NCBI GenBank assembly: GCA_013001595.1 | Contig: JABDMH010000127.1 | Span: 62,001 to 126,000 of the forward strand | Source: Saprospiraceae bacterium | GTDB taxonomy: Bacteria; Bacteroidota; Bacteroidia; Chitinophagales; Saprospiraceae | DNA length: 64,000 nt | Reading direction: 5' to 3' | Shown here: positions 1-64,000 of the stretch, one piece after another | Position numbering within the stretch: position 1 is the stretch's first letter | How the letters are laid out: each line of letters starts with the position of its first letter | Notes under the pieces: generated by a model | The model's input: the letters and a program-made list of their open reading frames with translations, nothing else | What the model was told of the DNA's origin: nothing | Databases searched by the model: none | Made by a program: the position numbers and the translations under genes

Positions 1-78
1 AATCATTACTGAATAAGGAACATCTGTACGGAAGCCATCTTCCATAGCAGTGCCGTACCAGGGAAATCTTCTCTTCAT
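1..78 (-). CDS. Partial unknown protein, N-terminus only
   Basis: An ATG read on the minus strand at 76-78 opens a frame that runs off the left edge of the window, giving 26 residues that begin MKRRFPWYGTAMEDGF. The start lies two bases after the stop codon of the upstream MoxR-like ATPase gene, so the two are almost certainly co-transcribed and perhaps translationally coupled. There is no signal peptide in the visible part. In MoxR operons the next gene is often a von Willebrand A domain or DUF58 protein, but nothing in these 26 residues lets me assign a family. Confidence 0.6.
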   Translation of the reverse strand, partial: MKRRFPWYGTAMEDGFRTDVPYSVMI

Positions 79-80
79 GG

Positions 81-1031
81 TTATGATGTTTTTGTGGAAG
101 AATCGGAATCAACATCCTTGAAGTACTGATTCAATACCTGTACTAGTCCATTTTTCTCAGACACTGATGCACCGCCAAAAAATATCGTGGTGATCGCAGC
201 CTTTATTTGATATCTGGGCCTACGAACCCATCTTCCAAGCGCCTTGTATTGGCGAAAAGTTGGAAAGGGCACTGACTTGTACTCTCCTTCTTGTTTCTTC
301 GCTCGCAGGAAGTGGGTAAAATCCAAGAGCCTTCCCAGTTCCTCTTCTGGAATCGAGATCATCTTTCTTAGAATCTCCTTTTCCCTTTGCATTTCCAAGT
401 ATCCCAGAGTCAATTGGAGGGTGAATCTTGACTGTAAGGCTCCATCCAGATCATGCAAAAGATAATTGCCACCTTCTCGATCCTGATAATTCGAATCCAT
501 GAGTATGCAGGCATTGAGGCTACCCAGATTTTGGCCCCGATGATCATAGACTTGATCATTGAGAAAACTGGTCACCAATGCGTGCTGGACTGATGTGTGG
601 GTTCGTCCGAGTTCTTGAAACCACATAATGATGTCGTGGTCATCGTTGAGACTCATAGCTTCCTTGGCAGCCTTCAATGGTGGTTGGTCCTCATCCAATG
701 TGCGATTCTCCGCAATGGCTCGACGGGTGAATAGCTCATCAGGCCCTTGGTAGTGAACTAGGGGGATGGTAAAGACCTTCAACGACTGGTAATCCATTCC
801 CATATTTGAGCAAAGAGACCGCCAATTACGAGGGAGAATATTACCTAAGGTTGACTTTCCAGTGCCAGTACCACCGCTAAGATGGATCACCTCACGGTTT
901 CGGACACCATGTACGATAGATTCGAGAATTTCCTTTTTCACATAAAATGGCCCACTTCCTGTGGTTAGCGCAATCAGATCATCATCAGCTGACCTTTTCC
1001 ATTTACTCTTAGAATTGACTGGACATATCAT
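81..1031 (-). CDS. MoxR-like AAA+ ATPase
   Basis: This is a cytoplasmic P-loop ATPase of 316 residues. The Walker A motif GGTGTGKST is at residues 53-61, a Walker B-like strand DIIMWFQE at 133-140, a sensor-1-like asparagine in MDSNYQ near 181, and an arginine-bearing LQSRF near 199-203. The order and spacing match the MoxR/CbbQ branch of AAA+ proteins, which remodel partner proteins, typically together with a von Willebrand A partner. Walker B ends FQE rather than the usual DE, so the family call is good but the subfamily is open. It sits 11 bases after the 366-aa gene upstream and 2 bases before the partial gene downstream, which makes an operon of at least three genes. The role of the complex is not known. 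Confidence 0.75.
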   Translation of the reverse strand: MICPVNSKSKWKRSADDDLIALTTGSGPFYVKKEILESIVHGVRNREVIHLSGGTGTGKSTLGNILPRNWRSLCSNMGMDYQSLKVFTIPLVHYQGPDELFTRRAIAENRTLDEDQPPLKAAKEAMSLNDDHDIIMWFQELGRTHTSVQHALVTSFLNDQVYDHRGQNLGSLNACILMDSNYQDREGGNYLLHDLDGALQSRFTLQLTLGYLEMQREKEILRKMISIPEEELGRLLDFTHFLRAKKQEGEYKSVPFPTFRQYKALGRWVRRPRYQIKAAITTIFFGGASVSEKNGLVQVLNQYFKDVDSDSSTKTS

Positions 1032-1042
1032 CTTTATAATTT

Positions 1043-2143
1043 TTATGATTTAGAAATAGCGAATAAGTATTCTAGGTTTTTGGAGGGATCCATCAAGTCA
1101 GGAAGTTGCCTAAGATTGGCCTTGACTAATGAAATCAATACAAGTTCACTTACGGGTCCGAAGCGCTGCAGGGCTGTAAGCATCTGTTGGAATAATTCTT
1201 CACTATCGCTCACTGCAATACCTCCGTACCGACGGCCATAGACCTCCAATGAAAGGGCAAGCAGTATTTCAGTAGAGACATTCTGATCTGGGAAAATACG
1301 GGTGACCGCATTCTCAATCTTCTTTGCCTCCTGCTCTGCCAAGTGTCCAAGGCATACCATAGAGAATTCGTGAGTGAGCGCGGTCTCACTTAAACGAGCG
1401 AGCACATCAATGCTGAAGTCGATATTACGTTGCCAAACACCAAGGATGTCAATCAATTTCCAACTGGTTTTGACGAAGTCGGCCTTCAGCAACCCAATTG
1501 ACCTACGGTCATTTGTTAAGTGTGTGGCCAGAGCCCTCCAACAAAGTTGCTGGCAGAGAATACCATCACAAAGGATAACTAAGGGGTAGTCCCCTCGTAT
1601 GATGCTTGATATTTCATGAAACCAACTTTGATGCACATCTAACCATTTCATCAATTTCTGATCATGGAATGGATATACATACTCCAAATTGGCAGTGCTA
1701 TACTTCTTCTCTATGGCCAATTGGTCCAACACAGGAAGATCTCGCCGCAAAGCCTCAGTGCACTTCATACATGACTCCAACCAGCTAACTACGTAATCTC
1801 TGTCACCGACTTCCTCCGTGTCAAACTGAAATCTCAATTTGATTCGGGAGGGTCCATTCTGATCCTGATCGACGGGCAAGATGGTAAAGGGGTGATTTTG
1901 GAGAATGGCCAGATGCTTGCAGAATCTCTCTAGAAGACCCTTGGTTTCGGAATGTGTTCGCAGCACCTCCACATCGACTACCATAGTGCTGGAGACGATG
2001 CGACCATGTATGCCCAAAATTCCTTGATGGAATAAATTATCCGAAGGCTTGCAGATAAATGCATTTCCGGACAGTGTTTTAATCTGCGTGCCGGTGATGT
2101 TTTCGGTTAGTGCAGCGATGGTAGAAATGGCAGTTTCGTCCAT
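1043..2143 (-). CDS. Unrecognised 366-aa protein, first gene of MoxR operon
   Basis: This is a soluble-looking protein without signal peptide or membrane segment. Residues 1 to about 135 alternate short strands and helices, with a stretch around DVEVLRTHSETKGLLERF followed by acidic strands, loosely like the CesT/YbjN chaperone fold. That resemblance is only visual. The remainder is helix-rich and contains a possible nucleotide-independent alpha/beta core. The gene is directly upstream of the MoxR-like ATPase with an 11-base gap, so it probably encodes a partner or substrate of it. The start ATG faces the divergent gene at 2327 across 183 bases, so both may be controlled from the same intergenic region. 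I do not recognise a family with confidence. Confidence 0.6.
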   Translation of the reverse strand: MDETAISTIAALTENITGTQIKTLSGNAFICKPSDNLFHQGILGIHGRIVSSTMVVDVEVLRTHSETKGLLERFCKHLAILQNHPFTILPVDQDQNGPSRIKLRFQFDTEEVGDRDYVVSWLESCMKCTEALRRDLPVLDQLAIEKKYSTANLEYVYPFHDQKLMKWLDVHQSWFHEISSIIRGDYPLVILCDGILCQQLCWRALATHLTNDRRSIGLLKADFVKTSWKLIDILGVWQRNIDFSIDVLARLSETALTHEFSMVCLGHLAEQEAKKIENAVTRIFPDQNVSTEILLALSLEVYGRRYGGIAVSDSEELFQQMLTALQRFGPVSELVLISLVKANLRQLPDLMDPSKNLEYLFAISKS

Positions 2144-2326
2144 GATCTCGTCCCTTTGAAAGGTAAAGATGAGGGAGATTCTGATCCCAAAAAACAGTTA
2201 TGAGAAAAAGAGAAGTGTTGGACTACTTGGAATGAGTTCAACTTTTTTCCAAAGAGTTACAAGCAACCGAAACATTTGTTTTCAGGTAGGAATAGAGTAA
2301 ATTAAGCGGTCAATAAACCACAGGCC

Positions 2327-3358
2327 ATGGTAAAATTGAATCGAGCACAGTTATATTATCTTCTCTTGGAATTGGAAAAGAAGTGCGAAAAGAAACTGGG
2401 AAAAGCATTGGACAACTCCACACAACATAAGTACTTCGGCTATAGCAATAAAATTGAAATAAATAACCAACAGCCGCCATTGGGATCAATTGCTCAGATT
2501 GTCCGGAGTACTTTAATGGAAGAAAAATATATGAAACAGGGTTTTGATATCAACGAGATGATTCCTGTATTTGAGACACAAAGCTTAATCAATGCAATGA
2601 GAGCTTTCAATCGCGGTTCAACAATCCTTTCTCTTACGTTAAGATATTTGATGGCCTATCTTTATTTTATAGGTTTCTATAATGAAGTCGAGGGGGATCA
2701 ATATGCTTCCTGCAAAAAAGGTTTGGATCGGTTGGTAAAGCAGTACAAGAATATCCCCGTGCCATCTCAATACCATCCAACGAACTCGCCAACATCCGGT
2801 CCAAGGAGTAAGAGCAAGTCTGAGGATAAAACGACTCAAACGGTTCGTGTTCATTTTCAAGATAGCCATTGGTACTACTATTCTTTCAAACCGCATAATA
2901 ACGAGATCATCAGAGCAGTACTTCACATCCATCATATCGAAGTGTCACCGACACAAATCTTTCGGGGAGAAGTCGACTTAGACAATCCAAATCCTGGTTT
3001 CCCTTACTCAGGTAGTATCGAAGTCATCCTTAATCGCAGGATCATTCGACTCGAATTAAGAACAAACAGTGGTAAAGGAATTACTTGTTATGGTTTCGCT
3101 AACATGGACAGTAAAGATCCTGTGCAAATAATACTGGGAGAGATGCTTGCGTATACAGACCAAAACGAGATCTATTCTGCCGACGTCATTCTACAAAGGA
3201 CTGATGAAACTGCAGCAGGAGAAATATTGCCCTGGAACGACCCAAAAATTCCTGACAGTATTAGAGTATTCTTTTCATCTGCATTGTACAGCCAAAGCAA
3301 AGTGCCACAATATATTAACTCCCTGGAAGCATTGAACAAGTACAATAATTCGCAATAA
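2327..3358 (+). CDS. Unrecognised 343-aa protein, possible N-terminal HTH-like domain
   Basis: The gene is divergent from the MoxR operon. The N-terminal 125 residues are helical and include a YFGY motif near residue 37 and a segment LSLTLRYLMAYLYFIGF near 100-117; this pattern recalls a helix-turn-helix-like domain seen at the start of many Bacteroidota proteins, but the match is by eye. A low-complexity Ser/Thr/Lys linker (about 150-170) leads to a beta-rich C-terminal region of about 150 residues with many alternating hydrophobic strands, which could bind a ligand. No catalytic motif, signal peptide or membrane segment is visible. Its position suggests a regulator or effector of the neighbouring MoxR operon, which is inference only. 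Confidence 0.55.
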   Translation: MVKLNRAQLYYLLLELEKKCEKKLGKALDNSTQHKYFGYSNKIEINNQQPPLGSIAQIVRSTLMEEKYMKQGFDINEMIPVFETQSLINAMRAFNRGSTILSLTLRYLMAYLYFIGFYNEVEGDQYASCKKGLDRLVKQYKNIPVPSQYHPTNSPTSGPRSKSKSEDKTTQTVRVHFQDSHWYYYSFKPHNNEIIRAVLHIHHIEVSPTQIFRGEVDLDNPNPGFPYSGSIEVILNRRIIRLELRTNSGKGITCYGFANMDSKDPVQIILGEMLAYTDQNEIYSADVILQRTDETAAGEILPWNDPKIPDSIRVFFSSALYSQSKVPQYINSLEALNKYNNSQ

Positions 3359-3454
3359 ATAGCTGGTCAACTAACGGATGAAACAATTCATCAATAAGGA
3401 GCATAACAACGTAAGCCTTCTACTAGATTATTAACGACAACAAACTGCTAGATT

Positions 3455-5083
3455 CTATCCGGCATCCACCCATATGGGGCTTGACCAGGCAAATTGTCGA
3501 TTGGCCTGAGTCACGCGGACGTAATACCATGTGGTTTTGTGGCCTTCATCCTGATCAACGAACTCGAATTTTGTCTTGTAGTTTTCCTCAAAAACCGGTC
3601 TGTGCAGAAGAGCCGTCTCTTTGGGAAATCGACCCGTCAACAGCACTTGGTTACTTTCACACAATTCTCCAAGCGTAAATTCCCAACTTTTTTCTGTTGG
3701 AGAGGTGGTCTTGATTCCTAATTTAGTTTCAGGGCCCCCACTTATTTTCAGGGCAATGCCTTTTTGCGCTTGATCCTCAAATTCCTGACGTCGAGCGGTA
3801 AATGATTTAAGGCGAATACCTTGTGTATGCTGATCCAGCATCTGGTCTCGGTGCAACTCTTCAAAAGGTCCGGCGCGAAATGCTGGCTGTACCGACTCAA
3901 GTATACCATTTTCCAGATCAAACTGAATATCCCAATCGGTGACCGTAGCCATATTTAAATCGGCCCATGGTCCCCATCCATACTCAAACCAGATAATGAC
4001 AGGTTTATTCCAGCTCTCTTGTGAATTTGGCCTATCCACGGGAAAATCGCGATAAATCACTCGATTATTTTTGACAACTTCTACCATGTTGACTTGGTCC
4101 CATCCGGTGACATCAACAGCAATTTTCCGCTCTCGGATAAAGTCAATTTCCTGGCCCATCATTTTTCCGTTGAGGGTCACATCTAGTAAGATGCGATCAC
4201 CCGTAACCGCATAAGTACGACGATTCCAGAAGGCGTCGAAAATCGACTCACGAGATAGGTCTTTGGCCAAGACTACGGCAAGTCCCTGTGAATAAGCACC
4301 AGGCTTCCCCAAATGATCGTCAGTGCTGGCTATGATTCCAAATCGATCACCTTGTGAGAGCCGGTACTGGAGTGTGTTCTGCGTCCATCTACCGCCCGGT
4401 GAATGCCGAATATAGGGGTATGGTCCTCGATCAGAAACGGCATTGCCCCACTCTGAATAAACTTCTAATAAAGGCGCCAGTTTCGGATCTCGCATCTCAA
4501 AATTGGCTCCTCTCCTTCCCTGTATATTAGCGGGATGATGGGGTATCATAATGGCTCCTGACCGCCGAACAAAATCTTGTAGTTCACTTAAGCTATTTGC
4601 CAGATAGAGCACTGGATTTTCATTTGGAAACAATAAGTGATAATCTCCCATACTTGAAGAGTGCCATTCATATGCTGGGAATGTGATAAATTGTCCAGGT
4701 TTATGAAACTCCCGCACGATGGACAAGACGTCTGGCCATCGATCTTTTGTCACTTCGAAGCCGTGATACCACTTTTCTTCAATAGCGCCCTCATACTTTT
4801 CAATATCGTGCCAATGAGCGTGCGGTGTGAGTGCATAGAAATCCAATCGTTGATTTTCGGCAATCTCAAAAGAACGCCTCAAACTACCCTTCGCATATCC
4901 AATCGCATTGTGATTGTGGACATCTCCAAAATAGTGGTTGTACGTTATGTCTTGCTCGTCACCCAAAATCTCCGTAGCACTAAGGCCGGACCCTATTAAT
5001 CTATTGGTTGATAGACCTAGACCCAGACTAAAAAGTCCCATTTGCTTCAGCAGCTCCCTGCGCGAGTATTTAAATTTCTTCAT
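3455..5083 (-). CDS. Exported PHP-domain metallohydrolase (CehA/McbA or DUF3604-like)
   Basis: The 542-residue protein starts with SRRELLKQ followed by a hydrophobic stretch, which is a Tat-type or Sec signal peptide. The mature part opens with a PHP metal-binding motif DVHNHN near residue 54, then TPHAHWHD near 86-93, a FPAYEW glutamate near 135, a PHHP histidine pair, and STDDH, the expected order of metal ligands in PHP hydrolases. Downstream of the PHP domain is a beta-rich region typical of CehA/McbA-like enzymes, which cleave ester or phosphoester bonds; the substrate is unknown. It is the last gene of the same-strand catabolic block. A second, more diverged relative lies at 29371-31503. 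Confidence 0.75.
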   Translation of the reverse strand: MKKFKYSRRELLKQMGLFSLGLGLSTNRLIGSGLSATEILGDEQDITYNHYFGDVHNHNAIGYAKGSLRRSFEIAENQRLDFYALTPHAHWHDIEKYEGAIEEKWYHGFEVTKDRWPDVLSIVREFHKPGQFITFPAYEWHSSSMGDYHLLFPNENPVLYLANSLSELQDFVRRSGAIMIPHHPANIQGRRGANFEMRDPKLAPLLEVYSEWGNAVSDRGPYPYIRHSPGGRWTQNTLQYRLSQGDRFGIIASTDDHLGKPGAYSQGLAVVLAKDLSRESIFDAFWNRRTYAVTGDRILLDVTLNGKMMGQEIDFIRERKIAVDVTGWDQVNMVEVVKNNRVIYRDFPVDRPNSQESWNKPVIIWFEYGWGPWADLNMATVTDWDIQFDLENGILESVQPAFRAGPFEELHRDQMLDQHTQGIRLKSFTARRQEFEDQAQKGIALKISGGPETKLGIKTTSPTEKSWEFTLGELCESNQVLLTGRFPKETALLHRPVFEENYKTKFEFVDQDEGHKTTWYYVRVTQANRQFAWSSPIWVDAG

Positions 5084-5152
5084 CCGGCCTTCATCTTATT
5101 TTTGGCAGATCATCAAACCAGTTGGATAAAAATTCTCTTTGAGATCTTATAA

Positions 5153-6553
5153 TCACAAATGCTCAAACATGGCCTCATAATGATCCGAAGGCATAAAAAT
5201 ACCTCCACTCTGTTCATAAAAGGAAGCACCCGTGTGAAAAACACCATCTCTCGCAACAACCCATTCTGCGTTCTTCGAAGGATGATAACTCATTAATTTA
5301 TCCCATTCTTTGTAGTACTGGTGACCATTAGTCTCTTGAAGACCTACGCCAACACCCGGAAATAGTGGAAGTCGGGCAGCAATATTTTTATTCCATTCTG
5401 CCAGAATCGGACCGACGGTCAAATCGGCACAGAAACAGGGTATACCCTTTTCATAGGCTAATTGTGCAATCTTCAGGGTCATACTCAGCGTCTTTGCAAT
5501 GGCTTTTACCGCAAATGCATTATACCCCATTTCGATGCGTCGCTCCGCTTCTTCCACGGTGTGACAGCTTTCATCCGATGCCACCCGCACTCCCATGTCT
5601 CCAACATTAGCTTCGTACGGCTCTGGGAATGGTTCTTCCAGTACAGCAATCTGATCAAATGCCCTGATCTTTTTCGCGTGATCAAGTAGCCTCAACAAAG
5701 TTTCCTTTTTGTGATAGCGGCCATTGGCATCAAAGTAGTACGGTATTTTGCCATTGCTGGTATACTTCGTCTCTCGTGACCCAATCGCTCTATGTAGTTC
5801 GGTCATGAACTGCTTGTCTTTGTCCAACATTTCTTCTTGAGTCCCTGCTGCTCCAATCTTCAATTTCAATACGAAAAAACCAGCATCAACAGCGGCAACG
5901 AGCTTTTCTATTTTGGTGCCGGTTGGAAAAGATGGAATACTTGCTACACCCTTATGTTTTTCTCCTATGCCTTGCCTAAATTGGGCTGGGACCATGTCAT
6001 CAAAAGTTGCGAAATTGTTTTCTGCTGCAAACAACAACCAGGCTGCATTATCCACACTCACCAGTGCATTCAATGCAAAAGTCTTGCTCAGCTCTGGATT
6101 CTGGGTAACTTGCTTTGCATAAGCATAGACCTCAGGAAAAATATGTTCTTGCAGCTGAATCGGGTCGGTGAACGTCTCACCTTTGATCAATTGTAGGGCA
6201 TACTCACTAATCGAAAACATCAAGGCATTTGCACCTGCTTCTGTATGGGCTCTTGCCACGTTACCATCAGACCATAGGGTGCCTTGTGGTCCCAGCCCAA
6301 CTTTACGAATACCGGATTCACTTTTCAAGCAGGCTATTCCGGTCCATTTATCCGTCGTTGCCCCACCTTTAAATCGATATGGAATCAGTTGTTCACGTTC
6401 AAAATTCGCTCCCACCTGCTCAATTTTAATTTGTTTCAATTTCTGCACTCCTGTCAAACCACGAGCACCAACACAAGTAGTTCCGATCAGACATGAAGCC
6501 AGCACTCCGGAAGTGTTCTGCATAAATGTTCGACGATCAATAGATTTCTTCAT
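5153..6553 (-). CDS. Exported enolase-superfamily enzyme (mandelate racemase/muconate lactonizing type)
   Basis: After an IDRRTF-containing signal region, this 466-residue protein carries the barrel motifs of the superfamily. These are a KxK pair at K230/K232, metal ligands at D275 (YYFDANG), E306/E307 (VLEEP) and D327/E328 (ASDES), and a distal lysine K350 (AFAVK). Lysines on both sides suit abstraction of a proton alpha to a carboxylate, so a sugar-acid dehydratase, an epimerase or a racemase are all possible. An exported member is unusual, since most act in the cytoplasm. It lies 69 bases upstream of the PHP hydrolase and 163 bases after the DUF6807 gene, so it belongs to the same catabolic block. 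The exact substrate cannot be read from sequence. Confidence 0.78.
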   Translation of the reverse strand: MKKSIDRRTFMQNTSGVLASCLIGTTCVGARGLTGVQKLKQIKIEQVGANFEREQLIPYRFKGGATTDKWTGIACLKSESGIRKVGLGPQGTLWSDGNVARAHTEAGANALMFSISEYALQLIKGETFTDPIQLQEHIFPEVYAYAKQVTQNPELSKTFALNALVSVDNAAWLLFAAENNFATFDDMVPAQFRQGIGEKHKGVASIPSFPTGTKIEKLVAAVDAGFFVLKLKIGAAGTQEEMLDKDKQFMTELHRAIGSRETKYTSNGKIPYYFDANGRYHKKETLLRLLDHAKKIRAFDQIAVLEEPFPEPYEANVGDMGVRVASDESCHTVEEAERRIEMGYNAFAVKAIAKTLSMTLKIAQLAYEKGIPCFCADLTVGPILAEWNKNIAARLPLFPGVGVGLQETNGHQYYKEWDKLMSYHPSKNAEWVVARDGVFHTGASFYEQSGGIFMPSDHYEAMFEHL

Positions 6554-6716
6554 TATGTTACATTAGATGTTAAAGAGAATAATTCAGACCCTTTCCCCTT
6601 ATCAATCGTGAATTTTCACCTGGACTTGGCTTCTTATACGTTTAAGTGAACCAAAGAGGTCTAAAAAATCGAATCGAGGGAGCAGGATCATTATCCTTAT
6701 ACAGCAATTAGGGACC

Positions 6717-7790
6717 TCAATATTTAGCGGCAAAAGCATCCGCATGGACATTAATCTGCTCTTCTGACAAATAAAATCCAGAACTGATCAATACCCGGTA
6801 CCGGAAGGTGACAGAAGCTCCTGACTTTATTGAAAAGTTTACCATTTCCTCGTTTCTGGTAAAATCCTTGGCACCCAAAGGATTAGCCGAAAAAAGTCCG
6901 TATCCTCGGGCATGCCACCATGTCGGATAGCTTGGATTGTCAGGATGATCACAAATCACCAGCGATATCTTTCTACCATCGATAGTCCCGGACAGATCCA
7001 TCCACCGGGCTCTGGTTCCCCAAACTTCCAGTCCGCTGATCCCTTCACTGCTTCGGTAATTACCGGAGATATCTTCCTGATTTGCAGCCTCGACTTTTTC
7101 TGGATGTCCGTCAGCACTATATAATGTCATCTCCCCCTGTGCCGGTAATTCCAATTGCCGGGCCACCCGAATGCCAAACATACCTTCCTTGGTATCTGGT
7201 AAGGATACATCTTCTCCAGAACCCGCAGTTAAGGTAGTAATCCGATCAATGAACTGGACAGAATCCCTGGCGACAAAATGATATTCCGTGCGCTCTTTCA
7301 AGACCTCAGTGCCTACACTATCTGCCCAGTTCTCAGAAGTTATCAAAATACCTTCAGCGGTTCCCTCCGACAAGCGATCAACTTTCTGGTGCTTTATGAA
7401 TCCGCCATTCGAATTCTTCGTTCCCAGACCACGCGAACCGTTCCCCCAAAAGTCCGTGCCGTTCACATTACCATAGGTCAACCACATCCCAATCTGGTGC
7501 GGGTGATCAACTCGTTCTCCGGCTCTCGGATTGAGTGGAAATCCCCGAGTAATTTCCGTACCATCGCTGGTATAAATCGGGTATAATATCGGTTTGGTCA
7601 AATTATCGTGCCACCGAAAGGAGGTAAAGAGCTTGCCATCGATGTTGACATTAATGAGCTTGTTGGCACTATCTGCTTCAAATAAGACTTGGGGGCTCGC
7701 ATCCACTTTGTCCATTGCCGCGGGCTTTGAAGTACACGCGACCGCAACTAGCAGTACATACATTAGCCAGTAGATTGAGTTGGAATTCAT
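6717..7790 (-). CDS. PmoA/DUF6807 family lipoprotein
   Basis: This 357-residue protein has a short lipoprotein signal ending in VAVACTS, so it should be lipid-anchored outside the cytoplasmic membrane. The body shows the hallmarks of the family annotated as PmoA or DUF6807: an RVDHPHQIGMW motif around residue 95, a following GTDFWG, and a late DHPDNPSYPTWWHARGYG stretch. Despite the name it is not a methane monooxygenase; family members usually sit next to Gfo/Idh oxidoreductases in glycan-degradation loci, as here, where a Gfo/Idh gene precedes it by 32 bases. The biochemical role of the family is not established to my knowledge. The fold is predicted to be a beta-sandwich. Confidence 0.8.
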   Translation of the reverse strand: MNSNSIYWLMYVLLVAVACTSKPAAMDKVDASPQVLFEADSANKLINVNIDGKLFTSFRWHDNLTKPILYPIYTSDGTEITRGFPLNPRAGERVDHPHQIGMWLTYGNVNGTDFWGNGSRGLGTKNSNGGFIKHQKVDRLSEGTAEGILITSENWADSVGTEVLKERTEYHFVARDSVQFIDRITTLTAGSGEDVSLPDTKEGMFGIRVARQLELPAQGEMTLYSADGHPEKVEAANQEDISGNYRSSEGISGLEVWGTRARWMDLSGTIDGRKISLVICDHPDNPSYPTWWHARGYGLFSANPLGAKDFTRNEEMVNFSIKSGASVTFRYRVLISSGFYLSEEQINVHADAFAAKY

Positions 7791-7822
7791 AAACGACTCA
7801 TAAAAAATTTATAAAAGTAAAA

Positions 7823-9199
7823 TCAGACCTCCTCTGGCACCACATAGGGCGGTCGGTACTGCCGTGTCAACATTGCATTGGCTGCTGGATCATCCATAAA
7901 TAACTCCCTGTCCATATCTGCTCCCATAAAGTTCATTTTCCGATCCAGTCGATAAGAGATGTTCGCCAGCAATGGAAGTGCCGTAGAGAAAAATCCCTCG
8001 CGAATATCGCAATGCAAGTCTGCATCCTTACCAGATCGAACCGCATCGATGAAATTTGAAAAATGGGACGTATCACTACCACCGGTTAATGAAATATCGT
8101 CATTGCTCCCTCCAGCTTCTTGGGAACCAGAGAAGGGTTCCTCTTCTCTTTTCCGAAATGCTTTCCAGGTGCCTCCATCAATCTCCAAGTATCCTTCCGC
8201 ACCGTAAAATACATTTCCTATCCGTGTGCTGAGACTGGATTCGGCATTCGAATAGCGACCTCTGGTCTCAAACTCCAAGATAGTTCCATCTTTGTACTTG
8301 AACACTGAATTTTGGGTATTGGGAGTTTCTTGGGCACATTCATCTGGGTCAATACCATAGATGCCTCCAGCAGAATAAATTGAGATTGGATGTTCATTCT
8401 TATTGAGTCCCCAGCGAGCGATATCAAACTGATGTGGTCCCTGGTTACCAGTGTCTCCGTTGCCTGTGTCCCAGAACCAGTGCCAGTTGTAGTGAGCGCG
8501 CTTCTCATTATAGGATCGCCAGGTGGCAGGCCCAAGCCATTGGTCATAATGCAGCGAGGATGGTGGATCGCTATCTTTAGCGATCCCAAATGAGTCTCGC
8601 GGTTTGATACAAAGTCCCCGTGCCATGTATACTTTTCCGATACCTCCGTCGTGCAAGAATTTCATGGCTTCCATAACATTGGATATTGACCGGTTCTGAA
8701 AACCAACTTGCATCCTCCGATCGTATTTACGAGCTGCCTCAATCATTTTACGCCCTTCCCTAATATTATGCATAGCAGGCTTTTCTACATAGACGTGTTT
8801 TCCGGCCTGACAAGCCCAGATGGCTCCCAGTGCATGCCAGTGGTTGGGAGTGGCAAATGATATGGCGTGTATATCAGGGTCCGCCAATACCTTCTGCATA
8901 TCCCACTCAGTCACGGGTTTTTCGCAGCCATTCTCAACTACCATGTTGACACGAGTCTGCAAAACCTCCTCATCGACATCACACAATGTGTTCAGCACAA
9001 TGTTATGACTGTCCCTCAGCTTGCAATAGGCACTGATATGAGCTTGGCCCCTGCCCCGTATTCCAACTACGGCTATATTGATTCTTTCATTTGCCCCGAC
9101 AATGGATGCGTACGATTTGGCTGTAAATCCCAATCCTCCAATGGCAACACCTCCGGTTCCAGCAATTCCCTTTTTGATAAATTCTCTTCTTTTTGTCAT
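7823..9199 (-). CDS. Exported Gfo/Idh/MocA family oxidoreductase
   Basis: The protein begins TKRREFIKKGIAGTGG, a Tat-type signal, consistent with export of a folded NAD(P)-bound enzyme. The Rossmann motif VVGIRGRGQAH lies near residues 44-54, and the family's EKPAMHN motif, whose lysine is catalytic, near 136. The C-terminal half holds the histidine-rich WHWFWDTGNGD and GPHQFDIARWG segments typical of Bacteroidota members. Such enzymes oxidise or reduce hydroxyls on sugars, often giving 3-keto glycosides. Neighbours are the DUF6807 lipoprotein downstream and the two-domain esterase upstream. Length (458 residues) fits the family. A DUF1080 domain able to cleave 3-keto sugars is encoded at 46247-49105, though distant. 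Confidence 0.85.
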   Translation of the reverse strand: MTKRREFIKKGIAGTGGVAIGGLGFTAKSYASIVGANERINIAVVGIRGRGQAHISAYCKLRDSHNIVLNTLCDVDEEVLQTRVNMVVENGCEKPVTEWDMQKVLADPDIHAISFATPNHWHALGAIWACQAGKHVYVEKPAMHNIREGRKMIEAARKYDRRMQVGFQNRSISNVMEAMKFLHDGGIGKVYMARGLCIKPRDSFGIAKDSDPPSSLHYDQWLGPATWRSYNEKRAHYNWHWFWDTGNGDTGNQGPHQFDIARWGLNKNEHPISIYSAGGIYGIDPDECAQETPNTQNSVFKYKDGTILEFETRGRYSNAESSLSTRIGNVFYGAEGYLEIDGGTWKAFRKREEEPFSGSQEAGGSNDDISLTGGSDTSHFSNFIDAVRSGKDADLHCDIREGFFSTALPLLANISYRLDRKMNFMGADMDRELFMDDPAANAMLTRQYRPPYVVPEEV

Positions 9200-9323
9200 T
9201 ATTAATGCATTTTATTTTTCCTAGTAAATTCCAGTTGTCAGAATCAGTACTCCGATTACCGGAATGTGGTCGTTAGTTATCGTCCCTTTTTTGCGAAATG
9301 CTTTGTTGTCATTTTCTCTAAAT

Positions 9324-11426
9324 TTAGTCAAGCCATTCTGAGATAATCTTCCCTCGTTCGTCACTGGGAACATGGCTCATATTCCAGAATTCTTGTCTAC
9401 CTGATCCCCGATATGTTCTTAAGACTTCGCTGCTGATACGCTCCATCCTAGCACCGTCAGCATGTAACTTGTCACCCAATAATGGATTCATGACCAAAAC
9501 CGACTGTGGGCAAAGTGCTTGATAAATCTGTGTCAAGTCAAATTTTTCCAATACACCAGGCAGCAGTACCTCATGATTGAATTTCGGCTCTGTAACCTTG
9601 ACCACACTTTCAAAGGAGAGCAAAGGTTCTTCAAATACAAAACCAGCAACATCATCACTGATAGCACCTGCAAAAGCCCCATAGAGCGCACACATCCCCA
9701 CTCCCCATAATTTTATATCACGAGTCTCCACAACCGAATCTTTTAACCATGTCACAATGGCCAACACATCTTTCACCCTTTGTCCAAATATTGGTTTGCC
9801 AATCAGAAAATCCCAAAATTTATCAGCCATGTCGGGAGATGTCTCACCCATTCCACGCAGATCAACCAGGCAAAAGCTGTGGCCATCATCCAACATTCCT
9901 TCAACAACATCCGCATCCTCTAGCAATTCTTGTTTGCCTTTCTCATGTAGATAGAGGATCATGTCTCTCTTTACTGCAGTTGTCGCAGAATGTAATAATA
10001 CACCAGGTAACAATATACCTGATTCTGGTGTCAGTACAAACGGACGAATTTCAACATCTCCAACCCTTCTCCTATCGAGGAAATCGCATATGGGGTGGAC
10101 ATTTTCAAAATTCATGTTTAGCACTTCCTCCACCAAAGCCGTCATTTTTGATTTGTGGTCCTCAACTGCCGTCTCTGTATCTATTTTTTCCCATCTAGCT
10201 TGACGGTCACTCAAATAGTCTAAAACCAGTTCTTTAGCCTCCCTACTTCCAGGCTCATGAAATACGCTACCAGCCTGTGTTGCCCATAGATCCTCCTCCC
10301 GCTCTATGGTGATCTTCTCCTCTGAGAAACTCGGCACTGTTGCAGCTGTCCATCGCGACATCCATGCATAGGTGATCTCACGCTGCTCCTGATTATAGTC
10401 ATGCCCAGCCTTTATCATGGTGGTCGTAAATTTCTCAGGTACATTGTGAGCTGCATAGGACTTATACAACCAGGTGCTCAAATCCCATACACCCCGGGGA
10501 GGATTCAAATTATCGTCCGTGGTGGCGTTGATCAACAAAGGCTTAGGAACTTGCACAAACAAGGGATCACTGCGAGGATCAATACTACTTTCAAATGCAC
10601 CGAAAAAGACTTGTTCATGATCGGTAGCAAGGTTGGCGTGAACCCTGTACGACCAAGTATTGGGATTGCATGTGGGAACGGCAACTTTAATCCGATCATC
10701 AAAAGGCAAAATATAGGTCGTCATCATTCCTCCACCAGAGCTACCAGTCATGCAGATTCTCTCAGGATCAACTTCTGGCCTGCTGACAAGATAATCGATG
10801 GCCCGAATGGCATCCCAAACCATGATATTAAAAATATGCGTACCACTGATAAACGCCTGTGTCCCAATGATCTTGTGCGTAGATAGTTTCCCTCTTTCAC
10901 CTTGCCCCAACAAGTCCATGGTCAGTACTACAAATCCATTTTTCACCTGAGCAATACTCATCCTTTGGTAGCGCTCATTGGCTTTTCCATCTTGTGCGTG
11001 ACCAATGACGTTAAGATGAGCTGGGTGTGGACCTTTGATATTTTTAGGCAAATACAAATTAGCACTAACAAGAAAACCAGGTCGTGATTCGAAAATGGTT
11101 CTCTCGATTACATAATCCGCTTTCTCGATTCGACCAGTTACACGTGCATTGAGCGGCGTGCGTTTTGGTAAAGTACCTGTCCAGGAAATCATTGAATCCC
11201 TTATGGTGTGGGCATGTGCATCCCAATCTTTGGCGGATCTAAATGTGGACAAAATGGAATCTCTTCTTACAAACTGGAGATCAACGATGTTGGTTAGATA
11301 ACTCCGCATCATGGTGTCTGCAGGCACTCCTAAAACGGTGAGATCTTTCTCAGAAAGCGGGATTTGCCCAATTACAACAGTTTGCAGACAGAGTGATGTA
11401 AGAACCAACTTTACAAATGCATGCAT
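9324..11426 (-). CDS. Secreted two-domain alpha/beta-hydrolase (acetylxylan esterase-like)
   Basis: A signal peptide (MHAFVKLVLTSLCLQTVVIG) precedes two tandem alpha/beta-hydrolase domains in 700 residues. The first has an intact nucleophile elbow GSSGGG with serine at residue 230, an oxyanion-side GHAQDGKANE segment near 142, and a late KAGHDYN carrying the probable catalytic histidine near 364. This resembles acetylxylan and glucuronoyl esterases that remove acyl groups from polysaccharides. The second domain keeps the strand pattern (LVDLRGMGETS), but its elbow reads GVGMCAL with no serine at the nucleophile position, so it may be non-catalytic. The domain pairing is seen in Bacteroidota and Planctomycetes esterases. 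It lies between the Gfo/Idh and amidohydrolase genes. Confidence 0.75.
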   Translation of the reverse strand: MHAFVKLVLTSLCLQTVVIGQIPLSEKDLTVLGVPADTMMRSYLTNIVDLQFVRRDSILSTFRSAKDWDAHAHTIRDSMISWTGTLPKRTPLNARVTGRIEKADYVIERTIFESRPGFLVSANLYLPKNIKGPHPAHLNVIGHAQDGKANERYQRMSIAQVKNGFVVLTMDLLGQGERGKLSTHKIIGTQAFISGTHIFNIMVWDAIRAIDYLVSRPEVDPERICMTGSSGGGMMTTYILPFDDRIKVAVPTCNPNTWSYRVHANLATDHEQVFFGAFESSIDPRSDPLFVQVPKPLLINATTDDNLNPPRGVWDLSTWLYKSYAAHNVPEKFTTTMIKAGHDYNQEQREITYAWMSRWTAATVPSFSEEKITIEREEDLWATQAGSVFHEPGSREAKELVLDYLSDRQARWEKIDTETAVEDHKSKMTALVEEVLNMNFENVHPICDFLDRRRVGDVEIRPFVLTPESGILLPGVLLHSATTAVKRDMILYLHEKGKQELLEDADVVEGMLDDGHSFCLVDLRGMGETSPDMADKFWDFLIGKPIFGQRVKDVLAIVTWLKDSVVETRDIKLWGVGMCALYGAFAGAISDDVAGFVFEEPLLSFESVVKVTEPKFNHEVLLPGVLEKFDLTQIYQALCPQSVLVMNPLLGDKLHADGARMERISSEVLRTYRGSGRQEFWNMSHVPSDERGKIISEWLD

Positions 11427-11512
11427 GCTACAAGTTAGCTATAATGCTTTTGTCAGGAGAATGGTCAGTTGGGTGCAAGCCCTGATCACCGGTTGCCTGC
11501 GAAAATCCTTTA

Positions 11513-11544
11513 TGGTTCAATTGATATCTTCTGGTTCAATTGAT
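11513..11544. repeat. Two 13-bp direct repeats, candidate operator
   Basis: The sequence TGGTTCAATTGAT occurs at 11513-11525 and again at 11532-11544, a 19-base period or close to two helical turns. Each copy holds the palindromic core TCAATTGA. The pair lies in the 137-base gap about 90-120 bases upstream of the esterase start, where a regulator binding site would be expected. No regulator gene is adjacent, so the assignment is tentative. Confidence 0.45.
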
Positions 11545-11563
11545 TCTAATATCAGAAATAGAG

Positions 11564-12796
11564 CTACTGCCAGTTTAAGATCCTGAGCGCGTTACCCCGG
11601 TATAAAGCTTCCAGACTATCTGCAGTCAAGCCGAGGCCATAGTAAGGCCACCAGATCCGGCCGGTCATATATTCATCATCACTTTCTAATAATCTCCACC
11701 AGGCTAGATACATGTTTTTGTCCATACCCATATCGGTGCCAAACAAAACACGATCATGAAATCGTTCTATGAACTTTTTAGTACCTCGCGGCATTCGACC
11801 CATTTCGTAATCTCGGGCAGAAATATCCAGAAAAAGATTAGGAAATTGATCCAACAGATTGGATAGACGCTTGAGATCATTTCCCTGGTTGGCCAGATGA
11901 CAGGCGATAAAAGTAGTTTCAGTATGTTTTTGAAGTAGGTTTGGCAGATGTTGCAATATCTCTTCATAAGTCTCCCCACTCCCTCCGTACTTATTATATT
12001 GTTGGAATATGGGTGTTCGTTCCTGAAATACATCTGGAGGTGTCCAGGCAGAAGGATGGTCTGCAATGTGGATGTTCACCGGGAGATCAAGTGCTGCTGC
12101 CTTTTGCCAAAAAAGATCCAATCGATCATCATCAGGATGCAAACGTGCTTCGGGTGCCAAATCAGGATTTCTTGTAAAGCCAAAACCCTTATCGCTAAGT
12201 TCACCTATTCCCCGTGCACCCATTTCATAACATCTCTCCAATTCCTGAGCGGCCCGTTCAGGATAGTCAGGGTCATCAATATTTGATTTATCAAGGCCAC
12301 AAAATAATCTAAACTGCTCAGGATAGGGCTCCAAATACAAGTCAACCAATGCATCAAATTCACCGCCGGTGGCATTTGTAAGTATAATGGTCTTGTCAAC
12401 ACCTACTTCCTTCTGACTATGTACCCAATCTGTGATTACTGCCTTGATATTTTCACCCTCTTCTGCTTCAGGATATCTATGCGCATGGACGTCAATAACC
12501 GGGAAGCGCGCTTTGCTAATGATGGTTTCTTCCGCAATGACTGATCGACGAGGTGCATGATTCTTTACCAGGATATCATCCATAGGCCCAGGACCCTGAG
12601 ACACTCCTGGCCCACCCCATTGTCCGTATTTCATCTGAATCCATTCCGGATCGGTAGGCCAATCTTTTTGCTGAGCCAACTGCCCTTCCTGCATGGAAAG
12701 ACAAGAACTAAAATCTCCCATTCCCGTCGCAGCTGCTCCTACTCCGGAAATAATTCCAAAGCTGTTCCTAATAAAATTTCTCCTTCTTACAATCAT
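11564..12796 (-). CDS. Exported amidohydrolase-2 family metal-dependent hydrolase
   Basis: The reading frame is open upstream to 12883, but I choose the ATG at 12796 because it is followed directly by a Tat-like signal (MIVRRRNFIRNSFG) and hydrophobic segment. The mature protein has the family's IDVHAHRYPE metal motif, a barrel histidine in NIHIADHPS, a FIACHLANQG histidine, and the terminal FGTDMGM aspartate, the ligand order of COG2159 amidohydrolases. Relatives hydrolyse or decarboxylate cyclic acids and lactones, so a lactone or sugar-acid substrate is plausible. It lies 380 bases downstream of the ceramidase-like gene and 137 bases upstream of the esterase, all on the same strand. Confidence 0.78.
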   Translation of the reverse strand: MIVRRRNFIRNSFGIISGVGAAATGMGDFSSCLSMQEGQLAQQKDWPTDPEWIQMKYGQWGGPGVSQGPGPMDDILVKNHAPRRSVIAEETIISKARFPVIDVHAHRYPEAEEGENIKAVITDWVHSQKEVGVDKTIILTNATGGEFDALVDLYLEPYPEQFRLFCGLDKSNIDDPDYPERAAQELERCYEMGARGIGELSDKGFGFTRNPDLAPEARLHPDDDRLDLFWQKAAALDLPVNIHIADHPSAWTPPDVFQERTPIFQQYNKYGGSGETYEEILQHLPNLLQKHTETTFIACHLANQGNDLKRLSNLLDQFPNLFLDISARDYEMGRMPRGTKKFIERFHDRVLFGTDMGMDKNMYLAWWRLLESDDEYMTGRIWWPYYGLGLTADSLEALYRGNALRILNWQ

Positions 12797-13176
12797 GCTT
12801 TTTAAATTAAGATTATATGAATTGTAATTCTCCGGTCCGTTGGTCATAATTGCAGGACCGGATTTGTCCTGTTTAAAACCCAATAGTACCCCGACTGCTC
12901 ATGTAGTTTTAGTTTTAATCAATACCGCTTCTCCCTTAGTATTATTTTTACTTCACATATCAAGTGACATATTTCATCTTTCGAAATAAAGGGTCTCATT
13001 TTTATATATCCTTTTCATTGAGTCCTTTAGCAGTTTGAAATGTCAGGAATCAAAAGGATTCAGCACATTCCACTGAAATATTGTACTTATCTCACATTAT
13101 ATCCACGTTATTGAGCAGACATCCAGGCTTAATACTCGAAGATATATACACTGGCACAAGCAATGGTATCTTCCAT
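12797..13176. other. 380-base intergenic gap in the catabolic block
   Basis: No credible coding frame is visible between the ceramidase-like stop and the amidohydrolase start. The stretch is AT-rich and long enough for a promoter of the amidohydrolase gene on the minus strand. I see no clear -33/-7 pair and no strong hairpin followed by a T-run. Confidence 0.4.
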
Positions 13177-14607
13177 TTACTGGACCTGACGCACAATTTG
13201 ATGAACGGCTTCTGAAACGCGGTCTTCAATGTCTCCAGCCCACCTCCATGCGGGATGACCGTACTCATCAATATGTGGACCTCCTTCATACCCACCTTCT
13301 TCCCACACCCGACGCGAAGGAATATATGCAACCATTTCATTAGTGTACCCACAGACCCAAGTTGTCTGCTGGTCAAACTCCTTCTTAAATCGCAAAGAAT
13401 AGTCAACAACTGCCTCTCCTCCAATGCCTAGCAAGAGCAACTCACTACCGAACATCCAAGCCTGAACGGGGTAATCGTAGGATTCCTGAAATACAGCACC
13501 ATCCCTAATATTCTTTAACATTCGATTTGCCCATCTGGCATGCAACTTATCTTTGCCATTAGCGATCGGTACAAGTTTTTCCTCAGTAATCAATTCCTGA
13601 TAGGCCAGAGGAACATACTGGAATGCAGACCTGATATCTGAGGATATTTGTTCCATAGGGCCATCTAGGACAAGTTCAACCGCGTCTGACAATTGTTGAC
13701 CGTATTTCTTACATAGCTGCACCGTACGTCGGGGTATGGGATTTTGGTCTCCTCCGCACGCATTAAAGAACATAGCGGCAGTGCCGGGATGAGATGCTTC
13801 CAGATTAATCTGTGCAAATCCAGGGAAGTCTCCACTCCAGGTATTGATCGATAACGTGGTGGGATGGCATGCATATCCAAACAAAACACCGATCAGGTTT
13901 CCACGCTCGCCTTTTATGGCCATTACTGGGACATAATGGTCTACCGCTCCTTCCAGGGATTTACCTTCCTCCAACAGTTGTGGAACTTCCGACTCTACAT
14001 TATCTCGCCGATTGACTGCAAATGTACATTTTCCCTCCCCCTTAAATAAGGTTGCTTGCTGCCAATTTTGAAGCGCCTCTCCTATGGCCTCCACCACCTG
14101 ATCCTTCATCCATTCGGAATACTCCGACACCAATCTCCGCTGGGTTTCATCACTGGGATAATAATCAACGAGATCATCCTGCAGGCAAGGGCCGGAGTGG
14201 TTATGCGAAAAAGTCAACATAAACTCAGAGCGCTCTAAGTCAAATTGCCGATGTACTTCTGAAAAAATCTTCTCGTAAACGGTCTTTGACATACCCTGAT
14301 TGTCTGTGGTTGCCATCACAATGCGCTTGCCGGTATGGCTCCTAAATGCTAGTACCTTGACAAAGAGATCATGGATCTTTCCATATGCTATACGCTGGGT
14401 GCCATATCCGGCCAACCAGACCGAAGTCTTAGGTGTGATTTTTCGTCGACCAATCCCCACCTGCCAAGACATTTCCATGTTCACACCATACCCGTTCTGG
14501 CTCGCAAGGTAGCTCGATGCACCAACCATGCTTTCAGTGAAGACAATGCCGCCCGTCGCGGAAGTGAGTGTGGAGAGAAAACTCCTCCGAGAAAATTCAC
14601 GCTTCAT
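13177..14607 (-). CDS. Exported neutral/alkaline ceramidase-like hydrolase
   Basis: The 476-residue protein has an N-terminal FSRRSFLSTL signal. The mature part matches the N-terminal catalytic domain of neutral ceramidases. It has GIGRRKITPK at the start, FSHNHSGP with zinc-binding histidines near residue 133-136, and YACHPTTLS near 249-257 with another histidine and the usual gate residues. These enzymes use zinc to hydrolyse an amide bond. In Bacteroidota and Planctomycetes many members sit in carbohydrate loci and lack the C-terminal domain, as here, so the substrate need not be ceramide; an N-acyl or N-acetyl amino sugar is possible. The gene lies between the sulfatase and amidohydrolase genes on the same strand. 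Confidence 0.75.
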   Translation of the reverse strand: MKREFSRRSFLSTLTSATGGIVFTESMVGASSYLASQNGYGVNMEMSWQVGIGRRKITPKTSVWLAGYGTQRIAYGKIHDLFVKVLAFRSHTGKRIVMATTDNQGMSKTVYEKIFSEVHRQFDLERSEFMLTFSHNHSGPCLQDDLVDYYPSDETQRRLVSEYSEWMKDQVVEAIGEALQNWQQATLFKGEGKCTFAVNRRDNVESEVPQLLEEGKSLEGAVDHYVPVMAIKGERGNLIGVLFGYACHPTTLSINTWSGDFPGFAQINLEASHPGTAAMFFNACGGDQNPIPRRTVQLCKKYGQQLSDAVELVLDGPMEQISSDIRSAFQYVPLAYQELITEEKLVPIANGKDKLHARWANRMLKNIRDGAVFQESYDYPVQAWMFGSELLLLGIGGEAVVDYSLRFKKEFDQQTTWVCGYTNEMVAYIPSRRVWEEGGYEGGPHIDEYGHPAWRWAGDIEDRVSEAVHQIVRQVQ

Positions 14608-14809
14608 CAGTTAATCTTTTAGGCTTACATCCTGTACAATGGGTAATCATTAGAAAGAGCAAAATAAGGGAATCATTTCTTTCATTGAAGTGTCTTATCT
14701 TGTATTGCTGCAACTAGAGTTTTTAAAAAATCAAGCAATCTATGTTAATGATAACGGTGGACGATTTTTTTTAATAATTACCTGATCTGCCATATCTAAG
14801 GAAATACAT

Positions 14810-14833
14810 ATCTCTTGATTTCGCTTAAGAGAT
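14810..14833. terminator. Hairpin downstream of sulfatase gene
   Basis: Perfect 7-base arms ATCTCTT (14810-14816) and AAGAGAT (14827-14833) flank a 10-base loop, 41 bases past the sulfatase stop on the minus strand. There is no immediate T-run, so it may be a weak terminator, an RNA-stability hairpin or an operator. Confidence 0.3.
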
Positions 14834-14874
14834 CTAGATATTCTTTCATATCCAATTAATTTTCCACCCATATC

Positions 14875-16488
14875 CTACTTTCCAATTTGATTCCAAAGCC
14901 GATAAGGATCACCATACTTCTTTTGTTCCTGAAGCAACAAATCCTCCAGCTCTTCCAATTTGTCTGCAAACTGATCATCTTCGGCTAAGTCAACCTGATT
15001 CGGATCGGGCACATTACCCGTCATTCTAATTATGTTGAGGTCCTGATGCTGAACTAATAATTCGTTGGGATTGGTTTCGAGATTAAAAAGCTGCGTTTCT
15101 CGAACAGCTCCATTGTAAACATCGTATTTTATGAGTTTCCATTTACCGCTTCTCACTGCGCGTATTCCAGGTCGGGAACCGTTGCCGGAACCACCGAGAT
15201 GTTCGGCAAAAATATTAAAGACTCCGTAGAGCACGTCCCTAACCACTTCCTTTTCTCCTCGAAGTACAGGTAGAAAACTTAGTCCGTCGCAAGTCGAGGG
15301 AACATCCATACCGGTCATTTCACAAATGGTAGGCAAAACATCCATCAAATAAATATTACCGGGAGCCGTACTGCTTTGCTTAATTCCGGGTCCCTTCACG
15401 ATCATGGGAACCCTCCAACTGTGTTCGTATAGATTTTGCTTACCTGTCAAACCGTGTCGTCCAATGGCAATGCCATGATCGGATGCAAAGAAAATGAATG
15501 TATTTTCCACCTCCCCAATTTCTGCGAGTTTTTCCAGTACCCGGCCTACCTGATTGTCGATATTCTCAATACAGGCATAATTCCTCCCAATTTCATTCCT
15601 AATCGTAGCCTCATCTCTTCGGGACATGACCCCCTGGACCCTGACCTCATCTCTACCATTATCATTTCCATGTCTAAAGGGATGCTGTGAAAGATAATTT
15701 ATGGGAAGTGGAGGTGCGAGCGGATTGGGTTCTGCTGGAGGTTTATCATGAGCTCCGTACTTTTGATAAAATTCCACTTTCTCATGTCTTGGATCATGTG
15801 GATGCGAAAAACCCATATAAATCAGAAAGGGCTTTTCCTCTTGCAATGCATTTTGACGATCAAGGAATTCAACTGCCCGATCTCCGTGCCATTTGCTTCC
15901 ACTGGTATCGTCAGCATGGACGCACCATCGCTCATAATTATGCTTAAAGAGTTTGTTGGCTGCAGCATAGCTAGTCCCCTTTTTACAGGTGCGAAAAGTG
16001 ACATAACCCGCTTGATTGAATAAAGCTGGCATCAGGTCTCTGGCAGCATTCCTGTTACGTTCGATGAGATCATTGGCAACACTTCCCTCCGTAGTGTCGA
16101 TATGATTAGTTGCCAGTCCAAGGGTATGCCAAACATGCTTTCCTGTCATGATTTGGATTCTTGAAGGGATGCAAACGGCACTCCGCCATGAACCCATATG
16201 ATACGCTGATGACAAAGACATTCCCTCTAGGACAAGCCTATCAATATTCGGTGTATTACAGATCTCATTTCCATAGGCACTAAGGGTGAAAGGAGATTGA
16301 TCATCCGTGATGATGAATACAATATTCGGTTTCTTTACATTAGTTATGACCCTGCTATCTACATCGCAGCCAGCATTGACCATCAAACATGCCAATAAAA
16401 TAGCAAAAACTTGGGTGCAACCATGGTAGATTGTGAATTCGGAAGTAGTTTTCAGCTGATCGACCAACTTTTGAGAACAAAAACGCAT
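14875..16488 (-). CDS. Sulfatase (type I, formylglycine-dependent)
   Basis: This 537-residue protein has a hydrophobic N-terminal segment ending in VNAGC at cysteine 41, so it may be a lipoprotein or a Sec-exported enzyme. The mature part opens with NIVFIITDDQ, giving the metal-binding aspartates near 62-63, and the formylglycine motif VCIPSR has cysteine 106, the residue modified by the sulfatase-maturing enzyme. FFASDHGIAIGRHGLTGK further on holds the second metal site. The sequence resembles heparan N-sulfatase-type members more than arylsulfatase A. It is the first gene of the catabolic block transcribed towards 3455 and implies a sulfated glycan or amino sugar. No maturase gene is present in the window. 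Confidence 0.88.
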   Translation of the reverse strand: MRFCSQKLVDQLKTTSEFTIYHGCTQVFAILLACLMVNAGCDVDSRVITNVKKPNIVFIITDDQSPFTLSAYGNEICNTPNIDRLVLEGMSLSSAYHMGSWRSAVCIPSRIQIMTGKHVWHTLGLATNHIDTTEGSVANDLIERNRNAARDLMPALFNQAGYVTFRTCKKGTSYAAANKLFKHNYERWCVHADDTSGSKWHGDRAVEFLDRQNALQEEKPFLIYMGFSHPHDPRHEKVEFYQKYGAHDKPPAEPNPLAPPLPINYLSQHPFRHGNDNGRDEVRVQGVMSRRDEATIRNEIGRNYACIENIDNQVGRVLEKLAEIGEVENTFIFFASDHGIAIGRHGLTGKQNLYEHSWRVPMIVKGPGIKQSSTAPGNIYLMDVLPTICEMTGMDVPSTCDGLSFLPVLRGEKEVVRDVLYGVFNIFAEHLGGSGNGSRPGIRAVRSGKWKLIKYDVYNGAVRETQLFNLETNPNELLVQHQDLNIIRMTGNVPDPNQVDLAEDDQFADKLEELEDLLLQEQKKYGDPYRLWNQIGK

Positions 16489-16680
16489 ATGCTCAATTTA
16501 GTCATAATTCTTCTGCAAGCTCCACCTAAAAAAAGACATTACAAATCATAGAGGATTTAACAGGTCCAGCCATTGAATGGCAATATTTGTTTTCTCAAGC
16601 TGGTCAGGATAGCACTGATGCTTTAGCTTGGAACGAAAGATTAAGAATCATGGTGCAAACGATTTCCTAAACAGCAAAAA

Positions 16681-16738
16681 GTAAGCGCATCCCACCCAAG
16701 GCAGGAGGTTTGGGAGTGCGAATCGCTCCATTCCGACG
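16681..16738 (+). pseudogene. tRNA-like 3' remnant
   Basis: The stretch carries D-arm-like GTAAGCGC, a broken anticodon arm ending in GGCAGGAGG, a T-arm-like GTGCGAATCGC with one base off the GTTCGAATC consensus, and a 3' acceptor-like ATTCCGAC as in tRNA-Pro. A matching 5' acceptor strand is absent and the anticodon stem does not pair, so a functional tRNA is unlikely. It is followed at once by a hairpin with a short T-run. This could be a decayed tRNA gene or an attachment-site scar. Confidence 0.3.
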
Positions 16739-16740
16739 TG

Positions 16741-16763
16741 AGGCCAGTATTTGCCGGCCTTTT
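16741..16763 (+). terminator. Short hairpin plus T-run after tRNA-like remnant
   Basis: Arms AGGCC (16741-16745) and GGCCT (16756-16760) flank a 10-base loop and are followed by a TTTT run at 16760-16763. This looks like a short intrinsic terminator placed where one would end a tRNA transcript. Confidence 0.35.
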
Positions 16764-17012
16764 GTGTATTCGATTTGATTTGTCATACCTATATTCTACT
16801 CTCAATATCTTTGAATAAGCACCCCCCCTCTCAAATAGCAACTCCAACAGATCTTAGGTGTCACTAAGCTGTCTTCCTCCAATTCCTTGGGGTACACACC
16901 AGAAGGTTATCTTAGTAGAAATCAATTAGTGCCTTCCAAAATACTATTACATATTGTACTAATCTATGTACCAAGTTTCGAAAGTGAGCAGTAATATTCT
17001 AAACCGTATCAA

Positions 17013-18075
17013 ATGAACTTTACCATAGTTGGGGCCAATGGAAGAAAAATTCGAAACTATCTTCTGGGTGGCTGGATCTTCGGATTAATCTATGGCTTAA
17101 TTGAATATTTAGCGTATGAAAACCAGAGATGATCCCCAGTCATTTGCACCATTGTTGATCCGTGCGTCCTTTACAGGAGCATTGATTATGGGATCAATAT
17201 CCATCTTTGAAGACTTTGTCCAAAACTGGTTTAGGAGAAGGCAATTTATATATTTGGTTCTGGTTCGTTCCTTTTGCTATACAATCATAATCTCTTTCTG
17301 GCTAACCATTACAAATTCAATTTGGTTTTTCATAAAAAACCCTACATACTTCTGGGAAGAACTAGCTTTCTATTTCACAGATGAAATGTACTATGTCAAT
17401 CTCATTTCAGTCTTTCTGACAGCAATATTGGCCACAGGTTTAAGTGAGATAAACAGCCTTCACGGGAAGGGGCCGTTATGGAATTTTGTATTGGGAAGAT
17501 ATCACACACCAAGAGAGGTGGAACTGATTTTCTGTTTCATTGACCTTAAGGGCTCAACCACAATTGCTGAGAAATTGGGGCATTTACAATTTGCTATGTT
17601 TCTTCGGGACTTTTTTTTCGGATATCACTGAGGCAATAAAAAAACGGACGCCCCTATTTATCAGTACGTAGGTGATGAGATAATTTTAAGTTGGACCTAT
17701 GAAAAAGGGTTGAAAAATAACAACATGATTAATTGTTTCTTTGGTATACAAAAAATCATTCAAGACTTAAGATCAGCCTACATAAATAAATATGGAGCTA
17801 TTCCAACGATTAGAGCAGGATTGCATGGGGGACAAGTCATCGTTACTTGGATAGGTGAACTAAGGAAGGAAATCGTCTATGTAGGTGACGTACTCAACAC
17901 TACCGCCAGAATACAGGAGAAATGCAAACGGCTTGGCAAGGATTTCTTGATTTCAGAGAAGTTACTTTTCAAGATGAAGAATTCGGAGGGCCTCGAAGCC
18001 CAATTTGCAGAGGAAACCGTGCTTAGGGGAAAAAAGAAACTTATTCGACTCTACAGTATAGAGATGGCCACTTAA
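17013..18075 (+). pseudogene. Class III adenylate/guanylate cyclase, membrane-anchored, frame-disrupted
   Basis: Together the frames encode a protein like the 362-aa cyclase at 59390-60478: N-terminal membrane helices, a catalytic domain with FIDLKGSTTIAEKLGH, IYQYVGDE and GDVLNTTARI. The coding frame is broken. An N-terminal helix segment (MNFTIVGANGRKIRNYLLGG, from 17013) runs to a stop near 17130 in another frame than the rest. At the T8 tract near 17611-17618 the frame shifts to read FFSDITEAIKK, then shifts back at the A7 tract near 17638-17644. Read straight through, one in-frame TGA at 17629-17631 interrupts the domain, yet the number of codons matches the intact paralogue. Either decay or homopolymer sequence error would explain this. 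If 17116 is used as start, only the T8/A7 pair remains. Confidence 0.7.
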
Positions 18076-18665
18076 GACTGATCTTTAGCCTTTTCGATTT
18101 CTGGTTACTAAAGTTGTATCTAGACTTCTACTAAACAAGGATTCTTCCAATCATCTCAGTACTAATTGATCTTTGCATGGATTGTGTTATCGAACATGAG
18201 CTCAGGACCATTTTGACCTGATACCTTTAGTAATGCAAGAGTATGAATCCAGGGAGTAACAGTAGATCATATTTTTTCATTGGTCAGAATGTAAACTAAA
18301 GGTTGTTTATTCTAGCTAGACTTTTCGTCACTAGTTTTTATTCATCATTTAATACCAAATATACCAAATATGATTCGTCAGTTGTTCAGGTTTAGTTCTA
18401 AGAGTGACGAATGCTATGAATCCTAATCAACTGCCTGATTTGCGAAGTAGAAAATTATATGGAGACTGATTTTCATGCTGAATTAATATGCTTCGACGCT
18501 CAGTAAGTTGACTAAATATCCAGCAGAAATCGAGAGTCCGAACATCGCCCCCTTGATCCTTCACACCTTACAAATCCAAGATGTATATTAATGCCCAGAT
18601 AAAGTCCAAAAATTTTGGGATGGGCAACCCATCATTCATGTACCTTGCAAAAAAGTCGTCTTACT
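18076..18665. other. 590-base gap with repeated TTCGTCA motifs
   Basis: No credible gene is visible. TTCGTCACT at 18324-18332 and its exact inverse AGTGACGAA at 18403-18411 flank the segment, and a further TTCGTCA copy lies at 18374-18380. There is also a short tandem of ACCAAATAT near 18353. The stretch lies 250-340 bases upstream of the fucosidase start and could hold its control sites. Confidence 0.35.
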
Positions 18666-20918
18666 ATGCTTCAATCCACAAAACCATTGATCAAACGCTT
18701 TCTCATTTTGCTATTCTCTTGGACTTTTGTGGTAGGGTATGGGCAGGTATCACACCCAATTTCTGCTAGCAATACGATTGCCATCGCTGCCACAGATGAT
18801 ATGGACCTCATCGTGCGTAAGGCGGCCCATGTCGTACCCACCACAAATCAATACGAAGCGCTAAAAAATGAGTTTATCGCTTTTATCCATTTTGGGCCCA
18901 ACACCTTCACCCGAATGGAATGGGGCAATGGAATGGAGGATCCGTCAATTTTCGACCTCAAGCAGCTGGATACCGATCAGTGGTGCCAGGCGATGCAAGC
19001 AGCAGAAATGAAAATGGTGATCCTCACCGTAAAACACCATGATGGCTTTGTCCTTTGGCAAAGTCGCTATACAAAACACGGAGTGATGTCCTCCCCATTC
19101 GAAGATGGAAAGGGCGATGTCCTACAATCGCTATCTAAATCCTGTCAAAAATATGGACTGAAGTTGGGCATCTATCTCTCCCCGGCAGATCTGCATCAGA
19201 TTGAAAATGAGGAAGGACTCTATGGAAACCTTAGCCCTTACACAGAAAGAACCATACCACGGCCTGTCGCCGGAAGATCCTTTGAGAACCAGACCACTTT
19301 TACTTTTTCAGTCGATGACTACAATGAATACTTCTTAAATCAACTCTTCGAACTACTCACCGAATATGGACCCATACATGAAGTTTGGTTCGATGGTGCG
19401 CATCCAAAACGGAAGGGTGGCCAGAAGTACAACTATCTGGCTTGGAAAGAACTGATCAATGCACTCGCACCAGAAGCTGTCATTTTCGGCAAGCAAGACA
19501 TTCGTTGGTGTGGCAATGAATCTGGACGCACAAGAGATACCGAATGCAACGTGATCCCTTATCAGCAAGATCCCAACCAAATGAACAGCTTTGCAGACCT
19601 TACGGCACCAGATTTGGGCAGTAGGACACAACTCTCCAACGCAAAGCACCTACACTACCAGCAGGCGGAAACCAATACCTCCATTCGCGAAGGATGGTTC
19701 TATCGAGATGATGACAAACAGCGGGTGCGCAGTGCAGACGATGTCTTTGACATGTATGAAAGATCAGTAGGTGGAAACTCTACCTTTCTGCTCAACATTC
19801 CACCCAACAGAGAAGGGAAGTTCTCTCCCTCCGACGTAAGGGTACTCAAGGAGGTAGGCGAACGCATTCGGAAGACCTATGGTAAGAACCTGCTCACAGG
19901 GGCAGCAGGTCCGACAGATGTGCTTGATGACTATCTCTCCACCTCTCACCAGATGAATGACGGCAATTTGGTTATTTCAACAACACAACCAACGACCATC
20001 AATCGCTTCGTCGTTCAGGAAGCCATACGCACCCACAGCGAACGTATAGAGCAGCATGCATTGGAAGCTTGGATCGAGGGTGCTTGGAGACAAATCGCAG
20101 AAGCATCAAATGTGGGCTACAAAAGAATACTAAGGTTTCCGCCAGTTACTTCTGCAAAGTTCAGGATTCAGGTATTACAAGCTCGCCTCCAACCCGCCAT
20201 TGCCCATATATCTGCGCACTACTATAAAGCTCATCCACCACAACTTTCCATACACCGAGATGTGCACGGGATGGTCACCATTGCAGCACAAAAAGATGCA
20301 TTTTATTGGAAGCCCCATGGAGAGGATCCTGCTACCAACCTAAATGCAGGTTACCAGATCAGATATACGACTGATGGCTCCATACCTGATGACCGCTCAG
20401 CCATATATTCAGAAGCCTTTTTATGCGATAATGGGCCGGTGCAAGCCACCGCTCAGATGAATAATGAACTGGGTAGCATCGCCTCACAATCTTTTGGGCC
20501 CACCAAAGCAAATTGGATCCTTTTTGACACAAGCAATAGTGATGCACAATGTGATGCCAACCTTGCATTTGATGCAAATGAAGACACCTATTGGAAAGCC
20601 AGCGCACATCAAGGGAAGCATCAGTTCATTGCTATTGACCTGGGAAAAACATACAAAATACGTAGCTTCACTTACACACCACCTCAACAGTATCTAGAGG
20701 GTATGATAGAAAAAGGAGTAGTAAAAATCAGCACTGATGGTACATCTTGGGAAGTCAGTGAACCATTTAAATTTGGAAACCTCATCAATGATCCCACCAC
20801 TAGGCAACATGAATTCTCGACGGCTCTCCTGGCAAGATACCTTCGAATTGAATCTATAGCCATTGCCGGTGGAGGTAAAAGTGCAGCCATCGCAGAACTA
20901 GATTTCTTACTGCAATAG
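18666..20918 (+). CDS. Secreted alpha-L-fucosidase (GH29) with C-terminal discoidin-like domain
   Basis: I choose the ATG at 18666 rather than 18615 because it directly precedes a signal peptide (MLQSTKPLIKRFLILLFSW). The catalytic domain has FIHFGPNTFT, a KHHDGFVLW histidine pair, LGIYLSP and EVWFDGAH, whose aspartate (about residue 243 from this start) is the GH29 nucleophile. After about residue 400 come beta-rich modules: a chitobiase-like segment around IRYTTDGSIPDD and a final F5/8 type C (CBM32-like) domain around AFDANEDTYWKAS. The enzyme would release terminal fucose from glycans outside the cytoplasm. It is the first gene of a plus-strand run and is separated by 115 bases from the next. 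Confidence 0.88.
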   Translation: MLQSTKPLIKRFLILLFSWTFVVGYGQVSHPISASNTIAIAATDDMDLIVRKAAHVVPTTNQYEALKNEFIAFIHFGPNTFTRMEWGNGMEDPSIFDLKQLDTDQWCQAMQAAEMKMVILTVKHHDGFVLWQSRYTKHGVMSSPFEDGKGDVLQSLSKSCQKYGLKLGIYLSPADLHQIENEEGLYGNLSPYTERTIPRPVAGRSFENQTTFTFSVDDYNEYFLNQLFELLTEYGPIHEVWFDGAHPKRKGGQKYNYLAWKELINALAPEAVIFGKQDIRWCGNESGRTRDTECNVIPYQQDPNQMNSFADLTAPDLGSRTQLSNAKHLHYQQAETNTSIREGWFYRDDDKQRVRSADDVFDMYERSVGGNSTFLLNIPPNREGKFSPSDVRVLKEVGERIRKTYGKNLLTGAAGPTDVLDDYLSTSHQMNDGNLVISTTQPTTINRFVVQEAIRTHSERIEQHALEAWIEGAWRQIAEASNVGYKRILRFPPVTSAKFRIQVLQARLQPAIAHISAHYYKAHPPQLSIHRDVHGMVTIAAQKDAFYWKPHGEDPATNLNAGYQIRYTTDGSIPDDRSAIYSEAFLCDNGPVQATAQMNNELGSIASQSFGPTKANWILFDTSNSDAQCDANLAFDANEDTYWKASAHQGKHQFIAIDLGKTYKIRSFTYTPPQQYLEGMIEKGVVKISTDGTSWEVSEPFKFGNLINDPTTRQHEFSTALLARYLRIESIAIAGGGKSAAIAELDFLLQ

Positions 20919-21033
20919 TAGCAATATAGAATCCAGATCTTGACCATCAGTGATCCCCGTCATTGCAATTCGCTTGCCTTTACTTGAGCTTTAGCATGGG
21001 AGCTCTAAGAGCCACAAATCCAAATGTACAGAC

Positions 21034-21645
21034 ATGCAAAAGCTAGCGGAATCTGATCTTGTTCAACTTGATGTCGACACCCCTATTTGGGATCGCACTT
21101 TTATGGTAGCACCATTGGTGATAATTGGCACTCAGGAAAACGATGGATACGATTTGGCCCCAAAACACATGGCCACACCGATGGGATTTGACAACTACTT
21201 TGGGTTCGTGTGTACACCAAATCACGGCACCTATCATAATGTTAAGAAACACGGTTGCTTCACGGTTAGCTTTCCTACTCCAGATCAGATCATAACCGCT
21301 TCCTTGAGCGCTTCACCACGCTCCGGTGACATTTCAAAATCCGCAGGTATAATTGAAGCCTTGCCCATCGCTGAGGCCACGAGTATGCATGCACCCCTCT
21401 TATGTGATGCCTATCTGTATTTCGAATGTGACCTCTTTAAAATAGTAGATGGCTTTGGGGAAAACAGTTTGATCACGGGATCTATTCGGAAAGCATTTGT
21501 CCAAAAGGGGTATTTGAGGATATCCGAGCTTGATGAAGCAGATCAGCTGCAAAAGTATCCTTTGCTAGCCTACATCGCCATGGGCAGATTTGCAAACATC
21601 TCGAACACCTACAATTTTCCATTTCCCAAAGACTTTAAGCGATGA
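21034..21645 (+). CDS. Flavin reductase-like FMN-binding protein
   Basis: The 203-residue protein has the split-barrel flavin reductase pattern: an N-terminal APLVIIGTQENDG strand turn, LAPKHMATPMGFDNYFGFVC, a CFTVSFP strand and a C-terminal MGRFANI. It has no signal peptide. Such proteins bind FMN and reduce flavins or act as oxidoreductases. Its stop codon overlaps the start of the M20 peptidase gene in an ATGA arrangement, so the two are translationally coupled. The reading LAPKHM departs from the usual GLTANS-type sequence of classic reductases, so the substrate may differ. The partner genes suggest a dedicated pathway rather than a general reductase. Confidence 0.7.
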   Translation: MQKLAESDLVQLDVDTPIWDRTFMVAPLVIIGTQENDGYDLAPKHMATPMGFDNYFGFVCTPNHGTYHNVKKHGCFTVSFPTPDQIITASLSASPRSGDISKSAGIIEALPIAEATSMHAPLLCDAYLYFECDLFKIVDGFGENSLITGSIRKAFVQKGYLRISELDEADQLQKYPLLAYIAMGRFANISNTYNFPFPKDFKR

Positions 21646-22817
21646 AAGATGATGCCCATACTGCCACCCAGGTCATGGACTATCTGCAATCGGTTCATGT
21701 AGAGATGGTGGCCTATCTTAAGGAGCTGGTCATCATCGAATCGCCATCACACGATGCCAGTGCTCAAGAAGATATGTTGCAGCGCCTTGCGACTTCATTA
21801 AGGGAATTGAATTTTCATACTGAATATGTGCCAGGAAAGGTGACTGGCGGATTTCTCTATGCTCGGCCCCACCAGCGGGATAAAACTAAACCCTTACAAC
21901 TATTAGTGGGTCACTGTGATACCGTCTGGCAAAAAAACACCCTACAGCAGATGCCCATTATGGAAGAGAACGGAAGAATAACTGGACCTGGCATATACGA
22001 TATGAAGGCAGGACTGACCCAGCTCATTTTTGCCCTCAAGGCCCTCAAAGCAAACGAGTTGAATACATCTCTTTGTCCGATTATTCTAATCAATTCGGAT
22101 GAGGAAATTGGCAGTAGGGAAAGCAGCTATGCAATTGAGCGATTAGCCAAGGTTTCAGAACGTGCCTTCATCATGGAACCTCCGTTGGGTTTAGAAGGAA
22201 AACTTAAGACAGCGAGAAAGGGAGTGGGACGTTTTGAAATAACGGTGACCGGCAAAGCAGCCCACGCCGGATTAGATCCAGGAAAAGGTGTCAATGCGAT
22301 CGTGGAACTATCGCACCAGGTGCAAAGACTATATGCTATGAATGACCTGGACAAAGGCATTACCGTAAATGTGGGCACGATTCAGGGAGGCATTTCTCCC
22401 AATGTGGTGGCACCCGAAAGCAAAGCAGTTGTAGATGTACGGGTGCGAAACCATCAGGATGGCATCACGATCACGGACAAAATTCTAGGACTAAAACCAA
22501 CCTTTTCTGATGTGGAAATCAAGATCGAAGGTGGGATAGGTAGGCCACCGTTGGAACGAACTCTTCGCAACCAAGCACTTTGGCAATTGGCACAGTCAAA
22601 GGCCCTACTGCTCGGACTTAGTCTAGAGGAAGCGATCGCGGGAGGAGGATCAGATGGCAATACGACCAGCACTTACACGGCAACCTTGGATGGATTAGGA
22701 ACCACTGGAGATGGAGCCCACGCCAGTCATGAGTACATTTTCGGAGATCAATTGGTTGAACGTACTGCCTTACTCACACTGCTGTTGCTATCTGATTCCA
22801 TAGAAAAAGATCAATAA
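21642..22817 (+). CDS. M20 family metallopeptidase (carboxypeptidase G2-like)
   Basis: This 391-residue cytoplasmic protein shows the di-zinc motifs of family M20: GHCDTVW near residue 90, GPGIYDMKAG with the bridging aspartate near 117, and NSDEEIGS with the catalytic glutamate near 150. The insert dimerisation domain starts around ARKGVGRFEITVTGKAAHAG. The final GGGSDGNTT has the last metal-site region. Closest in appearance to glutamate carboxypeptidase (CPG2-like), it should remove an N-acyl or peptide group from an amino acid. It overlaps the flavin reductase gene by four bases and is followed by the P-loop protein after six bases, so all three are one operon. Confidence 0.82.
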   Translation: MKDDAHTATQVMDYLQSVHVEMVAYLKELVIIESPSHDASAQEDMLQRLATSLRELNFHTEYVPGKVTGGFLYARPHQRDKTKPLQLLVGHCDTVWQKNTLQQMPIMEENGRITGPGIYDMKAGLTQLIFALKALKANELNTSLCPIILINSDEEIGSRESSYAIERLAKVSERAFIMEPPLGLEGKLKTARKGVGRFEITVTGKAAHAGLDPGKGVNAIVELSHQVQRLYAMNDLDKGITVNVGTIQGGISPNVVAPESKAVVDVRVRNHQDGITITDKILGLKPTFSDVEIKIEGGIGRPPLERTLRNQALWQLAQSKALLLGLSLEEAIAGGGSDGNTTSTYTATLDGLGTTGDGAHASHEYIFGDQLVERTALLTLLLLSDSIEKDQ

Positions 22818-22823
22818 AATACC

Positions 22824-23846
22824 ATGATAAATTCTCCTTACATCTTTACCTCCTTAACTAGAATTTCTGATCTCACTGAACGTGAATTCTCTGTCAAAAA
22901 GTTGAATCGAGAACACTGGGATACTGGTGACTATGTGGTCGCCAAGATCTTGGATCCCGGAAGTACGGCGCTTCAATTGGAACTTCCCAATGGCAGGATG
23001 CGAGGAGTTATTGGCGGTGAACTGGTGGTAGGTGTTTTAGGTGAACGCTACGCTACCTTGGAGGCAACCGGTACATGGCGCAAGGTGAAAGATGATCTCC
23101 ATATGGATATATTGACTGGGGCAGGACTTATGGGAAAGATGACTTCTAAATCTCACTTCATGCCAAACATGATGTGTGTCGCTTATCAGGGGCATGTCTT
23201 GCGGCAGCAGCAAAAAATAACCATGCGCAGTTTTGTGAAAGCTGTAGACGAGATACCCTTTGAGACACCCGTGGTATTATTTGTGGGCACTTCAATGTCT
23301 GCAGGAAAGACTACCTCTGCCCGCATCATCACTAATTTATTTAAATCCGCAGGTTGTAAAGTAGTAGGTGCTAAACTAGCGGGGGCGGGAAGATATCAGG
23401 ACATATTAGCCATTAAAGATGTAGGTGCCGACGATGTGATGGATTTTGTCGATGCTGGTTTACCGTCCTCGATCTATCCGAGAAATAAATATCGTGAGAT
23501 CTTACAGCAACTACTCTCAAAGATCGCTTCTTGCCATGCCGACATCGCCATTATTGAAATCGGGGCATCCCCGCTAGAACCCTACAATGGTGACATCGCC
23601 ATCGAAGCGCTACGCAACCACATTAGATGTACCGTTTTAGCCGCATCAGATCCCTACGCCGTACTGGGACTAATGAATGCCTTTGACCTAACCCCAGACA
23701 TTGTCACGGGCGTCGCCACAAACACATTGGCAGGGATTAATCTGGTAGAAAAACTATGCCACGTCAAAGCCTTAAATTTAATCGATGCGGAAACCACCTT
23801 AGAATTAAGGAATATACTTTCTGCGAAAACGGGTATAGTGGTCTAA
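22824..23846 (+). CDS. P-loop protein resembling DUF1611/DgcN
   Basis: The 340-residue protein has an N-terminal beta-rich domain of about 145 residues and a C-terminal P-loop domain with GTSMSAGKTTSARI near residue 152, followed by KLAGAGRYQDI, a DFVDAGLPSS segment and IIEIGASPLEPYNGD. This layout recalls the DUF1611/DgcN family, in which D-glutamate N-acetyltransferase activity is known, and MobB-like P-loop proteins. The assignment is by pattern, and the N-terminal domain does not look exactly like DUF1611. An ATP-dependent transferase or ligase acting on an amino acid would fit a nearby M20 deacylase. It is the last gene of the operon, six bases after the peptidase. Confidence 0.5.
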   Translation: MINSPYIFTSLTRISDLTEREFSVKKLNREHWDTGDYVVAKILDPGSTALQLELPNGRMRGVIGGELVVGVLGERYATLEATGTWRKVKDDLHMDILTGAGLMGKMTSKSHFMPNMMCVAYQGHVLRQQQKITMRSFVKAVDEIPFETPVVLFVGTSMSAGKTTSARIITNLFKSAGCKVVGAKLAGAGRYQDILAIKDVGADDVMDFVDAGLPSSIYPRNKYREILQQLLSKIASCHADIAIIEIGASPLEPYNGDIAIEALRNHIRCTVLAASDPYAVLGLMNAFDLTPDIVTGVATNTLAGINLVEKLCHVKALNLIDAETTLELRNILSAKTGIVV

Positions 23847-23988
23847 CTGATTCACGAAAGCTATTTGGTAGCAAACGAAAACTGATCAATGGGTCTCTTG
23901 CTTCCTCCCCTACTCCACATCGATTCGTAGGTCAATGCCCTCCTTCATAGTCAGATTAGCAGGCGATCTAACCAATATCGCTCTTAGA

Positions 23989-24372
23989 TCAAGGGTATCC
24001 ATGCCATTCATTAATATAGTGCCCGCATATAAAAAGCTGACCGCCCTTGCCAATTTGGATTTCCTTCAATCCCGATTCAGTGGCCATAACCAACATAAAA
24101 TTTCCCTGCTCGTCACTTGTTGCCCGTGCGTCTTCACTTTCTACTTTGGAAAAACCTTCATTATTATCCGTCAAATCCGGTCTAAAGATCGCTTGGTAAA
24201 TCTGGATGGTTGCCTCGCTGACCGGCTTTCCCTCCTGTGATAAGATCTGGCCCATCACCAGTGTATGGATCAATTTATTCGCTTTTCTTGTACAAGAAAA
24301 GATCAGCAGGATACCAAATAATAAGGCTATGGCTACATACCGTCCAATCAATTTCTCTACATCATGTACCAT
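23989..24372 (-). CDS. Small lipoprotein with carboxypeptidase-regulatory-like (transthyretin-like) domain
   Basis: The frame is open up to 24564, but the ATG at 24372 is preferred because it directly precedes a lipoprotein signal, with lipobox LLIFSC. The mature protein of about 100 residues begins GQILSQEGKPVSEATIQIYQ and ends with QGNFMLVMATESG, the strand pattern of a Ca-dependent or transthyretin-like carboxypeptidase-regulatory domain. It should be an outer- or inner-membrane lipid-anchored protein of unknown partner. It is convergent with the P-loop operon (142-base gap) and downstream of the APC permease on its own strand. Confidence 0.6.
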   Translation of the reverse strand: MVHDVEKLIGRYVAIALLFGILLIFSCTRKANKLIHTLVMGQILSQEGKPVSEATIQIYQAIFRPDLTDNNEGFSKVESEDARATSDEQGNFMLVMATESGLKEIQIGKGGQLFICGHYINEWHGYP

Positions 24373-24621
24373 ATGTATCAGGGCATCTACTATCCACATA
24401 AATAAGATGAGCATGAAGATGGATTTGGTGGATCTATAAACGCAAAAATGGCTCCATTGTAGATCTATGCCATCAAGATATCTGACCCCTCCTACTATTT
24501 CATCCAATGAAGACGAATGTACCAGACCAATTGTCACAAATTCACACCTAAAATCCCCAACCATATACTTCCGAGCTAGCCAAACCGTGCGAGGTCATTT
24601 ACTTTTTCAATTACTCGTCCG

Positions 24622-25962
24622 TCACTTTGGAATTTCGGTTGAGAATGGCAAGATACTCCTGCTTTTCATCCACTTCGTAAGAAGATAAATCATAGACACA
24701 GCTACCAAAAAGATGAAAGCTGAAAGCACTTCCCATTTGCTCAAATTCATGAGTAGCCATGAAATACAAGCAATACCAAAAATTGGAATGAGGAAGCCAC
24801 CAGGCACTTTGAAAATTCCTTCTGAATCATGTTTATTTTCCAAACGCATTTTGATCATTGATAAAATTACTAGCAAATAAATGACCAGGATGGCTGCACT
24901 TGCCAGGACAGCCAATTGCTTAAAACCACCAGAAATTGAAAAAAGAAAAACGACTCCCGCATAGCATATGATCGACCAATGTGGTGTGGCAAATCTCGAA
25001 TGTAACTTGCCTAAAAATTTTGGAAATAATCCGTCCAATGCACCAGCATACAGAATTCTAGGTGAATTAAGTACATCTGTACTGACGGATCCAAAACAAG
25101 AGATGGCAGCGGCCATCAGTAAAAGTGTAGCTCCCCTCGCTCCCACGATCTGCTCTGCTACAGCAGCGAGAGGTGCATCTTTTACTCCTTCCATATGGGA
25201 ACCCAACACACCCTGAGTTACGGTCTGTAATAGCAAATATATGAGAAGAACTATGGAGCCACCGAGCAATATGCCAGTAGGAATGGTGCGATTCGGATCT
25301 TTAATTTCTCCACTGGCTCCAAGTGATATTTCAAAGCCAGCAAAAGCAAAAAATAGTACCAGGGCAGTACTGCCAAACGTAGACAATGTGGGTAAATGAT
25401 CCAAGGCAAAATTCTCCGTATTCATCAGGCCAAACCCAAAGATGATGATACCTAGCAGCGGCAATAACTTGACAATGGTGATCCATTTGATAAACGCAAC
25501 ACCACGCTTCGTCCCAAGAATGTTGGTTAAAGCCAAGAACCCAAGGAGAAAAAAGAACAATATCCCACGGATCCATGGATTCGAAAAAGAAGAAAAAATA
25601 ACAGAAAGTGAATCAGCAATGATGTTCATCAGGGCAGCGGACCCCAGCACACTCCAACCAAAAACAGCCAGCCAACTGACCGCAAAACCGGCAAAATCTC
25701 CAAAAGCGGCTTCAATGTAAGCATAACTGCCGCCAGTACTCGTGACCCGGGTTCCAACCTCAGCATAGCACAGCATGATGGCAGCCATCATAATGCCGCA
25801 AAAAACGTATGCAAATACACTAAAGGCACCCAACTCAATGCCCACAACGGCTGGTAATGCAAAAATGCCTGCACCAATCGTCACATTGACAATGGTCAAT
25901 GACAAACCCGATACTCCCACCACGCGTTGCAAACCTTCTCTACCTGATTCCATGGACATCAT
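24622..25962 (-). CDS. APC family amino acid permease
   Basis: The 446-residue integral membrane protein has about twelve hydrophobic segments. The first, VSGLSLTIVNVTIGAGIFAL, carries the family's GAGIFALP signature near residue 35, and IGWLAVFGWSV-like and GFEISLGASGEIKDPNRT segments are in the expected places, the latter containing the conserved E before the fourth cytoplasmic loop. It belongs to the amino acid-polyamine-organocation superfamily and imports amino acids or related compounds. Three nearby ATGs (M1, M2, M4) make the exact start uncertain by a few residues. The gene stands next to the M20/P-loop operon, which makes an N-acyl or D-amino acid substrate worth considering. Confidence 0.82.
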   Translation of the reverse strand: MMSMESGREGLQRVVGVSGLSLTIVNVTIGAGIFALPAVVGIELGAFSVFAYVFCGIMMAAIMLCYAEVGTRVTSTGGSYAYIEAAFGDFAGFAVSWLAVFGWSVLGSAALMNIIADSLSVIFSSFSNPWIRGILFFFLLGFLALTNILGTKRGVAFIKWITIVKLLPLLGIIIFGFGLMNTENFALDHLPTLSTFGSTALVLFFAFAGFEISLGASGEIKDPNRTIPTGILLGGSIVLLIYLLLQTVTQGVLGSHMEGVKDAPLAAVAEQIVGARGATLLLMAAAISCFGSVSTDVLNSPRILYAGALDGLFPKFLGKLHSRFATPHWSIICYAGVVFLFSISGGFKQLAVLASAAILVIYLLVILSMIKMRLENKHDSEGIFKVPGGFLIPIFGIACISWLLMNLSKWEVLSAFIFLVAVSMIYLLTKWMKSRSILPFSTEIPK

Positions 25963-26158
25963 TCTTACCTTAGTTAGCTAAGATACATACTCCGCTGGCA
26001 TCTAATTAGCGGTATGCAAGACAAGCACAATTGGACATCCCATGAAGATGGGCTGACCCAATCCAATTGTGGATTATAAAACTTTATTGAGAGAAGTTAA
26101 TCTTCAACCAAACCTTCACAGATCCCTCCTTCTCTTCTATGATGTGATTGGATTGGAT

Positions 26159-26689
26159 TCAATCTGAAAAAGACTCCTTAGTCTCTTCTAAAACAGGACG
26201 TGGCCGATGTTTCTTTTCATCCATGTAGCCAAAATCTACTTTTACATCATGTGGATGGCAGTTTTGGCACTTGGCTTCTTCAAAGTATTCGACAAACGGT
26301 CTACGGATAGGCTCCATAGTCATCGCACTGTGCTTAATCAATTTGCCGAGAAGTTCATTCTTGATATTCATATCTAGCACAATAGACTCTGACGATTCCG
26401 GATAAGAGACAACCATGGTTGGCACAAAGCCTTCTTTATCGTCTTCTCCATGCGGCACGATCTTCCACTCATTCCGTCCCGTCTGCACCAGTTTCTGGTT
26501 CTTATAGGGAACCCATCCGATCTTTATATTTATCTCCGGATGAAAATTAGTGATATCTGATGGAGAGGTGATGCGGTTTCTCGGCTCTGTAGCTTGTTTG
26601 GTTCTGCTACAATTGATGATCACTGAAGCGATCAACAGCATGATGAATGCATATTTCCAAGAGATGTTATGATGTACGGTATTTATCAT
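26159..26689 (-). CDS. Lipoprotein with one CxxCH heme-binding motif
   Basis: The frame opens at 26740, but I prefer the ATG at 26689, which gives a 27-residue lipoprotein signal ending in SVIINC. The mature part of about 150 residues has no recognisable family until a C-terminal CQNCHPHD motif, which is the covalent heme c attachment site CxxCH, with a later GYMDEKKHRPR. A single heme suggests a small periplasmic or outer-membrane electron carrier or subunit. Glutamate- and lysine-rich ends are unusual for a cytochrome, and the axial methionine cannot be placed with certainty. The DUF362 gene is 320 bases upstream on the same strand. Confidence 0.55.
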   Translation of the reverse strand: MINTVHHNISWKYAFIMLLIASVIINCSRTKQATEPRNRITSPSDITNFHPEINIKIGWVPYKNQKLVQTGRNEWKIVPHGEDDKEGFVPTMVVSYPESSESIVLDMNIKNELLGKLIKHSAMTMEPIRRPFVEYFEEAKCQNCHPHDVKVDFGYMDEKKHRPRPVLEETKESFSD

Positions 26690-27009
26690 GTCGGTATCTT
26701 TTTTCCAAATATTGAAGAGGCCCATCGTCTGAATGTCCACGGGTATTAATTGGCAATCATCATGGATCTGAGCGCAATCTATTAGTCAGATCATAATTCT
26801 TTGAAGTTCACTCCTCGCTTCGGTCAACGCATGCAGTGGTTGTGCAGGCTCCTTTTATAAAAACATCTCGATAAGCCAGCAAGTTTCCTATAAGCACTAA
26901 AAGGGTGATCGATCAATTGCATAGCTGCTCAATCGATTTCACATCTAGTAAAATTGATCATCTGTGTGGATTTGCGATGACTTCTTCCGGCCGTAAGCCA
27001 TTGAGCTTT

Positions 27010-28545
27010 CTACATATGTACGATCCGAGTATAGCGGGCGCCATCAACTTCCATATTCCAAACGAATCTTGGATTGGCTTCCCTCTTTTTCTTACTTATG
27101 CGCGGCTTCCAAACAACTTCAGCATAAGAAGCTGTCGTCGATTGAGACTTAAGTTTCTTCAGCATATTGCCTTCAGTATCTTCTATCCACGACTGAATAT
27201 TGTGCAGCCTGTTGGATTCATCCATGAAGACCGGCAATTGATAGTGCCCCTTGGTTTGCATTACATCGCCAACACGGGATTGCGGCATGTCCATGATTGG
27301 AATGTGGTATTTTTCTTCTTGCTGAGAGAGATTGTGTCTACTTAAATTATTCTGAGCAGCACTTCCGATTTCATGCCTCTCTTCTGAAATACGCAGAAAA
27401 GAAGCATTCAAATGGCCATCCTCGTTTTTGCCATCCTTTGTTTCGATGGCAGCATATCCATTCTTTTGTCGAAACTCATTCACCAAGTTTAGAAGATAGG
27501 TATCGATCGCCAGTGGATCCTTACTGATGGTTAAACTGTTGGTATGAAAAACCTTTCCTGCCAAGGGGCCTCCATGATATACGCCAACCAGGGCATCCAT
27601 CACATTGAGGATGCAAGGAGTGATCTCGTCCAGTGATTTATAGAAGACCGGAACGCATAGCCGGGTACCTGGGTAGGGGCTGTCCAAACGCCTCCAGGTT
27701 GATCCGTGGGTACCCATGGGATTATTGGTACATCCGTAATTATTTTTCATGACACCTGTCACCCCGGCTTCCCGATGATCTTTGGCAATGGCTATATTGA
27801 TCATGTAGTCATTTTCAAATACGGGTCGTTTCACTTTTTGATGTGCTCTGTACTCCTTAGGATAGCCTGGTGCCGCCGTAAACTCCGGGGCATCCTCAGG
27901 GATTTCCAATTTATTTCTGGGATTCACCCAATGAATACCATAGGCCCCTTTAGGACGATCAATGTACAAGTCCTTTTCATCTACCTGAACTGGCCGATAA
28001 CCTTGCACTAGAGGAAAGAATCGGCGTGATCCCCCCGAATAGAGGGTATCAAAAATCGTAATGTTTTCGACCGGAAAATTGCCATCCAACATCTGTGACA
28101 AGCCATGCACGATTGCATCAGAAAGGGCCACCTTTGGGCCAAAGGGACAACTTACTTCATTCCAATTGTTTTCCTCCACTGGTTCGCCATACGAGAGGTT
28201 AATCTTTATGCTCACTGTCGTATTCTCATTGAGTTTGCCAGCCGGAAATAGCGACTCCCAAGCTTTACCCAACTCTGATTTTCCTGTCAATTGCTTCACC
28301 GCAGCATCCATCATATTGGAGACCCGAACCCGATTTACGGAAAAGGAATTGATCAAATCGACAATCACTCGATCATTGTTGGGCACCTTCCCTTTACTAG
28401 TAAACAGGGAGGTAGCTTTGTCATCAAAGATGCTTACCAGGGGAGAACCCATTGATTGATTGAACAAGAAATGGCTGGTTTGCCAAGGCAGAGACATAGC
28501 CATGGCGGTCTGAGATGCATTGCGTAAGAATCCTCTTCGTTTCAT
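27010..28545 (-). CDS. Exported DUF362 family protein
   Basis: The 511-residue protein starts MKRRGFLRNASQTAMAMSLP, a Tat-type signal, and has the DUF362 sequence pattern: VSIKINLSYGE near residue 112, a DAIVHGLSQML segment, ITIFDTLYS, and MKNNYGC followed by a glycine-rich stretch. DUF362 proteins include iron-sulfur or redox-linked members, but I see no classical ferredoxin cysteine cluster here. The protein is therefore annotated only at family level. The upstream neighbour on the same strand is the DUF1697 gene (66-base gap), and the downstream neighbour is the CxxCH lipoprotein. Confidence 0.7.
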   Translation of the reverse strand: MKRRGFLRNASQTAMAMSLPWQTSHFLFNQSMGSPLVSIFDDKATSLFTSKGKVPNNDRVIVDLINSFSVNRVRVSNMMDAAVKQLTGKSELGKAWESLFPAGKLNENTTVSIKINLSYGEPVEENNWNEVSCPFGPKVALSDAIVHGLSQMLDGNFPVENITIFDTLYSGGSRRFFPLVQGYRPVQVDEKDLYIDRPKGAYGIHWVNPRNKLEIPEDAPEFTAAPGYPKEYRAHQKVKRPVFENDYMINIAIAKDHREAGVTGVMKNNYGCTNNPMGTHGSTWRRLDSPYPGTRLCVPVFYKSLDEITPCILNVMDALVGVYHGGPLAGKVFHTNSLTISKDPLAIDTYLLNLVNEFRQKNGYAAIETKDGKNEDGHLNASFLRISEERHEIGSAAQNNLSRHNLSQQEEKYHIPIMDMPQSRVGDVMQTKGHYQLPVFMDESNRLHNIQSWIEDTEGNMLKKLKSQSTTASYAEVVWKPRISKKKREANPRFVWNMEVDGARYTRIVHM

Positions 28546-28610
28546 GTCAATAAGTTAATAAGAAAATGTGAACCATGTAAAAATCGATAAGGTAATCGAT
28601 ACGTTTTTGA

Positions 28611-29168
28611 TCATTGGGAGGAAACCGATATCTTCTTTTCTATTCTGCCTATGGACTTCCAGTTTCGCGTGGTGATCTCCTTGCCATAAAACTGTTCCAA
28701 GGCCTCCATAGCTTTCGGTGTCTTTGATACCGACAGATCTAATGTGCTTAGAACATTGCCATCGCTCTGCTGCAGAATGCAATATGAACCGTCGTCACTA
28801 GTCCATGGCAATGTCAACTCGCTGTTCACTTCCTTTTTGAGAAAAGAAATATATAGTCGAGTTTCTTTGGTTAAGTGAATATCCTGAAACGGCTCAGACC
28901 GATACAAATCAATTAGTGTCGAAGATCTTCTGATAATGGTAGGTATTGAGAATCCAAAGTATGTTTCAAGGTGCTGTTCTATTTGCTCTTCAATCGTTTT
29001 TAGGTTTTCCCCGTTTGTATCAAAGATAATATTCCCAGAATTCAGGATGGTAACCGGATTTTGACAACCTACCTTTCCCAGCTCTTCACGCAATTCTGCC
29101 ATCGGCACTTTATGATGTCCACCCACATTGATCCCACGTAAAAAAGCAATATAATTCATAACTGTCAT
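28611..29168 (-). CDS. DUF1697 domain protein
   Basis: The 185-residue protein matches the DUF1697 family: YIAFLRGINVGGHHKVPMAE at the start, LNSGNIIFD in the middle and a TPKAMEALEQFYGKEITTRNW segment near the end, at a length typical of the family. The function is not established. The start is either residue 1 or the ATG three codons downstream. It is 66 bases upstream of the DUF362 gene, which may be co-transcribed. Confidence 0.85.
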   Translation of the reverse strand: MTVMNYIAFLRGINVGGHHKVPMAELREELGKVGCQNPVTILNSGNIIFDTNGENLKTIEEQIEQHLETYFGFSIPTIIRRSSTLIDLYRSEPFQDIHLTKETRLYISFLKKEVNSELTLPWTSDDGSYCILQQSDGNVLSTLDLSVSKTPKAMEALEQFYGKEITTRNWKSIGRIEKKISVSSQ

Positions 29169-29370
29169 GCATTTTTAGTACACTTCAAAAAGGACGCGAA
29201 TCCACATTTCAATTACCAGATGTAAAAATAAATAATTCAAGTTTCGGCGGCAAAACGCTATTCAGAAAGTTGAAGGGTAGCGGCAAAATGTCCCATTGAC
29301 GCAGGCTCAGGGAGGCTGAACTTATTGGGTTGGACCTCAGAAGAACCAAAATGGGTCTAATATGCTAAAG

Positions 29371-31503
29371 TTAATTGATGAGCCACACTGGTGGAGCGAA
29401 GGCTCCATTTTTCGCAACATCCCATACTTCCAACCGAACCCATTTACGTCCACTTAGATCCATGTCAAGGTTCCAAACATCCTCACCAAAGGCTTCGGTA
29501 TCCGACAAATCTATTCGATGCCGATATACATGTTCGCCATCACCAGATATGATCTCAATATGGTTCAGTGGAAACGTCCATTCAAGTGCTACATTAACTG
29601 TCACGTCATCAACAACATGCAGGGTTTCACCACTAAGCTTACCATCAAGTGAAAAATCTGTGATCAAAATCTCACCGGTAGTCGTAAAGTATTGGCCATT
29701 CCTAAGCACATCAAGGACCGATTGCCATCCATCTGAATAGTTGGGGATCTCATCCAAACGTAAATAATTCACATTCATATGGGCATACTGCTCATGATCA
29801 GGATTCACTTTGAACACATCCACCTCCCCCAGTACGAGTTTCTTTTCACCCCAATTGGCCATATCATCTTGCAATTGCAACACCCTATCGCCCAGACGTT
29901 CCTTTGATAAATCTGTAGGCATATTTTTCCAAGCTGCACCCAAGAATCGATCGGATCGATAGAATTCTTGGTCTTTATATTGGTCTGGAAATCCCGTAGA
30001 TCCTTTGATCCTGGGATGAGCAGTCCAGAGCAAACCTCCCTCCCGTTTAAAAAGCTCAAGTGTTTCGGCCTGACTTCCCAAATGGTAGACCCGACCATAG
30101 TGGGTATCTTCCTCCAGAAAGGATCTTCCTTCAGTATTATTCAATACCCAATACACAGGTTTAGGAAAGAAGCTAATCCAATGGCCACCCAAGTGAACAT
30201 TGGGCTCCTCCCCTGGTAAGAGGAGAAATTCTTTATCCGACAGTCTTTCGCATTCATTATGCATCAATTCGAGTAAGGGCAATCGGTCTCCAGCATGAAG
30301 ACGTGGTGTTCTGCTGTTGTGAAATTCGGCTAAGTGCACGATTTCTACATTCATCCCTTTGAAAACCTTTACAAATCCTGGTTCAATCAAATCATTGGGA
30401 AGTAGGATTTGATCCGGCTTCCAATTTTCTGGATCGGGTTGTCTACTCACCAAATCCAACGTGTGCTCAATGTGATAGTGGCTAGAAAAGGTAACCGATC
30501 CTGGCAGCTTTTTGAATTGGTCATTCCTCGTATACTGCCTCACAGTTTCCAACGTACTTTCCACATCACCACTAGAAGCCAGCAGGAAAAAACTTAAACT
30601 CTGTGCTGATCCCGGAGGTGCATTAAACCAGGGTACATATCTCTTGTCACCATCCAAAGGCAGGCGGATACCCAAACCCAACCGATCGCTTTTATCTCTG
30701 TAGTTTCTCCCCGCCCAATTGAATCCGAAATTGTCCGAAAAATCTAAGGGGTAAAAATACTGATGTGGAGTTGGGAAAATGGCTAAGGAGCCTGTCTCCG
30801 CCTCGGCAGCGACCGTGCGAAAACGTGACTTGATTACTTCTGCTTCTGCAATCATGTTTTCTACCTGTGTCAGATTGCCTTTGAGATCTGTCCAACCGAT
30901 ACGCTTCCAATCAGGATCCGCTGACACAATGCCCGCGTCATAGACTATTGCCCTTCCATCTTGATCCGTTTGCACCACCCCTTCCACATGAATCAATGGA
31001 CTATTTGCGTAGAACGTAAAAGCAAGCGCTCCCTTAAAAGGCCCGGCATTTAGTGAGTCAATCTCAACCGTGCACCGCTTTCCACTACTTTTCACCCTCA
31101 CATTTCTCACCGAAAGTTCAGCCAAATAGCTATCATAAGGCTTATGATGCACCTTATCAAAGAAGATGGTCCATCCATCTCTTTTTTCAAGATCACGTTC
31201 ACCCACAGTCAGGATAAATGCTGGATCCACACTTTTTGTAATGGTTCGCCTATTGCCCAGTCCATCAGACATACCCATTTCGGCAATCAATGGTGAGGCG
31301 TTGCCAAAATCAAAATCTATGAAACAAGCTTCATGCTGATTGATTTGCCAAGTGGCCTCCAAGCCATTTTTGAGCAAGTCGATGGAAATGCCACATGCGG
31401 AATCAAAGGCAGATTGGTCAACAGAAACAGTATGCTGTGCCACAGCATAAAAGGACTGCCAAAGGAGGACTGCTATAAGGTATAACGAGTGTTTACTTTT
31501 CAT
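29371..31503 (-). CDS. Secreted CehA/McbA-like PHP metallohydrolase
   Basis: The frame is open to 31566, but the ATG at 31503 directly precedes the signal peptide MKSKHSLYLIAVLLWQSFY, so I use it (710 residues). The C-terminal part carries the diverged PHP motifs FSSHYHIEH, LAEFHNS, GGHWISFFP, WTAHPRI and GEVDVF, followed by a TGEILITDFSLDGKLSGE segment matching the TGDRILLDVTLNGKMMGQ of the hydrolase at 3455-5083. The N-terminal 330 residues form a beta-rich accessory region. It should hydrolyse a phosphoester, ester or glycosidic bond of unknown substrate outside the cytoplasm. It lies 136 bases downstream of the OmpA lipoprotein gene. Confidence 0.65.
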   Translation of the reverse strand: MKSKHSLYLIAVLLWQSFYAVAQHTVSVDQSAFDSACGISIDLLKNGLEATWQINQHEACFIDFDFGNASPLIAEMGMSDGLGNRRTITKSVDPAFILTVGERDLEKRDGWTIFFDKVHHKPYDSYLAELSVRNVRVKSSGKRCTVEIDSLNAGPFKGALAFTFYANSPLIHVEGVVQTDQDGRAIVYDAGIVSADPDWKRIGWTDLKGNLTQVENMIAEAEVIKSRFRTVAAEAETGSLAIFPTPHQYFYPLDFSDNFGFNWAGRNYRDKSDRLGLGIRLPLDGDKRYVPWFNAPPGSAQSLSFFLLASSGDVESTLETVRQYTRNDQFKKLPGSVTFSSHYHIEHTLDLVSRQPDPENWKPDQILLPNDLIEPGFVKVFKGMNVEIVHLAEFHNSRTPRLHAGDRLPLLELMHNECERLSDKEFLLLPGEEPNVHLGGHWISFFPKPVYWVLNNTEGRSFLEEDTHYGRVYHLGSQAETLELFKREGGLLWTAHPRIKGSTGFPDQYKDQEFYRSDRFLGAAWKNMPTDLSKERLGDRVLQLQDDMANWGEKKLVLGEVDVFKVNPDHEQYAHMNVNYLRLDEIPNYSDGWQSVLDVLRNGQYFTTTGEILITDFSLDGKLSGETLHVVDDVTVNVALEWTFPLNHIEIISGDGEHVYRHRIDLSDTEAFGEDVWNLDMDLSGRKWVRLEVWDVAKNGAFAPPVWLIN

Positions 31504-31638
31504 ATGGGCAATTATGCGAACTACAGCCCCTGCTTGCACAATCCCAAGCCGAAAAAATTGATACACAGGCAGTCTGTCTTTAAATCAGGCCAACGCATAG
31601 CAGGAAGCATCATCTTTGTTGCACCAGTATTTGGGCAT

Positions 31639-32562
31639 CTATTTTGCGACCATGTTAGGATTAAGAAGATCATAAAATTGATCCAGTTTCGGCATGAGCA
31701 CGATCCGGGTACGACGATTGGTTGATCTACCTTCTGCAGTATCGTTGGATGCTAGCGTATTCCATTCTCCACGTCCAGCCGCAATCAATCGATTGGGATC
31801 AATCTCATGTACTTCATGCAGTGCCCTGACCACTGAGGTGGCTCGCTTTACGCTCAAGTCCCAATTGTCTTGCATACAATCATTTTGGATGGGCACATTG
31901 TCGGTGTATCCTTCCACGAGCACCTCTACATCTGGTCGAGATTCTACGATGGTGGCTATCTTGCCCAACACCTCATTAGCTCTATCTGAGATTTGCGCAC
32001 TACCGCTGGTATAGAGCATCTTATCCGAAAGGTTGATAAATACGACGGTCTTATCAACTTTGACTTCTACATCTTCATCGGCTAACCCGTCGGCAAGTAC
32101 GCTTTTAAGATTTACGGCCAATGCCAAATTGATGGAATCTGTTCGGCTTTTTGCGGCATGTAGCAAATGAATATATCTATCCTTTGTCTCCAATTGACCT
32201 AGGGTCTCCTGGATGTTTTCAGTGGCAGATTGGGATAATTGAGTAAGACCCTCCAATTGTTGCAATTGGGCATCACGCTGCGACCGCACATCTGCAATTT
32301 GCTCTTTGAGGTCCTGGATTTGCTCCTGTCTGACTTGCGTATTGGTTTGCTCACTTTTCAGGCTATTGCTCAGACGATCTCTTTCCTGCTGACAAGCGGA
32401 CAAAAGACTCATATATTTATTTAAGTCTACACCACATTCACCTAAGTCTTTCTGGACCTTAGCAAGTTCATCTTGGGTGGATAGTAATACTTTTTTGCTG
32501 ACACATGAGGAGGCAGCCATCAATATTCCAAAGAGTAAAACAAAATACTTTGTCATTTCCAT
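31639..32562 (-). CDS. OmpA/MotB family lipoprotein with coiled coil
   Basis: I choose the ATG at 32562 so that the signal begins MEMTKYFVLLFGILMAAS and the lipobox ends SSC; the ATG two codons later is equally possible. Residues from about 25 to 130 are glutamine- and glutamate-rich with heptads (LKEQIADVRSQRDAQLQQ), a long coiled coil. The C-terminal OmpA domain contains LVEGYTDNVPI, AAGRGEW and STNRRTRIVL, which bind peptidoglycan. The protein would tether the outer membrane to the wall. It lies between the CehA/McbA-like hydrolase and the DUF1961 gene, without clear functional link to them. Confidence 0.85.
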   Translation of the reverse strand: MEMTKYFVLLFGILMAASSCVSKKVLLSTQDELAKVQKDLGECGVDLNKYMSLLSACQQERDRLSNSLKSEQTNTQVRQEQIQDLKEQIADVRSQRDAQLQQLEGLTQLSQSATENIQETLGQLETKDRYIHLLHAAKSRTDSINLALAVNLKSVLADGLADEDVEVKVDKTVVFINLSDKMLYTSGSAQISDRANEVLGKIATIVESRPDVEVLVEGYTDNVPIQNDCMQDNWDLSVKRATSVVRALHEVHEIDPNRLIAAGRGEWNTLASNDTAEGRSTNRRTRIVLMPKLDQFYDLLNPNMVAK

Positions 32563-32728
32563 TACTTTTTTGTTTGCATAAATTGACACAATACAAGGTG
32601 CAAATAGACATAGATGCCTACTTCAGCTGCTAAAATAATATAATTGATGATTATAATATGTACCTATCAGCAGATCAGCACGTGTTAAGAAGGAATGCCC
32701 AGTTACAATTATGGGTCCATGGTAAGAT

Positions 32729-33544
32729 TCAGTCCAACACAGATATACTAACGTTCGCATAGCGAGCAGCCCGTGTATACATATGACGTATGCCCACCCT
32801 TCCTTCGGTAATGGATTCGAAGGTGGAGGTATCCCAGGCGAAAAGTCGTGCTACTTCATCATTGCTCACCTGTAAAAAGAGTTGATCACCCTTTTTGATA
32901 CAGATAAAATGGTAGCCTACTCCAGGCTGGAACAATCCGGTATTTTCATAATCTGGTGACAGGCGGGTGTCCTTACCAAAGCTTTGTCCTGGTCTCACCG
33001 GATATCTTCTGGCCCTCACATAGTCAGGATTGCTGCCTTCCTTGAGGGGATATGCAGCATAGCTGATGTGTAATAGGTTCATGTGTCTAAAATACCGATT
33101 CATGTAGGGAACTTCACGGAGATTTGCCCACTGCATAATATCCGCTACATATGGATACTCACCGATGCCTGTGGCCTGAATGTATAGGATATTCACCGCA
33201 TAACTAATGTCATCTAACCGGGTGTAGTCAAATTCAATCTTAATGTCTCCTTCAAAAGAAGATTTAGTCCACAATACATTGTGAGATCCGTTATCTCCGC
33301 GAATGGGTCCCGCAGAAAAGACCATACCTTCTTTCGTATTCTTCACCATCCCTCGGAGGCCATCCAGAGACCATTGCTCTTGCCAATCTTCTGATCCATC
33401 ATCAAAGAAGACCTGTTGCCAAGATTCAGCACGCAGCTTGTCGAACGCACCCTTTTGAGATTCAGTGGTCTGCCCGCTGGACAGCAAGCCAGTCAAGAAC
33501 ACCCAAAAAAAAGTCAGTACATGGTTTCTACCCATGGAAAGCAT
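32729..33544 (-). CDS. Secreted DUF1961 family protein
   Basis: The 271-residue protein has a signal peptide (MGRNHVLTFFWVFLTGLLSS) and the DUF1961 pattern: FFDDGSEDWQEQWSLDG, IEFDYTRLD, PYMNRYFRHMNLLHISY and a final VGIRHMYTRAARYANV. The family has a concanavalin-like beta-sandwich and is found in marine polysaccharide loci. Its start codon overlaps the stop of the BNR-4 gene (TGATG), so the two are coupled and likely work on the same glycan. The start is either residue 1 or the ATG three codons later. No activity can be assigned from sequence alone. Confidence 0.75.
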   Translation of the reverse strand: MLSMGRNHVLTFFWVFLTGLLSSGQTTESQKGAFDKLRAESWQQVFFDDGSEDWQEQWSLDGLRGMVKNTKEGMVFSAGPIRGDNGSHNVLWTKSSFEGDIKIEFDYTRLDDISYAVNILYIQATGIGEYPYVADIMQWANLREVPYMNRYFRHMNLLHISYAAYPLKEGSNPDYVRARRYPVRPGQSFGKDTRLSPDYENTGLFQPGVGYHFICIKKGDQLFLQVSNDEVARLFAWDTSTFESITEGRVGIRHMYTRAARYANVSISVLD

Positions 33545-34935
33545 CAGTTAATTTTCACCAGCATTAAAGGACTAAGCGGGCCTTCGGGAATGACGGCTGG
33601 TGCGTGACGACCGTGGCTCGGTGGACGAGTTTCCCATTTAAGGGTATATTTCTCACCATTGTCCAAAACTCCTGCGCGGTCATCTACCAATCGCACATCC
33701 ATATTGGGTAAATCCGTAATTTTTGTGTGTATAGCATTGGGATACTTTGGTCGCACCCATGTGGCATCATCCATATTTGCCAGCGTATTTGGATCTATGG
33801 TATACCGACCGCTGTTTCCGGTTTCAGTCTCCCAATCAATCACCAGCGCTCCGGCACCAGAAAAACCGACCAAATCAAACGTAGCTCCAGCAGTCATCTG
33901 GTCCCCTCCCTCAAAAAATTTCCAGCGAAATTGCCAATCGGAGATCTTTTTCAATTTCCATTGTCCGTCCAAAAAGGCTGCCAGGTACAATTGAGTCATG
34001 CCCTCCTTATCGTATTTGACATATGCGATGATGGGTCGGTCATCTGGAGATATAATAATTTGGTACCGACTGTTGTGCATGCCTCCCCTCGATAGTGTAC
34101 CATCTACGATGACCTGAGCATCATCCGGCCGAAAAGGCAAACTCACTTCCTGTCCAGCACCGTTTTTCCATGACTTGAGATCTGGACTTGTAGCATAACA
34201 AATCTGATGACTAGTGGCGACTTCTGGAGTCCATCTCCACATCCAAATGAAGTGAAAGTTTCCATCTGAGTCTTTGCTCCAACGATGGTAGGCTGCCCGA
34301 TCATCATCTGCCTCAATGCCTTCAAAAAGGGGTTGCTTTAAATATCTTTCCCAGCGCCCCGCCCTTGAAATATACCGGTTCACCAGAATGTTGCCATTCC
34401 CACAAGTCCCAGATCGATATGAAAATAACAGACTGCCTTCCTGGTCAAAAAAGAACCTTGGATAGGTGACACTTGCTTCGTCTTCACCAATCATCTGATT
34501 GATTTCCCGTAGACTCTCGACATCATAGGGTCGAGTGGTTCGGTAGTATACCAAGGGGTGTGTATGCATATTTCCACTCACATGGATGTGTCCCTTCCTA
34601 TCCAGCGCCATGACCACGGAATTATGAGAATCCCACATGAGTTTACTCGAAAGGGTCTTTCTCGTCCAGGTCTCGTTTCCCCATTCACGAGACGCCACAG
34701 TCATCATCCTATTTCGATCATAATAGGCCACAAACTGTCTATTGCCGGCCGTTTGCAAGTCAAACCATACTCGATTTGCTGCCCAAACAGAATCGACCTC
34801 TATCTCCTCAACAATTTGTGGTTCAGCGCTTTGAAGATCCTCATCCTCGGGAATGTGTACATGTTGAGTCACAGGGGCGCATGACATCGCTATCAAAGTC
34901 ACCCATATCAACCAAAGCTCGGTTCTATGCTTCAT
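33544..34935 (-). CDS. BNR-4 family beta-propeller lipoprotein (PL24/PL25-like)
   Basis: I choose the ATG at 34935, which gives a lipoprotein signal with lipobox IAMSC. The mature protein has the BNR-4 propeller motifs: WDSHNSVVMALD followed by HVSGNMHTHPLVYYR, YPRFFFDQEGSLLFSYR, and a late ADDDRAAYHRWSKDSDGNFH. The conserved histidines and tyrosine/arginine placement recall ulvan lyase families PL24/PL25, in which a histidine and tyrosine catalyse eliminative cleavage, but I cannot confirm the catalytic set. It is co-translated with the DUF1961 protein and upstream of a sulfatase-GH43 set, so it may act on a sulfated polysaccharide. Confidence 0.7.
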   Translation of the reverse strand: MKHRTELWLIWVTLIAMSCAPVTQHVHIPEDEDLQSAEPQIVEEIEVDSVWAANRVWFDLQTAGNRQFVAYYDRNRMMTVASREWGNETWTRKTLSSKLMWDSHNSVVMALDRKGHIHVSGNMHTHPLVYYRTTRPYDVESLREINQMIGEDEASVTYPRFFFDQEGSLLFSYRSGTCGNGNILVNRYISRAGRWERYLKQPLFEGIEADDDRAAYHRWSKDSDGNFHFIWMWRWTPEVATSHQICYATSPDLKSWKNGAGQEVSLPFRPDDAQVIVDGTLSRGGMHNSRYQIIISPDDRPIIAYVKYDKEGMTQLYLAAFLDGQWKLKKISDWQFRWKFFEGGDQMTAGATFDLVGFSGAGALVIDWETETGNSGRYTIDPNTLANMDDATWVRPKYPNAIHTKITDLPNMDVRLVDDRAGVLDNGEKYTLKWETRPPSHGRHAPAVIPEGPLSPLMLVKIN

Positions 34936-35120
34936 CGGATCTATTAAAATCATTCATTCGACCTTGATCTTTGGCAAATTTTAGTACCAACCGTAAGCAA
35001 GATGGATGAGTCAATTCGGGAAAGTACGATTTTGGATATGATTCCCGCCAGTACCGGCAAACATTTCCATGGTCATATTGCTCTAATAATAAAAAATAGC
35101 TACCTATTTCAGGTGTAATA

Positions 35121-36449
35121 TTACCTAATGGTAAAAGAATCAACCCAGCAAAGTTGATCACCTTTTCCCTGAAAGACCACGCAGAGATCAACTCCATCTG
35201 ATACCTCCTCAAGCTGGCACTTTATGACTTGCCATCCCGATGAATCCTTTTCTACAGAGCAGAAACCCAGCAATTCACCGGTGGAATCCTTTCTACGAAG
35301 CTCGATTTGCATGTCGCGGTGTACATAGATGTTCATTTCCAGTTCGCTCCCGGCTCCAATCCCTTGGATATTTGGATAAACCAAATAATCTCCAGGATCA
35401 ATGTGATCGATGACAAAACCACCATCTGCCACTTCTTTTTTTACCGCCCCTTCTGCTTTAAAATAGTCTTCGGCCTCAATTCTACCTTGCTGAAGCTCAT
35501 AGCGTCCCACACCGATGCCATCTACCCGGATGGGTGCAATTTCACCATCTTCCTTATAGTGGACATAGCTTATGAAGGTGTCGCGAAATCTGCGGTTACC
35601 TGTCTGACTCATATCGCAATAGGCGAAATACCATTGATTGTGCCATTGAAAGAAAGATCCATGACGTCCTTGTAAAGGCCCGTGTGGCCAGGTTGGCTTT
35701 TTATAACCAGGTGCGAAGCTTTTCGTATTCATGATGGTTCCCATATAATCATAAGGACCATACAAATGATCAGACATGGCGTAAAAGGCACCCCAAGACA
35801 GGTAATATTTGCCATTATATTTGTGAAGAAAAGGTTTGTCATCCGTTGAATCTGGACCATATGGTCCGATGGGATTATTGATCACTATTTCCACAGGGTC
35901 CCCTGCCAGACTGATCATATCGTCATTGAGTGGAGCCATATAATAGTCCCAGACTCCGAACAGAATATGAAATTCACCATCGTCCTCCTGAAAAATGGAC
36001 ATGTCGTATTCATCCGTTGGAGTAAGTTCGTGGTAAAGCAGAGGCTTCCCCAAAGGATCTTTCCATGGCCCAGTCGGCGAATCTCCAACGACGACCCCAC
36101 ATTGTTGGTTTCCCTCTGAAAAATACCAATAGTACTGACCATTTCGGTAGGCTGCATCCGTTGCCCAACATTGATCAAAAGGTTTTCCAATGTAAGTTTC
36201 CTCCGGCTTCAATACGCTTTCCAAGCGCCAATCGACGAGATCATCTGATGACCAAACCCACCAGTCATCCATGGCAAAGCGCTTACTCTCTATTGATCGA
36301 TCATGGGTGGCATATAGGTAGGCTTTACCTTCAAATATGTGAATGTGCGGATCATTTACCCCTTTATCTGGCACAATTGGATTTTGCCCACGCAGCGTCG
36401 AAATACAAATAGATACACAAAGCGTAATTAATCCAACCCTATTTTTCAT
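35121..36449 (-). CDS. Secreted GH43-type glycoside hydrolase with C-terminal CBM6-like domain
   Basis: The 442-residue protein has a signal peptide and a five-bladed propeller pattern: GVNDPHIHIFEGKAYLYATH with the catalytic base aspartate near residue 33, DQCWATDAAYRNGQYYWYFS, and DEYDMSIFQEDDGEFHILFG. Residues from about 335 read RIEAEDYFKAEGAVKKEVAD, the opening of a CBM6-like carbohydrate-binding domain. GH43 enzymes remove arabinose, xylose or galactose units from side chains. It lies upstream of the BNR-4 gene on the same strand and faces the sulfatase gene at 36710 across 260 bases. Confidence 0.8.
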   Translation of the reverse strand: MKNRVGLITLCVSICISTLRGQNPIVPDKGVNDPHIHIFEGKAYLYATHDRSIESKRFAMDDWWVWSSDDLVDWRLESVLKPEETYIGKPFDQCWATDAAYRNGQYYWYFSEGNQQCGVVVGDSPTGPWKDPLGKPLLYHELTPTDEYDMSIFQEDDGEFHILFGVWDYYMAPLNDDMISLAGDPVEIVINNPIGPYGPDSTDDKPFLHKYNGKYYLSWGAFYAMSDHLYGPYDYMGTIMNTKSFAPGYKKPTWPHGPLQGRHGSFFQWHNQWYFAYCDMSQTGNRRFRDTFISYVHYKEDGEIAPIRVDGIGVGRYELQQGRIEAEDYFKAEGAVKKEVADGGFVIDHIDPGDYLVYPNIQGIGAGSELEMNIYVHRDMQIELRRKDSTGELLGFCSVEKDSSGWQVIKCQLEEVSDGVDLCVVFQGKGDQLCWVDSFTIR

Positions 36450-36599
36450 GCAGTCACCATATGATTACTTAAGAACTAAGATAGCTCGAATCAATTACTT
36501 CTAGGTTAGCCGGTAATCTAGAGAACCACGATTAGGATTCGATCCCACTTCCTAATTGATGCCTCATGAAGAAGAGATCATTTTTATTAGCTTAAGGGT

Positions 36600-36673
36600 A
36601 CCTCCGAAAACCCGTTTATGAGCTCAGCAAAATTTATAATGAAATTTTTAGATCATTCAGAATTCCCGGAGGT
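36600..36673. promoter_or_regulatory. Inverted repeat ACCTCCG/CGGAGGT between divergent genes
   Basis: The arms ACCTCCG (36600-36606) and CGGAGGT (36667-36673) are exact inverses 60 bases apart. They lie in the 260-base gap between the GH43 gene and the sulfatase gene, which are transcribed divergently. A shared operator for both directions is possible. The downstream arm is also purine-rich like a ribosome binding site but is 36 bases from the sulfatase start. Confidence 0.3.
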
Positions 36674-36709
36674 GCACTTAATTCATTTCACTTCAGTTGG
36701 CCAATTGCT

Positions 36710-38284
36710 ATGAATAAATCCATGAGATGTACGATCCTATTATCATCCATCATACTCCTGATAGGGTGTAATACTAGACCTGAAATCGAAAGTTTCGATC
36801 CTCCCAATATCGTCTTCATACTGGCGGATGACTTTGGGGTAGGTGATATTCAAGCTCACTATCCTGAAAACAAAATCCCTACACCTCATCTAGATCGTCT
36901 GGTAAGCCAAGGGATGAGTTTCAGCGATGCACACAGTGGTTCAGCCGTATGTACACCCACCCGCTACGGCTTACTTACGGGCCGCTACTGCTGGAGGACA
37001 CCGTTGCAGGAATGGGTACTGGCCTGCTATGAACCGCCCTTGATTCCAGCTGATGAACTTACCTTGCCTACTTTTTTGCAAAATCAAGGATATCAAACGG
37101 CATGCATTGGAAAGTGGCACTTGGGGTGGAATTGGCAGGGCGAAAAACAAAGCCGCATGGAGGAAGTACCCAATGTGTTGAAAAAGGAAAGGTGGATTTT
37201 TGACCAGCCCATACCCGAAGGACCCACCACTCGGGGTTTCGACTATTACTTCGGAACCCATGTGCCAAATTTTCCCCCATTTACTTTCATAGAAAATGAC
37301 CGCATTGTTACCCAACCAACCGATACCTATCACTACGATCCTGATGAGGGGGTGGTCATGCCCAAGACCTTCGATGGAGCCCCCATGGCTCCCAGCTGGA
37401 AATTCGATCAGATTCTCCCATCCATAACTAGTCGAGCTGTCGAATACATTCATCAGCAGGCAAAGCAGGAAGATCCATTTTTTCTCTATTTCTCCATGAC
37501 TTCTCCGCACGAGCCAGTGGTACCATCCCATCGGTTTAAAGGTAAAAGTGGCATTGCACCCATAGCAGATTTTGTAATGGAAACGGATTGGTCAGTAGGA
37601 CAAATAATGCAAGCCTTAGAAGATGCTGATGTTTTGCACAACACTTTGGTCATTTTTACGGCAGACAATGGCCATTCCGGCTATACGGGTTGGCAGGAAC
37701 TGATCGATGCAGGACATCTACCCAGCGGACCGTTCCGTGGCCACAAAGCAGATATTTGGGAAGGAGGTCATAGAGTTCCATTTGTGGTGCGTTGGCCTGA
37801 AAAGGTAGCAGCCGGTGGTAAGAATAGTAGCATGCTGTGCCTCACAGATGTCTTCGGCACCATCGCTGAATTGCTGGATGATGCCCTACCTGGTGATGCT
37901 GCTGAAGACAGTTTCAGCTTTTTAGCCGCGATGCTTGGCGAAGATGAACCTACACCACGGAAATCTATGGTCCATCATTCTGTTCATGGAGAGTTTGCCT
38001 ATCGACAGGGTCCCTGGAAATTGGTATTTCAAATGCCGACAGCACAGCGGACTACTTCCAGAGGAAAAGAAACCATTCGTAGACTTTATCACCTTGAAAA
38101 TGATGTGGCTGAAAAAATGGACGTGGCCTCGGAGCATCCGGACATTGTACAAAATATGACTGCGGCACTAGAAGCAATTGTAGATAATGGGAGAAGCACA
38201 CCGGGAAGGAAACTCACCAACGATGTATCAGTGGACTTCAGAACCATCCAGACACGCCGTTGGATGGCAGAGGCTCCTAGGTAA
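36710..38284 (+). CDS. Sulfatase (type I, arylsulfatase A-like)
   Basis: The 524-residue protein has a lipoprotein signal ending LLIGC (cysteine 20). The mature part opens with NIVFILADDFG, giving the metal aspartates near 40-41, and the formylglycine motif VCTPTR has cysteine 81. KWHLGW contains a conserved lysine-histidine pair and FTADNGHSG holds the later metal site. The length and motif spacing fit family S1 arylsulfatase-like members. It is divergent from the GH43/BNR-4/DUF1961 cluster and would remove sulfate esters from the same glycan. It is unrelated in detail to the sulfatase at 14875-16488. Confidence 0.9.
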   Translation: MNKSMRCTILLSSIILLIGCNTRPEIESFDPPNIVFILADDFGVGDIQAHYPENKIPTPHLDRLVSQGMSFSDAHSGSAVCTPTRYGLLTGRYCWRTPLQEWVLACYEPPLIPADELTLPTFLQNQGYQTACIGKWHLGWNWQGEKQSRMEEVPNVLKKERWIFDQPIPEGPTTRGFDYYFGTHVPNFPPFTFIENDRIVTQPTDTYHYDPDEGVVMPKTFDGAPMAPSWKFDQILPSITSRAVEYIHQQAKQEDPFFLYFSMTSPHEPVVPSHRFKGKSGIAPIADFVMETDWSVGQIMQALEDADVLHNTLVIFTADNGHSGYTGWQELIDAGHLPSGPFRGHKADIWEGGHRVPFVVRWPEKVAAGGKNSSMLCLTDVFGTIAELLDDALPGDAAEDSFSFLAAMLGEDEPTPRKSMVHHSVHGEFAYRQGPWKLVFQMPTAQRTTSRGKETIRRLYHLENDVAEKMDVASEHPDIVQNMTAALEAIVDNGRSTPGRKLTNDVSVDFRTIQTRRWMAEAPR

Positions 38285-38431
38285 ATCCAATCAAATTAAA
38301 TCGGCTAACACAGCGAACTCGTTAAATTAAATACTCCTTAGTCCAAAATGAATCGGATTATCTTTGCCTTTATGGCCCGTGTAATTCATTCTACCCACAA
38401 AGCTGCGATTGCTTGTAGATGGGTCTGGTAT

Positions 38432-40321
38432 ATGTCCGATCTCTTTAAATATAATTGGAGAGATCACTATTACCTGAAAAGGGTTTTTTGTGCACTGATT
38501 CTTATACTATCTGTCTCCACTAGTTTTGGCCAGGAATTAACCATACGCGAAACTGAAGATGCCCTAAAAAATCTATACGGAATCGAGAAGTTGCACGCGC
38601 TGAATAAGTTGACCAGGTTCTACCGAGTGGCTAATATTCGCAAGGCGATGCGTTATGGCAGGCAAGCCACCAATTTGGGAGAAAACATCCTGATTGAAAA
38701 CGATTCCAGCCTTACCACACCAGACCTCACTCCCTTAATTAAAGCTTATGTGCATTTAGGTCAAGTATATTTTGATCGCGAGAACTATTTTGAATCTCAG
38801 GAGCAATTCATGGCCGCTCAAACATTGGCAGACCAAACCGACAATGCAACCTACTCAAATGAAATCAATAGATATCTTGAGGATATAGAAGCCCTGGCAG
38901 AGCAAGGCAAGGTCAAGCAGAGCTTTTTATCCAAAACGCTGGGTGACCTAAATGTAGGTGCCCTGGTGAGTGATGCTTCGAAAGATGTAGCCATCCAATC
39001 CGAAATCAAACTAGGCCAGGCAAATGAACGTAAAGGAGAATTTCGCAAAGCAATTGAATATTACGAAAATGCGATCAATCGATTGAGGGATAAAGGCGAT
39101 CAGGAAGAGATTAATAACCTGCAGCTCAAGATCGCTGCACTATTGGATAGAATCAACCAACATGAAGAGGCTCAAGACTTTTTGGATAATGCCATTGCCG
39201 AATTGGAAGAGGAAGAGCAATTGACCACCCCGATTCCGAGTCTAGACACCACGCGCTTATTGCCACTGAAAGAAGTTCAGGTGAACATCCAGCAAGAGAA
39301 GAAAAACCTTAAAGATCTTGCCGATAGTTATGCTAAGGAAAAAGACTTTGAAAAGTCATTGGCCTATTATAAACTGTATCAAGAACTGTCTCTAAAAATG
39401 GAAGCAGATAGTTTACAACAGTCCGCTGAACAAAGTCAAAAAGTGCGCGAGATCCTCCTCCTAAAGCAACAAAAAAGAATTGCCGAACTAAATATTGAAG
39501 CAGTTGAACTTGAGAACGAAAAGCAAGTTCGATTACGCAACCAATTTATCCTTATTGCCGGCATCATACTATTAGGCACCATAGTCACCTTGTATTTTTA
39601 TTTGCAGAAGCGCCGCCAGCACAAGCAATTGGTCATTGCCTATCGAGACCTCAATAAGACCAAGGGAAAATTGGTCAACGCAGAGCAAAAAATAATAAAG
39701 CTTTTGCGACAGCAAGTATCGGGCGACGTAGCCCAGGAACTACTGTCAGAGGGTTCTACTAAAGATGGTGAACGGCGATTTGTGTGTATTATGTTTCTTG
39801 ATATTCGAGATTTTACGCCCATGGCAGAACGGCTGAGTCCCGAAGAATTGATTCATTATCAAAATGAAGTATTTGGATTCATGATTGATGTGGTGCAACA
39901 GCACCGCGGCAATATCAATCAACTGCTCGGCGATGGATTTATGGCCACTTTCGGTGCCCCACTATCACATGGCAATGATTGCCAAAACGCCTTTCTGGCA
40001 GCGAAGGAAATTTTGGAAGAAGTAAAAGAGCGTAGTGATGCCGGAATTATTCCGAAAACGAAAATCGGCATTGGATTGCATGCTGGCCTGGTAGTGACTG
40101 GCAATGTTGGTAATGAAGCCAGAAAGCAATACTCTGTGACCGGAAATCCGGTAATTATCGCCAGCCGGATTGAACAACTAAATAAGACTTACAAAAGTCA
40201 ATTGCTCATTAGCGAAGCCGTATATGATAAACTGGAGAAGCCCCTGCCAGTCGATATTCCATTTATGGAAGTAGATGTGAAGGGTCGTTCCAATCCGGTG
40301 AAGATTATGAAGATCGCTTAG
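38432..40321 (+). CDS. Membrane-anchored TPR/class III nucleotide cyclase
   Basis: An earlier ATG at 38348 keeps the frame open, but the ATG at 38432 fits better because a signal anchor (VFCALILILSVSTSFGQ) follows. An extracytoplasmic region of repeated helix pairs (TPR-like, to about residue 370 from this start) is followed by a transmembrane helix (FILIAGIILLGTIVTLYFYL) and a coiled coil. The cyclase domain has FLDIRDFTPMAERLSP, LLGDGFMATFGAP and VTGNPVIIASRIEQL, with the metal-binding aspartates in FLDIRDF and GDGFMATF. It would make cAMP or cGMP in response to a periplasmic signal. A nucleotide-recycling or repair gene (NnrE) follows after 16 bases. Confidence 0.82.
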   Translation: MSDLFKYNWRDHYYLKRVFCALILILSVSTSFGQELTIRETEDALKNLYGIEKLHALNKLTRFYRVANIRKAMRYGRQATNLGENILIENDSSLTTPDLTPLIKAYVHLGQVYFDRENYFESQEQFMAAQTLADQTDNATYSNEINRYLEDIEALAEQGKVKQSFLSKTLGDLNVGALVSDASKDVAIQSEIKLGQANERKGEFRKAIEYYENAINRLRDKGDQEEINNLQLKIAALLDRINQHEEAQDFLDNAIAELEEEEQLTTPIPSLDTTRLLPLKEVQVNIQQEKKNLKDLADSYAKEKDFEKSLAYYKLYQELSLKMEADSLQQSAEQSQKVREILLLKQQKRIAELNIEAVELENEKQVRLRNQFILIAGIILLGTIVTLYFYLQKRRQHKQLVIAYRDLNKTKGKLVNAEQKIIKLLRQQVSGDVAQELLSEGSTKDGERRFVCIMFLDIRDFTPMAERLSPEELIHYQNEVFGFMIDVVQQHRGNINQLLGDGFMATFGAPLSHGNDCQNAFLAAKEILEEVKERSDAGIIPKTKIGIGLHAGLVVTGNVGNEARKQYSVTGNPVIIASRIEQLNKTYKSQLLISEAVYDKLEKPLPVDIPFMEVDVKGRSNPVKIMKIA

Positions 40322-40337
40322 GGCCCACTTGGCAAGA

Positions 40338-41084
40338 ATGAACAACTACATCAAAGAAATTGAACAGGGATACCTTCAGATAGATACCGATCAGATGATC
40401 GAGGTAGATCGACTGATGATGAAAGAATATGGCATCGAATTGATCCAGATGATGGAAAATGCAGGAAGGTGCCTGGCCATTCTGGCACGAGAAAGGTTTT
40501 TTCAAGGTGATGCGGCAGGTAAAAAAATTGTCATCTTGGCTGGCACCGGCGGCAATGGTGGTGGCGCCCTAGTTTGTGCCAGACGATTGAGTAATTGGGG
40601 TGCAGACGTAGCAGTGTTTTTGACCAAAGCTGAAGATCAGCTGAACCCAGTTCCAACTCATCAGCTCAAAATTCTTCAACGCATGGCCGTCCCCATCAAG
40701 TCCGGAGAAGCAATGAGAAAAGCTACTCCAGCCGATCTGGTTATTGATGGCATCATTGGATATCGTATCAAAGGAGATCCATATGGAGTGCCAGCAGCCA
40801 TTATCTCCTGGGCCAATCAACAGTCTACGCCGATCCTTTCCTTGGATACTCCCTCCGGTCTGGACCTAACCTCTGGAAATCCACACCAACCCACCATCAA
40901 TGCAACCGCCACTTTAACGCTGGCGATGCCTAAAAAAGGACTGTTTACAAAACAAGCCAAAGCCCTTTTGGGCGAACTCTATTTGGGTGACATCTCTGTG
41001 CCACCCCAACTGTATGCCGAGCAGACCCTTCAGCTGCCTAATCAAAACATCTTCCGTCATTCCGATATTTTGCGTGTCTACTGA
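40338..41084 (+). CDS. nnrE: NAD(P)H-hydrate epimerase (YjeF N-terminal domain)
   Basis: The frame could start at a TTG at 40329, but the ATG at 40338 is the natural start (MNNYIKEIEQGY). The 248-residue protein has the YjeF N-terminal fold. The evidence is DRLMMKEYGIELIQMMENAG near the start, the glycine-rich phosphate loop GTGGNGGGALVCARRL, ADLVIDGIIGYRIKGDP and LDTPSGLDLTSG. The enzyme epimerises damaged NAD(P)HX so that a dehydratase can repair it. The C-terminal dehydratase domain of the full Nnr protein is missing, so this is a stand-alone epimerase. Stops of this gene and the convergent MDR reductase are 16 bases apart. Confidence 0.85.
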   Translation: MNNYIKEIEQGYLQIDTDQMIEVDRLMMKEYGIELIQMMENAGRCLAILARERFFQGDAAGKKIVILAGTGGNGGGALVCARRLSNWGADVAVFLTKAEDQLNPVPTHQLKILQRMAVPIKSGEAMRKATPADLVIDGIIGYRIKGDPYGVPAAIISWANQQSTPILSLDTPSGLDLTSGNPHQPTINATATLTLAMPKKGLFTKQAKALLGELYLGDISVPPQLYAEQTLQLPNQNIFRHSDILRVY

Positions 41085-41100
41085 CTTAGAAATCAATTGT

Positions 41101-42081
41101 TCACATGCTGAGCACAACATTACCCTTCTTACGCCCGCTGTCTACATATTGATGAGCCTCCCTCGCCTCGGTCAAGTGGTAAGTTCTATCGATGATCGTC
41201 CGAAGTTTTCCCCTTTGCAATAGATCCGTAAGCTCATTCAATAGGTCGCGAAGCTCAGCAATCGGCTTCAGTCCCGTAGCTGAAAATTTGGCCTTCTTCT
41301 TTTCGAAAAGACTACTCCACATCATTTGAAATAATAGCGACACACTCAATACGGGCGAAAGGAAGGTTCCTGTCGGAGCCAGTATATTCTTACTCTTAGC
41401 GTATGATAGCTTGCCCACGGTATCAAATATCACATCGAATTGCCTCGACAACTTCGTCGGATCCGTTTGGGTGTAATCAACCACATCGTCCGCCCCAAGT
41501 GACCGCACCAGATCAATATTATCTGTACTACATACACCCGTGACTTTTGCGCCCAAATGTTTCGCCAATTGCACAGCGGCGGTGCCAAGGCTACCTGATG
41601 CCCCATTGATCATCACCTGCTGGCCTGGTTTGACGTTAGCCATCTCTTTAAGAAAATTCCAGGAAGTAAGGGGGCCATCGCATACACTGGCAACTTGTTC
41701 ATGACTGAGATGGCTGGGTTTTCTAGCTAACACACCATCTTCAGATATACAGAGGAACTCTGCATTGGTGCCCGCCCCTAGCACAGATTCGCCAAATACT
41801 TCTTCTCCAATGCTACATTTCTCCACCCCTTTACCGGTCGCTATGACGACACCAGAAAATCCTGTGCCGGCAATGCGATGCTTAGGTTTGGTGAGCCCCA
41901 TAAATAACCTACCGAACCATGGTATGCCTTTGCGCATCATGGTGTCTGCAGCGGTGACACTGGCTGCTTTCACTTCAATCAATATTTCTCCCTGGTTCGG
42001 AATTGGCCTGGCAATTTCTTCCAGTTTCAATACATCGGGAGATCCATACCTGGTAATTGCGATTGCCTTCATCTTGCTCAT
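41101..42081 (-). CDS. MDR family NAD(P)-dependent quinone oxidoreductase-like enzyme
   Basis: The 326-residue protein fits the zinc-independent quinone reductase branch of the medium-chain dehydrogenase/reductase family. It has GEILIEVKAASVTAADTMM near residue 30, a Rossmann motif NGASGSLGTAAVQLAKHLGA near 158, and FDVIFDTVGK. No structural or catalytic zinc cysteine set is visible. It probably reduces quinones or enals with NADPH. The ATG three codons in is a possible alternative start. It is convergent with nnrE and 70 bases downstream of the cyclase-AraC fusion gene. Confidence 0.82.
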   Translation of the reverse strand: MSKMKAIAITRYGSPDVLKLEEIARPIPNQGEILIEVKAASVTAADTMMRKGIPWFGRLFMGLTKPKHRIAGTGFSGVVIATGKGVEKCSIGEEVFGESVLGAGTNAEFLCISEDGVLARKPSHLSHEQVASVCDGPLTSWNFLKEMANVKPGQQVMINGASGSLGTAAVQLAKHLGAKVTGVCSTDNIDLVRSLGADDVVDYTQTDPTKLSRQFDVIFDTVGKLSYAKSKNILAPTGTFLSPVLSVSLLFQMMWSSLFEKKKAKFSATGLKPIAELRDLLNELTDLLQRGKLRTIIDRTYHLTEAREAHQYVDSGRKKGNVVLSM

Positions 42082-42151
42082 ACTTTTTTGATTGTTGCAT
42101 CAAAATTAGCTGGCAAGTTGAGGCCAGTCGTTCGGATTTGAAAATCGGAAC

Positions 42152-44509
42152 TTATTTGGATGTCATTTCCTTCCAATATGCGCTCGGAGTGGTTCCCATC
42201 TCCTTCTTAAAATAGGTGTTGAAAACCGTCTTGGAATTAAAGCCGCTCTCATAAGCTAGTGCCAAGATGGTCAAATGTCGCTGAGTTGGATCATCAACTT
42301 TCTCTTTAAAGGTCGCTAGCCGGTAGGCATTGACAAAGTCAGAGAAGTTCTTGCCTACACCCTCATTCAGCAATTGTGACAAATGATTTGGAGGCATATC
42401 TAACATCTCTGCCAAGTCACGTAAACTAAGTTTGGGATTGAGGAATGGTTTGCTTTGCTCCATCAACCCCACCAACTCGACTTCGCGCTTACTTAGCTCC
42501 ACTGGGCTAAATAAGGGTTGCTGATACTTGCGATCTGACGCAAGAATCGATGGCTCCTGACCTAAAATCTGTTGCATCAGTTGCGGAAATTCAGGTCGTA
42601 CCCGAAGATTATTAAGCATGGGGTCGATATTTAGATATACCATCATTGGAAGTCGCGAAGCAATTCCCTTTTCGATGTACTGCAGTGACTTTTCCTGCTC
42701 ATCTAAAAGCGCATGAGCGAAAATTAAGAAGTGCAGCGCTCGACCCATCAAATCTGTTTCCAGCATGGCTTCCAGTTTTGAAACCCCCGCAAGAGCTTCC
42801 TCTCGATAGTTTGATACAGCATAGGCTAGGGTCATGCCACCAAGTCGTACCAGATCTCCCGTAATGTCGGGTGTGATCTGAGTGAAATGGGAAAGGCCAT
42901 CCTGCTTCTTGCCCATCATGAGCAAGGCTTGGCCATAGTATAAGATCGAAGCTGAAAAATCTCCTTTGAGATCCAAGGCACTATCAAAAGACTCGATGGC
43001 TGCATGGTAGTCTTCGGAACAATAGGAGATGAATCCCTTCAAATGATGGTTGATGGGTGAAAAGGGATCCAATTGAAAAGCCGTTTTTAAATAATTATCG
43101 GCTGCTGAAAATTTGCCTTCTGCGACCAAGGTAGATGCCATGCTCTGATAATATTCGACAGTAGGCCGCAATTCAAAAGACTTTTCCAGATGGCCATAGG
43201 TTTTCTGAAGATCCCATTCGTTCAGAAATGCCATATAGGATAAATTGAGCTGACATTCAGGAAGGTCTTCATCTAATTCAATCGCATGATCTAAATAAGG
43301 TTGCCCTTTCGAAAATGCCTCAGCAGCTGGCATCAATCCAATCGTCCCCAGCAAGGTATAAGCCAGATGTACGCCCAAATGGGCGAGCGCAAAATCAGGT
43401 TGGCGCTCAATAATGTCTTTGAGCATTGTAAGCCCCTTTTCTAAATCATGCTTGCCCATCTTCAAGATGTGATATCGGGCTTTGAGGTAATCTTTGTAGA
43501 CATCTAGCGATACATCCGGATGGCTGACCAGGTGATCACCTATATCAAAATGGCCTATGTGTTCACGTAATCTATCGGCAATGAGCAGACTTATTTCATC
43601 CTGCACAGCAAAAATATCATCGAGATCACGATCAAACGTCTCAGACCAAAAATGAAAATCATCAGCCACATCCACCAATTGTGCCGTGACGCGAATTTTA
43701 TTCGCAGACATCCTAATGCTGCCCTCCAAAACAGTGGACACATTTAAGGCCTTGCCAATCTCCGACAAGGGTTTATCATGATGCTTAAAATGGAAGGAAG
43801 ATGTTCTCGAAGTGACTTTCAGTTCTTTGATTTGGGCCAAGGCATTAATAATCTCCTCCGTCATTCCATCGCTGAAATATTCGTTATCCTTGGAGCTGCT
43901 CATATTTATAAATGGCAGCACTGCAATTGACTTGGTCGCTGAAGTCTTATCGAGCTCAAAAGCTTTTGGACTAGGAATCTTTATTCCCGGGTTGCTCACT
44001 GCAAACACTTCCATTGAGGCATTGACATTCTTCAATTCGACCTGACCCAGCAACGTCGTTGAAATATGAGATTGGTTGGTGATCTCCCGCTGTACCATTG
44101 CGGAGAGCAGAATGGTCCCTGGTTCAGCCAGATTTTCAATACGGGAGGCGACGTTGACACCATCGCCATACACTTCGGTGCCTTCAAACACAATGTCTCC
44201 CATGTGCAGTCCGATCCTGAGTGGCACCGGCTTATCTCTTTGTAGATCGCGTTGAATGGCAATGGCGCATTCCACCGCTTCCACTGCACTCTGGAACACA
44301 CTTAAGGTGCCATCGCCAAAGTATTGAATGATCTCTCCATGGTAGCGTGCATGGTGTTTCTTAAATGAATGGCGATGCCGGCTGCGGGCGGCAGAGGCCT
44401 CCTGTTCATCTTTCTGCATCAGTGCCGTATAACCCACGATATCCGTGAACATTATGGCTGCAATCCGTCTTCTTTTTAAATTTGGCACCCCCCTATGCTT
44501 TGCAATCAA
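42152..44509 (-). CDS. Cyclase-TolB-TPR-AraC fusion protein
   Basis: This 785-residue protein joins four parts. Residues 16-180 are a class III adenylate/guanylate cyclase domain (AAIMFTDIVGYTALMQ, YFGDGTLSVFQ, GDGVNVASRIENLA). Residues 200-340 form a TolB/FlgO-like segment (SIAVLPFINMSSSKDNEYFS, GSIRMSANKIRVTAQLVDV). Residues 350-660 are TPR-like helices. The C-terminal 120 residues are an AraC helix-turn-helix pair (LSLRDLAEMLDMPPNHLSQL, ILALAYESGFNSKTVFNTYF). No membrane segment is visible, so it is cytoplasmic and could couple nucleotide synthesis directly to DNA binding. The start is a TTG at 44509; a GTG at 44488 is also possible. A membrane protein gene lies 43 bases upstream. Confidence 0.85.
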   Translation of the reverse strand: MIAKHRGVPNLKRRRIAAIMFTDIVGYTALMQKDEQEASAARSRHRHSFKKHHARYHGEIIQYFGDGTLSVFQSAVEAVECAIAIQRDLQRDKPVPLRIGLHMGDIVFEGTEVYGDGVNVASRIENLAEPGTILLSAMVQREITNQSHISTTLLGQVELKNVNASMEVFAVSNPGIKIPSPKAFELDKTSATKSIAVLPFINMSSSKDNEYFSDGMTEEIINALAQIKELKVTSRTSSFHFKHHDKPLSEIGKALNVSTVLEGSIRMSANKIRVTAQLVDVADDFHFWSETFDRDLDDIFAVQDEISLLIADRLREHIGHFDIGDHLVSHPDVSLDVYKDYLKARYHILKMGKHDLEKGLTMLKDIIERQPDFALAHLGVHLAYTLLGTIGLMPAAEAFSKGQPYLDHAIELDEDLPECQLNLSYMAFLNEWDLQKTYGHLEKSFELRPTVEYYQSMASTLVAEGKFSAADNYLKTAFQLDPFSPINHHLKGFISYCSEDYHAAIESFDSALDLKGDFSASILYYGQALLMMGKKQDGLSHFTQITPDITGDLVRLGGMTLAYAVSNYREEALAGVSKLEAMLETDLMGRALHFLIFAHALLDEQEKSLQYIEKGIASRLPMMVYLNIDPMLNNLRVRPEFPQLMQQILGQEPSILASDRKYQQPLFSPVELSKREVELVGLMEQSKPFLNPKLSLRDLAEMLDMPPNHLSQLLNEGVGKNFSDFVNAYRLATFKEKVDDPTQRHLTILALAYESGFNSKTVFNTYFKKEMGTTPSAYWKEMTSK

Positions 44510-44552
44510 AAGTACGATGATCTGGATAGCAGATGGAAACAGTTGTAAACAA

Positions 44553-45215
44553 TTATCCTCTCGAAGGCGAAACTTGCCATCCCAAGTGCGCTCGATTGCG
44601 GGCCAGCACGATTAAGCTTACCCACACCACCCACCAAGCATCAAAAACAAAAGTGATCTTCTGCAGCATTGGGAGATAGTAGAACCCAATTTTTGTCTCA
44701 AAAATGAAAAACACGATGATGCTGAGGGTGTAGCAGACATAAGCCAGTCTCCTCAAACTTACCCGATCAGACCGCTGCACTTCTATGAAGAATGGAACGA
44801 GGGCCATGGTTCCCAAAATACCCGTGGCAGTAACAATATAATCATGATGAGGCGTATACATAAATACAAAAACGAACATCGTAAGCATGCCAAACCAACG
44901 GATCATTTGCGTCCTCCTATTCTGATGGTCAAAGATCTTGGGGAGGAGGTAGAAAAAAGAAATCATGGCAAAACTCAAGATGAGGTGCGATACGATGGCT
45001 AAAGGGCGACCAGTATTAACCACCCCGGTCGGGGTAGTGGGATTCATCACATCGCATAGGAAATTGTGAAAAAAACTGTAGCCCTGGTCCTGGGGGATGT
45101 TAATGGAACCTCCCGGATAATGCGATGCAGCAAAAGGAAAAACCATCAGATATAGGCCGAGTCCGACAATTGGGAACCAAGGATATACTATCAATAAATA
45201 CTTCCTAATCATCAC
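44553..45215 (-). CDS. Polytopic membrane protein, unknown
   Basis: The 220-residue protein has about six hydrophobic helices and a PxxxGVVNTGRP loop with two histidine-containing positions (HYPGG, YTPHHDYI). It is likely a cytoplasmic membrane protein. The pattern is loosely like DUF998-type membrane proteins but I do not claim the family. It sits 43 bases upstream of the cyclase-AraC fusion on the same strand, so the two are probably one transcription unit, and the membrane protein could sense something for the regulator. The divergent gene on the other side is the RbsD-like lipoprotein. Confidence 0.6.
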   Translation of the reverse strand: MMIRKYLLIVYPWFPIVGLGLYLMVFPFAASHYPGGSINIPQDQGYSFFHNFLCDVMNPTTPTGVVNTGRPLAIVSHLILSFAMISFFYLLPKIFDHQNRRTQMIRWFGMLTMFVFVFMYTPHHDYIVTATGILGTMALVPFFIEVQRSDRVSLRRLAYVCYTLSIIVFFIFETKIGFYYLPMLQKITFVFDAWWVVWVSLIVLARNRAHLGWQVSPSRG

Positions 45216-45372
45216 CTATATCCTAAAGGATTATTAATCTTTTGCCGTACATCTCCTCAATTTGCTTATCTATCTTCGATTTCTCTCTTTCCAATGTTGT
45301 GTGTTTAAAGCTAAAATCTAGACGCTAATTTATAAGATAAGAATAAGAAATGTCTTACCGTTAATAGCTGAT

Positions 45373-45387
45373 TTGTTGCGGCAACAA
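45373..45387. promoter_or_regulatory. 15-base palindrome, candidate operator
   Basis: TTGTTGC and GCAACAA flank a single G. The site lies in the 311-base gap between the divergent membrane-protein gene (starts 45215) and RbsD-like gene (starts 45527). A perfect, centred palindrome in such a gap is a typical repressor site. The cognate regulator could be the AraC-type fusion, but this is not shown by sequence. Confidence 0.45.
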
Positions 45388-45526
45388 CCCTGTACAAAAG
45401 TATCCTTCAAACCATAGATTTTGAGATGTGCGCACAATACCTGAACTTAACTTAGATTTAGACAATCTGTTCAAAGAAATTCGACAAGGTCTTTACTCTG
45501 ATTTTATAATCTTGAAAAACGTTCAT

Positions 45527-46096
45527 ATGAGAAGCATCTTTACCTTCCTAATTACTTCATTGGTACTTGCTTCTTGTGCTGAGGACCAAAATGAATCGAT
45601 CATAATTACAGAACCAACAATCGAGCCTTGGAGCTCTGTTTTGGATGAACAAATCAAGTTGCTTGGTCACCGCAATTGGATCGTGGTGGTTGATGAAGCC
45701 TATCCATTGCAAAGTAGTCCCGGAATCATCACCATACTCAGCGACAAGGATCACTTAGAGACCATTACGCATGTGTTGAATATCATCCAAAAGCAGCACC
45801 ACATTGCGCCTACAGTTTATCTAGACAAAGAGATCGATTTCGTTGAAGAATCCTCTGCTGCTGGCATCACGGCATTTAGGAATGAACTGCACAATTTGAC
45901 AGGAGTTCTTACATCATACAAAATGCTTCATGAAGACATCATTGCAACGCTAGATAAGGCATCGCAACAATTTAGTGTACTTATCATCAAGACAGACTTC
46001 ACCATACCCTATACTTCGGTATTTTTTGAGCTGGGCTGCAAGTACTGGAATGCTGAACTAGAGGAAGAATTGCGAAATAGGATGCCTGATTCCTGA
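45527..46096 (+). CDS. RbsD/FucU-like lipoprotein
   Basis: A GTG at 45428 also opens this frame, but the ATG at 45527 gives a clean lipoprotein signal (MRSIFTFLITSLVLASC), so I use it (189 residues). The mature part has the RbsD/FucU mutarotase pattern: LLGHRNWIVVVDEAYPLQ, matching the LGHTDxLVVxDAGLP of the family, and a C-terminal IKTDFTIPYTSVFFELGC, matching the family RTGExTPYANxxLxxGV. Family members are cytoplasmic sugar mutarotases that interconvert anomers of ribose or fucose. A lipid-anchored version is unusual. The Thr-Asp-Phe replacement of the usual TGE may affect activity. A secreted GH29 fucosidase is encoded at 18666. Confidence 0.6.
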   Translation: MRSIFTFLITSLVLASCAEDQNESIIITEPTIEPWSSVLDEQIKLLGHRNWIVVVDEAYPLQSSPGIITILSDKDHLETITHVLNIIQKQHHIAPTVYLDKEIDFVEESSAAGITAFRNELHNLTGVLTSYKMLHEDIIATLDKASQQFSVLIIKTDFTIPYTSVFFELGCKYWNAELEEELRNRMPDS

Positions 46097-46246
46097 TCAG
46101 ATGATTGATTATGAGCTAGAAGAAAATGAAGACTCAAAAGATGGCCGTTGGATTTCTTCAAATCATGATCGGTGATATAAGATATTGAGAACGACCAACG
46201 GTACTAATCATTTCAAATGCCAATCAGATCAATAATTAACAAATCC

Positions 46247-49105
46247 ATGAATCCAACTCTTCAGAAGCTATCTTGCTTGGTGCTACTGCTTATACTAAGC
46301 ACTCGTTGCGCACAAGATGGACGAGATGCTGATACAACTAGTCCAGGCGACCAAGGCGCTCCCATTTCTCCATCCCAAGAAGCCGACTATGTGAATTGGC
46401 CGGTCTACCGGGGAGATCACAAGGGGAATCAATATGCCGAGCTGGCGCAAATTCATGCCGCCAATGTACACCGGCTTGAACCCATCTGGCAATATCGAAC
46501 GGGAGACGCCAGTGAGCGCTCATCTATGCAAGTGAATCCCATCATCGTCGATGGCCTCCTATATATTTCGACTTCAACCCTGAGGGCCGTGGCCATTGAT
46601 GCCGCTACAGGTTCAGAAGTATGGACATTCCACTCGCAGAAATACAACAGAGACCAAGAACTTATTAGAGGCCGGAGCCGGGGAGTGACCTATTGGGCTT
46701 CCGAAGATGGCAAGGACCAACGCATCTTTCATTTTGTAAAAGACCGGGTCTATGCCATCCAAGCCAAGACCGGCGAGCTCATCACCGATTTTGGTACTGG
46801 AGGTCATATTGATCTCCGACAAAACATGGGCATGGATCCCGAAGAAGTATCCATAGAGGTGACAACTCCAGGTGTTGTGTACAAGAATACATTGATTGTC
46901 ACGTCCCGTGTACCAGAAGGTTATCAATCGACACCTGGACACATTAAGGCATACGATGCGACAACCGGTGCGTTTAAATGGATTTTTCACACCATTCCCC
47001 AAGAGGGGGAATTTGGGTACGATACCTGGCAATTTGAAGAAGGGGAAACCTATGGAGGAGCAAATGCATGGGGAGGTCTAACAGTAGATGAAAAACGGGG
47101 CTGGGTTTTTTGCGCGACTGGTTCTCCAGCTTATGACTTTTTTGGTGGGTACAGAAAAGGAAATAATCTATTTGGCAATTGTGTGTTGGCCCTGGAGGCT
47201 GAAACAGGCGAACGGATCTGGCATTACCAAACTGTTCGCCATGATATTTGGGACTACGACAATCCTTCAGCTCCAATTTTGGTCACCATTGGAAAGGGAA
47301 AAGGCCAGCAAGAAGCGGTGGTGCAGCTTACGAAGATGGGACTGACCTTTGTTCTCGATAGAGACACCGGCGAGCCTTTATTCCCAGTCGAAGAATTGAA
47401 TGTGCCGCCTTCCACCATCGATGGTGAGGAGGCATCACCTACCCAACCTTTTCCGCTCAAACCACCTCCCTTAAATCAATTGGGAATGACCGAAGCCGAT
47501 CTCACCCAGATCTCTGAAGCGGCCCACACCAAGGCTTATGAGGATTTCCAAAGGTATCGAGCTGGAGCACTCTACGAACCACCTTCAGCAGCAGGTACCA
47601 TCACGGCACCAGGGCTATTTGGTGGCGTCGAATGGCATGGAGGGTCGTTCGATCCTTATACCAGCATCCTCTACGTAAATGCAAACAATGCAGCGACGAT
47701 CTCTAAGCTGCATAAGGTGCATGATTTAGATGACCTTAGCCAAGCCAGTACACTACAGAAGGGGCGACAAGTCTATTTACAAAACTGTGCCTCTTGTCAT
47801 GGTTTGGCACGTAAAGGCGTGCCCCCAACGTATCCCAATATCGAACACCCCGAAAAGTCTGCTCAAGAAATCCAAGCGATGATTCGCAATGGGAAAAACA
47901 TCATGCCTGCTTTTCCGCAATTGCAAGAAGAAGATATTGACGCGGTGACGGAATACATATTGAGTGATGAAGAGATTTTGGAAGGCATAGGCCCTAAAGG
48001 AAAAGTAAGATATCTGCATGAAGGCTATGATCGCTTGGTGGATCATCAAGGATTTCCAGCGGTGGCTCCACCTTGGGGCACATTGAATGCCATTGATCTG
48101 AAGACGGGTACCTTCTTCTGGAGAAAACCCTTGGGTCAATATCCGCAGTTGGTGAAGCAAGGCATTCGCAATACTGGGACTTTGAATTATGGTGGTGCCT
48201 TAGCTACGGCTGGAGGCATCGTATTTATTGCCGCCACTGCCGATGAAAAATTTCGCGCCTTTGAAAAAGTTACCGGTAAATTGCTGTGGGAATATCAGCT
48301 CCCTGTAGGTGCCTATGCGACACCATCCATCTACACTTTGGCAGGTCGTCAGTATGTAGCCTTGGTCGCCGGTGGTGGTGGAAAAAACGGGACTCCTTCA
48401 GGTGACTATGTCATGGCGTTTGCACTACCGGAAAGTTATCTGAGTAACAGGCAAGCACCCAAGGAAGCTGTTCCCAATGCTGATGGCTGGATCTCATTGT
48501 TTAATGGTAAAAATCTAGATGGTTGGGTACAAATGAATGGTTCACATTCCTATAAGGTAGAAAACGGAGCGATTATTGGTCGCACCACCGTAGGCAGTGA
48601 AAATTCTTTTCTCTGCTCACTTCAAGAATTTGATGACTTTGAATTTACCTGTGATGTGCAAGTCGACACCATCACCAATCAGGGGGTGCAATTTCGTTCA
48701 TCCGCACGGCCGGTCAGCGAAAAGGACCATCCGAATTTTAGGGCTGGCCGAGTATGGGGACCACAACTAGAAATCCGACGCAATATGGGTCTAGGTAAAA
48801 TCACGACGGGTGTACTCTACGGCGAAGCGCTTGGGACTGGTTGGCTTTCCTCAGAAGAGAAATTAAAAGATAGTCACGACTATTATATTCCCGACGCCTG
48901 GAATAGAATCCGCATCCTCGCAGAAGGACCCAGGATGCGAACCTTCTTAAATGGACGCCTTATCGAAGACATTGCGAACGAAGATGTCTATCGTACTCAC
49001 CCCAAGGGATTCATTGCCCTGCAAATTCATGGCATTGATGGTGAACGGCCCTTCGAAATGGCATGGCGGGATTTGAAGATTCGACCGCTATCTCTGGTGG
49101 AGTAA
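46247..49105 (+). CDS. PQQ-dependent sugar dehydrogenase-cytochrome c-DUF1080 fusion
   Basis: The frame opens at 46217, but the ATG at 46247 fits a lipoprotein signal with lipobox LSTRC. The quinoprotein propeller starts with WPVYRGDHKGNQYAELAQ and continues through several PQQ-type blades (GLTFVLDRDTGEPLFPVEE, GVEWHGGSFDPYTSILYVN). A cytochrome c domain with CASCHG (cysteine near residue 514 from this start) and a downstream MPAFP methionine sits inside the propeller order, as in membrane glucose dehydrogenase-type fusions. From about residue 745 a DUF1080 domain (GWISLFNGKNLDGW) forms a beta-sandwich that in relatives hydrolyses 3-keto disaccharides. The combination suggests oxidation and cleavage of sugars at the cell surface. 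Confidence 0.85.
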   Translation: MNPTLQKLSCLVLLLILSTRCAQDGRDADTTSPGDQGAPISPSQEADYVNWPVYRGDHKGNQYAELAQIHAANVHRLEPIWQYRTGDASERSSMQVNPIIVDGLLYISTSTLRAVAIDAATGSEVWTFHSQKYNRDQELIRGRSRGVTYWASEDGKDQRIFHFVKDRVYAIQAKTGELITDFGTGGHIDLRQNMGMDPEEVSIEVTTPGVVYKNTLIVTSRVPEGYQSTPGHIKAYDATTGAFKWIFHTIPQEGEFGYDTWQFEEGETYGGANAWGGLTVDEKRGWVFCATGSPAYDFFGGYRKGNNLFGNCVLALEAETGERIWHYQTVRHDIWDYDNPSAPILVTIGKGKGQQEAVVQLTKMGLTFVLDRDTGEPLFPVEELNVPPSTIDGEEASPTQPFPLKPPPLNQLGMTEADLTQISEAAHTKAYEDFQRYRAGALYEPPSAAGTITAPGLFGGVEWHGGSFDPYTSILYVNANNAATISKLHKVHDLDDLSQASTLQKGRQVYLQNCASCHGLARKGVPPTYPNIEHPEKSAQEIQAMIRNGKNIMPAFPQLQEEDIDAVTEYILSDEEILEGIGPKGKVRYLHEGYDRLVDHQGFPAVAPPWGTLNAIDLKTGTFFWRKPLGQYPQLVKQGIRNTGTLNYGGALATAGGIVFIAATADEKFRAFEKVTGKLLWEYQLPVGAYATPSIYTLAGRQYVALVAGGGGKNGTPSGDYVMAFALPESYLSNRQAPKEAVPNADGWISLFNGKNLDGWVQMNGSHSYKVENGAIIGRTTVGSENSFLCSLQEFDDFEFTCDVQVDTITNQGVQFRSSARPVSEKDHPNFRAGRVWGPQLEIRRNMGLGKITTGVLYGEALGTGWLSSEEKLKDSHDYYIPDAWNRIRILAEGPRMRTFLNGRLIEDIANEDVYRTHPKGFIALQIHGIDGERPFEMAWRDLKIRPLSLVE

Positions 49106-49309
49106 TTGTCTAAACATGATTTTTAAGATGCCAAGATGATCAGGATGCTATCAATCTCATCGCGTATTTATGAAAGCATAGGAATTTCAAATCATGTGCA
49201 CTTACATATCCATACATCCTAATCAGAGCAAATATCTCGTCTTTCATTAATATGATCCTGGATTAAAGTCCCGAACAGCTCATCACGATTATGTGGCCTG
49301 TATTGGTTG

Positions 49310-49861
49310 TTATCCGGTCAGTTTGTCCAAAATTGCGCTGACTTGAATCTTCTCATTCAAGCTCAGCGGCTCTGTGAATTTGGTGAAAACTCGATCAATG
49401 CCAGGCTTAATTAACTTCAGGACACGGATTCCCTTTCTTGTCACCTTGATTCGTTTTGCCCTTCTATCATCTTTGTCCGGAAATTCCTCAATCAACTTGT
49501 TCTTCAGAAGTCGCTTTATTATTTCTATTCCCGTTGGGGCTTCAAGATTGTGTATCCCAATGATCTCCATTTTTCTGAAACTATCTATGTAGTCTAGATG
49601 CAAGAGAAAACTGTATTCATCTATTGATGAAACGTTTGATTCTGATAAAATGCTTTTAGTCTGCTTTTTCAGCTCTTTATTCAAAAACATCAGTTTGAAG
49701 GCAATCAGGAGGTCATCATGATGCGAGCGTCTATCTGAAGGTTCATGAGAAAACAACTTGTTGTTTAGCCAAATCGTAAAGTCTTCAATTCTATTAGAAG
49801 AGTGTCCTTCTTGAAACTCTTCTACATACGCTAGTACTTCTTTGAGTAGTGTATAGTCCAT
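49310..49861 (-). CDS. MarR family transcriptional regulator
   Basis: The 183-residue protein has the winged-helix pattern of MarR: helix pair around EYSFLLHLDYIDSFRKME, recognition helix GIEIIKRLLKNKLIEE, and the wing DKDDRRAKRIKVTRKG with the DRR signature. The N-terminal helices are longer than in classical MarR members. It is divergent from the ABM-domain gene at 49972 and faces it across 110 bases that contain a 14-base palindrome just upstream of its own start, so it probably represses its own gene and the ABM gene. The inducer is unknown. Confidence 0.85.
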   Translation of the reverse strand: MDYTLLKEVLAYVEEFQEGHSSNRIEDFTIWLNNKLFSHEPSDRRSHHDDLLIAFKLMFLNKELKKQTKSILSESNVSSIDEYSFLLHLDYIDSFRKMEIIGIHNLEAPTGIEIIKRLLKNKLIEEFPDKDDRRAKRIKVTRKGIRVLKLIKPGIDRVFTKFTEPLSLNEKIQVSAILDKLTG

Positions 49862-49868
49862 TCAATCG

Positions 49869-49882
49869 TATTAGATCTAATA
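49869..49882. promoter_or_regulatory. 14-base palindrome, candidate MarR operator
   Basis: TATTAGATCTAATA is a perfect palindrome seven bases upstream of the MarR start codon, overlapping its 5' leader. MarR proteins commonly bind such sites to repress their own transcription. It is 90 bases from the ABM gene start. Confidence 0.55.
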
Positions 49883-49925
49883 TGAATAAATTTACAATTT
49901 TTACTGTGTTTTTGAAATACATACT

Positions 49926-49933
49926 TACATTTG
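49926..49933 (+). promoter_or_regulatory. Bacteroidota -7 promoter box for ABM gene
   Basis: TACATTTG matches the TAnnTTTG consensus of Bacteroidota sigma-A promoters and lies 38 bases upstream of the ABM start. A convincing -33 TTG box at the usual 19-21 base spacing is not evident, so the assignment is moderate. Confidence 0.5.
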
Positions 49934-49971
49934 CATCAAAAACATATTTATTTAGTAAAATTGCAACGTAA

Positions 49972-50304
49972 ATGAACAATCCTACCTACACCTTTGTATC
50001 TGTCTCAACCGCAAAACCAGGCAGATTGGACGATTTGATAAGAATTGCAAGCAATCCAAGTGAAAAAATGGACAAAAAGCTTGATGGCTTAATTGCTCGT
50101 CAGGTTGGTGTAGACAGAGCACGTAATTCAGTCATCGTTTGGGTAACCTTTGACAAGAAGGAAACGCTCTACAATTTTCTGGAAACGGAGCAGGGGAAAG
50201 ACGACCACGGTGAAAATGAGGATATGAGCTGTATTGACACCTTCGTCATGTACGACCTTAAACCTGTAAGTGGCAGAATTCATCCCATAGAGCTGTTGTC
50301 CTAA
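49972..50304 (+). CDS. Small ABM-like (dimeric alpha-beta barrel) protein
   Basis: The 110-residue protein has the strand-helix pattern of antibiotic biosynthesis monooxygenase domains: TYTFVSVSTAKPGRLDDLIR at the start, a QVGVDRARNSVIVWVTFDKK strand pair in the middle and DTFVMYDLKPV. ABM domains form dimeric barrels and oxidise small aromatics or quinones, but catalytic residues are not conserved enough to assign a reaction. Divergence from a MarR regulator points to a stress- or metabolite-inducible gene. Convergent dehydratase gene lies 77 bases downstream. Confidence 0.6.
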   Translation: MNNPTYTFVSVSTAKPGRLDDLIRIASNPSEKMDKKLDGLIARQVGVDRARNSVIVWVTFDKKETLYNFLETEQGKDDHGENEDMSCIDTFVMYDLKPVSGRIHPIELLS

Positions 50305-50336
50305 TTGGAATTACTTTGTTAACTAAAACTCCAATT
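50303..50336. terminator. Hairpin between convergent ABM and dehydratase genes
   Basis: AATTGGAATT (50303-50312) pairs with AACTCCAATT (50327-50336) with one mismatch, 14 bases apart. It directly follows the ABM stop and lies between two convergent genes, so a bidirectional terminator is likely, although the T-run is short. Confidence 0.4.
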
Positions 50337-50381
50337 TCGAATAAAGCTGATCGGTACAATTGTGAGGATAGATGCAATATC

Positions 50382-52412
50382 TTAAGGTACGATCATCCGT
50401 GCCTTATCTCGGTCTTCTCTATTTAGCACCTCCATCCCGGCTTTCATAAGCTTTTCAATCCGATCTGCATCTTGGACACAACCTTTCCAGATGCCGCTTT
50501 GGGTGGCTGCCCAAATCTTAATATCATCAGGCAGTTCTGGATGTGGTCGGAGCTGCGGGTGGGGCGATCTGTTTGCCAATAATTGTGCTGCATCAGCTTC
50601 ACTGAGCTCAACGTCGGGATCGGTGTGCGAGGCTACCAGATTTATGCTGCCACTTAGGTTATCGCAATCGATGTTGATTTCAATGATGTCTTCATCTTGA
50701 ACCTTGCTGATCGGTCCTCCTGCCAGTGCCTCCGGACCGACGTGTCCAATACAGGCCCCCGTCGAAACGCCAGAAAAACGTCCATCGGTAATTAGGGCGA
50801 TTTCCTTCCCAAAGGATAGTTGCTTCAAGGCACCTGTGACTTGAAAGGTTTCTTCCATTCCGGTGCCACCAGGTCCGGTACCCATCAATATAATAATATG
50901 ACCAGGCGCAACTTCTCCCTGATTTATTGCCCTAATGGCCATTGCTTCAGCGACAAATACTTTGGCTACTCCCTTTTTATAATACACCCCATTTTCATCA
51001 ATCATTTCTGGAGCGATGGCACCGCTTTTAATGACCGATCCTTCCGGCGCCAAATTTCCAGAGGGGAAAGTCAAGGTACTTTTCATGTTGGCCTTCTTCG
51101 CTTCTTCAGGAGACAGTATTACTTGATCTGGATGTGCATCGGGATTAAATGCTTGCAGGTTAAATCGTATTTGTTGACGTCGATTTCCTTTATTCTCTGC
51201 TTCGTGTGGGTACATTTTATGGCCCTGCTCCCAGCAATCCAAATTCTCGCCTAGTGTTTTGCCGGTCACTGTGAGACAGTCCTCTCTCAGTAGACCCAAT
51301 CGCCGCAGGTGCATCATTACTTCCGGTACTCCTCCGGCGGCATATCCGTGTGCCGTGGAGTATTTGCCCGCTGGGAGCACGTTAACTAGCCGTGGTGTCT
51401 GTCGATTAATCTTCTCCCAATCGGCTCGAGTGGGGATGGGTAGGCCTGCCGCATGAGTAATGGCTGGGATGTGTAAAACAAGGTTTGTCGATCCACCAAA
51501 AGCTGCATGTACGACCATCGCATTGTACACAGCATCTTGAGTGATGATCTGATTCGTCTTTATATTGTTTTTCGCCAGATTGATCAGCGCAATGGCTGTA
51601 TCCTCAGCCAGGGCGTACCAAATCTTGCCTCCAGAAGGTGCCAGTGCCGAGTGTGGCAATGCCATTCCTAAGGCTTCGGCTATCACTTGCGAGGTGGCAG
51701 CTGTGCCCAAAAAATGGCATCCTCCGCCTGGTGTCCCACAAGCAGCACATCCATGAGATTGAGCCTCTTCTAATGAAATTTCTTCATGAGAAACAAGCGA
51801 TGGCAAAGATTGGACCGAACCCAAATCTTTGATTCCTTTGGCGATCAGTGTCACCCCACCGGGCATGATGATGGTAGGTAGATCAGATTCATTAGCCAGT
51901 GCCATCATCATGGCAGGCAGGCCTTTGTCACAGGTAGCGATGCCCATGACCCCTTTGCGATTCGGCAAAGAACGTCTTAGATCTCCCAAAACTGTGGCGG
52001 CATGATTGCGATAAGCCAATGAATTCATCATGCCGGTGGTGCCTTGCGTACGTCCATCACATGGATCGGAGACGGACACATAATAAGGCTTGGTTGAGTG
52101 GCCCTTGAAAGCACTTGCAGCCACTTTGGCCGCATCTCCCAATTCGAAATGTCCGGAGTGCATGCCCAGCGCCAATGTTTCGTCCCCGTCTTTTAATCCC
52201 CCTGCAGTACTCATAATGAGGAATTCAGATTGATTGACCTCCTCATGGTTCCACTTCATGCCAGCATCTTGAATTTTACCGAAGATGTCGCCACTCGGCT
52301 TGTTTTCATAGTCTTCCCTGGGTATGGGTAGTCGACCTTTCCTTGGAGTAACTTCCAAAGGAAAATAAAAAGGACTGTGTTCTCGGAAGTGCTCTTTATC
52401 GCTGTTACTCAT
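50382..52412 (-). CDS. IlvD/Edd family dehydratase, YjhG/YagF (D-xylonate dehydratase) type
   Basis: The 676-residue protein closely follows YjhG/YagF: NKPSGDIFGKIQDAGMKW, YVSVSDPCDGRTQGTTGMM with an iron-sulfur cluster cysteine, IATCDKGLPAMMM with a second cysteine, AACGTPGGGCHFLGTA with the third, FGGSTNLVLHIPA, and ITDGRFSGVSTGACIGH near the end. These sugar-acid dehydratases bind an iron-sulfur cluster and convert D-xylonate or related acids to 2-keto-3-deoxy acids. The gene stands alone in its orientation between the ABM and YCII genes. The substrate could be a sugar acid made by the PQQ dehydrogenase upstream, which is inference. Confidence 0.85.
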   Translation of the reverse strand: MSNSDKEHFREHSPFYFPLEVTPRKGRLPIPREDYENKPSGDIFGKIQDAGMKWNHEEVNQSEFLIMSTAGGLKDGDETLALGMHSGHFELGDAAKVAASAFKGHSTKPYYVSVSDPCDGRTQGTTGMMNSLAYRNHAATVLGDLRRSLPNRKGVMGIATCDKGLPAMMMALANESDLPTIIMPGGVTLIAKGIKDLGSVQSLPSLVSHEEISLEEAQSHGCAACGTPGGGCHFLGTAATSQVIAEALGMALPHSALAPSGGKIWYALAEDTAIALINLAKNNIKTNQIITQDAVYNAMVVHAAFGGSTNLVLHIPAITHAAGLPIPTRADWEKINRQTPRLVNVLPAGKYSTAHGYAAGGVPEVMMHLRRLGLLREDCLTVTGKTLGENLDCWEQGHKMYPHEAENKGNRRQQIRFNLQAFNPDAHPDQVILSPEEAKKANMKSTLTFPSGNLAPEGSVIKSGAIAPEMIDENGVYYKKGVAKVFVAEAMAIRAINQGEVAPGHIIILMGTGPGGTGMEETFQVTGALKQLSFGKEIALITDGRFSGVSTGACIGHVGPEALAGGPISKVQDEDIIEINIDCDNLSGSINLVASHTDPDVELSEADAAQLLANRSPHPQLRPHPELPDDIKIWAATQSGIWKGCVQDADRIEKLMKAGMEVLNREDRDKARMIVP

Positions 52413-52520
52413 ATTTCGTTAATGGCGTTATAAGGGAGCTTGATGTTCATCCCACGTTGCAAAGGAAAATAATTTTTTATAACATACAGTCTTCTTTTCA
52501 TTGCAAATCATTGCCTTTAG

Positions 52521-52880
52521 CTATCCGTTTATTCCTTCTACCTTCATTACCGGTCTGACCTCAATCCTCCATTTTCCATCTTCAAATCTTGGGTCTGATT
52601 TTGCAATCTCAACTGCTTCAGCAAAACTTTCAGCCAAAATGTGATAGTAGCCCGAAATCACCTCCTTAGTTTCATTAAAAGGACCATCCATAAAGGCGCC
52701 ATTCTCAAATGAAACAATTGCACCTTCCATTTTTAAGGGTTGGGCGGCTTTCATTTTTCCCGCACTGATCATTTGTTTGATAAAGCTCCCCACTTTCTGA
52801 ACATGATTTTGCTGCTCCTCAGGAGAAAGTTCGGAGACAGGATTACCTTCATTTCTGATAAATAGCATGAATTCTTTCAT
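52521..52880 (-). CDS. YCII-related (DGPF domain) protein
   Basis: The 119-residue protein matches the YCII/DGPF family: MLFIRNEGNPVSELSPEEQQ at the start, MDGPFNETKEVISGYYHILA with the DGPF signature and a terminal WRIEVRPVM. Such proteins form alpha-beta barrels and are encoded next to ECF42 sigma factors in many bacteria. Here the ECF42 gene is 33 bases upstream on the same strand. The biochemical role of the family is not known. Confidence 0.85.
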   Translation of the reverse strand: MKEFMLFIRNEGNPVSELSPEEQQNHVQKVGSFIKQMISAGKMKAAQPLKMEGAIVSFENGAFMDGPFNETKEVISGYYHILAESFAEAVEIAKSDPRFEDGKWRIEVRPVMKVEGING

Positions 52881-52913
52881 GAGTACAATTTTTTTAGTTA
52901 AAAGATTATACCC

Positions 52914-54197
52914 CTATGACACTTGAGCTTGACCATTAGGGACAACTGAAACTAACTTTCTTTGCAAAAATTTCACATCACGCTGATTCTTTGCCAACTT
53001 AATTGCCTTATTGAAGTGTTCGATGGCTTTGATACCCTCATTATCTAATCTATATAATTCACCCAATGTAGCATGGAAAAGATGATTTTGCTCCAGCTTA
53101 AATTCCACTTCAATAGACTCCAGTTCAGAAATAGCTGTCTTATTCCCCTTGACTTTGGCCAGGGCAACGGATCTATTTAATTTGACAATTGATGAGTCAT
53201 TAAGTTCCAGCAAATCATCGTACAGGGAAAGTATTTGATTCCAATTTGTCTTATCTAAGCTTGGTGCGATGCAATGCTGGGCAGATATAGTCGCCAAAAT
53301 CAAGTAAATGGATACTCGATTTTCTTTAATAGCTTGATTTAAAGCATCAATACCCCTATTTATTAAATCTCGATTCCATTTTTTTCGATTTTGGTCGCTC
53401 ATTTCTACTATTGTATTGGTTGAATTTTCTCGTGCATCAAATCGAGAAGCATTCAGATACATTAGTGCCAAAAGCGCATGCGAATCTGATTTATCATGAA
53501 TCAATGGACTTTTTAGAAGGATGTTGACTAGTCGAATGGCTTCAAGAGATAAGTCATATCTAGTCACCTCTTCCTTTTGAGATGGAAGGTACCCTTCATT
53601 AAACAGCAGATAAATGGACCTTAAAACAATCGGCAGTCTTTCATTAACGTTTGGTTGGCTAGCAAAATCAAAATTCTGCCGTAGCTGCTGACGCCCCCTT
53701 ACTAGTCGTTTATTAATGGTTTCGATGTTGGAAAAGAATGCATGTGCAATCTCAGCAATACGGAATCCACAAAGTATATTTAAGATTAATGCCACCTGTG
53801 TGTTTTCAGAAATAGAAGGATGGCAGCAAACAAACATCATATTCAGCTGTTGATCTACTATTTCATTTGCTGTAAATGTCATGACCTCGTTTGTTGAGCT
53901 TGATTCATCTACATCTATCGGTTCTGACCGATATTTTGCCTCTATCTTTTTTCTCTTTAGGACATTGAATGTCAGATTTTTAGCTGTCGTATATAACCAC
54001 GCTTGAGGATTTTCTGGAATACCTGTTAACTGCCAATGGTTTACCGCTTTGAGTAATGTCTCTTGAACAATGTCTTCGGCAGTCGTTACATTTTCTGTTC
54101 CGATGTATTTTGTTACAACAGCAACCATTTTACCATACTCACTTCTGAAAAAAAGTGCTGTCAATTCATTTGTCTGATTTGTTTTGTTTTGCTCCAC
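52914..54197 (-). CDS. ECF42-group RNA polymerase sigma factor
   Basis: The 427-residue protein has an N-terminal sigma-70 region 2 (FRSEYGKMVAVVTKYIG, TAEDIVQETLLKAVNHW), a region 4 (LNILCGFRIAEIAHAF with HTH) and a long C-terminal TPR-like helical domain (LLFNEGYLPSQKEEVTRYDL onward), a domain order found in ECF42 sigma factors. These pair with YCII/DGPF proteins, as seen here with the gene 33 bases downstream. The C-terminal domain is thought to regulate activity in place of an anti-sigma factor, and none is visible. The start at 54197 is an ATG and the only strong option. Confidence 0.88.
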   Translation of the reverse strand: MEQNKTNQTNELTALFFRSEYGKMVAVVTKYIGTENVTTAEDIVQETLLKAVNHWQLTGIPENPQAWLYTTAKNLTFNVLKRKKIEAKYRSEPIDVDESSSTNEVMTFTANEIVDQQLNMMFVCCHPSISENTQVALILNILCGFRIAEIAHAFFSNIETINKRLVRGRQQLRQNFDFASQPNVNERLPIVLRSIYLLFNEGYLPSQKEEVTRYDLSLEAIRLVNILLKSPLIHDKSDSHALLALMYLNASRFDARENSTNTIVEMSDQNRKKWNRDLINRGIDALNQAIKENRVSIYLILATISAQHCIAPSLDKTNWNQILSLYDDLLELNDSSIVKLNRSVALAKVKGNKTAISELESIEVEFKLEQNHLFHATLGELYRLDNEGIKAIEHFNKAIKLAKNQRDVKFLQRKLVSVVPNGQAQVS

Positions 54198-54287
54198 TTT
54201 TAATTATTAGTAAATCTCTACTTACACTCTGACTGGCACAATCGCCTATTGCCCAATAATGTAACAACCTGTATTTGATGCTTCTAT

Positions 54288-54314
54288 GCTACAAAGTACG
54301 ACTTTCACCGGCTA
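54288..54314 (-). promoter_or_regulatory. Shared 13-base motif upstream of ECF42 gene
   Basis: AAGTCGTACTTTG (minus strand) occurs here and again at 56833-56845 upstream of the AraC-type gene, with partly conserved flanks. The TACTTTG core resembles a Bacteroidota -7 box. It lies about 90 bases from the ECF42 start. It may be a promoter or part of a repeated remnant. Confidence 0.35.
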
Positions 54315-54470
54315 ATGTTCTGCTGCCCATCGGTTATCCACTAATACTATTCCCAAGCCGCCATAATCTGTGTCCCTACCAAGAATCTCGCCATACCTTT
54401 GGCCTTTGAGAGCGATTACTGAGCCGTTGATCTCGTAATTGAAAACCTCTAGGTCTGTCAGATCAGTGGC
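54312..54470 (-). pseudogene. Gene fragment copy 1, 52-aa open frame without start
   Basis: An open frame with no ATG reads TDLTDLEVFNYEINGSVIAL and ends NRWAAEH before a TAG. The sequence looks protein-like, and a stop codon TAA precedes it. A diverged copy of its first half lies at 54676-54774. I do not recognise the family. It looks like the end of a decayed gene, perhaps duplicated. Confidence 0.4.
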
Positions 54471-54740
54471 TTAGCAATCCCGCTCTGTTCATCACTAGCT
54501 CTCCTGAGCATCCCATGTGAATTTAATAACCCACTTGACGGAGTTCTTTAGGGCGGGCTTACCAATCCTAGTATTTTATCCGACAACTGGGCTTCTGTAT
54601 GCAATTATCGAAGCTTTTCAAATACTAGGATCTGTAAGCGCGTCTTTGATCAGCAACCAACCTTCAAGACATCCACTAAGGGCAAAATTGACATCCCAGC
54701 TTTTCGTCGGTGAGAGCGATTACTGAGCCGTTGATCTCGT
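54408..54740. repeat. Direct repeat pair with a 29-base identical core
   Basis: The core beginning GAGAGCGATTACTGAGCC is identical at 54408-54436 and 54712-54740, 304 bases apart. Flanking sequence to about 54475 and 54779 is also similar, giving about 70 bases at roughly 80 percent identity by eye. In both copies the minus strand reads a related peptide, so this is a duplicated coding fragment rather than a mobile-element end. Confidence 0.6.
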
Positions 54741-54774
54741 GGTCGAATGCCTCCAAGTCTGTCAAATCAATGGT
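54676..54774 (-). pseudogene. Gene fragment copy 2, diverged
   Basis: This open frame reads TIDLTDLEAFDHEINGSVIAL and then DEKLGCQFCP before a stop. Its first half matches fragment copy 1 at 54312-54470, and its tail differs, which suggests a frameshift or recombination. A TAA also precedes it, as in copy 1. No ATG is present, so it is a remnant. Confidence 0.4.
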
Positions 54775-54895
54775 TTAGTAAACGTCTTTCGCTGATATCA
54801 ACAGTTAAAGACAACCAATCCAGCTCACTCATTTGGTGCGATGGCACTTTGTCTTTCCTAAACGCTTCAACTCATATCCTGTGAAAGAGTTACGC

Positions 54896-55339
54896 TCATT
54901 TTTGTGACTCGATGAATGCTTTAAGATTGGACAAGTCATTTGTCATTCGCTTTTTCATTGCTCCTTTCATAAAAGGCATCAGCAATTTCATTAAGAATCC
55001 TTGTGGTGAATACTGCACCGCCTGAATGATTTCAGTCATCTGGCCTCTAGAAACAAAGCGAACATCGGCAAGTGACTCTATTGCATCACTTTGCATACTG
55101 AAAGAATACTGCTGCAAAGGATTCAAGTGCAGTACTTTTTCGATTACTTCAAGTTCTCTACCCCGCTCTAAGAATTTCAATTTACTGGTACTGCCTTCAT
55201 GGCCCAGGGTACCGCTCAAATGCTCAACAGATATAAATCCCGTGAGCCAATGCTTCAGGTATGCAGGGTCCATGAAGATCTCCCAAACTTTTTCTACAGG
55301 TGCATTTACAGTAACGGTTACTTTGATAGAAATTGCCAT
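54896..55339 (-). CDS. SRPBCC family protein (START-like)
   Basis: The 147-residue protein has the SRPBCC helix-grip pattern: VTVNAPVEKVWEIFMDPAYL at the start, followed by HWLTGF and a C-terminal long helix (MKLLMPFMKGAMKKRMTNDL). Such proteins bind hydrophobic ligands or act as polyketide cyclases or stress-related carriers. There is no signal peptide. A perfect 18-base palindrome lies 57 bases upstream of the start, so the gene may be tightly controlled, perhaps by the adjacent AraC-type regulator on the same strand upstream. Confidence 0.8.
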   Translation of the reverse strand: MAISIKVTVTVNAPVEKVWEIFMDPAYLKHWLTGFISVEHLSGTLGHEGSTSKLKFLERGRELEVIEKVLHLNPLQQYSFSMQSDAIESLADVRFVSRGQMTEIIQAVQYSPQGFLMKLLMPFMKGAMKKRMTNDLSNLKAFIESQK

Positions 55340-55395
55340 ATCATTCTGTATTAATTTTATATGGCAAAAATGAGGTGAAGAATCAAGTAAATCGA

Positions 55396-55413
55396 CTCAA
55401 TTTGTAAATTGAG
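55396..55413. promoter_or_regulatory. 18-base inverted repeat CTCAATTT/AAATTGAG
   Basis: Perfect eight-base arms CTCAATTT (55396-55403) and AAATTGAG (55406-55413) flank two bases. The site lies 57 bases upstream of the SRPBCC start and 70 bases downstream of the AraC-type gene's stop on the same strand. It could be an operator for the SRPBCC gene or the terminator of the AraC-type gene; there is no T-run. Confidence 0.5.
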
Positions 55414-55482
55414 ACCTCTTGAATCGGGTGTAGCAGGTCTCAAAGAATGGTCTCATTATGTCGACTCATGGTGAATCTCAAC

Positions 55483-56640
55483 CTATGATTGAGGTATGGC
55501 ATACTTTGCTTTGAATTCGGAAGGTGTGTGGTCGGTCACTTTCTTGAATACACGATTAAAAGTGGCTTTGCTATTGAACCCAACTTCGAAAGCAATGGCC
55601 AGTATTTTAAAGTCGCGTGTGTCTTCAACAAGCAATTTCTTAGCTTCTTCGACGCGGTACTGATTCACGAAATCATAGAAATTGACTGATAACTCGTCAT
55701 TAATCAGTTGCGAAAGTTGATAATAAGGAACCGACAGAGAGTCCGCCAGTTCTGAAATCTTTAGGTCATTCTTCAGATATGGCTTATTCGTTTCCATATA
55801 TCCTAACAGTCTTTCCTTGAGTTCAGGAAACCTATTTCCACTTCTAGTTGATGGAGAGCCCTTCTTGATTGAAGTGCTCTGAATTTCTTGCGTAGCGGTG
55901 AAGATCTTCGTGTTGCCAATTGCAATATAACCGATTGAGTATAGCGCTATGGATGTGATCAATACCATGATGTAGTCAATCTCGATTTGATACGATTGGA
56001 CAACCGAAAGGACAATCACTATAATCAAATACAGGAACAGGTAAATGGCAAAGAAGTAGTTAAAACTCTTGAGCCAATCCAGCTTTTTCACAGTAAGAAC
56101 GTCCGATGAAATTCTCTTCAGATTGTCTTCCGTTTTCCCTATGAATTTGTATGAACACACCACATAAACGATGGTCTGAAGGACGTGCGTCGCCATGAAA
56201 ACAAGTTGTCCAGTTGGTATTTCCAATATCCCATTATTTGCAAACCCTTGTATGTAGGAAATTTTCTCCGACGCTGATGTCAGATAAAACGGAAGCATAA
56301 TCAACATTACCAGCACTGCAGGTACAAAATGCAGTAATGACTTAGAGGTAGAATGATAATTCTTGTCCAACAAATAACGGCAATACAAATAGTAAAGGGG
56401 GCCCATGCAAAATAGCAGGGGATATGTGATGGCAATCAGGAAAGGAAATTTTAGGGTGACCTGCGAAATATCAGCCGCATATTCCAGCAAATGCAATGAA
56501 ACCACCATCAACAGAAGGGCAAGCCACTTATTCTCACGCCGATTATCAGTCTTCGCCAATAGGAAAAGTGACAGAAAAAGTCCTTGTGCCGCTCCAAGCA
56601 GAATAAGCACCGACCAGATGTTGAAGGTTATTCCTGTCAT
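55483..56640 (-). CDS. Membrane-bound AraC-type regulator (7TM sensor)
   Basis: The 385-residue protein has about seven N-terminal hydrophobic segments (for example SVLILLGAAQGLFLSLFLLA) and a C-terminal AraC helix-turn-helix pair: LKISELADSLSVPYYQLSQL near 300 and FKILAIAFEVGFNSKATFNR near 350. This 7TM-sensor/AraC layout is common in Bacteroidota. It would sense a small molecule in the membrane and bind DNA directly. The SRPBCC gene lies just downstream on the same strand and is a candidate target. The last 55 residues are the second HTH region. Confidence 0.85.
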   Translation of the reverse strand: MTGITFNIWSVLILLGAAQGLFLSLFLLAKTDNRRENKWLALLLMVVSLHLLEYAADISQVTLKFPFLIAITYPLLFCMGPLYYLYCRYLLDKNYHSTSKSLLHFVPAVLVMLIMLPFYLTSASEKISYIQGFANNGILEIPTGQLVFMATHVLQTIVYVVCSYKFIGKTEDNLKRISSDVLTVKKLDWLKSFNYFFAIYLFLYLIIVIVLSVVQSYQIEIDYIMVLITSIALYSIGYIAIGNTKIFTATQEIQSTSIKKGSPSTRSGNRFPELKERLLGYMETNKPYLKNDLKISELADSLSVPYYQLSQLINDELSVNFYDFVNQYRVEEAKKLLVEDTRDFKILAIAFEVGFNSKATFNRVFKKVTDHTPSEFKAKYAIPQS

Positions 56641-57078
56641 TCTTCGATTTTTATCAATCCATGTGACTCGCTATTCATTGATGGATACGATCATCCTTTT
56701 ACCTTGAAAAATGCATATACCGGGTATTCTTTATAACCATTTCACCTCGTTATCTGTGAGCCTCGATGCAATCATGTGTCGCAATGATCAAAGTAGCCAT
56801 GCCACATCTCAGCCCTATATGCCTACCCACGCAGCAAAGTACGACTTCTACAGGTTAATCTAAAAGGATTCACTTTTCCAGTGGTCATGTAAATTGCAAC
56901 ATTGAAAACGATACTTTTACCCCTTACAGTACAGGCTTCCTCTCATTGCATCTTACGGCACATCAAAAACTTTCGAATTAACAAAGCCCGATCATGATCA
57001 TCGCCTATAAGCTACAAAGTTTCATGCTACAAAGGTGTGTTGCTAAAAGCTGGGATATTCTAGTGGAACTTTCTATGG
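56641..57078. other. 438-base gap with repeat of promoter-like motif
   Basis: No gene is visible. AAGTCGTACTTTG (minus strand, 56833-56845) repeats the motif found upstream of the ECF42 gene. Two further ACTTTGTAGC-like pieces lie near 57010-57035. The stretch is the 5' region of the AraC-type gene and contains no strong hairpin. Confidence 0.35.
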
Positions 57079-57552
57079 CTAGTTCCAGATCAAATCCAAT
57101 TGCTCCAAAGGATTTATTTGCAGTTTCGCATCAGTGGAAAGACTAGAATTCCACCATGCAAAATATGCTGCCGATACTTCAGGAAAAACCACCTCCTGAT
57201 CAACCAATTCACCTGTACTTCCCCGAACGATTCTCGGATTCAAAGAAGCGAACAAGTAGAAATCAGGATCCTCAATGGTCCTCATTCGGATGGATCCAAT
57301 GGTCCACAGCACATACATTCCGAGCGATACTTCTTCCATATAGAAAGAGGATATTGGATTGCTTGGGAAACTTGAAATTTGTGACTTATCATTTCGAAAT
57401 TCCAAAAGCTCAGCTATACTGTAATCACTGAAATCTGGAGCCTTTATCGTCTCCCAATTACCTTCTTTAAGAGCTTCAATCAAAGCCTCCACTTTAGAAA
57501 GTTCAGCATTTTGCTTGCTACAAGAAACCAGGAGCAGACAAGCCGAACACAT
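57079..57552 (-). CDS. Small lipoprotein, DUF4943-like
   Basis: The 157-residue protein has a very short lipoprotein signal (MCSACLLLVSC), which is an unusually short n- and h-region. The mature part contains FPSNPISSFYMEEVSLGMYV, then LWTIGSIRMRTI and a C-terminal AAYFAWWNSSL, a pattern I associate with the DUF4943 family of Bacteroidota lipoproteins. No catalytic motif is seen and the role is unknown. It is flanked by long gaps on both sides. Confidence 0.55.
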   Translation of the reverse strand: MCSACLLLVSCSKQNAELSKVEALIEALKEGNWETIKAPDFSDYSIAELLEFRNDKSQISSFPSNPISSFYMEEVSLGMYVLWTIGSIRMRTIEDPDFYLFASLNPRIVRGSTGELVDQEVVFPEVSAAYFAWWNSSLSTDAKLQINPLEQLDLIWN

Positions 57553-57726
57553 AAGTAAGTATTCATTTGTCCACTATTTAATTACGTTTTATAGATAACG
57601 AATTAAGTGCTGGGTTTGATGCTCGCGAAAGTGCGATCAAATTACCCAAGAATAAACAAATAAAGCACCAGCAGTATAGCTAGTTGGGACTGCCCTTTTC
57701 CAAATCGAAATCAGTCGTTTTGAGCA

Positions 57727-58203
57727 TCATTCAGAGTTTACGGAGTTACGCTGAACTACATAAGACCTTTTAGCACTTTCGATCTGGTCCTTTTCTGTTG
57801 TTTCAGGATACAGTAGATAACTAGGGGCAATGATTGGTTTAACCTGCTCCACTGTAATCTTTGTGATCGTTTTGAATGGAAATTTGCCGCCCGTCATTTC
57901 GTTCAATATGCATTCCATTTCTGAGAACTCCGCGTGCGTCTTTCCAACGATCGTTGCCTTCCCCTTAATCTGGAATCCTTTCTGTACAAAGACTTCGATG
58001 AAGCTCACACAAACTTCTTCATTCTGTTGAATATTGCGCACCGTTTGGGGTGAAGCAATGTTCGCGACGATTATACCAGCGCTACCGAAATGTGTAAAAC
58101 ATTCCTTTGGTGACACATTCGGAATTCCATCATCTGAAGCGGTCGCCAGCCAACACACTAGGCACTTGTCGATATATTTCTTTATTTCTTCCGTCAACTG
58201 CAT
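57727..58203 (-). CDS. Pyridoxamine 5'-phosphate oxidase-like FMN-binding protein
   Basis: The 158-residue protein fits the PNPOx-like split-barrel family: an N-terminal helix, then CLVCWLATASDDGIPNVSPKECFT, a VRNIQQNEEVCVSFIEVFVQKG strand turn and a terminal PSYLLYPETT. It probably binds a flavin; the reaction is not assigned. No signal peptide is visible. It lies 105 bases downstream of the DUF6090 gene on the same strand. Confidence 0.8.
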   Translation of the reverse strand: MQLTEEIKKYIDKCLVCWLATASDDGIPNVSPKECFTHFGSAGIIVANIASPQTVRNIQQNEEVCVSFIEVFVQKGFQIKGKATIVGKTHAEFSEMECILNEMTGGKFPFKTITKITVEQVKPIIAPSYLLYPETTEKDQIESAKRSYVVQRNSVNSE

Positions 58204-58308
58204 TTCTCTTATATTATGTTCAATCGAAGTAGGATGGCAGTCGGAGCGATCAATGGGTCATTAAACCGATCATCGTATTCAGAATATGCGCTCCCCGTCC
58301 TTAGTACT

Positions 58309-59031
58309 TTAATTATGGATGTGTTTTAGTATCGCAGATGTTTGGTCACGTACATTTTCTATCTCTGAGATGAAAGTATAGTGACTAAAACCCTTAATAT
58401 CCGTCAAACTAATAAATCTGGCTGCTAGTTCCCTTTTATCTGCATCAGCCCATATAGAATTAACAATTTTTGAATCTTGCCGCCTTGAGACTGGATAATC
58501 ATCCGAAAACCTTGATATCTTGTTTGTGTAAATCTGCGTATAATAATTCGTTCGCTCTCTTTCAATATCTTGCGCTGAAATGAGCGCCATTAGCATTTCA
58601 TTGAATTCTTGTGTAAATAGGTCAATGTTGCCGGATGCGATCAATGTATTGAAAGTTTTTCTGTTATACTTAAAACGTGTATTTAATTCAGGATCAAATT
58701 CATTTCTAAGAATGGCTACCAGCGTGTCTAATGGCGCTTCAGGGCCCAAGAACCGCACTTGCTGGCTACTAAGGATTTCAGCGAGCTTGTAATTATCTCT
58801 GATCAATTTACCCAGCAATAGCGTATCTGATGAGAGGTCATTTCTCAAGGAAATCTCATAAGAAGCCTTTAATTTTTCTTTTTTCAAGTTTTCATTCCAT
58901 CCATTAATTTGCAATGCGATGAGAATACCTATCACGACCAGGATGATCTCACCCAATGCGTACATCAGGTACTTGAAGAAATTTCCCTCCACCAACAGTT
59001 CTTGTCTGATTCTTCTAAAGAATTTTATCAT
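58309..59031 (-). CDS. DUF6090 family membrane-anchored protein
   Basis: The 240-residue protein begins MIKFFRRIRQELLVEGNFFK followed by a single membrane helix around YALGEIILVVIGILIALQIN. This is the signature of the DUF6090 family, restricted largely to Bacteroidota. The remainder is a soluble helical domain predicted outside the membrane. The function is not known. It stands upstream of the PNPOx-like gene on the same strand. Confidence 0.85.
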   Translation of the reverse strand: MIKFFRRIRQELLVEGNFFKYLMYALGEIILVVIGILIALQINGWNENLKKEKLKASYEISLRNDLSSDTLLLGKLIRDNYKLAEILSSQQVRFLGPEAPLDTLVAILRNEFDPELNTRFKYNRKTFNTLIASGNIDLFTQEFNEMLMALISAQDIERERTNYYTQIYTNKISRFSDDYPVSRRQDSKIVNSIWADADKRELAARFISLTDIKGFSHYTFISEIENVRDQTSAILKHIHN

Positions 59032-59075
59032 AGGGTTAATGCATTACTCAAGTTCATGGAGGAGATTTTTACTGA

Positions 59076-59219
59076 CTATGCACCATTCCACACTTTAAGT
59101 CTACCGTCCTTGAAATCGTGAGTGGTAAAATAGTACATAAGATGCGCTTCACCCAGTGTTCGATCGGAATACTGCTGTAATGGCAAATGCCATTGAGCCT
59201 CAAAGGGACGATGTCTTCT
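59076..59219 (-). pseudogene. Gene fragment, 47-aa open frame without start
   Basis: The frame reads RRHRPFEAQWHLPLQQYSDR, then TLGEAHLMYYFTTHDFKDGR and a short tail before TAG. It is protein-like in composition but has no ATG and a TGA immediately upstream. A shorter fragment, MTTKVRPSPGPELASIQSHR, lies just upstream in another frame. The 358-base gap therefore looks like a decayed gene of unknown family. Confidence 0.4.
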
Positions 59220-59389
59220 TCATGAATCAGACGGCACGACGATGCGACTGAATGCTTGCCAACTCCGGACCAGGAGATGGTCTGACCTTAGTTGTCATCA
59301 AATATCTCCTATACCAGGTCAATCCCTATGATTCCCATCCAAAGACTTTGGCAAAAAATTCTATCGACTAATCCCAATGCAAGTGCAGT

Positions 59390-60478
59390 TCAAGGATGGT
59401 TCACCGCAAAAAACTTGAGCCTTTCATGCTTGCCCCTTAAAGGAATGTCATTCAGAAACTCAAACTGGTAGGCAATGGCACTAGAAATTCCTTTAAATCG
59501 CTCGATTAGATTTTCTGTCACTAACAGCCACCGTTCGTACTCGTTACATTTCTTTTCAAGCCGGGAGGCTGTATTAAGCACATCACCATGAAAAGCAATC
59601 TCACGCTTTATATCTCCAATTTCAGTAACCGTAACTTCACCGGTGTCCATGCCCGCTTTAAACTCAGGAAACAGTCCATACTTGTTTTGAAAATAAAGTC
59701 TACGTTCATCTAATCTTCTCTTGAATTCAAAGTAAGTGTCCAGACACTTTAGTTGGTCAAGTCCCTCTTCTGTCTTCCAATGAAGCACCACCTCATCTCC
59801 CACATATTGATACACGTTTGCCTCATTCTTAATAAGCACGGGCGTAAGTTCATGGACACATTCTCTGATAAACTGACTATATTTTTCATGCCCCAATCGC
59901 TCGGCAATGGCCGTTGAGCTCTTCAAATCAATGAATAGAAAAATGAGGTGTTCTTTTCTTGGGTGATAATATTTTCCCCTTAGCAAATCGAACAAAACGC
60001 CTGGTCCAAATTTCCTATTAATCTGGCTGATGAAATTAATCAAGAATATGAAGAAGAAGAAATAGGACAAAATCGACGCCATATATCGAATATTGAAAAG
60101 GTAGTCCTGAAAAAATTGAAAATCTTCTTGGGTAACAATGTGCAACCTGTAGAATATTTGATAGATGATTATTGTGCAAAGTACAAGGGAGAGGATATAG
60201 AGAATACTTTTTATAAAGATGATTAAGCCGAACGGCTTCGTTCGAATTACTGAGAAGTCTGTAACACGGTTGACGGCGGTAAACAACGTCCCCAGTATTA
60301 CTCCGGTAAGCACAACTTCGAGGTGAAAAAACCCAGAATACATGTACTCCGTAATCGGATTTTGCTCAAAATATCCTTTAAAGCCAAAAACGGTCAACAG
60401 CGCATAGAAGTAGACGATTGCTATCCAAGCCATGACCGATAGGAGCCATTCATTCACGAAGCGTCTTTTATTGAGCAT
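59390..60478 (-). CDS. Membrane-anchored class III adenylate/guanylate cyclase
   Basis: The 362-residue protein starts with membrane helices (about residues 12-150, including WLLSVMAWIAIVYFYALLTV) and ends with a cyclase domain. The domain includes FIDLKSSTAIAERLGH, with the first metal aspartate, VYQYVGDEVVLHW, with the second, and GDVLNTASRLEKKC. It is the intact paralogue of the disrupted gene at 17013-18075, sharing the same layout. It would make cAMP or cGMP at the inner face of the membrane. Flanking gaps are long and hold no partner gene. Confidence 0.85.
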   Translation of the reverse strand: MLNKRRFVNEWLLSVMAWIAIVYFYALLTVFGFKGYFEQNPITEYMYSGFFHLEVVLTGVILGTLFTAVNRVTDFSVIRTKPFGLIIFIKSILYILSLVLCTIIIYQIFYRLHIVTQEDFQFFQDYLFNIRYMASILSYFFFFIFLINFISQINRKFGPGVLFDLLRGKYYHPRKEHLIFLFIDLKSSTAIAERLGHEKYSQFIRECVHELTPVLIKNEANVYQYVGDEVVLHWKTEEGLDQLKCLDTYFEFKRRLDERRLYFQNKYGLFPEFKAGMDTGEVTVTEIGDIKREIAFHGDVLNTASRLEKKCNEYERWLLVTENLIERFKGISSAIAYQFEFLNDIPLRGKHERLKFFAVNHP

Positions 60479-61219
60479 TTACAATAGTTTTTAATTATAT
60501 AACTCATAGGATGATACCACCTTGTTCATCCAAGATTTCATCTTGCAATCCGTCCGCTTCACTCTTTTCCCGCATCAACCTTCATTTGCCGGCTCTTACC
60601 CAATGAAACAGAAGATCGGGTCTCAATAAAGAAATAGGAATATCAACTTTCGACTTCTCACATGTATGCAGTAGAGCCTCAGGGACCTTCATTCTCTGGT
60701 AAATCACTCCCTCTGAATAACACCACTAAAAAATCAACAATGCCTATGGATTAAGATTCTTTGTCATCCAGGAGTATGCCCAAGGACGCCAATGTTTTTC
60801 CACACATCTTCGTATTCAAATCAATAGTTCAAAGGCAAAGGTGAGCAACTTTTTGCTTAGAACTGATGATTTGTATCATCTTTTACTGTGTGCTCCCATA
60901 TAGTTTTGGAGCCATGTACAGTTCGTTTACTAGAGTCTACGACAAAAAGTTAAGGTCGATAACTCTAGAAAAACCTTCGCAGCCCATCAGCCTCTCCAGA
61001 GAGGTCCCAAAACCTGTTGTTGATTTATACCTTCTCTATATTTCCTGGCGTCATTTCTACACTAGAAGATGCAAGAGGTCAGTCATATTAAAGAAATATC
61101 TAATGAGTCATTGTCCAGTCTGAGGTTATATATGAGTAGTGGCGGACTGTATATAGCCCCTCACTCGTAAAAAAACAAGATATCTATTTGGAATAAACTG
61201 CAAAGTCTCAATGGACCGC
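60479..61219. other. 741-base gap with a diverged repeat (copy A)
   Basis: No intact gene is visible. Bases 60974-61090 resemble bases 63226-63350 at roughly 70 percent identity by eye, with shared blocks such as AAAACCTGT and ATACCTTCT. On the minus strand both copies give a related peptide broken by stops in this copy. A short minus-strand open frame beginning MKVPEALLHTC at about 60697-60584 is too short to call a gene. Confidence 0.4.
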
Positions 61220-62101
61220 CTACTTGATATGGTATTTTATCCAATTGTTCAAAGAAGTAAAGCCCTCAGTTGCTACTTCTTTCGCTAATTCTATTCTTGG
61301 CTCAGAATCAGGTCCCATATATGTGTGGGCTTCAAAATAAGCCAGCATTTGTGCGATTTCTCCCGCTCCTTCGAAAAAGTTTGAAAATACTTCTCCAGGA
61401 ACTTGAGTGAAGCTATACTCCTTGCCGTTGTCTTCGTAAGTAGAAAGCACATCATTGAAACTGTTTAGTTCGGTTGCTAATGAAAGATAACTTCCATTCC
61501 CAACTTTTTCAGGATCTAGAAAAGCACCTGTCACAACTTTACCTAAATCGTTTATATCTGCCATATGAATCACTTTTTTACTTGGGTCTAATGGCAATGT
61601 CCATCCAATGCTCCCGTCTTCTTGTGGCTGTGGCCCCATCATACCCAAGAAATTTTGATAGTAAAAAGGAGCCTGAACAAAGGTGTGGTTTTCGAAACCA
61701 GCTTCTTTGATCAACTCATCAACTTGTGCTTTATGAGTAAAATGTGGAACATCGAACTTGTCACTGCTTATCTTGCCCACATCTGGCAGCGTTGACCATA
61801 CAAAGTGATTTACCCCAGCATCTTTGGCTGCCTGAATGGCTGTTTTACCTTGAGCAATTTCGTCTGCACCTTCCCAAAAGTTAGTAACCACAAAAACACC
61901 GTGAGTGTCTCTAAATGCCTCTGTTAGAGAAGCCAAGTCAGTCAGATCAGCTTTTACGACTTCTTCTCCGTTACCTGAATATCTATCTGGATTCCTGGTA
62001 ATCGCCCTTACTCGAAAAGTCCCATCTTTTACTAACGCATCGACTACCCCTTTCCCTTGTGACCCTGTAGCGCCTACAACGGCAATAATTTTCCTTTTCA
62101 T
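61220..62101 (-). CDS. NmrA-like NAD(P)-binding protein
   Basis: I use the ATG at 62101 (MKRKIIAVVGATG), which follows another ATG directly; the earlier open frame has no support. The protein of 293 residues has the Rossmann motif VVGATGSQGKGVV, RAITRNPDRYSG, VFVVTNFWEG and HFVWSTLPDV, the pattern of NmrA-type atypical short-chain dehydrogenases. NmrA proteins bind NADP without catalysis and act as sensors or regulators, although some reduce substrates. The upstream gene overlaps closely, so the two are likely co-transcribed. Confidence 0.85.
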   Translation of the reverse strand: MKRKIIAVVGATGSQGKGVVDALVKDGTFRVRAITRNPDRYSGNGEEVVKADLTDLASLTEAFRDTHGVFVVTNFWEGADEIAQGKTAIQAAKDAGVNHFVWSTLPDVGKISSDKFDVPHFTHKAQVDELIKEAGFENHTFVQAPFYYQNFLGMMGPQPQEDGSIGWTLPLDPSKKVIHMADINDLGKVVTGAFLDPEKVGNGSYLSLATELNSFNDVLSTYEDNGKEYSFTQVPGEVFSNFFEGAGEIAQMLAYFEAHTYMGPDSEPRIELAKEVATEGFTSLNNWIKYHIK

Positions 62102-62127
62102 CATATGTATTTTAAAATTTAAAGACC

Positions 62128-62403
62128 TCACAAAGGTGGGAAAATGAAAGGAGTTGGACCTAAAAGGTATTTTAAGAAAGGCGCTCCCACCATTTCTTGC
62201 TCCAAATATCTCTGAGTCAAGGCTTTCCTTTCTTCCTCATTGTAGCCAACTCCTAGTTTCAAATCATCAACTAGCCCACCTCCAAAGACCTTTGAGCACC
62301 AGGGAAGAAAATGGTGATATTCCATGGATGAACTGCCATACAAGTGGCGCTCCACAAAGTATGTCCTCTTCAGAATAGCCAGCAGCTCTGTTTCTACCGA
62401 CAT
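62128..62403 (-). CDS. Unrecognised 91-aa protein upstream of NmrA gene
   Basis: The frame begins MSVETELLAILKRTYFVERH and has a Gly-rich middle (KVFGGGLVDDLKLG) and a proline-rich C-terminus (LLGPTPFIFPPL). It ends 26 bases upstream of the NmrA start, which suggests co-transcription. There is no membrane segment or signal. I recognise no family. The short length leaves a chance that it is spurious. Confidence 0.45.
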   Translation of the reverse strand: MSVETELLAILKRTYFVERHLYGSSSMEYHHFLPWCSKVFGGGLVDDLKLGVGYNEEERKALTQRYLEQEMVGAPFLKYLLGPTPFIFPPL

Positions 62404-62578
62404 TGCCGATACAAAATGTTGGATGCATACCCTCTACTTTTTAAGCCTCTTTAGCGCATCAAGATATTTATTCTTAACTCCCTTATCCTCTTTCTTTTCG
62501 CAAAGAGCTATTGGAGCTCTTGATAATTATTCGAGACCAAAGACCAGTGAACACCCAGGCGGATCTTTAAGTACATCC

Positions 62579-62953
62579 TTATCCCATTTTTGACATCATT
62601 TCACCAACATGAGATAGCACTTCATTGTGTTCCTTTGAAGGACTAAAGTCTAACATTCTGAGATTTGCCTCTACAATTGCAGTATGTCCAGCAGGTAAAT
62701 AGAAAGCATCCCCAGCTTCAAGTATTTCTTCATTGCCATCATCATAGATGACTTTCATCCTACCTTCGAAAATATACCCATAGTGCGGGCAATGACAGCT
62801 ATCAGTAGCTAATCCTTTAAGCAACGGTGTAAAATCAGTTCCCTGAGGAAGTTCGTGATAATTTACATCCATGCCTCCAAATCCAGGTTTCGTACGCATT
62901 TTTGTACCTGGGGCCTCCATTATAACCGGAACGTCATTTTTATTGATTTTCAT
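62579..62953 (-). CDS. Small cupin domain protein
   Basis: The 124-residue protein has the single-domain cupin pattern: CPHYGYIFEGRMKVIY with metal-binding histidine and glutamate, DGNEEILEAGDAFYLPAGHT with the second motif, and IVEANLRMLDF at the end. The ligand set may bind a metal, but no specific function can be assigned. It lies 175 bases upstream of the 91-aa gene on the same strand. Confidence 0.8.
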   Translation of the reverse strand: MKINKNDVPVIMEAPGTKMRTKPGFGGMDVNYHELPQGTDFTPLLKGLATDSCHCPHYGYIFEGRMKVIYDDGNEEILEAGDAFYLPAGHTAIVEANLRMLDFSPSKEHNEVLSHVGEMMSKMG

Positions 62954-63736
62954 TAATCACAAATTTTACTAGTTAAGAATAATAATATTTATCGCCTAGA
63001 CAAATACAAAACTTTTGCCTATTTAGCATCTAAATGCAAGTATAATATTGGATTCACCATCAAATATCCTATTGACAGCTTTAGCATTTACAGCGCATTC
63101 CTATGCATAAAATGTCTGTATGCTAACGCTCTATAGAGCATGTCCGCACTAAAATAGAGATGATAGCTCATCATCAGAATATGGCTCTATCAAAGGCAAG
63201 GACGATATCAAAAATTCTAAAACTGCAGCAAAACCATCTCGGCCACCAACTTCTCGAGTGATGTCATAAAACCTGTCGACGATCAATACCTTCTTTGCAT
63301 TTCATAGGCGTTGCTTCTATACCAGATGATCAAAAGTTCCTTCATATTGCACAATTAACTAATTACATAGAATGGCGGCCTTCGCAATAACATCGACTTA
63401 CTGCACATAGAGCTCTCCGAACATCCAAAAGGCAAATGGTAATAGCATTCCTAACGATCATAGGCTTGAAGGGTAGTGCTCAACAAAGCATGTCAGCATC
63501 AATATAGCTATAAAATAACAACTCTTTTCAGCTCATTTTCAAGCCACTTTTCCCTTGATCCAAAGTACAGTTCAAGTATTTGAGGCACATCATCCTGGAT
63601 ATATACCTTAATTTGACAATTGATACTTTTTATAGATAAACCGTTGTGTTAAAATCATAAGTCATATTACGAGTTTTGCAATCATGGTTCGAAGAGCATA
63701 TTGTTGTATGCCGAGGAAATTTATTTTCGCAAACTC
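62954..63736. other. 783-base gap with gene fragment and repeat (copy B)
   Basis: No intact gene is seen. A minus-strand open frame at 63149-63301 reads VLIVDRFYDITREVGGRDGF and ends EPYSDDELSSLF before TAG, without a start codon. It overlaps bases 63226-63350, which repeat copy A near 60974-61090. The stretch therefore looks like a decayed gene of unknown family. An internal similarity (GCATGTCCGCA/GCATGTCAGCA) lies at 63138 and 63489. Confidence 0.4.
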
Positions 63737-64000
63737 CTACCTCGGCCTCACCAACTCATCATACGGCTCAAATCCCTTCAAACTGGCTAGGTCCCAGGCA
63801 TATATGAGATTACCATGATCCATGCTAGACCTTCCTTCTTTCATCGATTGTGCCAGTTGGGCCACGGACTCCTCTTTCTCACCCAAAATAGCATGGATCC
63901 TCCCTTGCCAGTAGGGAGTAATCCCTTTTTGAAAACGGTTTAGGGTTCCCGGAAAGGAAGCCCTGAATGATTCTAGTTTTGCGATTTGTGCATGGGCGAG
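63737..64000 (-). CDS. Partial TPR-type protein, C-terminus only
   Basis: The frame runs in from the right edge and stops at TAG (63737-63739), giving 87 residues. They are helical and end GFEPYDELVRPR, with ILGEKEESVAQLAQSM as a TPR-like helix pair before that. Similar C-termini occur in Bacteroidota TPR proteins with TolB-like or kinase domains. The missing N-terminal part lies outside the window, so no function is assigned. Confidence 0.5.
   Translation of the reverse strand, partial: LAHAQIAKLESFRASFPGTLNRFQKGITPYWQGRIHAILGEKEESVAQLAQSMKEGRSSMDHGNLIYAWDLASLKGFEPYDELVRPR

Follow-up and report, generated by a model that had tools for sequence, protein, structure and literature searches.

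The locus described here raises the question of whether a single polypeptide that joins a nucleotide cyclase to a DNA-binding domain is an enzyme or a nucleotide-sensing regulator, and on which gene it would act. It lies in a 64,000-nucleotide stretch of the genome of a Saprospiraceae bacterium (the window), in which an earlier note had recognised a cyclase, a TolB/FlgO-like domain, TPR helices and an AraC-type domain in one polypeptide, encoded next to a small membrane protein. The open reading frame of this polypeptide, P0001, was found to be intact, with 785 aa and no internal stops, and both Pfam and a predicted structure bore out the four-part reading. The features of the locus are as follows.

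42152..44509, minus strand: whole gene of the cyclase-TolB/FlgO-like-TPR-AraC protein P0001, 785 aa as called from TTG
43997..44473, minus strand: class III cyclase domain, residues 13-171, with D23, Q62, D66, E112, N119 and R123
43520..43939, minus strand: TolB/FlgO-like domain, residues 191-330, Pfam FlgO below cut-off
42560..43519, minus strand: TPR-type helical superhelix, residues about 331-650
42161..42442, minus strand: AraC-type HTH domain, residues 690-783
41101..42081, minus strand: MDR gene, quinone/enone-oxidoreductase-like, 326 aa (PF08240, PF00107, PF13602)
44553..45215, minus strand: small membrane protein P0003, 220 aa, upstream of the regulator, the pairing not being conserved

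Pfam Guanylate_cyc (PF00211) matches residues 17-171 of P0001 (3.3e-12, 46.8 bits, cut-off 21.9), and several TPR models match within about 450-546. The C-terminal domain, which contains two HTH motifs, is matched by HTH_18 at 699-779 (7.2e-14, 52.3 bits against a cut-off of 33.6) and by HTH_AraC at 741-778 (2.3e-08, 34.4 bits against 26.6), and its modelled helices fall between 696 and 784. FlgO matches weakly at 187-283 (E 0.0012, 19.2 bits, cut-off 22.6), although this segment was modelled confidently by AlphaFold2 despite the sub-cut-off score. The nine members of set A1 carry the same Pfam families as P0001, with the exception of FlgO, which passes E 0.01 in four of them. The AlphaFold2 prediction, made with 41 sequences, has a mean pLDDT of 88.3 and a pTM of 0.66; the single domains are modelled confidently, their relative placement less so. 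A Foldseek search with the model returned the cyclases 3mr7 and Ma1120 as best matches (TMt 0.83-0.92), Ma1120 reaching a TMt of up to 0.92 against the cyclase domain, with an rmsd of 1.6. By inspection of the sequence alone, neither a transmembrane segment nor a signal peptide was apparent. The window encodes another AraC-type regulator at 55483-56640 (minus strand), and the HTH regions of this protein and P0001 are 45% identical.

Searches of relatives, of the phylum and of GTDB records, three samples that partly overlap, ruled out that the architecture is limited to a single genome; it recurs in many Bacteroidota. The relatives search found the full architecture in 10 of 99 other genomes (G035, G099, G021, G050, G060, G002, G009, G043, G064 and G059, with a dead cyclase in G064 and the architecture split over two contigs in G059). 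It is also present in at least 5 of 394 other genomes sampled across the phylum (a lower bound, two candidates having been scored per genome), and at 41 of 80 loci retained out of at least 504 relatives in GTDB records, three of the 41 being frameshifted or truncated (L082, L090, L093). The Bacteroidota concerned include Arenibacter, Kriegella, Aureibaculum, Roseivirga, Adhaeribacter, Flavilitoribacter and Lewinella. One Balneolaceae MAG (L076) also carries the full architecture, and NCBI places this family in the phylum Balneolota. Protein lengths at the 41 loci range from 413 to 875 aa, frameshifted and extended ORFs included, with 776-778 aa the commonest size (22 of 41). A GTG at 44488, seven codons after the TTG of P0001, would give 778 aa, and because the orthologues start at position 8 or at most one residue away, where this GTG stands, the natural start of P0001 is probably the GTG rather than the TTG. 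Comparison of 41 full-architecture proteins, after removal of the damaged or degenerate rows L050, L082, L090 and L093, showed that the TolB/FlgO-like domain has the highest mean pairwise identity of six segments (0.71), while the cyclase (0.654) is as conserved as the AraC domain (0.625) and the TPR region is at 0.40.

The earlier note had also suggested that the protein may make its own second messenger. At the active site, the metal aspartates and an acidic residue 112 are in place, but the base-recognising lysine is a conserved glutamine. Comparison of P0001 with 3mr7 and Ma1120 located the metal aspartates D23 and D66 and the transition-state residues N119 and R123, with Q62 in place of the adenylyl-cyclase lysine and E112 in place of the aspartate. 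Canonical base-selecting pairs are Lys/Asp in adenylyl cyclases and Glu/Cys in guanylyl cyclases, while the mycobacterial Rv0386 has Gln/Asn; P0001 is without the Lys/Asp pair and is therefore not classed as a canonical adenylyl cyclase. The Glu-Cys rule is also stated in PMC4886424, according to which other Bacteroidetes cyclase-like proteins carry a Glu-Lys/Arg pair. The residues were compared across 45 full-architecture rows, made up of P0001, the 41 loci from GTDB records, and L043, L046 and L050. D23, D66, N119 and R123 are kept in 42 of the 43 proteins readable at all six positions; Q62 is present in all 42 of these, and residue 112 is E in 33 and D in 9. The sample is biased, since a peptide pattern that includes the Q had served in part to find the GTDB loci. 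The exception, L050, has N, R, E, D, Q and G at the six positions and is a full-length orthologue of P0001 (L050:252-2564). The frameshifted L082 was not read at the active-site positions and L090 was read in part (E112, N, R). Two samples obtained by ordinary similarity are in accord, the quartet being kept in 9 of 10 among the relatives (the exception again being L050) and in 5 of 5 of the phylum sample. Residue 112 is acidic in all 44 full-architecture proteins in which it is readable, compared with 8 of 38 AraC-less cyclase-TPR proteins (non-acidic in 30), on which basis the AraC-fused cyclases are predicted to have a tighter nucleotide pocket than their AraC-less relatives.

Conservation of the full catalytic quartet argues for catalysis, and the cyclase is probably active. 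An amide and acid pair would be compatible with the reading of adenine, and ATP is probably the substrate. A different product, cGMP or a cyclic pyrimidine, might be reflected in the combination of Q with E or D, which is neither Lys/Asp nor Glu/Cys. We consider this very unlikely, as such a pair could still read adenine, and a mycobacterial precedent weighs against it. Rv0386, which has a novel substrate selection of its own, is described in PMC4452763 as mainly an adenylyl cyclase, with a 20% guanylyl side activity.

Rv0386 belongs to the mycobacterial Mclx proteins, in which a cyclase is joined to a LuxR HTH; they are interpreted as enzymes or as regulators modulated by ATP or cAMP, and their domain combination is called nearly exclusive to mycobacteria (PMC4452763). 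Like P0001, Mclx proteins (Rv0386, Rv1358, Rv2488c) have an N-terminal class III cyclase and a C-terminal HTH in one soluble protein (PMC4452763). They differ in the middle, which is AAA/NB-ARC rather than TolB-TPR, and in the HTH, which is of the LuxR rather than the AraC type; no AAA/NB-ARC domain was found in P0001 among Pfam families to E 1. The architecture is thus fairly called unusual, as it had been, but "unprecedented" would be unwarranted because cyclase-HTH fusions have already been described in mycobacteria (PMC4452763), and P0001 is a further form with a TolB-TPR middle and an AraC HTH. The cyclase-TolB-TPR-AraC architecture was not found described in the titles and abstract openings of the open-licence PMC literature, among the matches listed; passages of PMC1183210 and PMC5309233 contain nothing on it, and five terms looked for in the text of PMC2447327 do not occur there. 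The putative peptide modification system cyclase TIGR04510 shares the N-terminal cyclase, and P0001, at 57 bits, scores far under its 400-bit cut-off and falls outside the family.

The mycobacterial proteins also supply the model for another reading, in which the cyclase of P0001 would dimerise and sense ATP with little or no catalysis, leaving the protein purely a transcription factor. The same was suggested for Mclx2 and Mclx3 (PMC4452763). The replacement of the lysine by Q62, the existence of relatives that have no cyclase, and the dead copy, L050, speak for a domain that is dispensable or chiefly a sensor. However, the retention of the quartet in all but one readable protein, and of an acidic residue 112 in every one, seems to go beyond the needs of binding, and Mclx2 and Mclx3 have reportedly lost such residues (PMC4452763). 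We treat a purely sensory cyclase as a tentative alternative, somewhat unlikely.

The two halves of the architecture also occur separately, as cyclase-TolB-TPR and as TolB-TPR-AraC proteins. The HTH-less proteins, found as Bacteroidota paralogues and on Rhizobium and Sinorhizobium plasmids, have the first three domains of P0001 in the same order, but differ from it in the absence of AraC and of an MDR neighbour, and in the mostly non-acidic residue 112. At E<=1e-30 there are 401 matching plasmid records, the majority from Rhizobium (206) and Sinorhizobium (138); nine of the best ten of the 401 span cyclase to TPR and one, from Aureibacter, spans TolB to AraC. The cyclase-less regulators of Bacteroidota share the last three domains with P0001, but lie mostly elsewhere in the tree and mostly have other neighbours. 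In a quick tree of the TolB-TPR-AraC part (68 rows, 45 full and 23 cyclase-less), the presence of the cyclase changes six times, five of these changes being forced by starred branches. A single clade of full-architecture proteins was rejected in this tree by the AU test (p-AU 1.7e-59), for which 64 of the 68 rows were used, L082, L090, L093 and L151 being left out. In the cyclase tree (81 rows) the fused cyclases cluster, with three changes, which is compatible with one origin. The simplest reading of these trees, which alone do not separate gain from loss, would be one fusion followed by several losses of the cyclase.

The conserved partner of the regulator, absent from the earlier note, was found to be the downstream reductase-like gene, which begins 70 bp past the regulator gene on the same strand. 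Loci with at least 2 kb of downstream sequence were taken as testable (37 of 41 full-architecture and 34 of 38 AraC-less loci) and their flanks were examined up to 4 kb. Of the 37 full-architecture loci, 30 have a homologue of the MDR (40-66% identity) 3' of the regulator on the same strand, and in 23 of these 30 it is the next called ORF; none of the 34 AraC-less cyclase-TPR relatives has one downstream (Fisher p 2e-13, uncorrected for relatedness). It is downstream in 8 of the 10 relatives, being absent from the G009 and G064 flanks, and in 4 of 5 of the phylum sample (not L177). The seven loci with no MDR in the flank are L060, L069, L077, L084, L087, L090 and L093; an NAD(P)H-binding NmrA-like gene stands at its place in L077 (on the contig of L047) and L087, and a DUF4476 protein gene comes next in L060. 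A DUF4386 membrane protein gene follows the MDR gene in L179 and L180, and a DUF4386 gene comes next after the regulator in L050. The MDR protein contains ADH_N and ADH_zinc_N domains. Because its best PDB matches include RTN4IP1 (2vn8), a "ripening-induced protein" (4ida, which we take to be an enone reductase), a quinone oxidoreductase (3tqh) and a chloroplastic quinone-oxidoreductase homologue (5a3j), the comparison suggests that it reduces enones or quinones.

The MDR gene also lies directly downstream of four of the 23 cyclase-less regulators (L134, L136, L144, L149; the rows being 22 of 25 from the relatives search plus L108), so that a linkage strictly bound to the cyclase was not upheld. 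It is not downstream of the cyclase-less L182 of the phylum sample, and a test of cyclase against MDR on independent pairs, which were too few, gave no signal. The pairing thus follows AraC-bearing proteins with or without a cyclase, and the target of the AraC end is most likely the reductase-like operon, the cyclase being an added input or output. Since cyclase-less regulators also precede the MDR gene, cyclase activity would not be needed for the role of this pairing, a point that also favours the ATP-sensor reading. The same pattern bears on the opposite proposal, that cyclic nucleotide synthesis is the main output, acting through other proteins of the cell, and that the AraC domain merely anchors the enzyme on DNA or serves autoregulation of the operon. 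HTH-less cyclase-TolB-TPR relatives are common, and the genome has eight cNMP_binding matches, seven of them over cut-off; a cyclic nucleotide would therefore have possible receivers. The pairing, however, tracks the AraC-bearing proteins and extends to regulators that have no cyclase, which makes this proposal improbable. Matches to PF00211 number 20 in the genome, and two of them contain an internal stop. Within the window, a second cyclase gene at 38348-40321 (plus strand), about 2 kb from the 3' end of the regulator, has TPR repeats, one apparent membrane segment and a class III cyclase domain, in this order (PF00211, 1.4e-21); a further PF00211 gene lies at 59390-60478 (minus strand, 362 aa, 3.8e-07), and a cyclase-like gene at 17116-18075 (plus strand) is apparently split, leaving two ORFs of 171 and 121 aa.

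The membrane-protein neighbour of the earlier note is present, upstream of the regulator, but the two genes do not form a conserved unit. No P0003 homologue was found at any of the 41 full-architecture loci, 39 of which extend 1 kb or more upstream, or in the sequence flanking the regulator in the 10 relatives, where contig ends cut some flanks short; P0003 was accordingly rejected as the partner of the regulator, and because the pairing is not conserved the neighbourhood is probably incidental. The idea that P0003 is a divergent member of DUF4386 was likewise rejected by hhalign (probability 0.2%, E 0.32); P0003 belongs to a different family and is present in 19 of the 99 relatives. In 39 upstream regions no k-mer of 6-8 bases exceeded the top shuffle k-mer, so that no conserved DNA motif was detected, and a scan for sigma-70-like promoters and terminators gave counts at the shuffle level. 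A TAnnTTTG, the sequence of the Bacteroidota -7 element, stands at 44514-44507 as a candidate. Elsewhere in the window, 46217-49105 (plus strand) encodes PQQ dehydrogenase propeller, cytochrome c and 3-keto-disaccharide hydrolase domains in a single protein.

We propose that P0001 is a one-component regulator of the next gene, the NAD(P)H-dependent quinone/enone-reductase-like MDR, with a built-in working class III cyclase, a proposal to which we give about an even chance. It would probably be local to the MDR gene, and not a partner of P0003. The proposal is built on the domains, the conserved catalytic residues, the conserved MDR pairing and the lack of a cyclase in some close relatives; catalysis, the activity of the MDR enzyme and the direction of regulation are what we infer. 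The regulator would be cytoplasmic, having no apparent membrane segment. Its cyclase domains may pair head to tail in class III fashion, and the dimer would also place a pair of AraC HTH domains side by side on DNA. A cytoplasmic signal, either a ligand or a protein partner, may be received by the TolB-like domain and the TPR superhelix, and this middle would couple the cyclase end to the AraC end. ATP being the probable substrate, DNA binding would be modulated by the cyclic nucleotide or by the state of the protein, ATP-bound or post-catalytic; alternatively, the cyclic product may be passed to the cNMP-binding proteins of the genome. It is plausible, judging from the residues retained, that the protein makes a second messenger. 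In a bolder version, DNA binding would be set by the regulator's own nucleotide turnover, cycling between ATP-bound and product states gating the AraC pair, with the cyclic nucleotide as a by-product or second output and a reductase of reactive enones or quinones under control. We hold this version to be unlikely; if true, the cyclase-less lineages would be versions run by the TPR/TolB sensor alone.

To our knowledge, cyclic-nucleotide signalling in Bacteroidota has been little worked out, and the locus offers a conserved regulator-target pair in this phylum. The relatives of P0001 with intact, dead and absent cyclase domains constitute a natural experiment. The question of enzyme or nucleotide-sensing regulator, asked of the mycobacterial fusions, thereby becomes directly testable in bacteria that are environmental and non-pathogenic.
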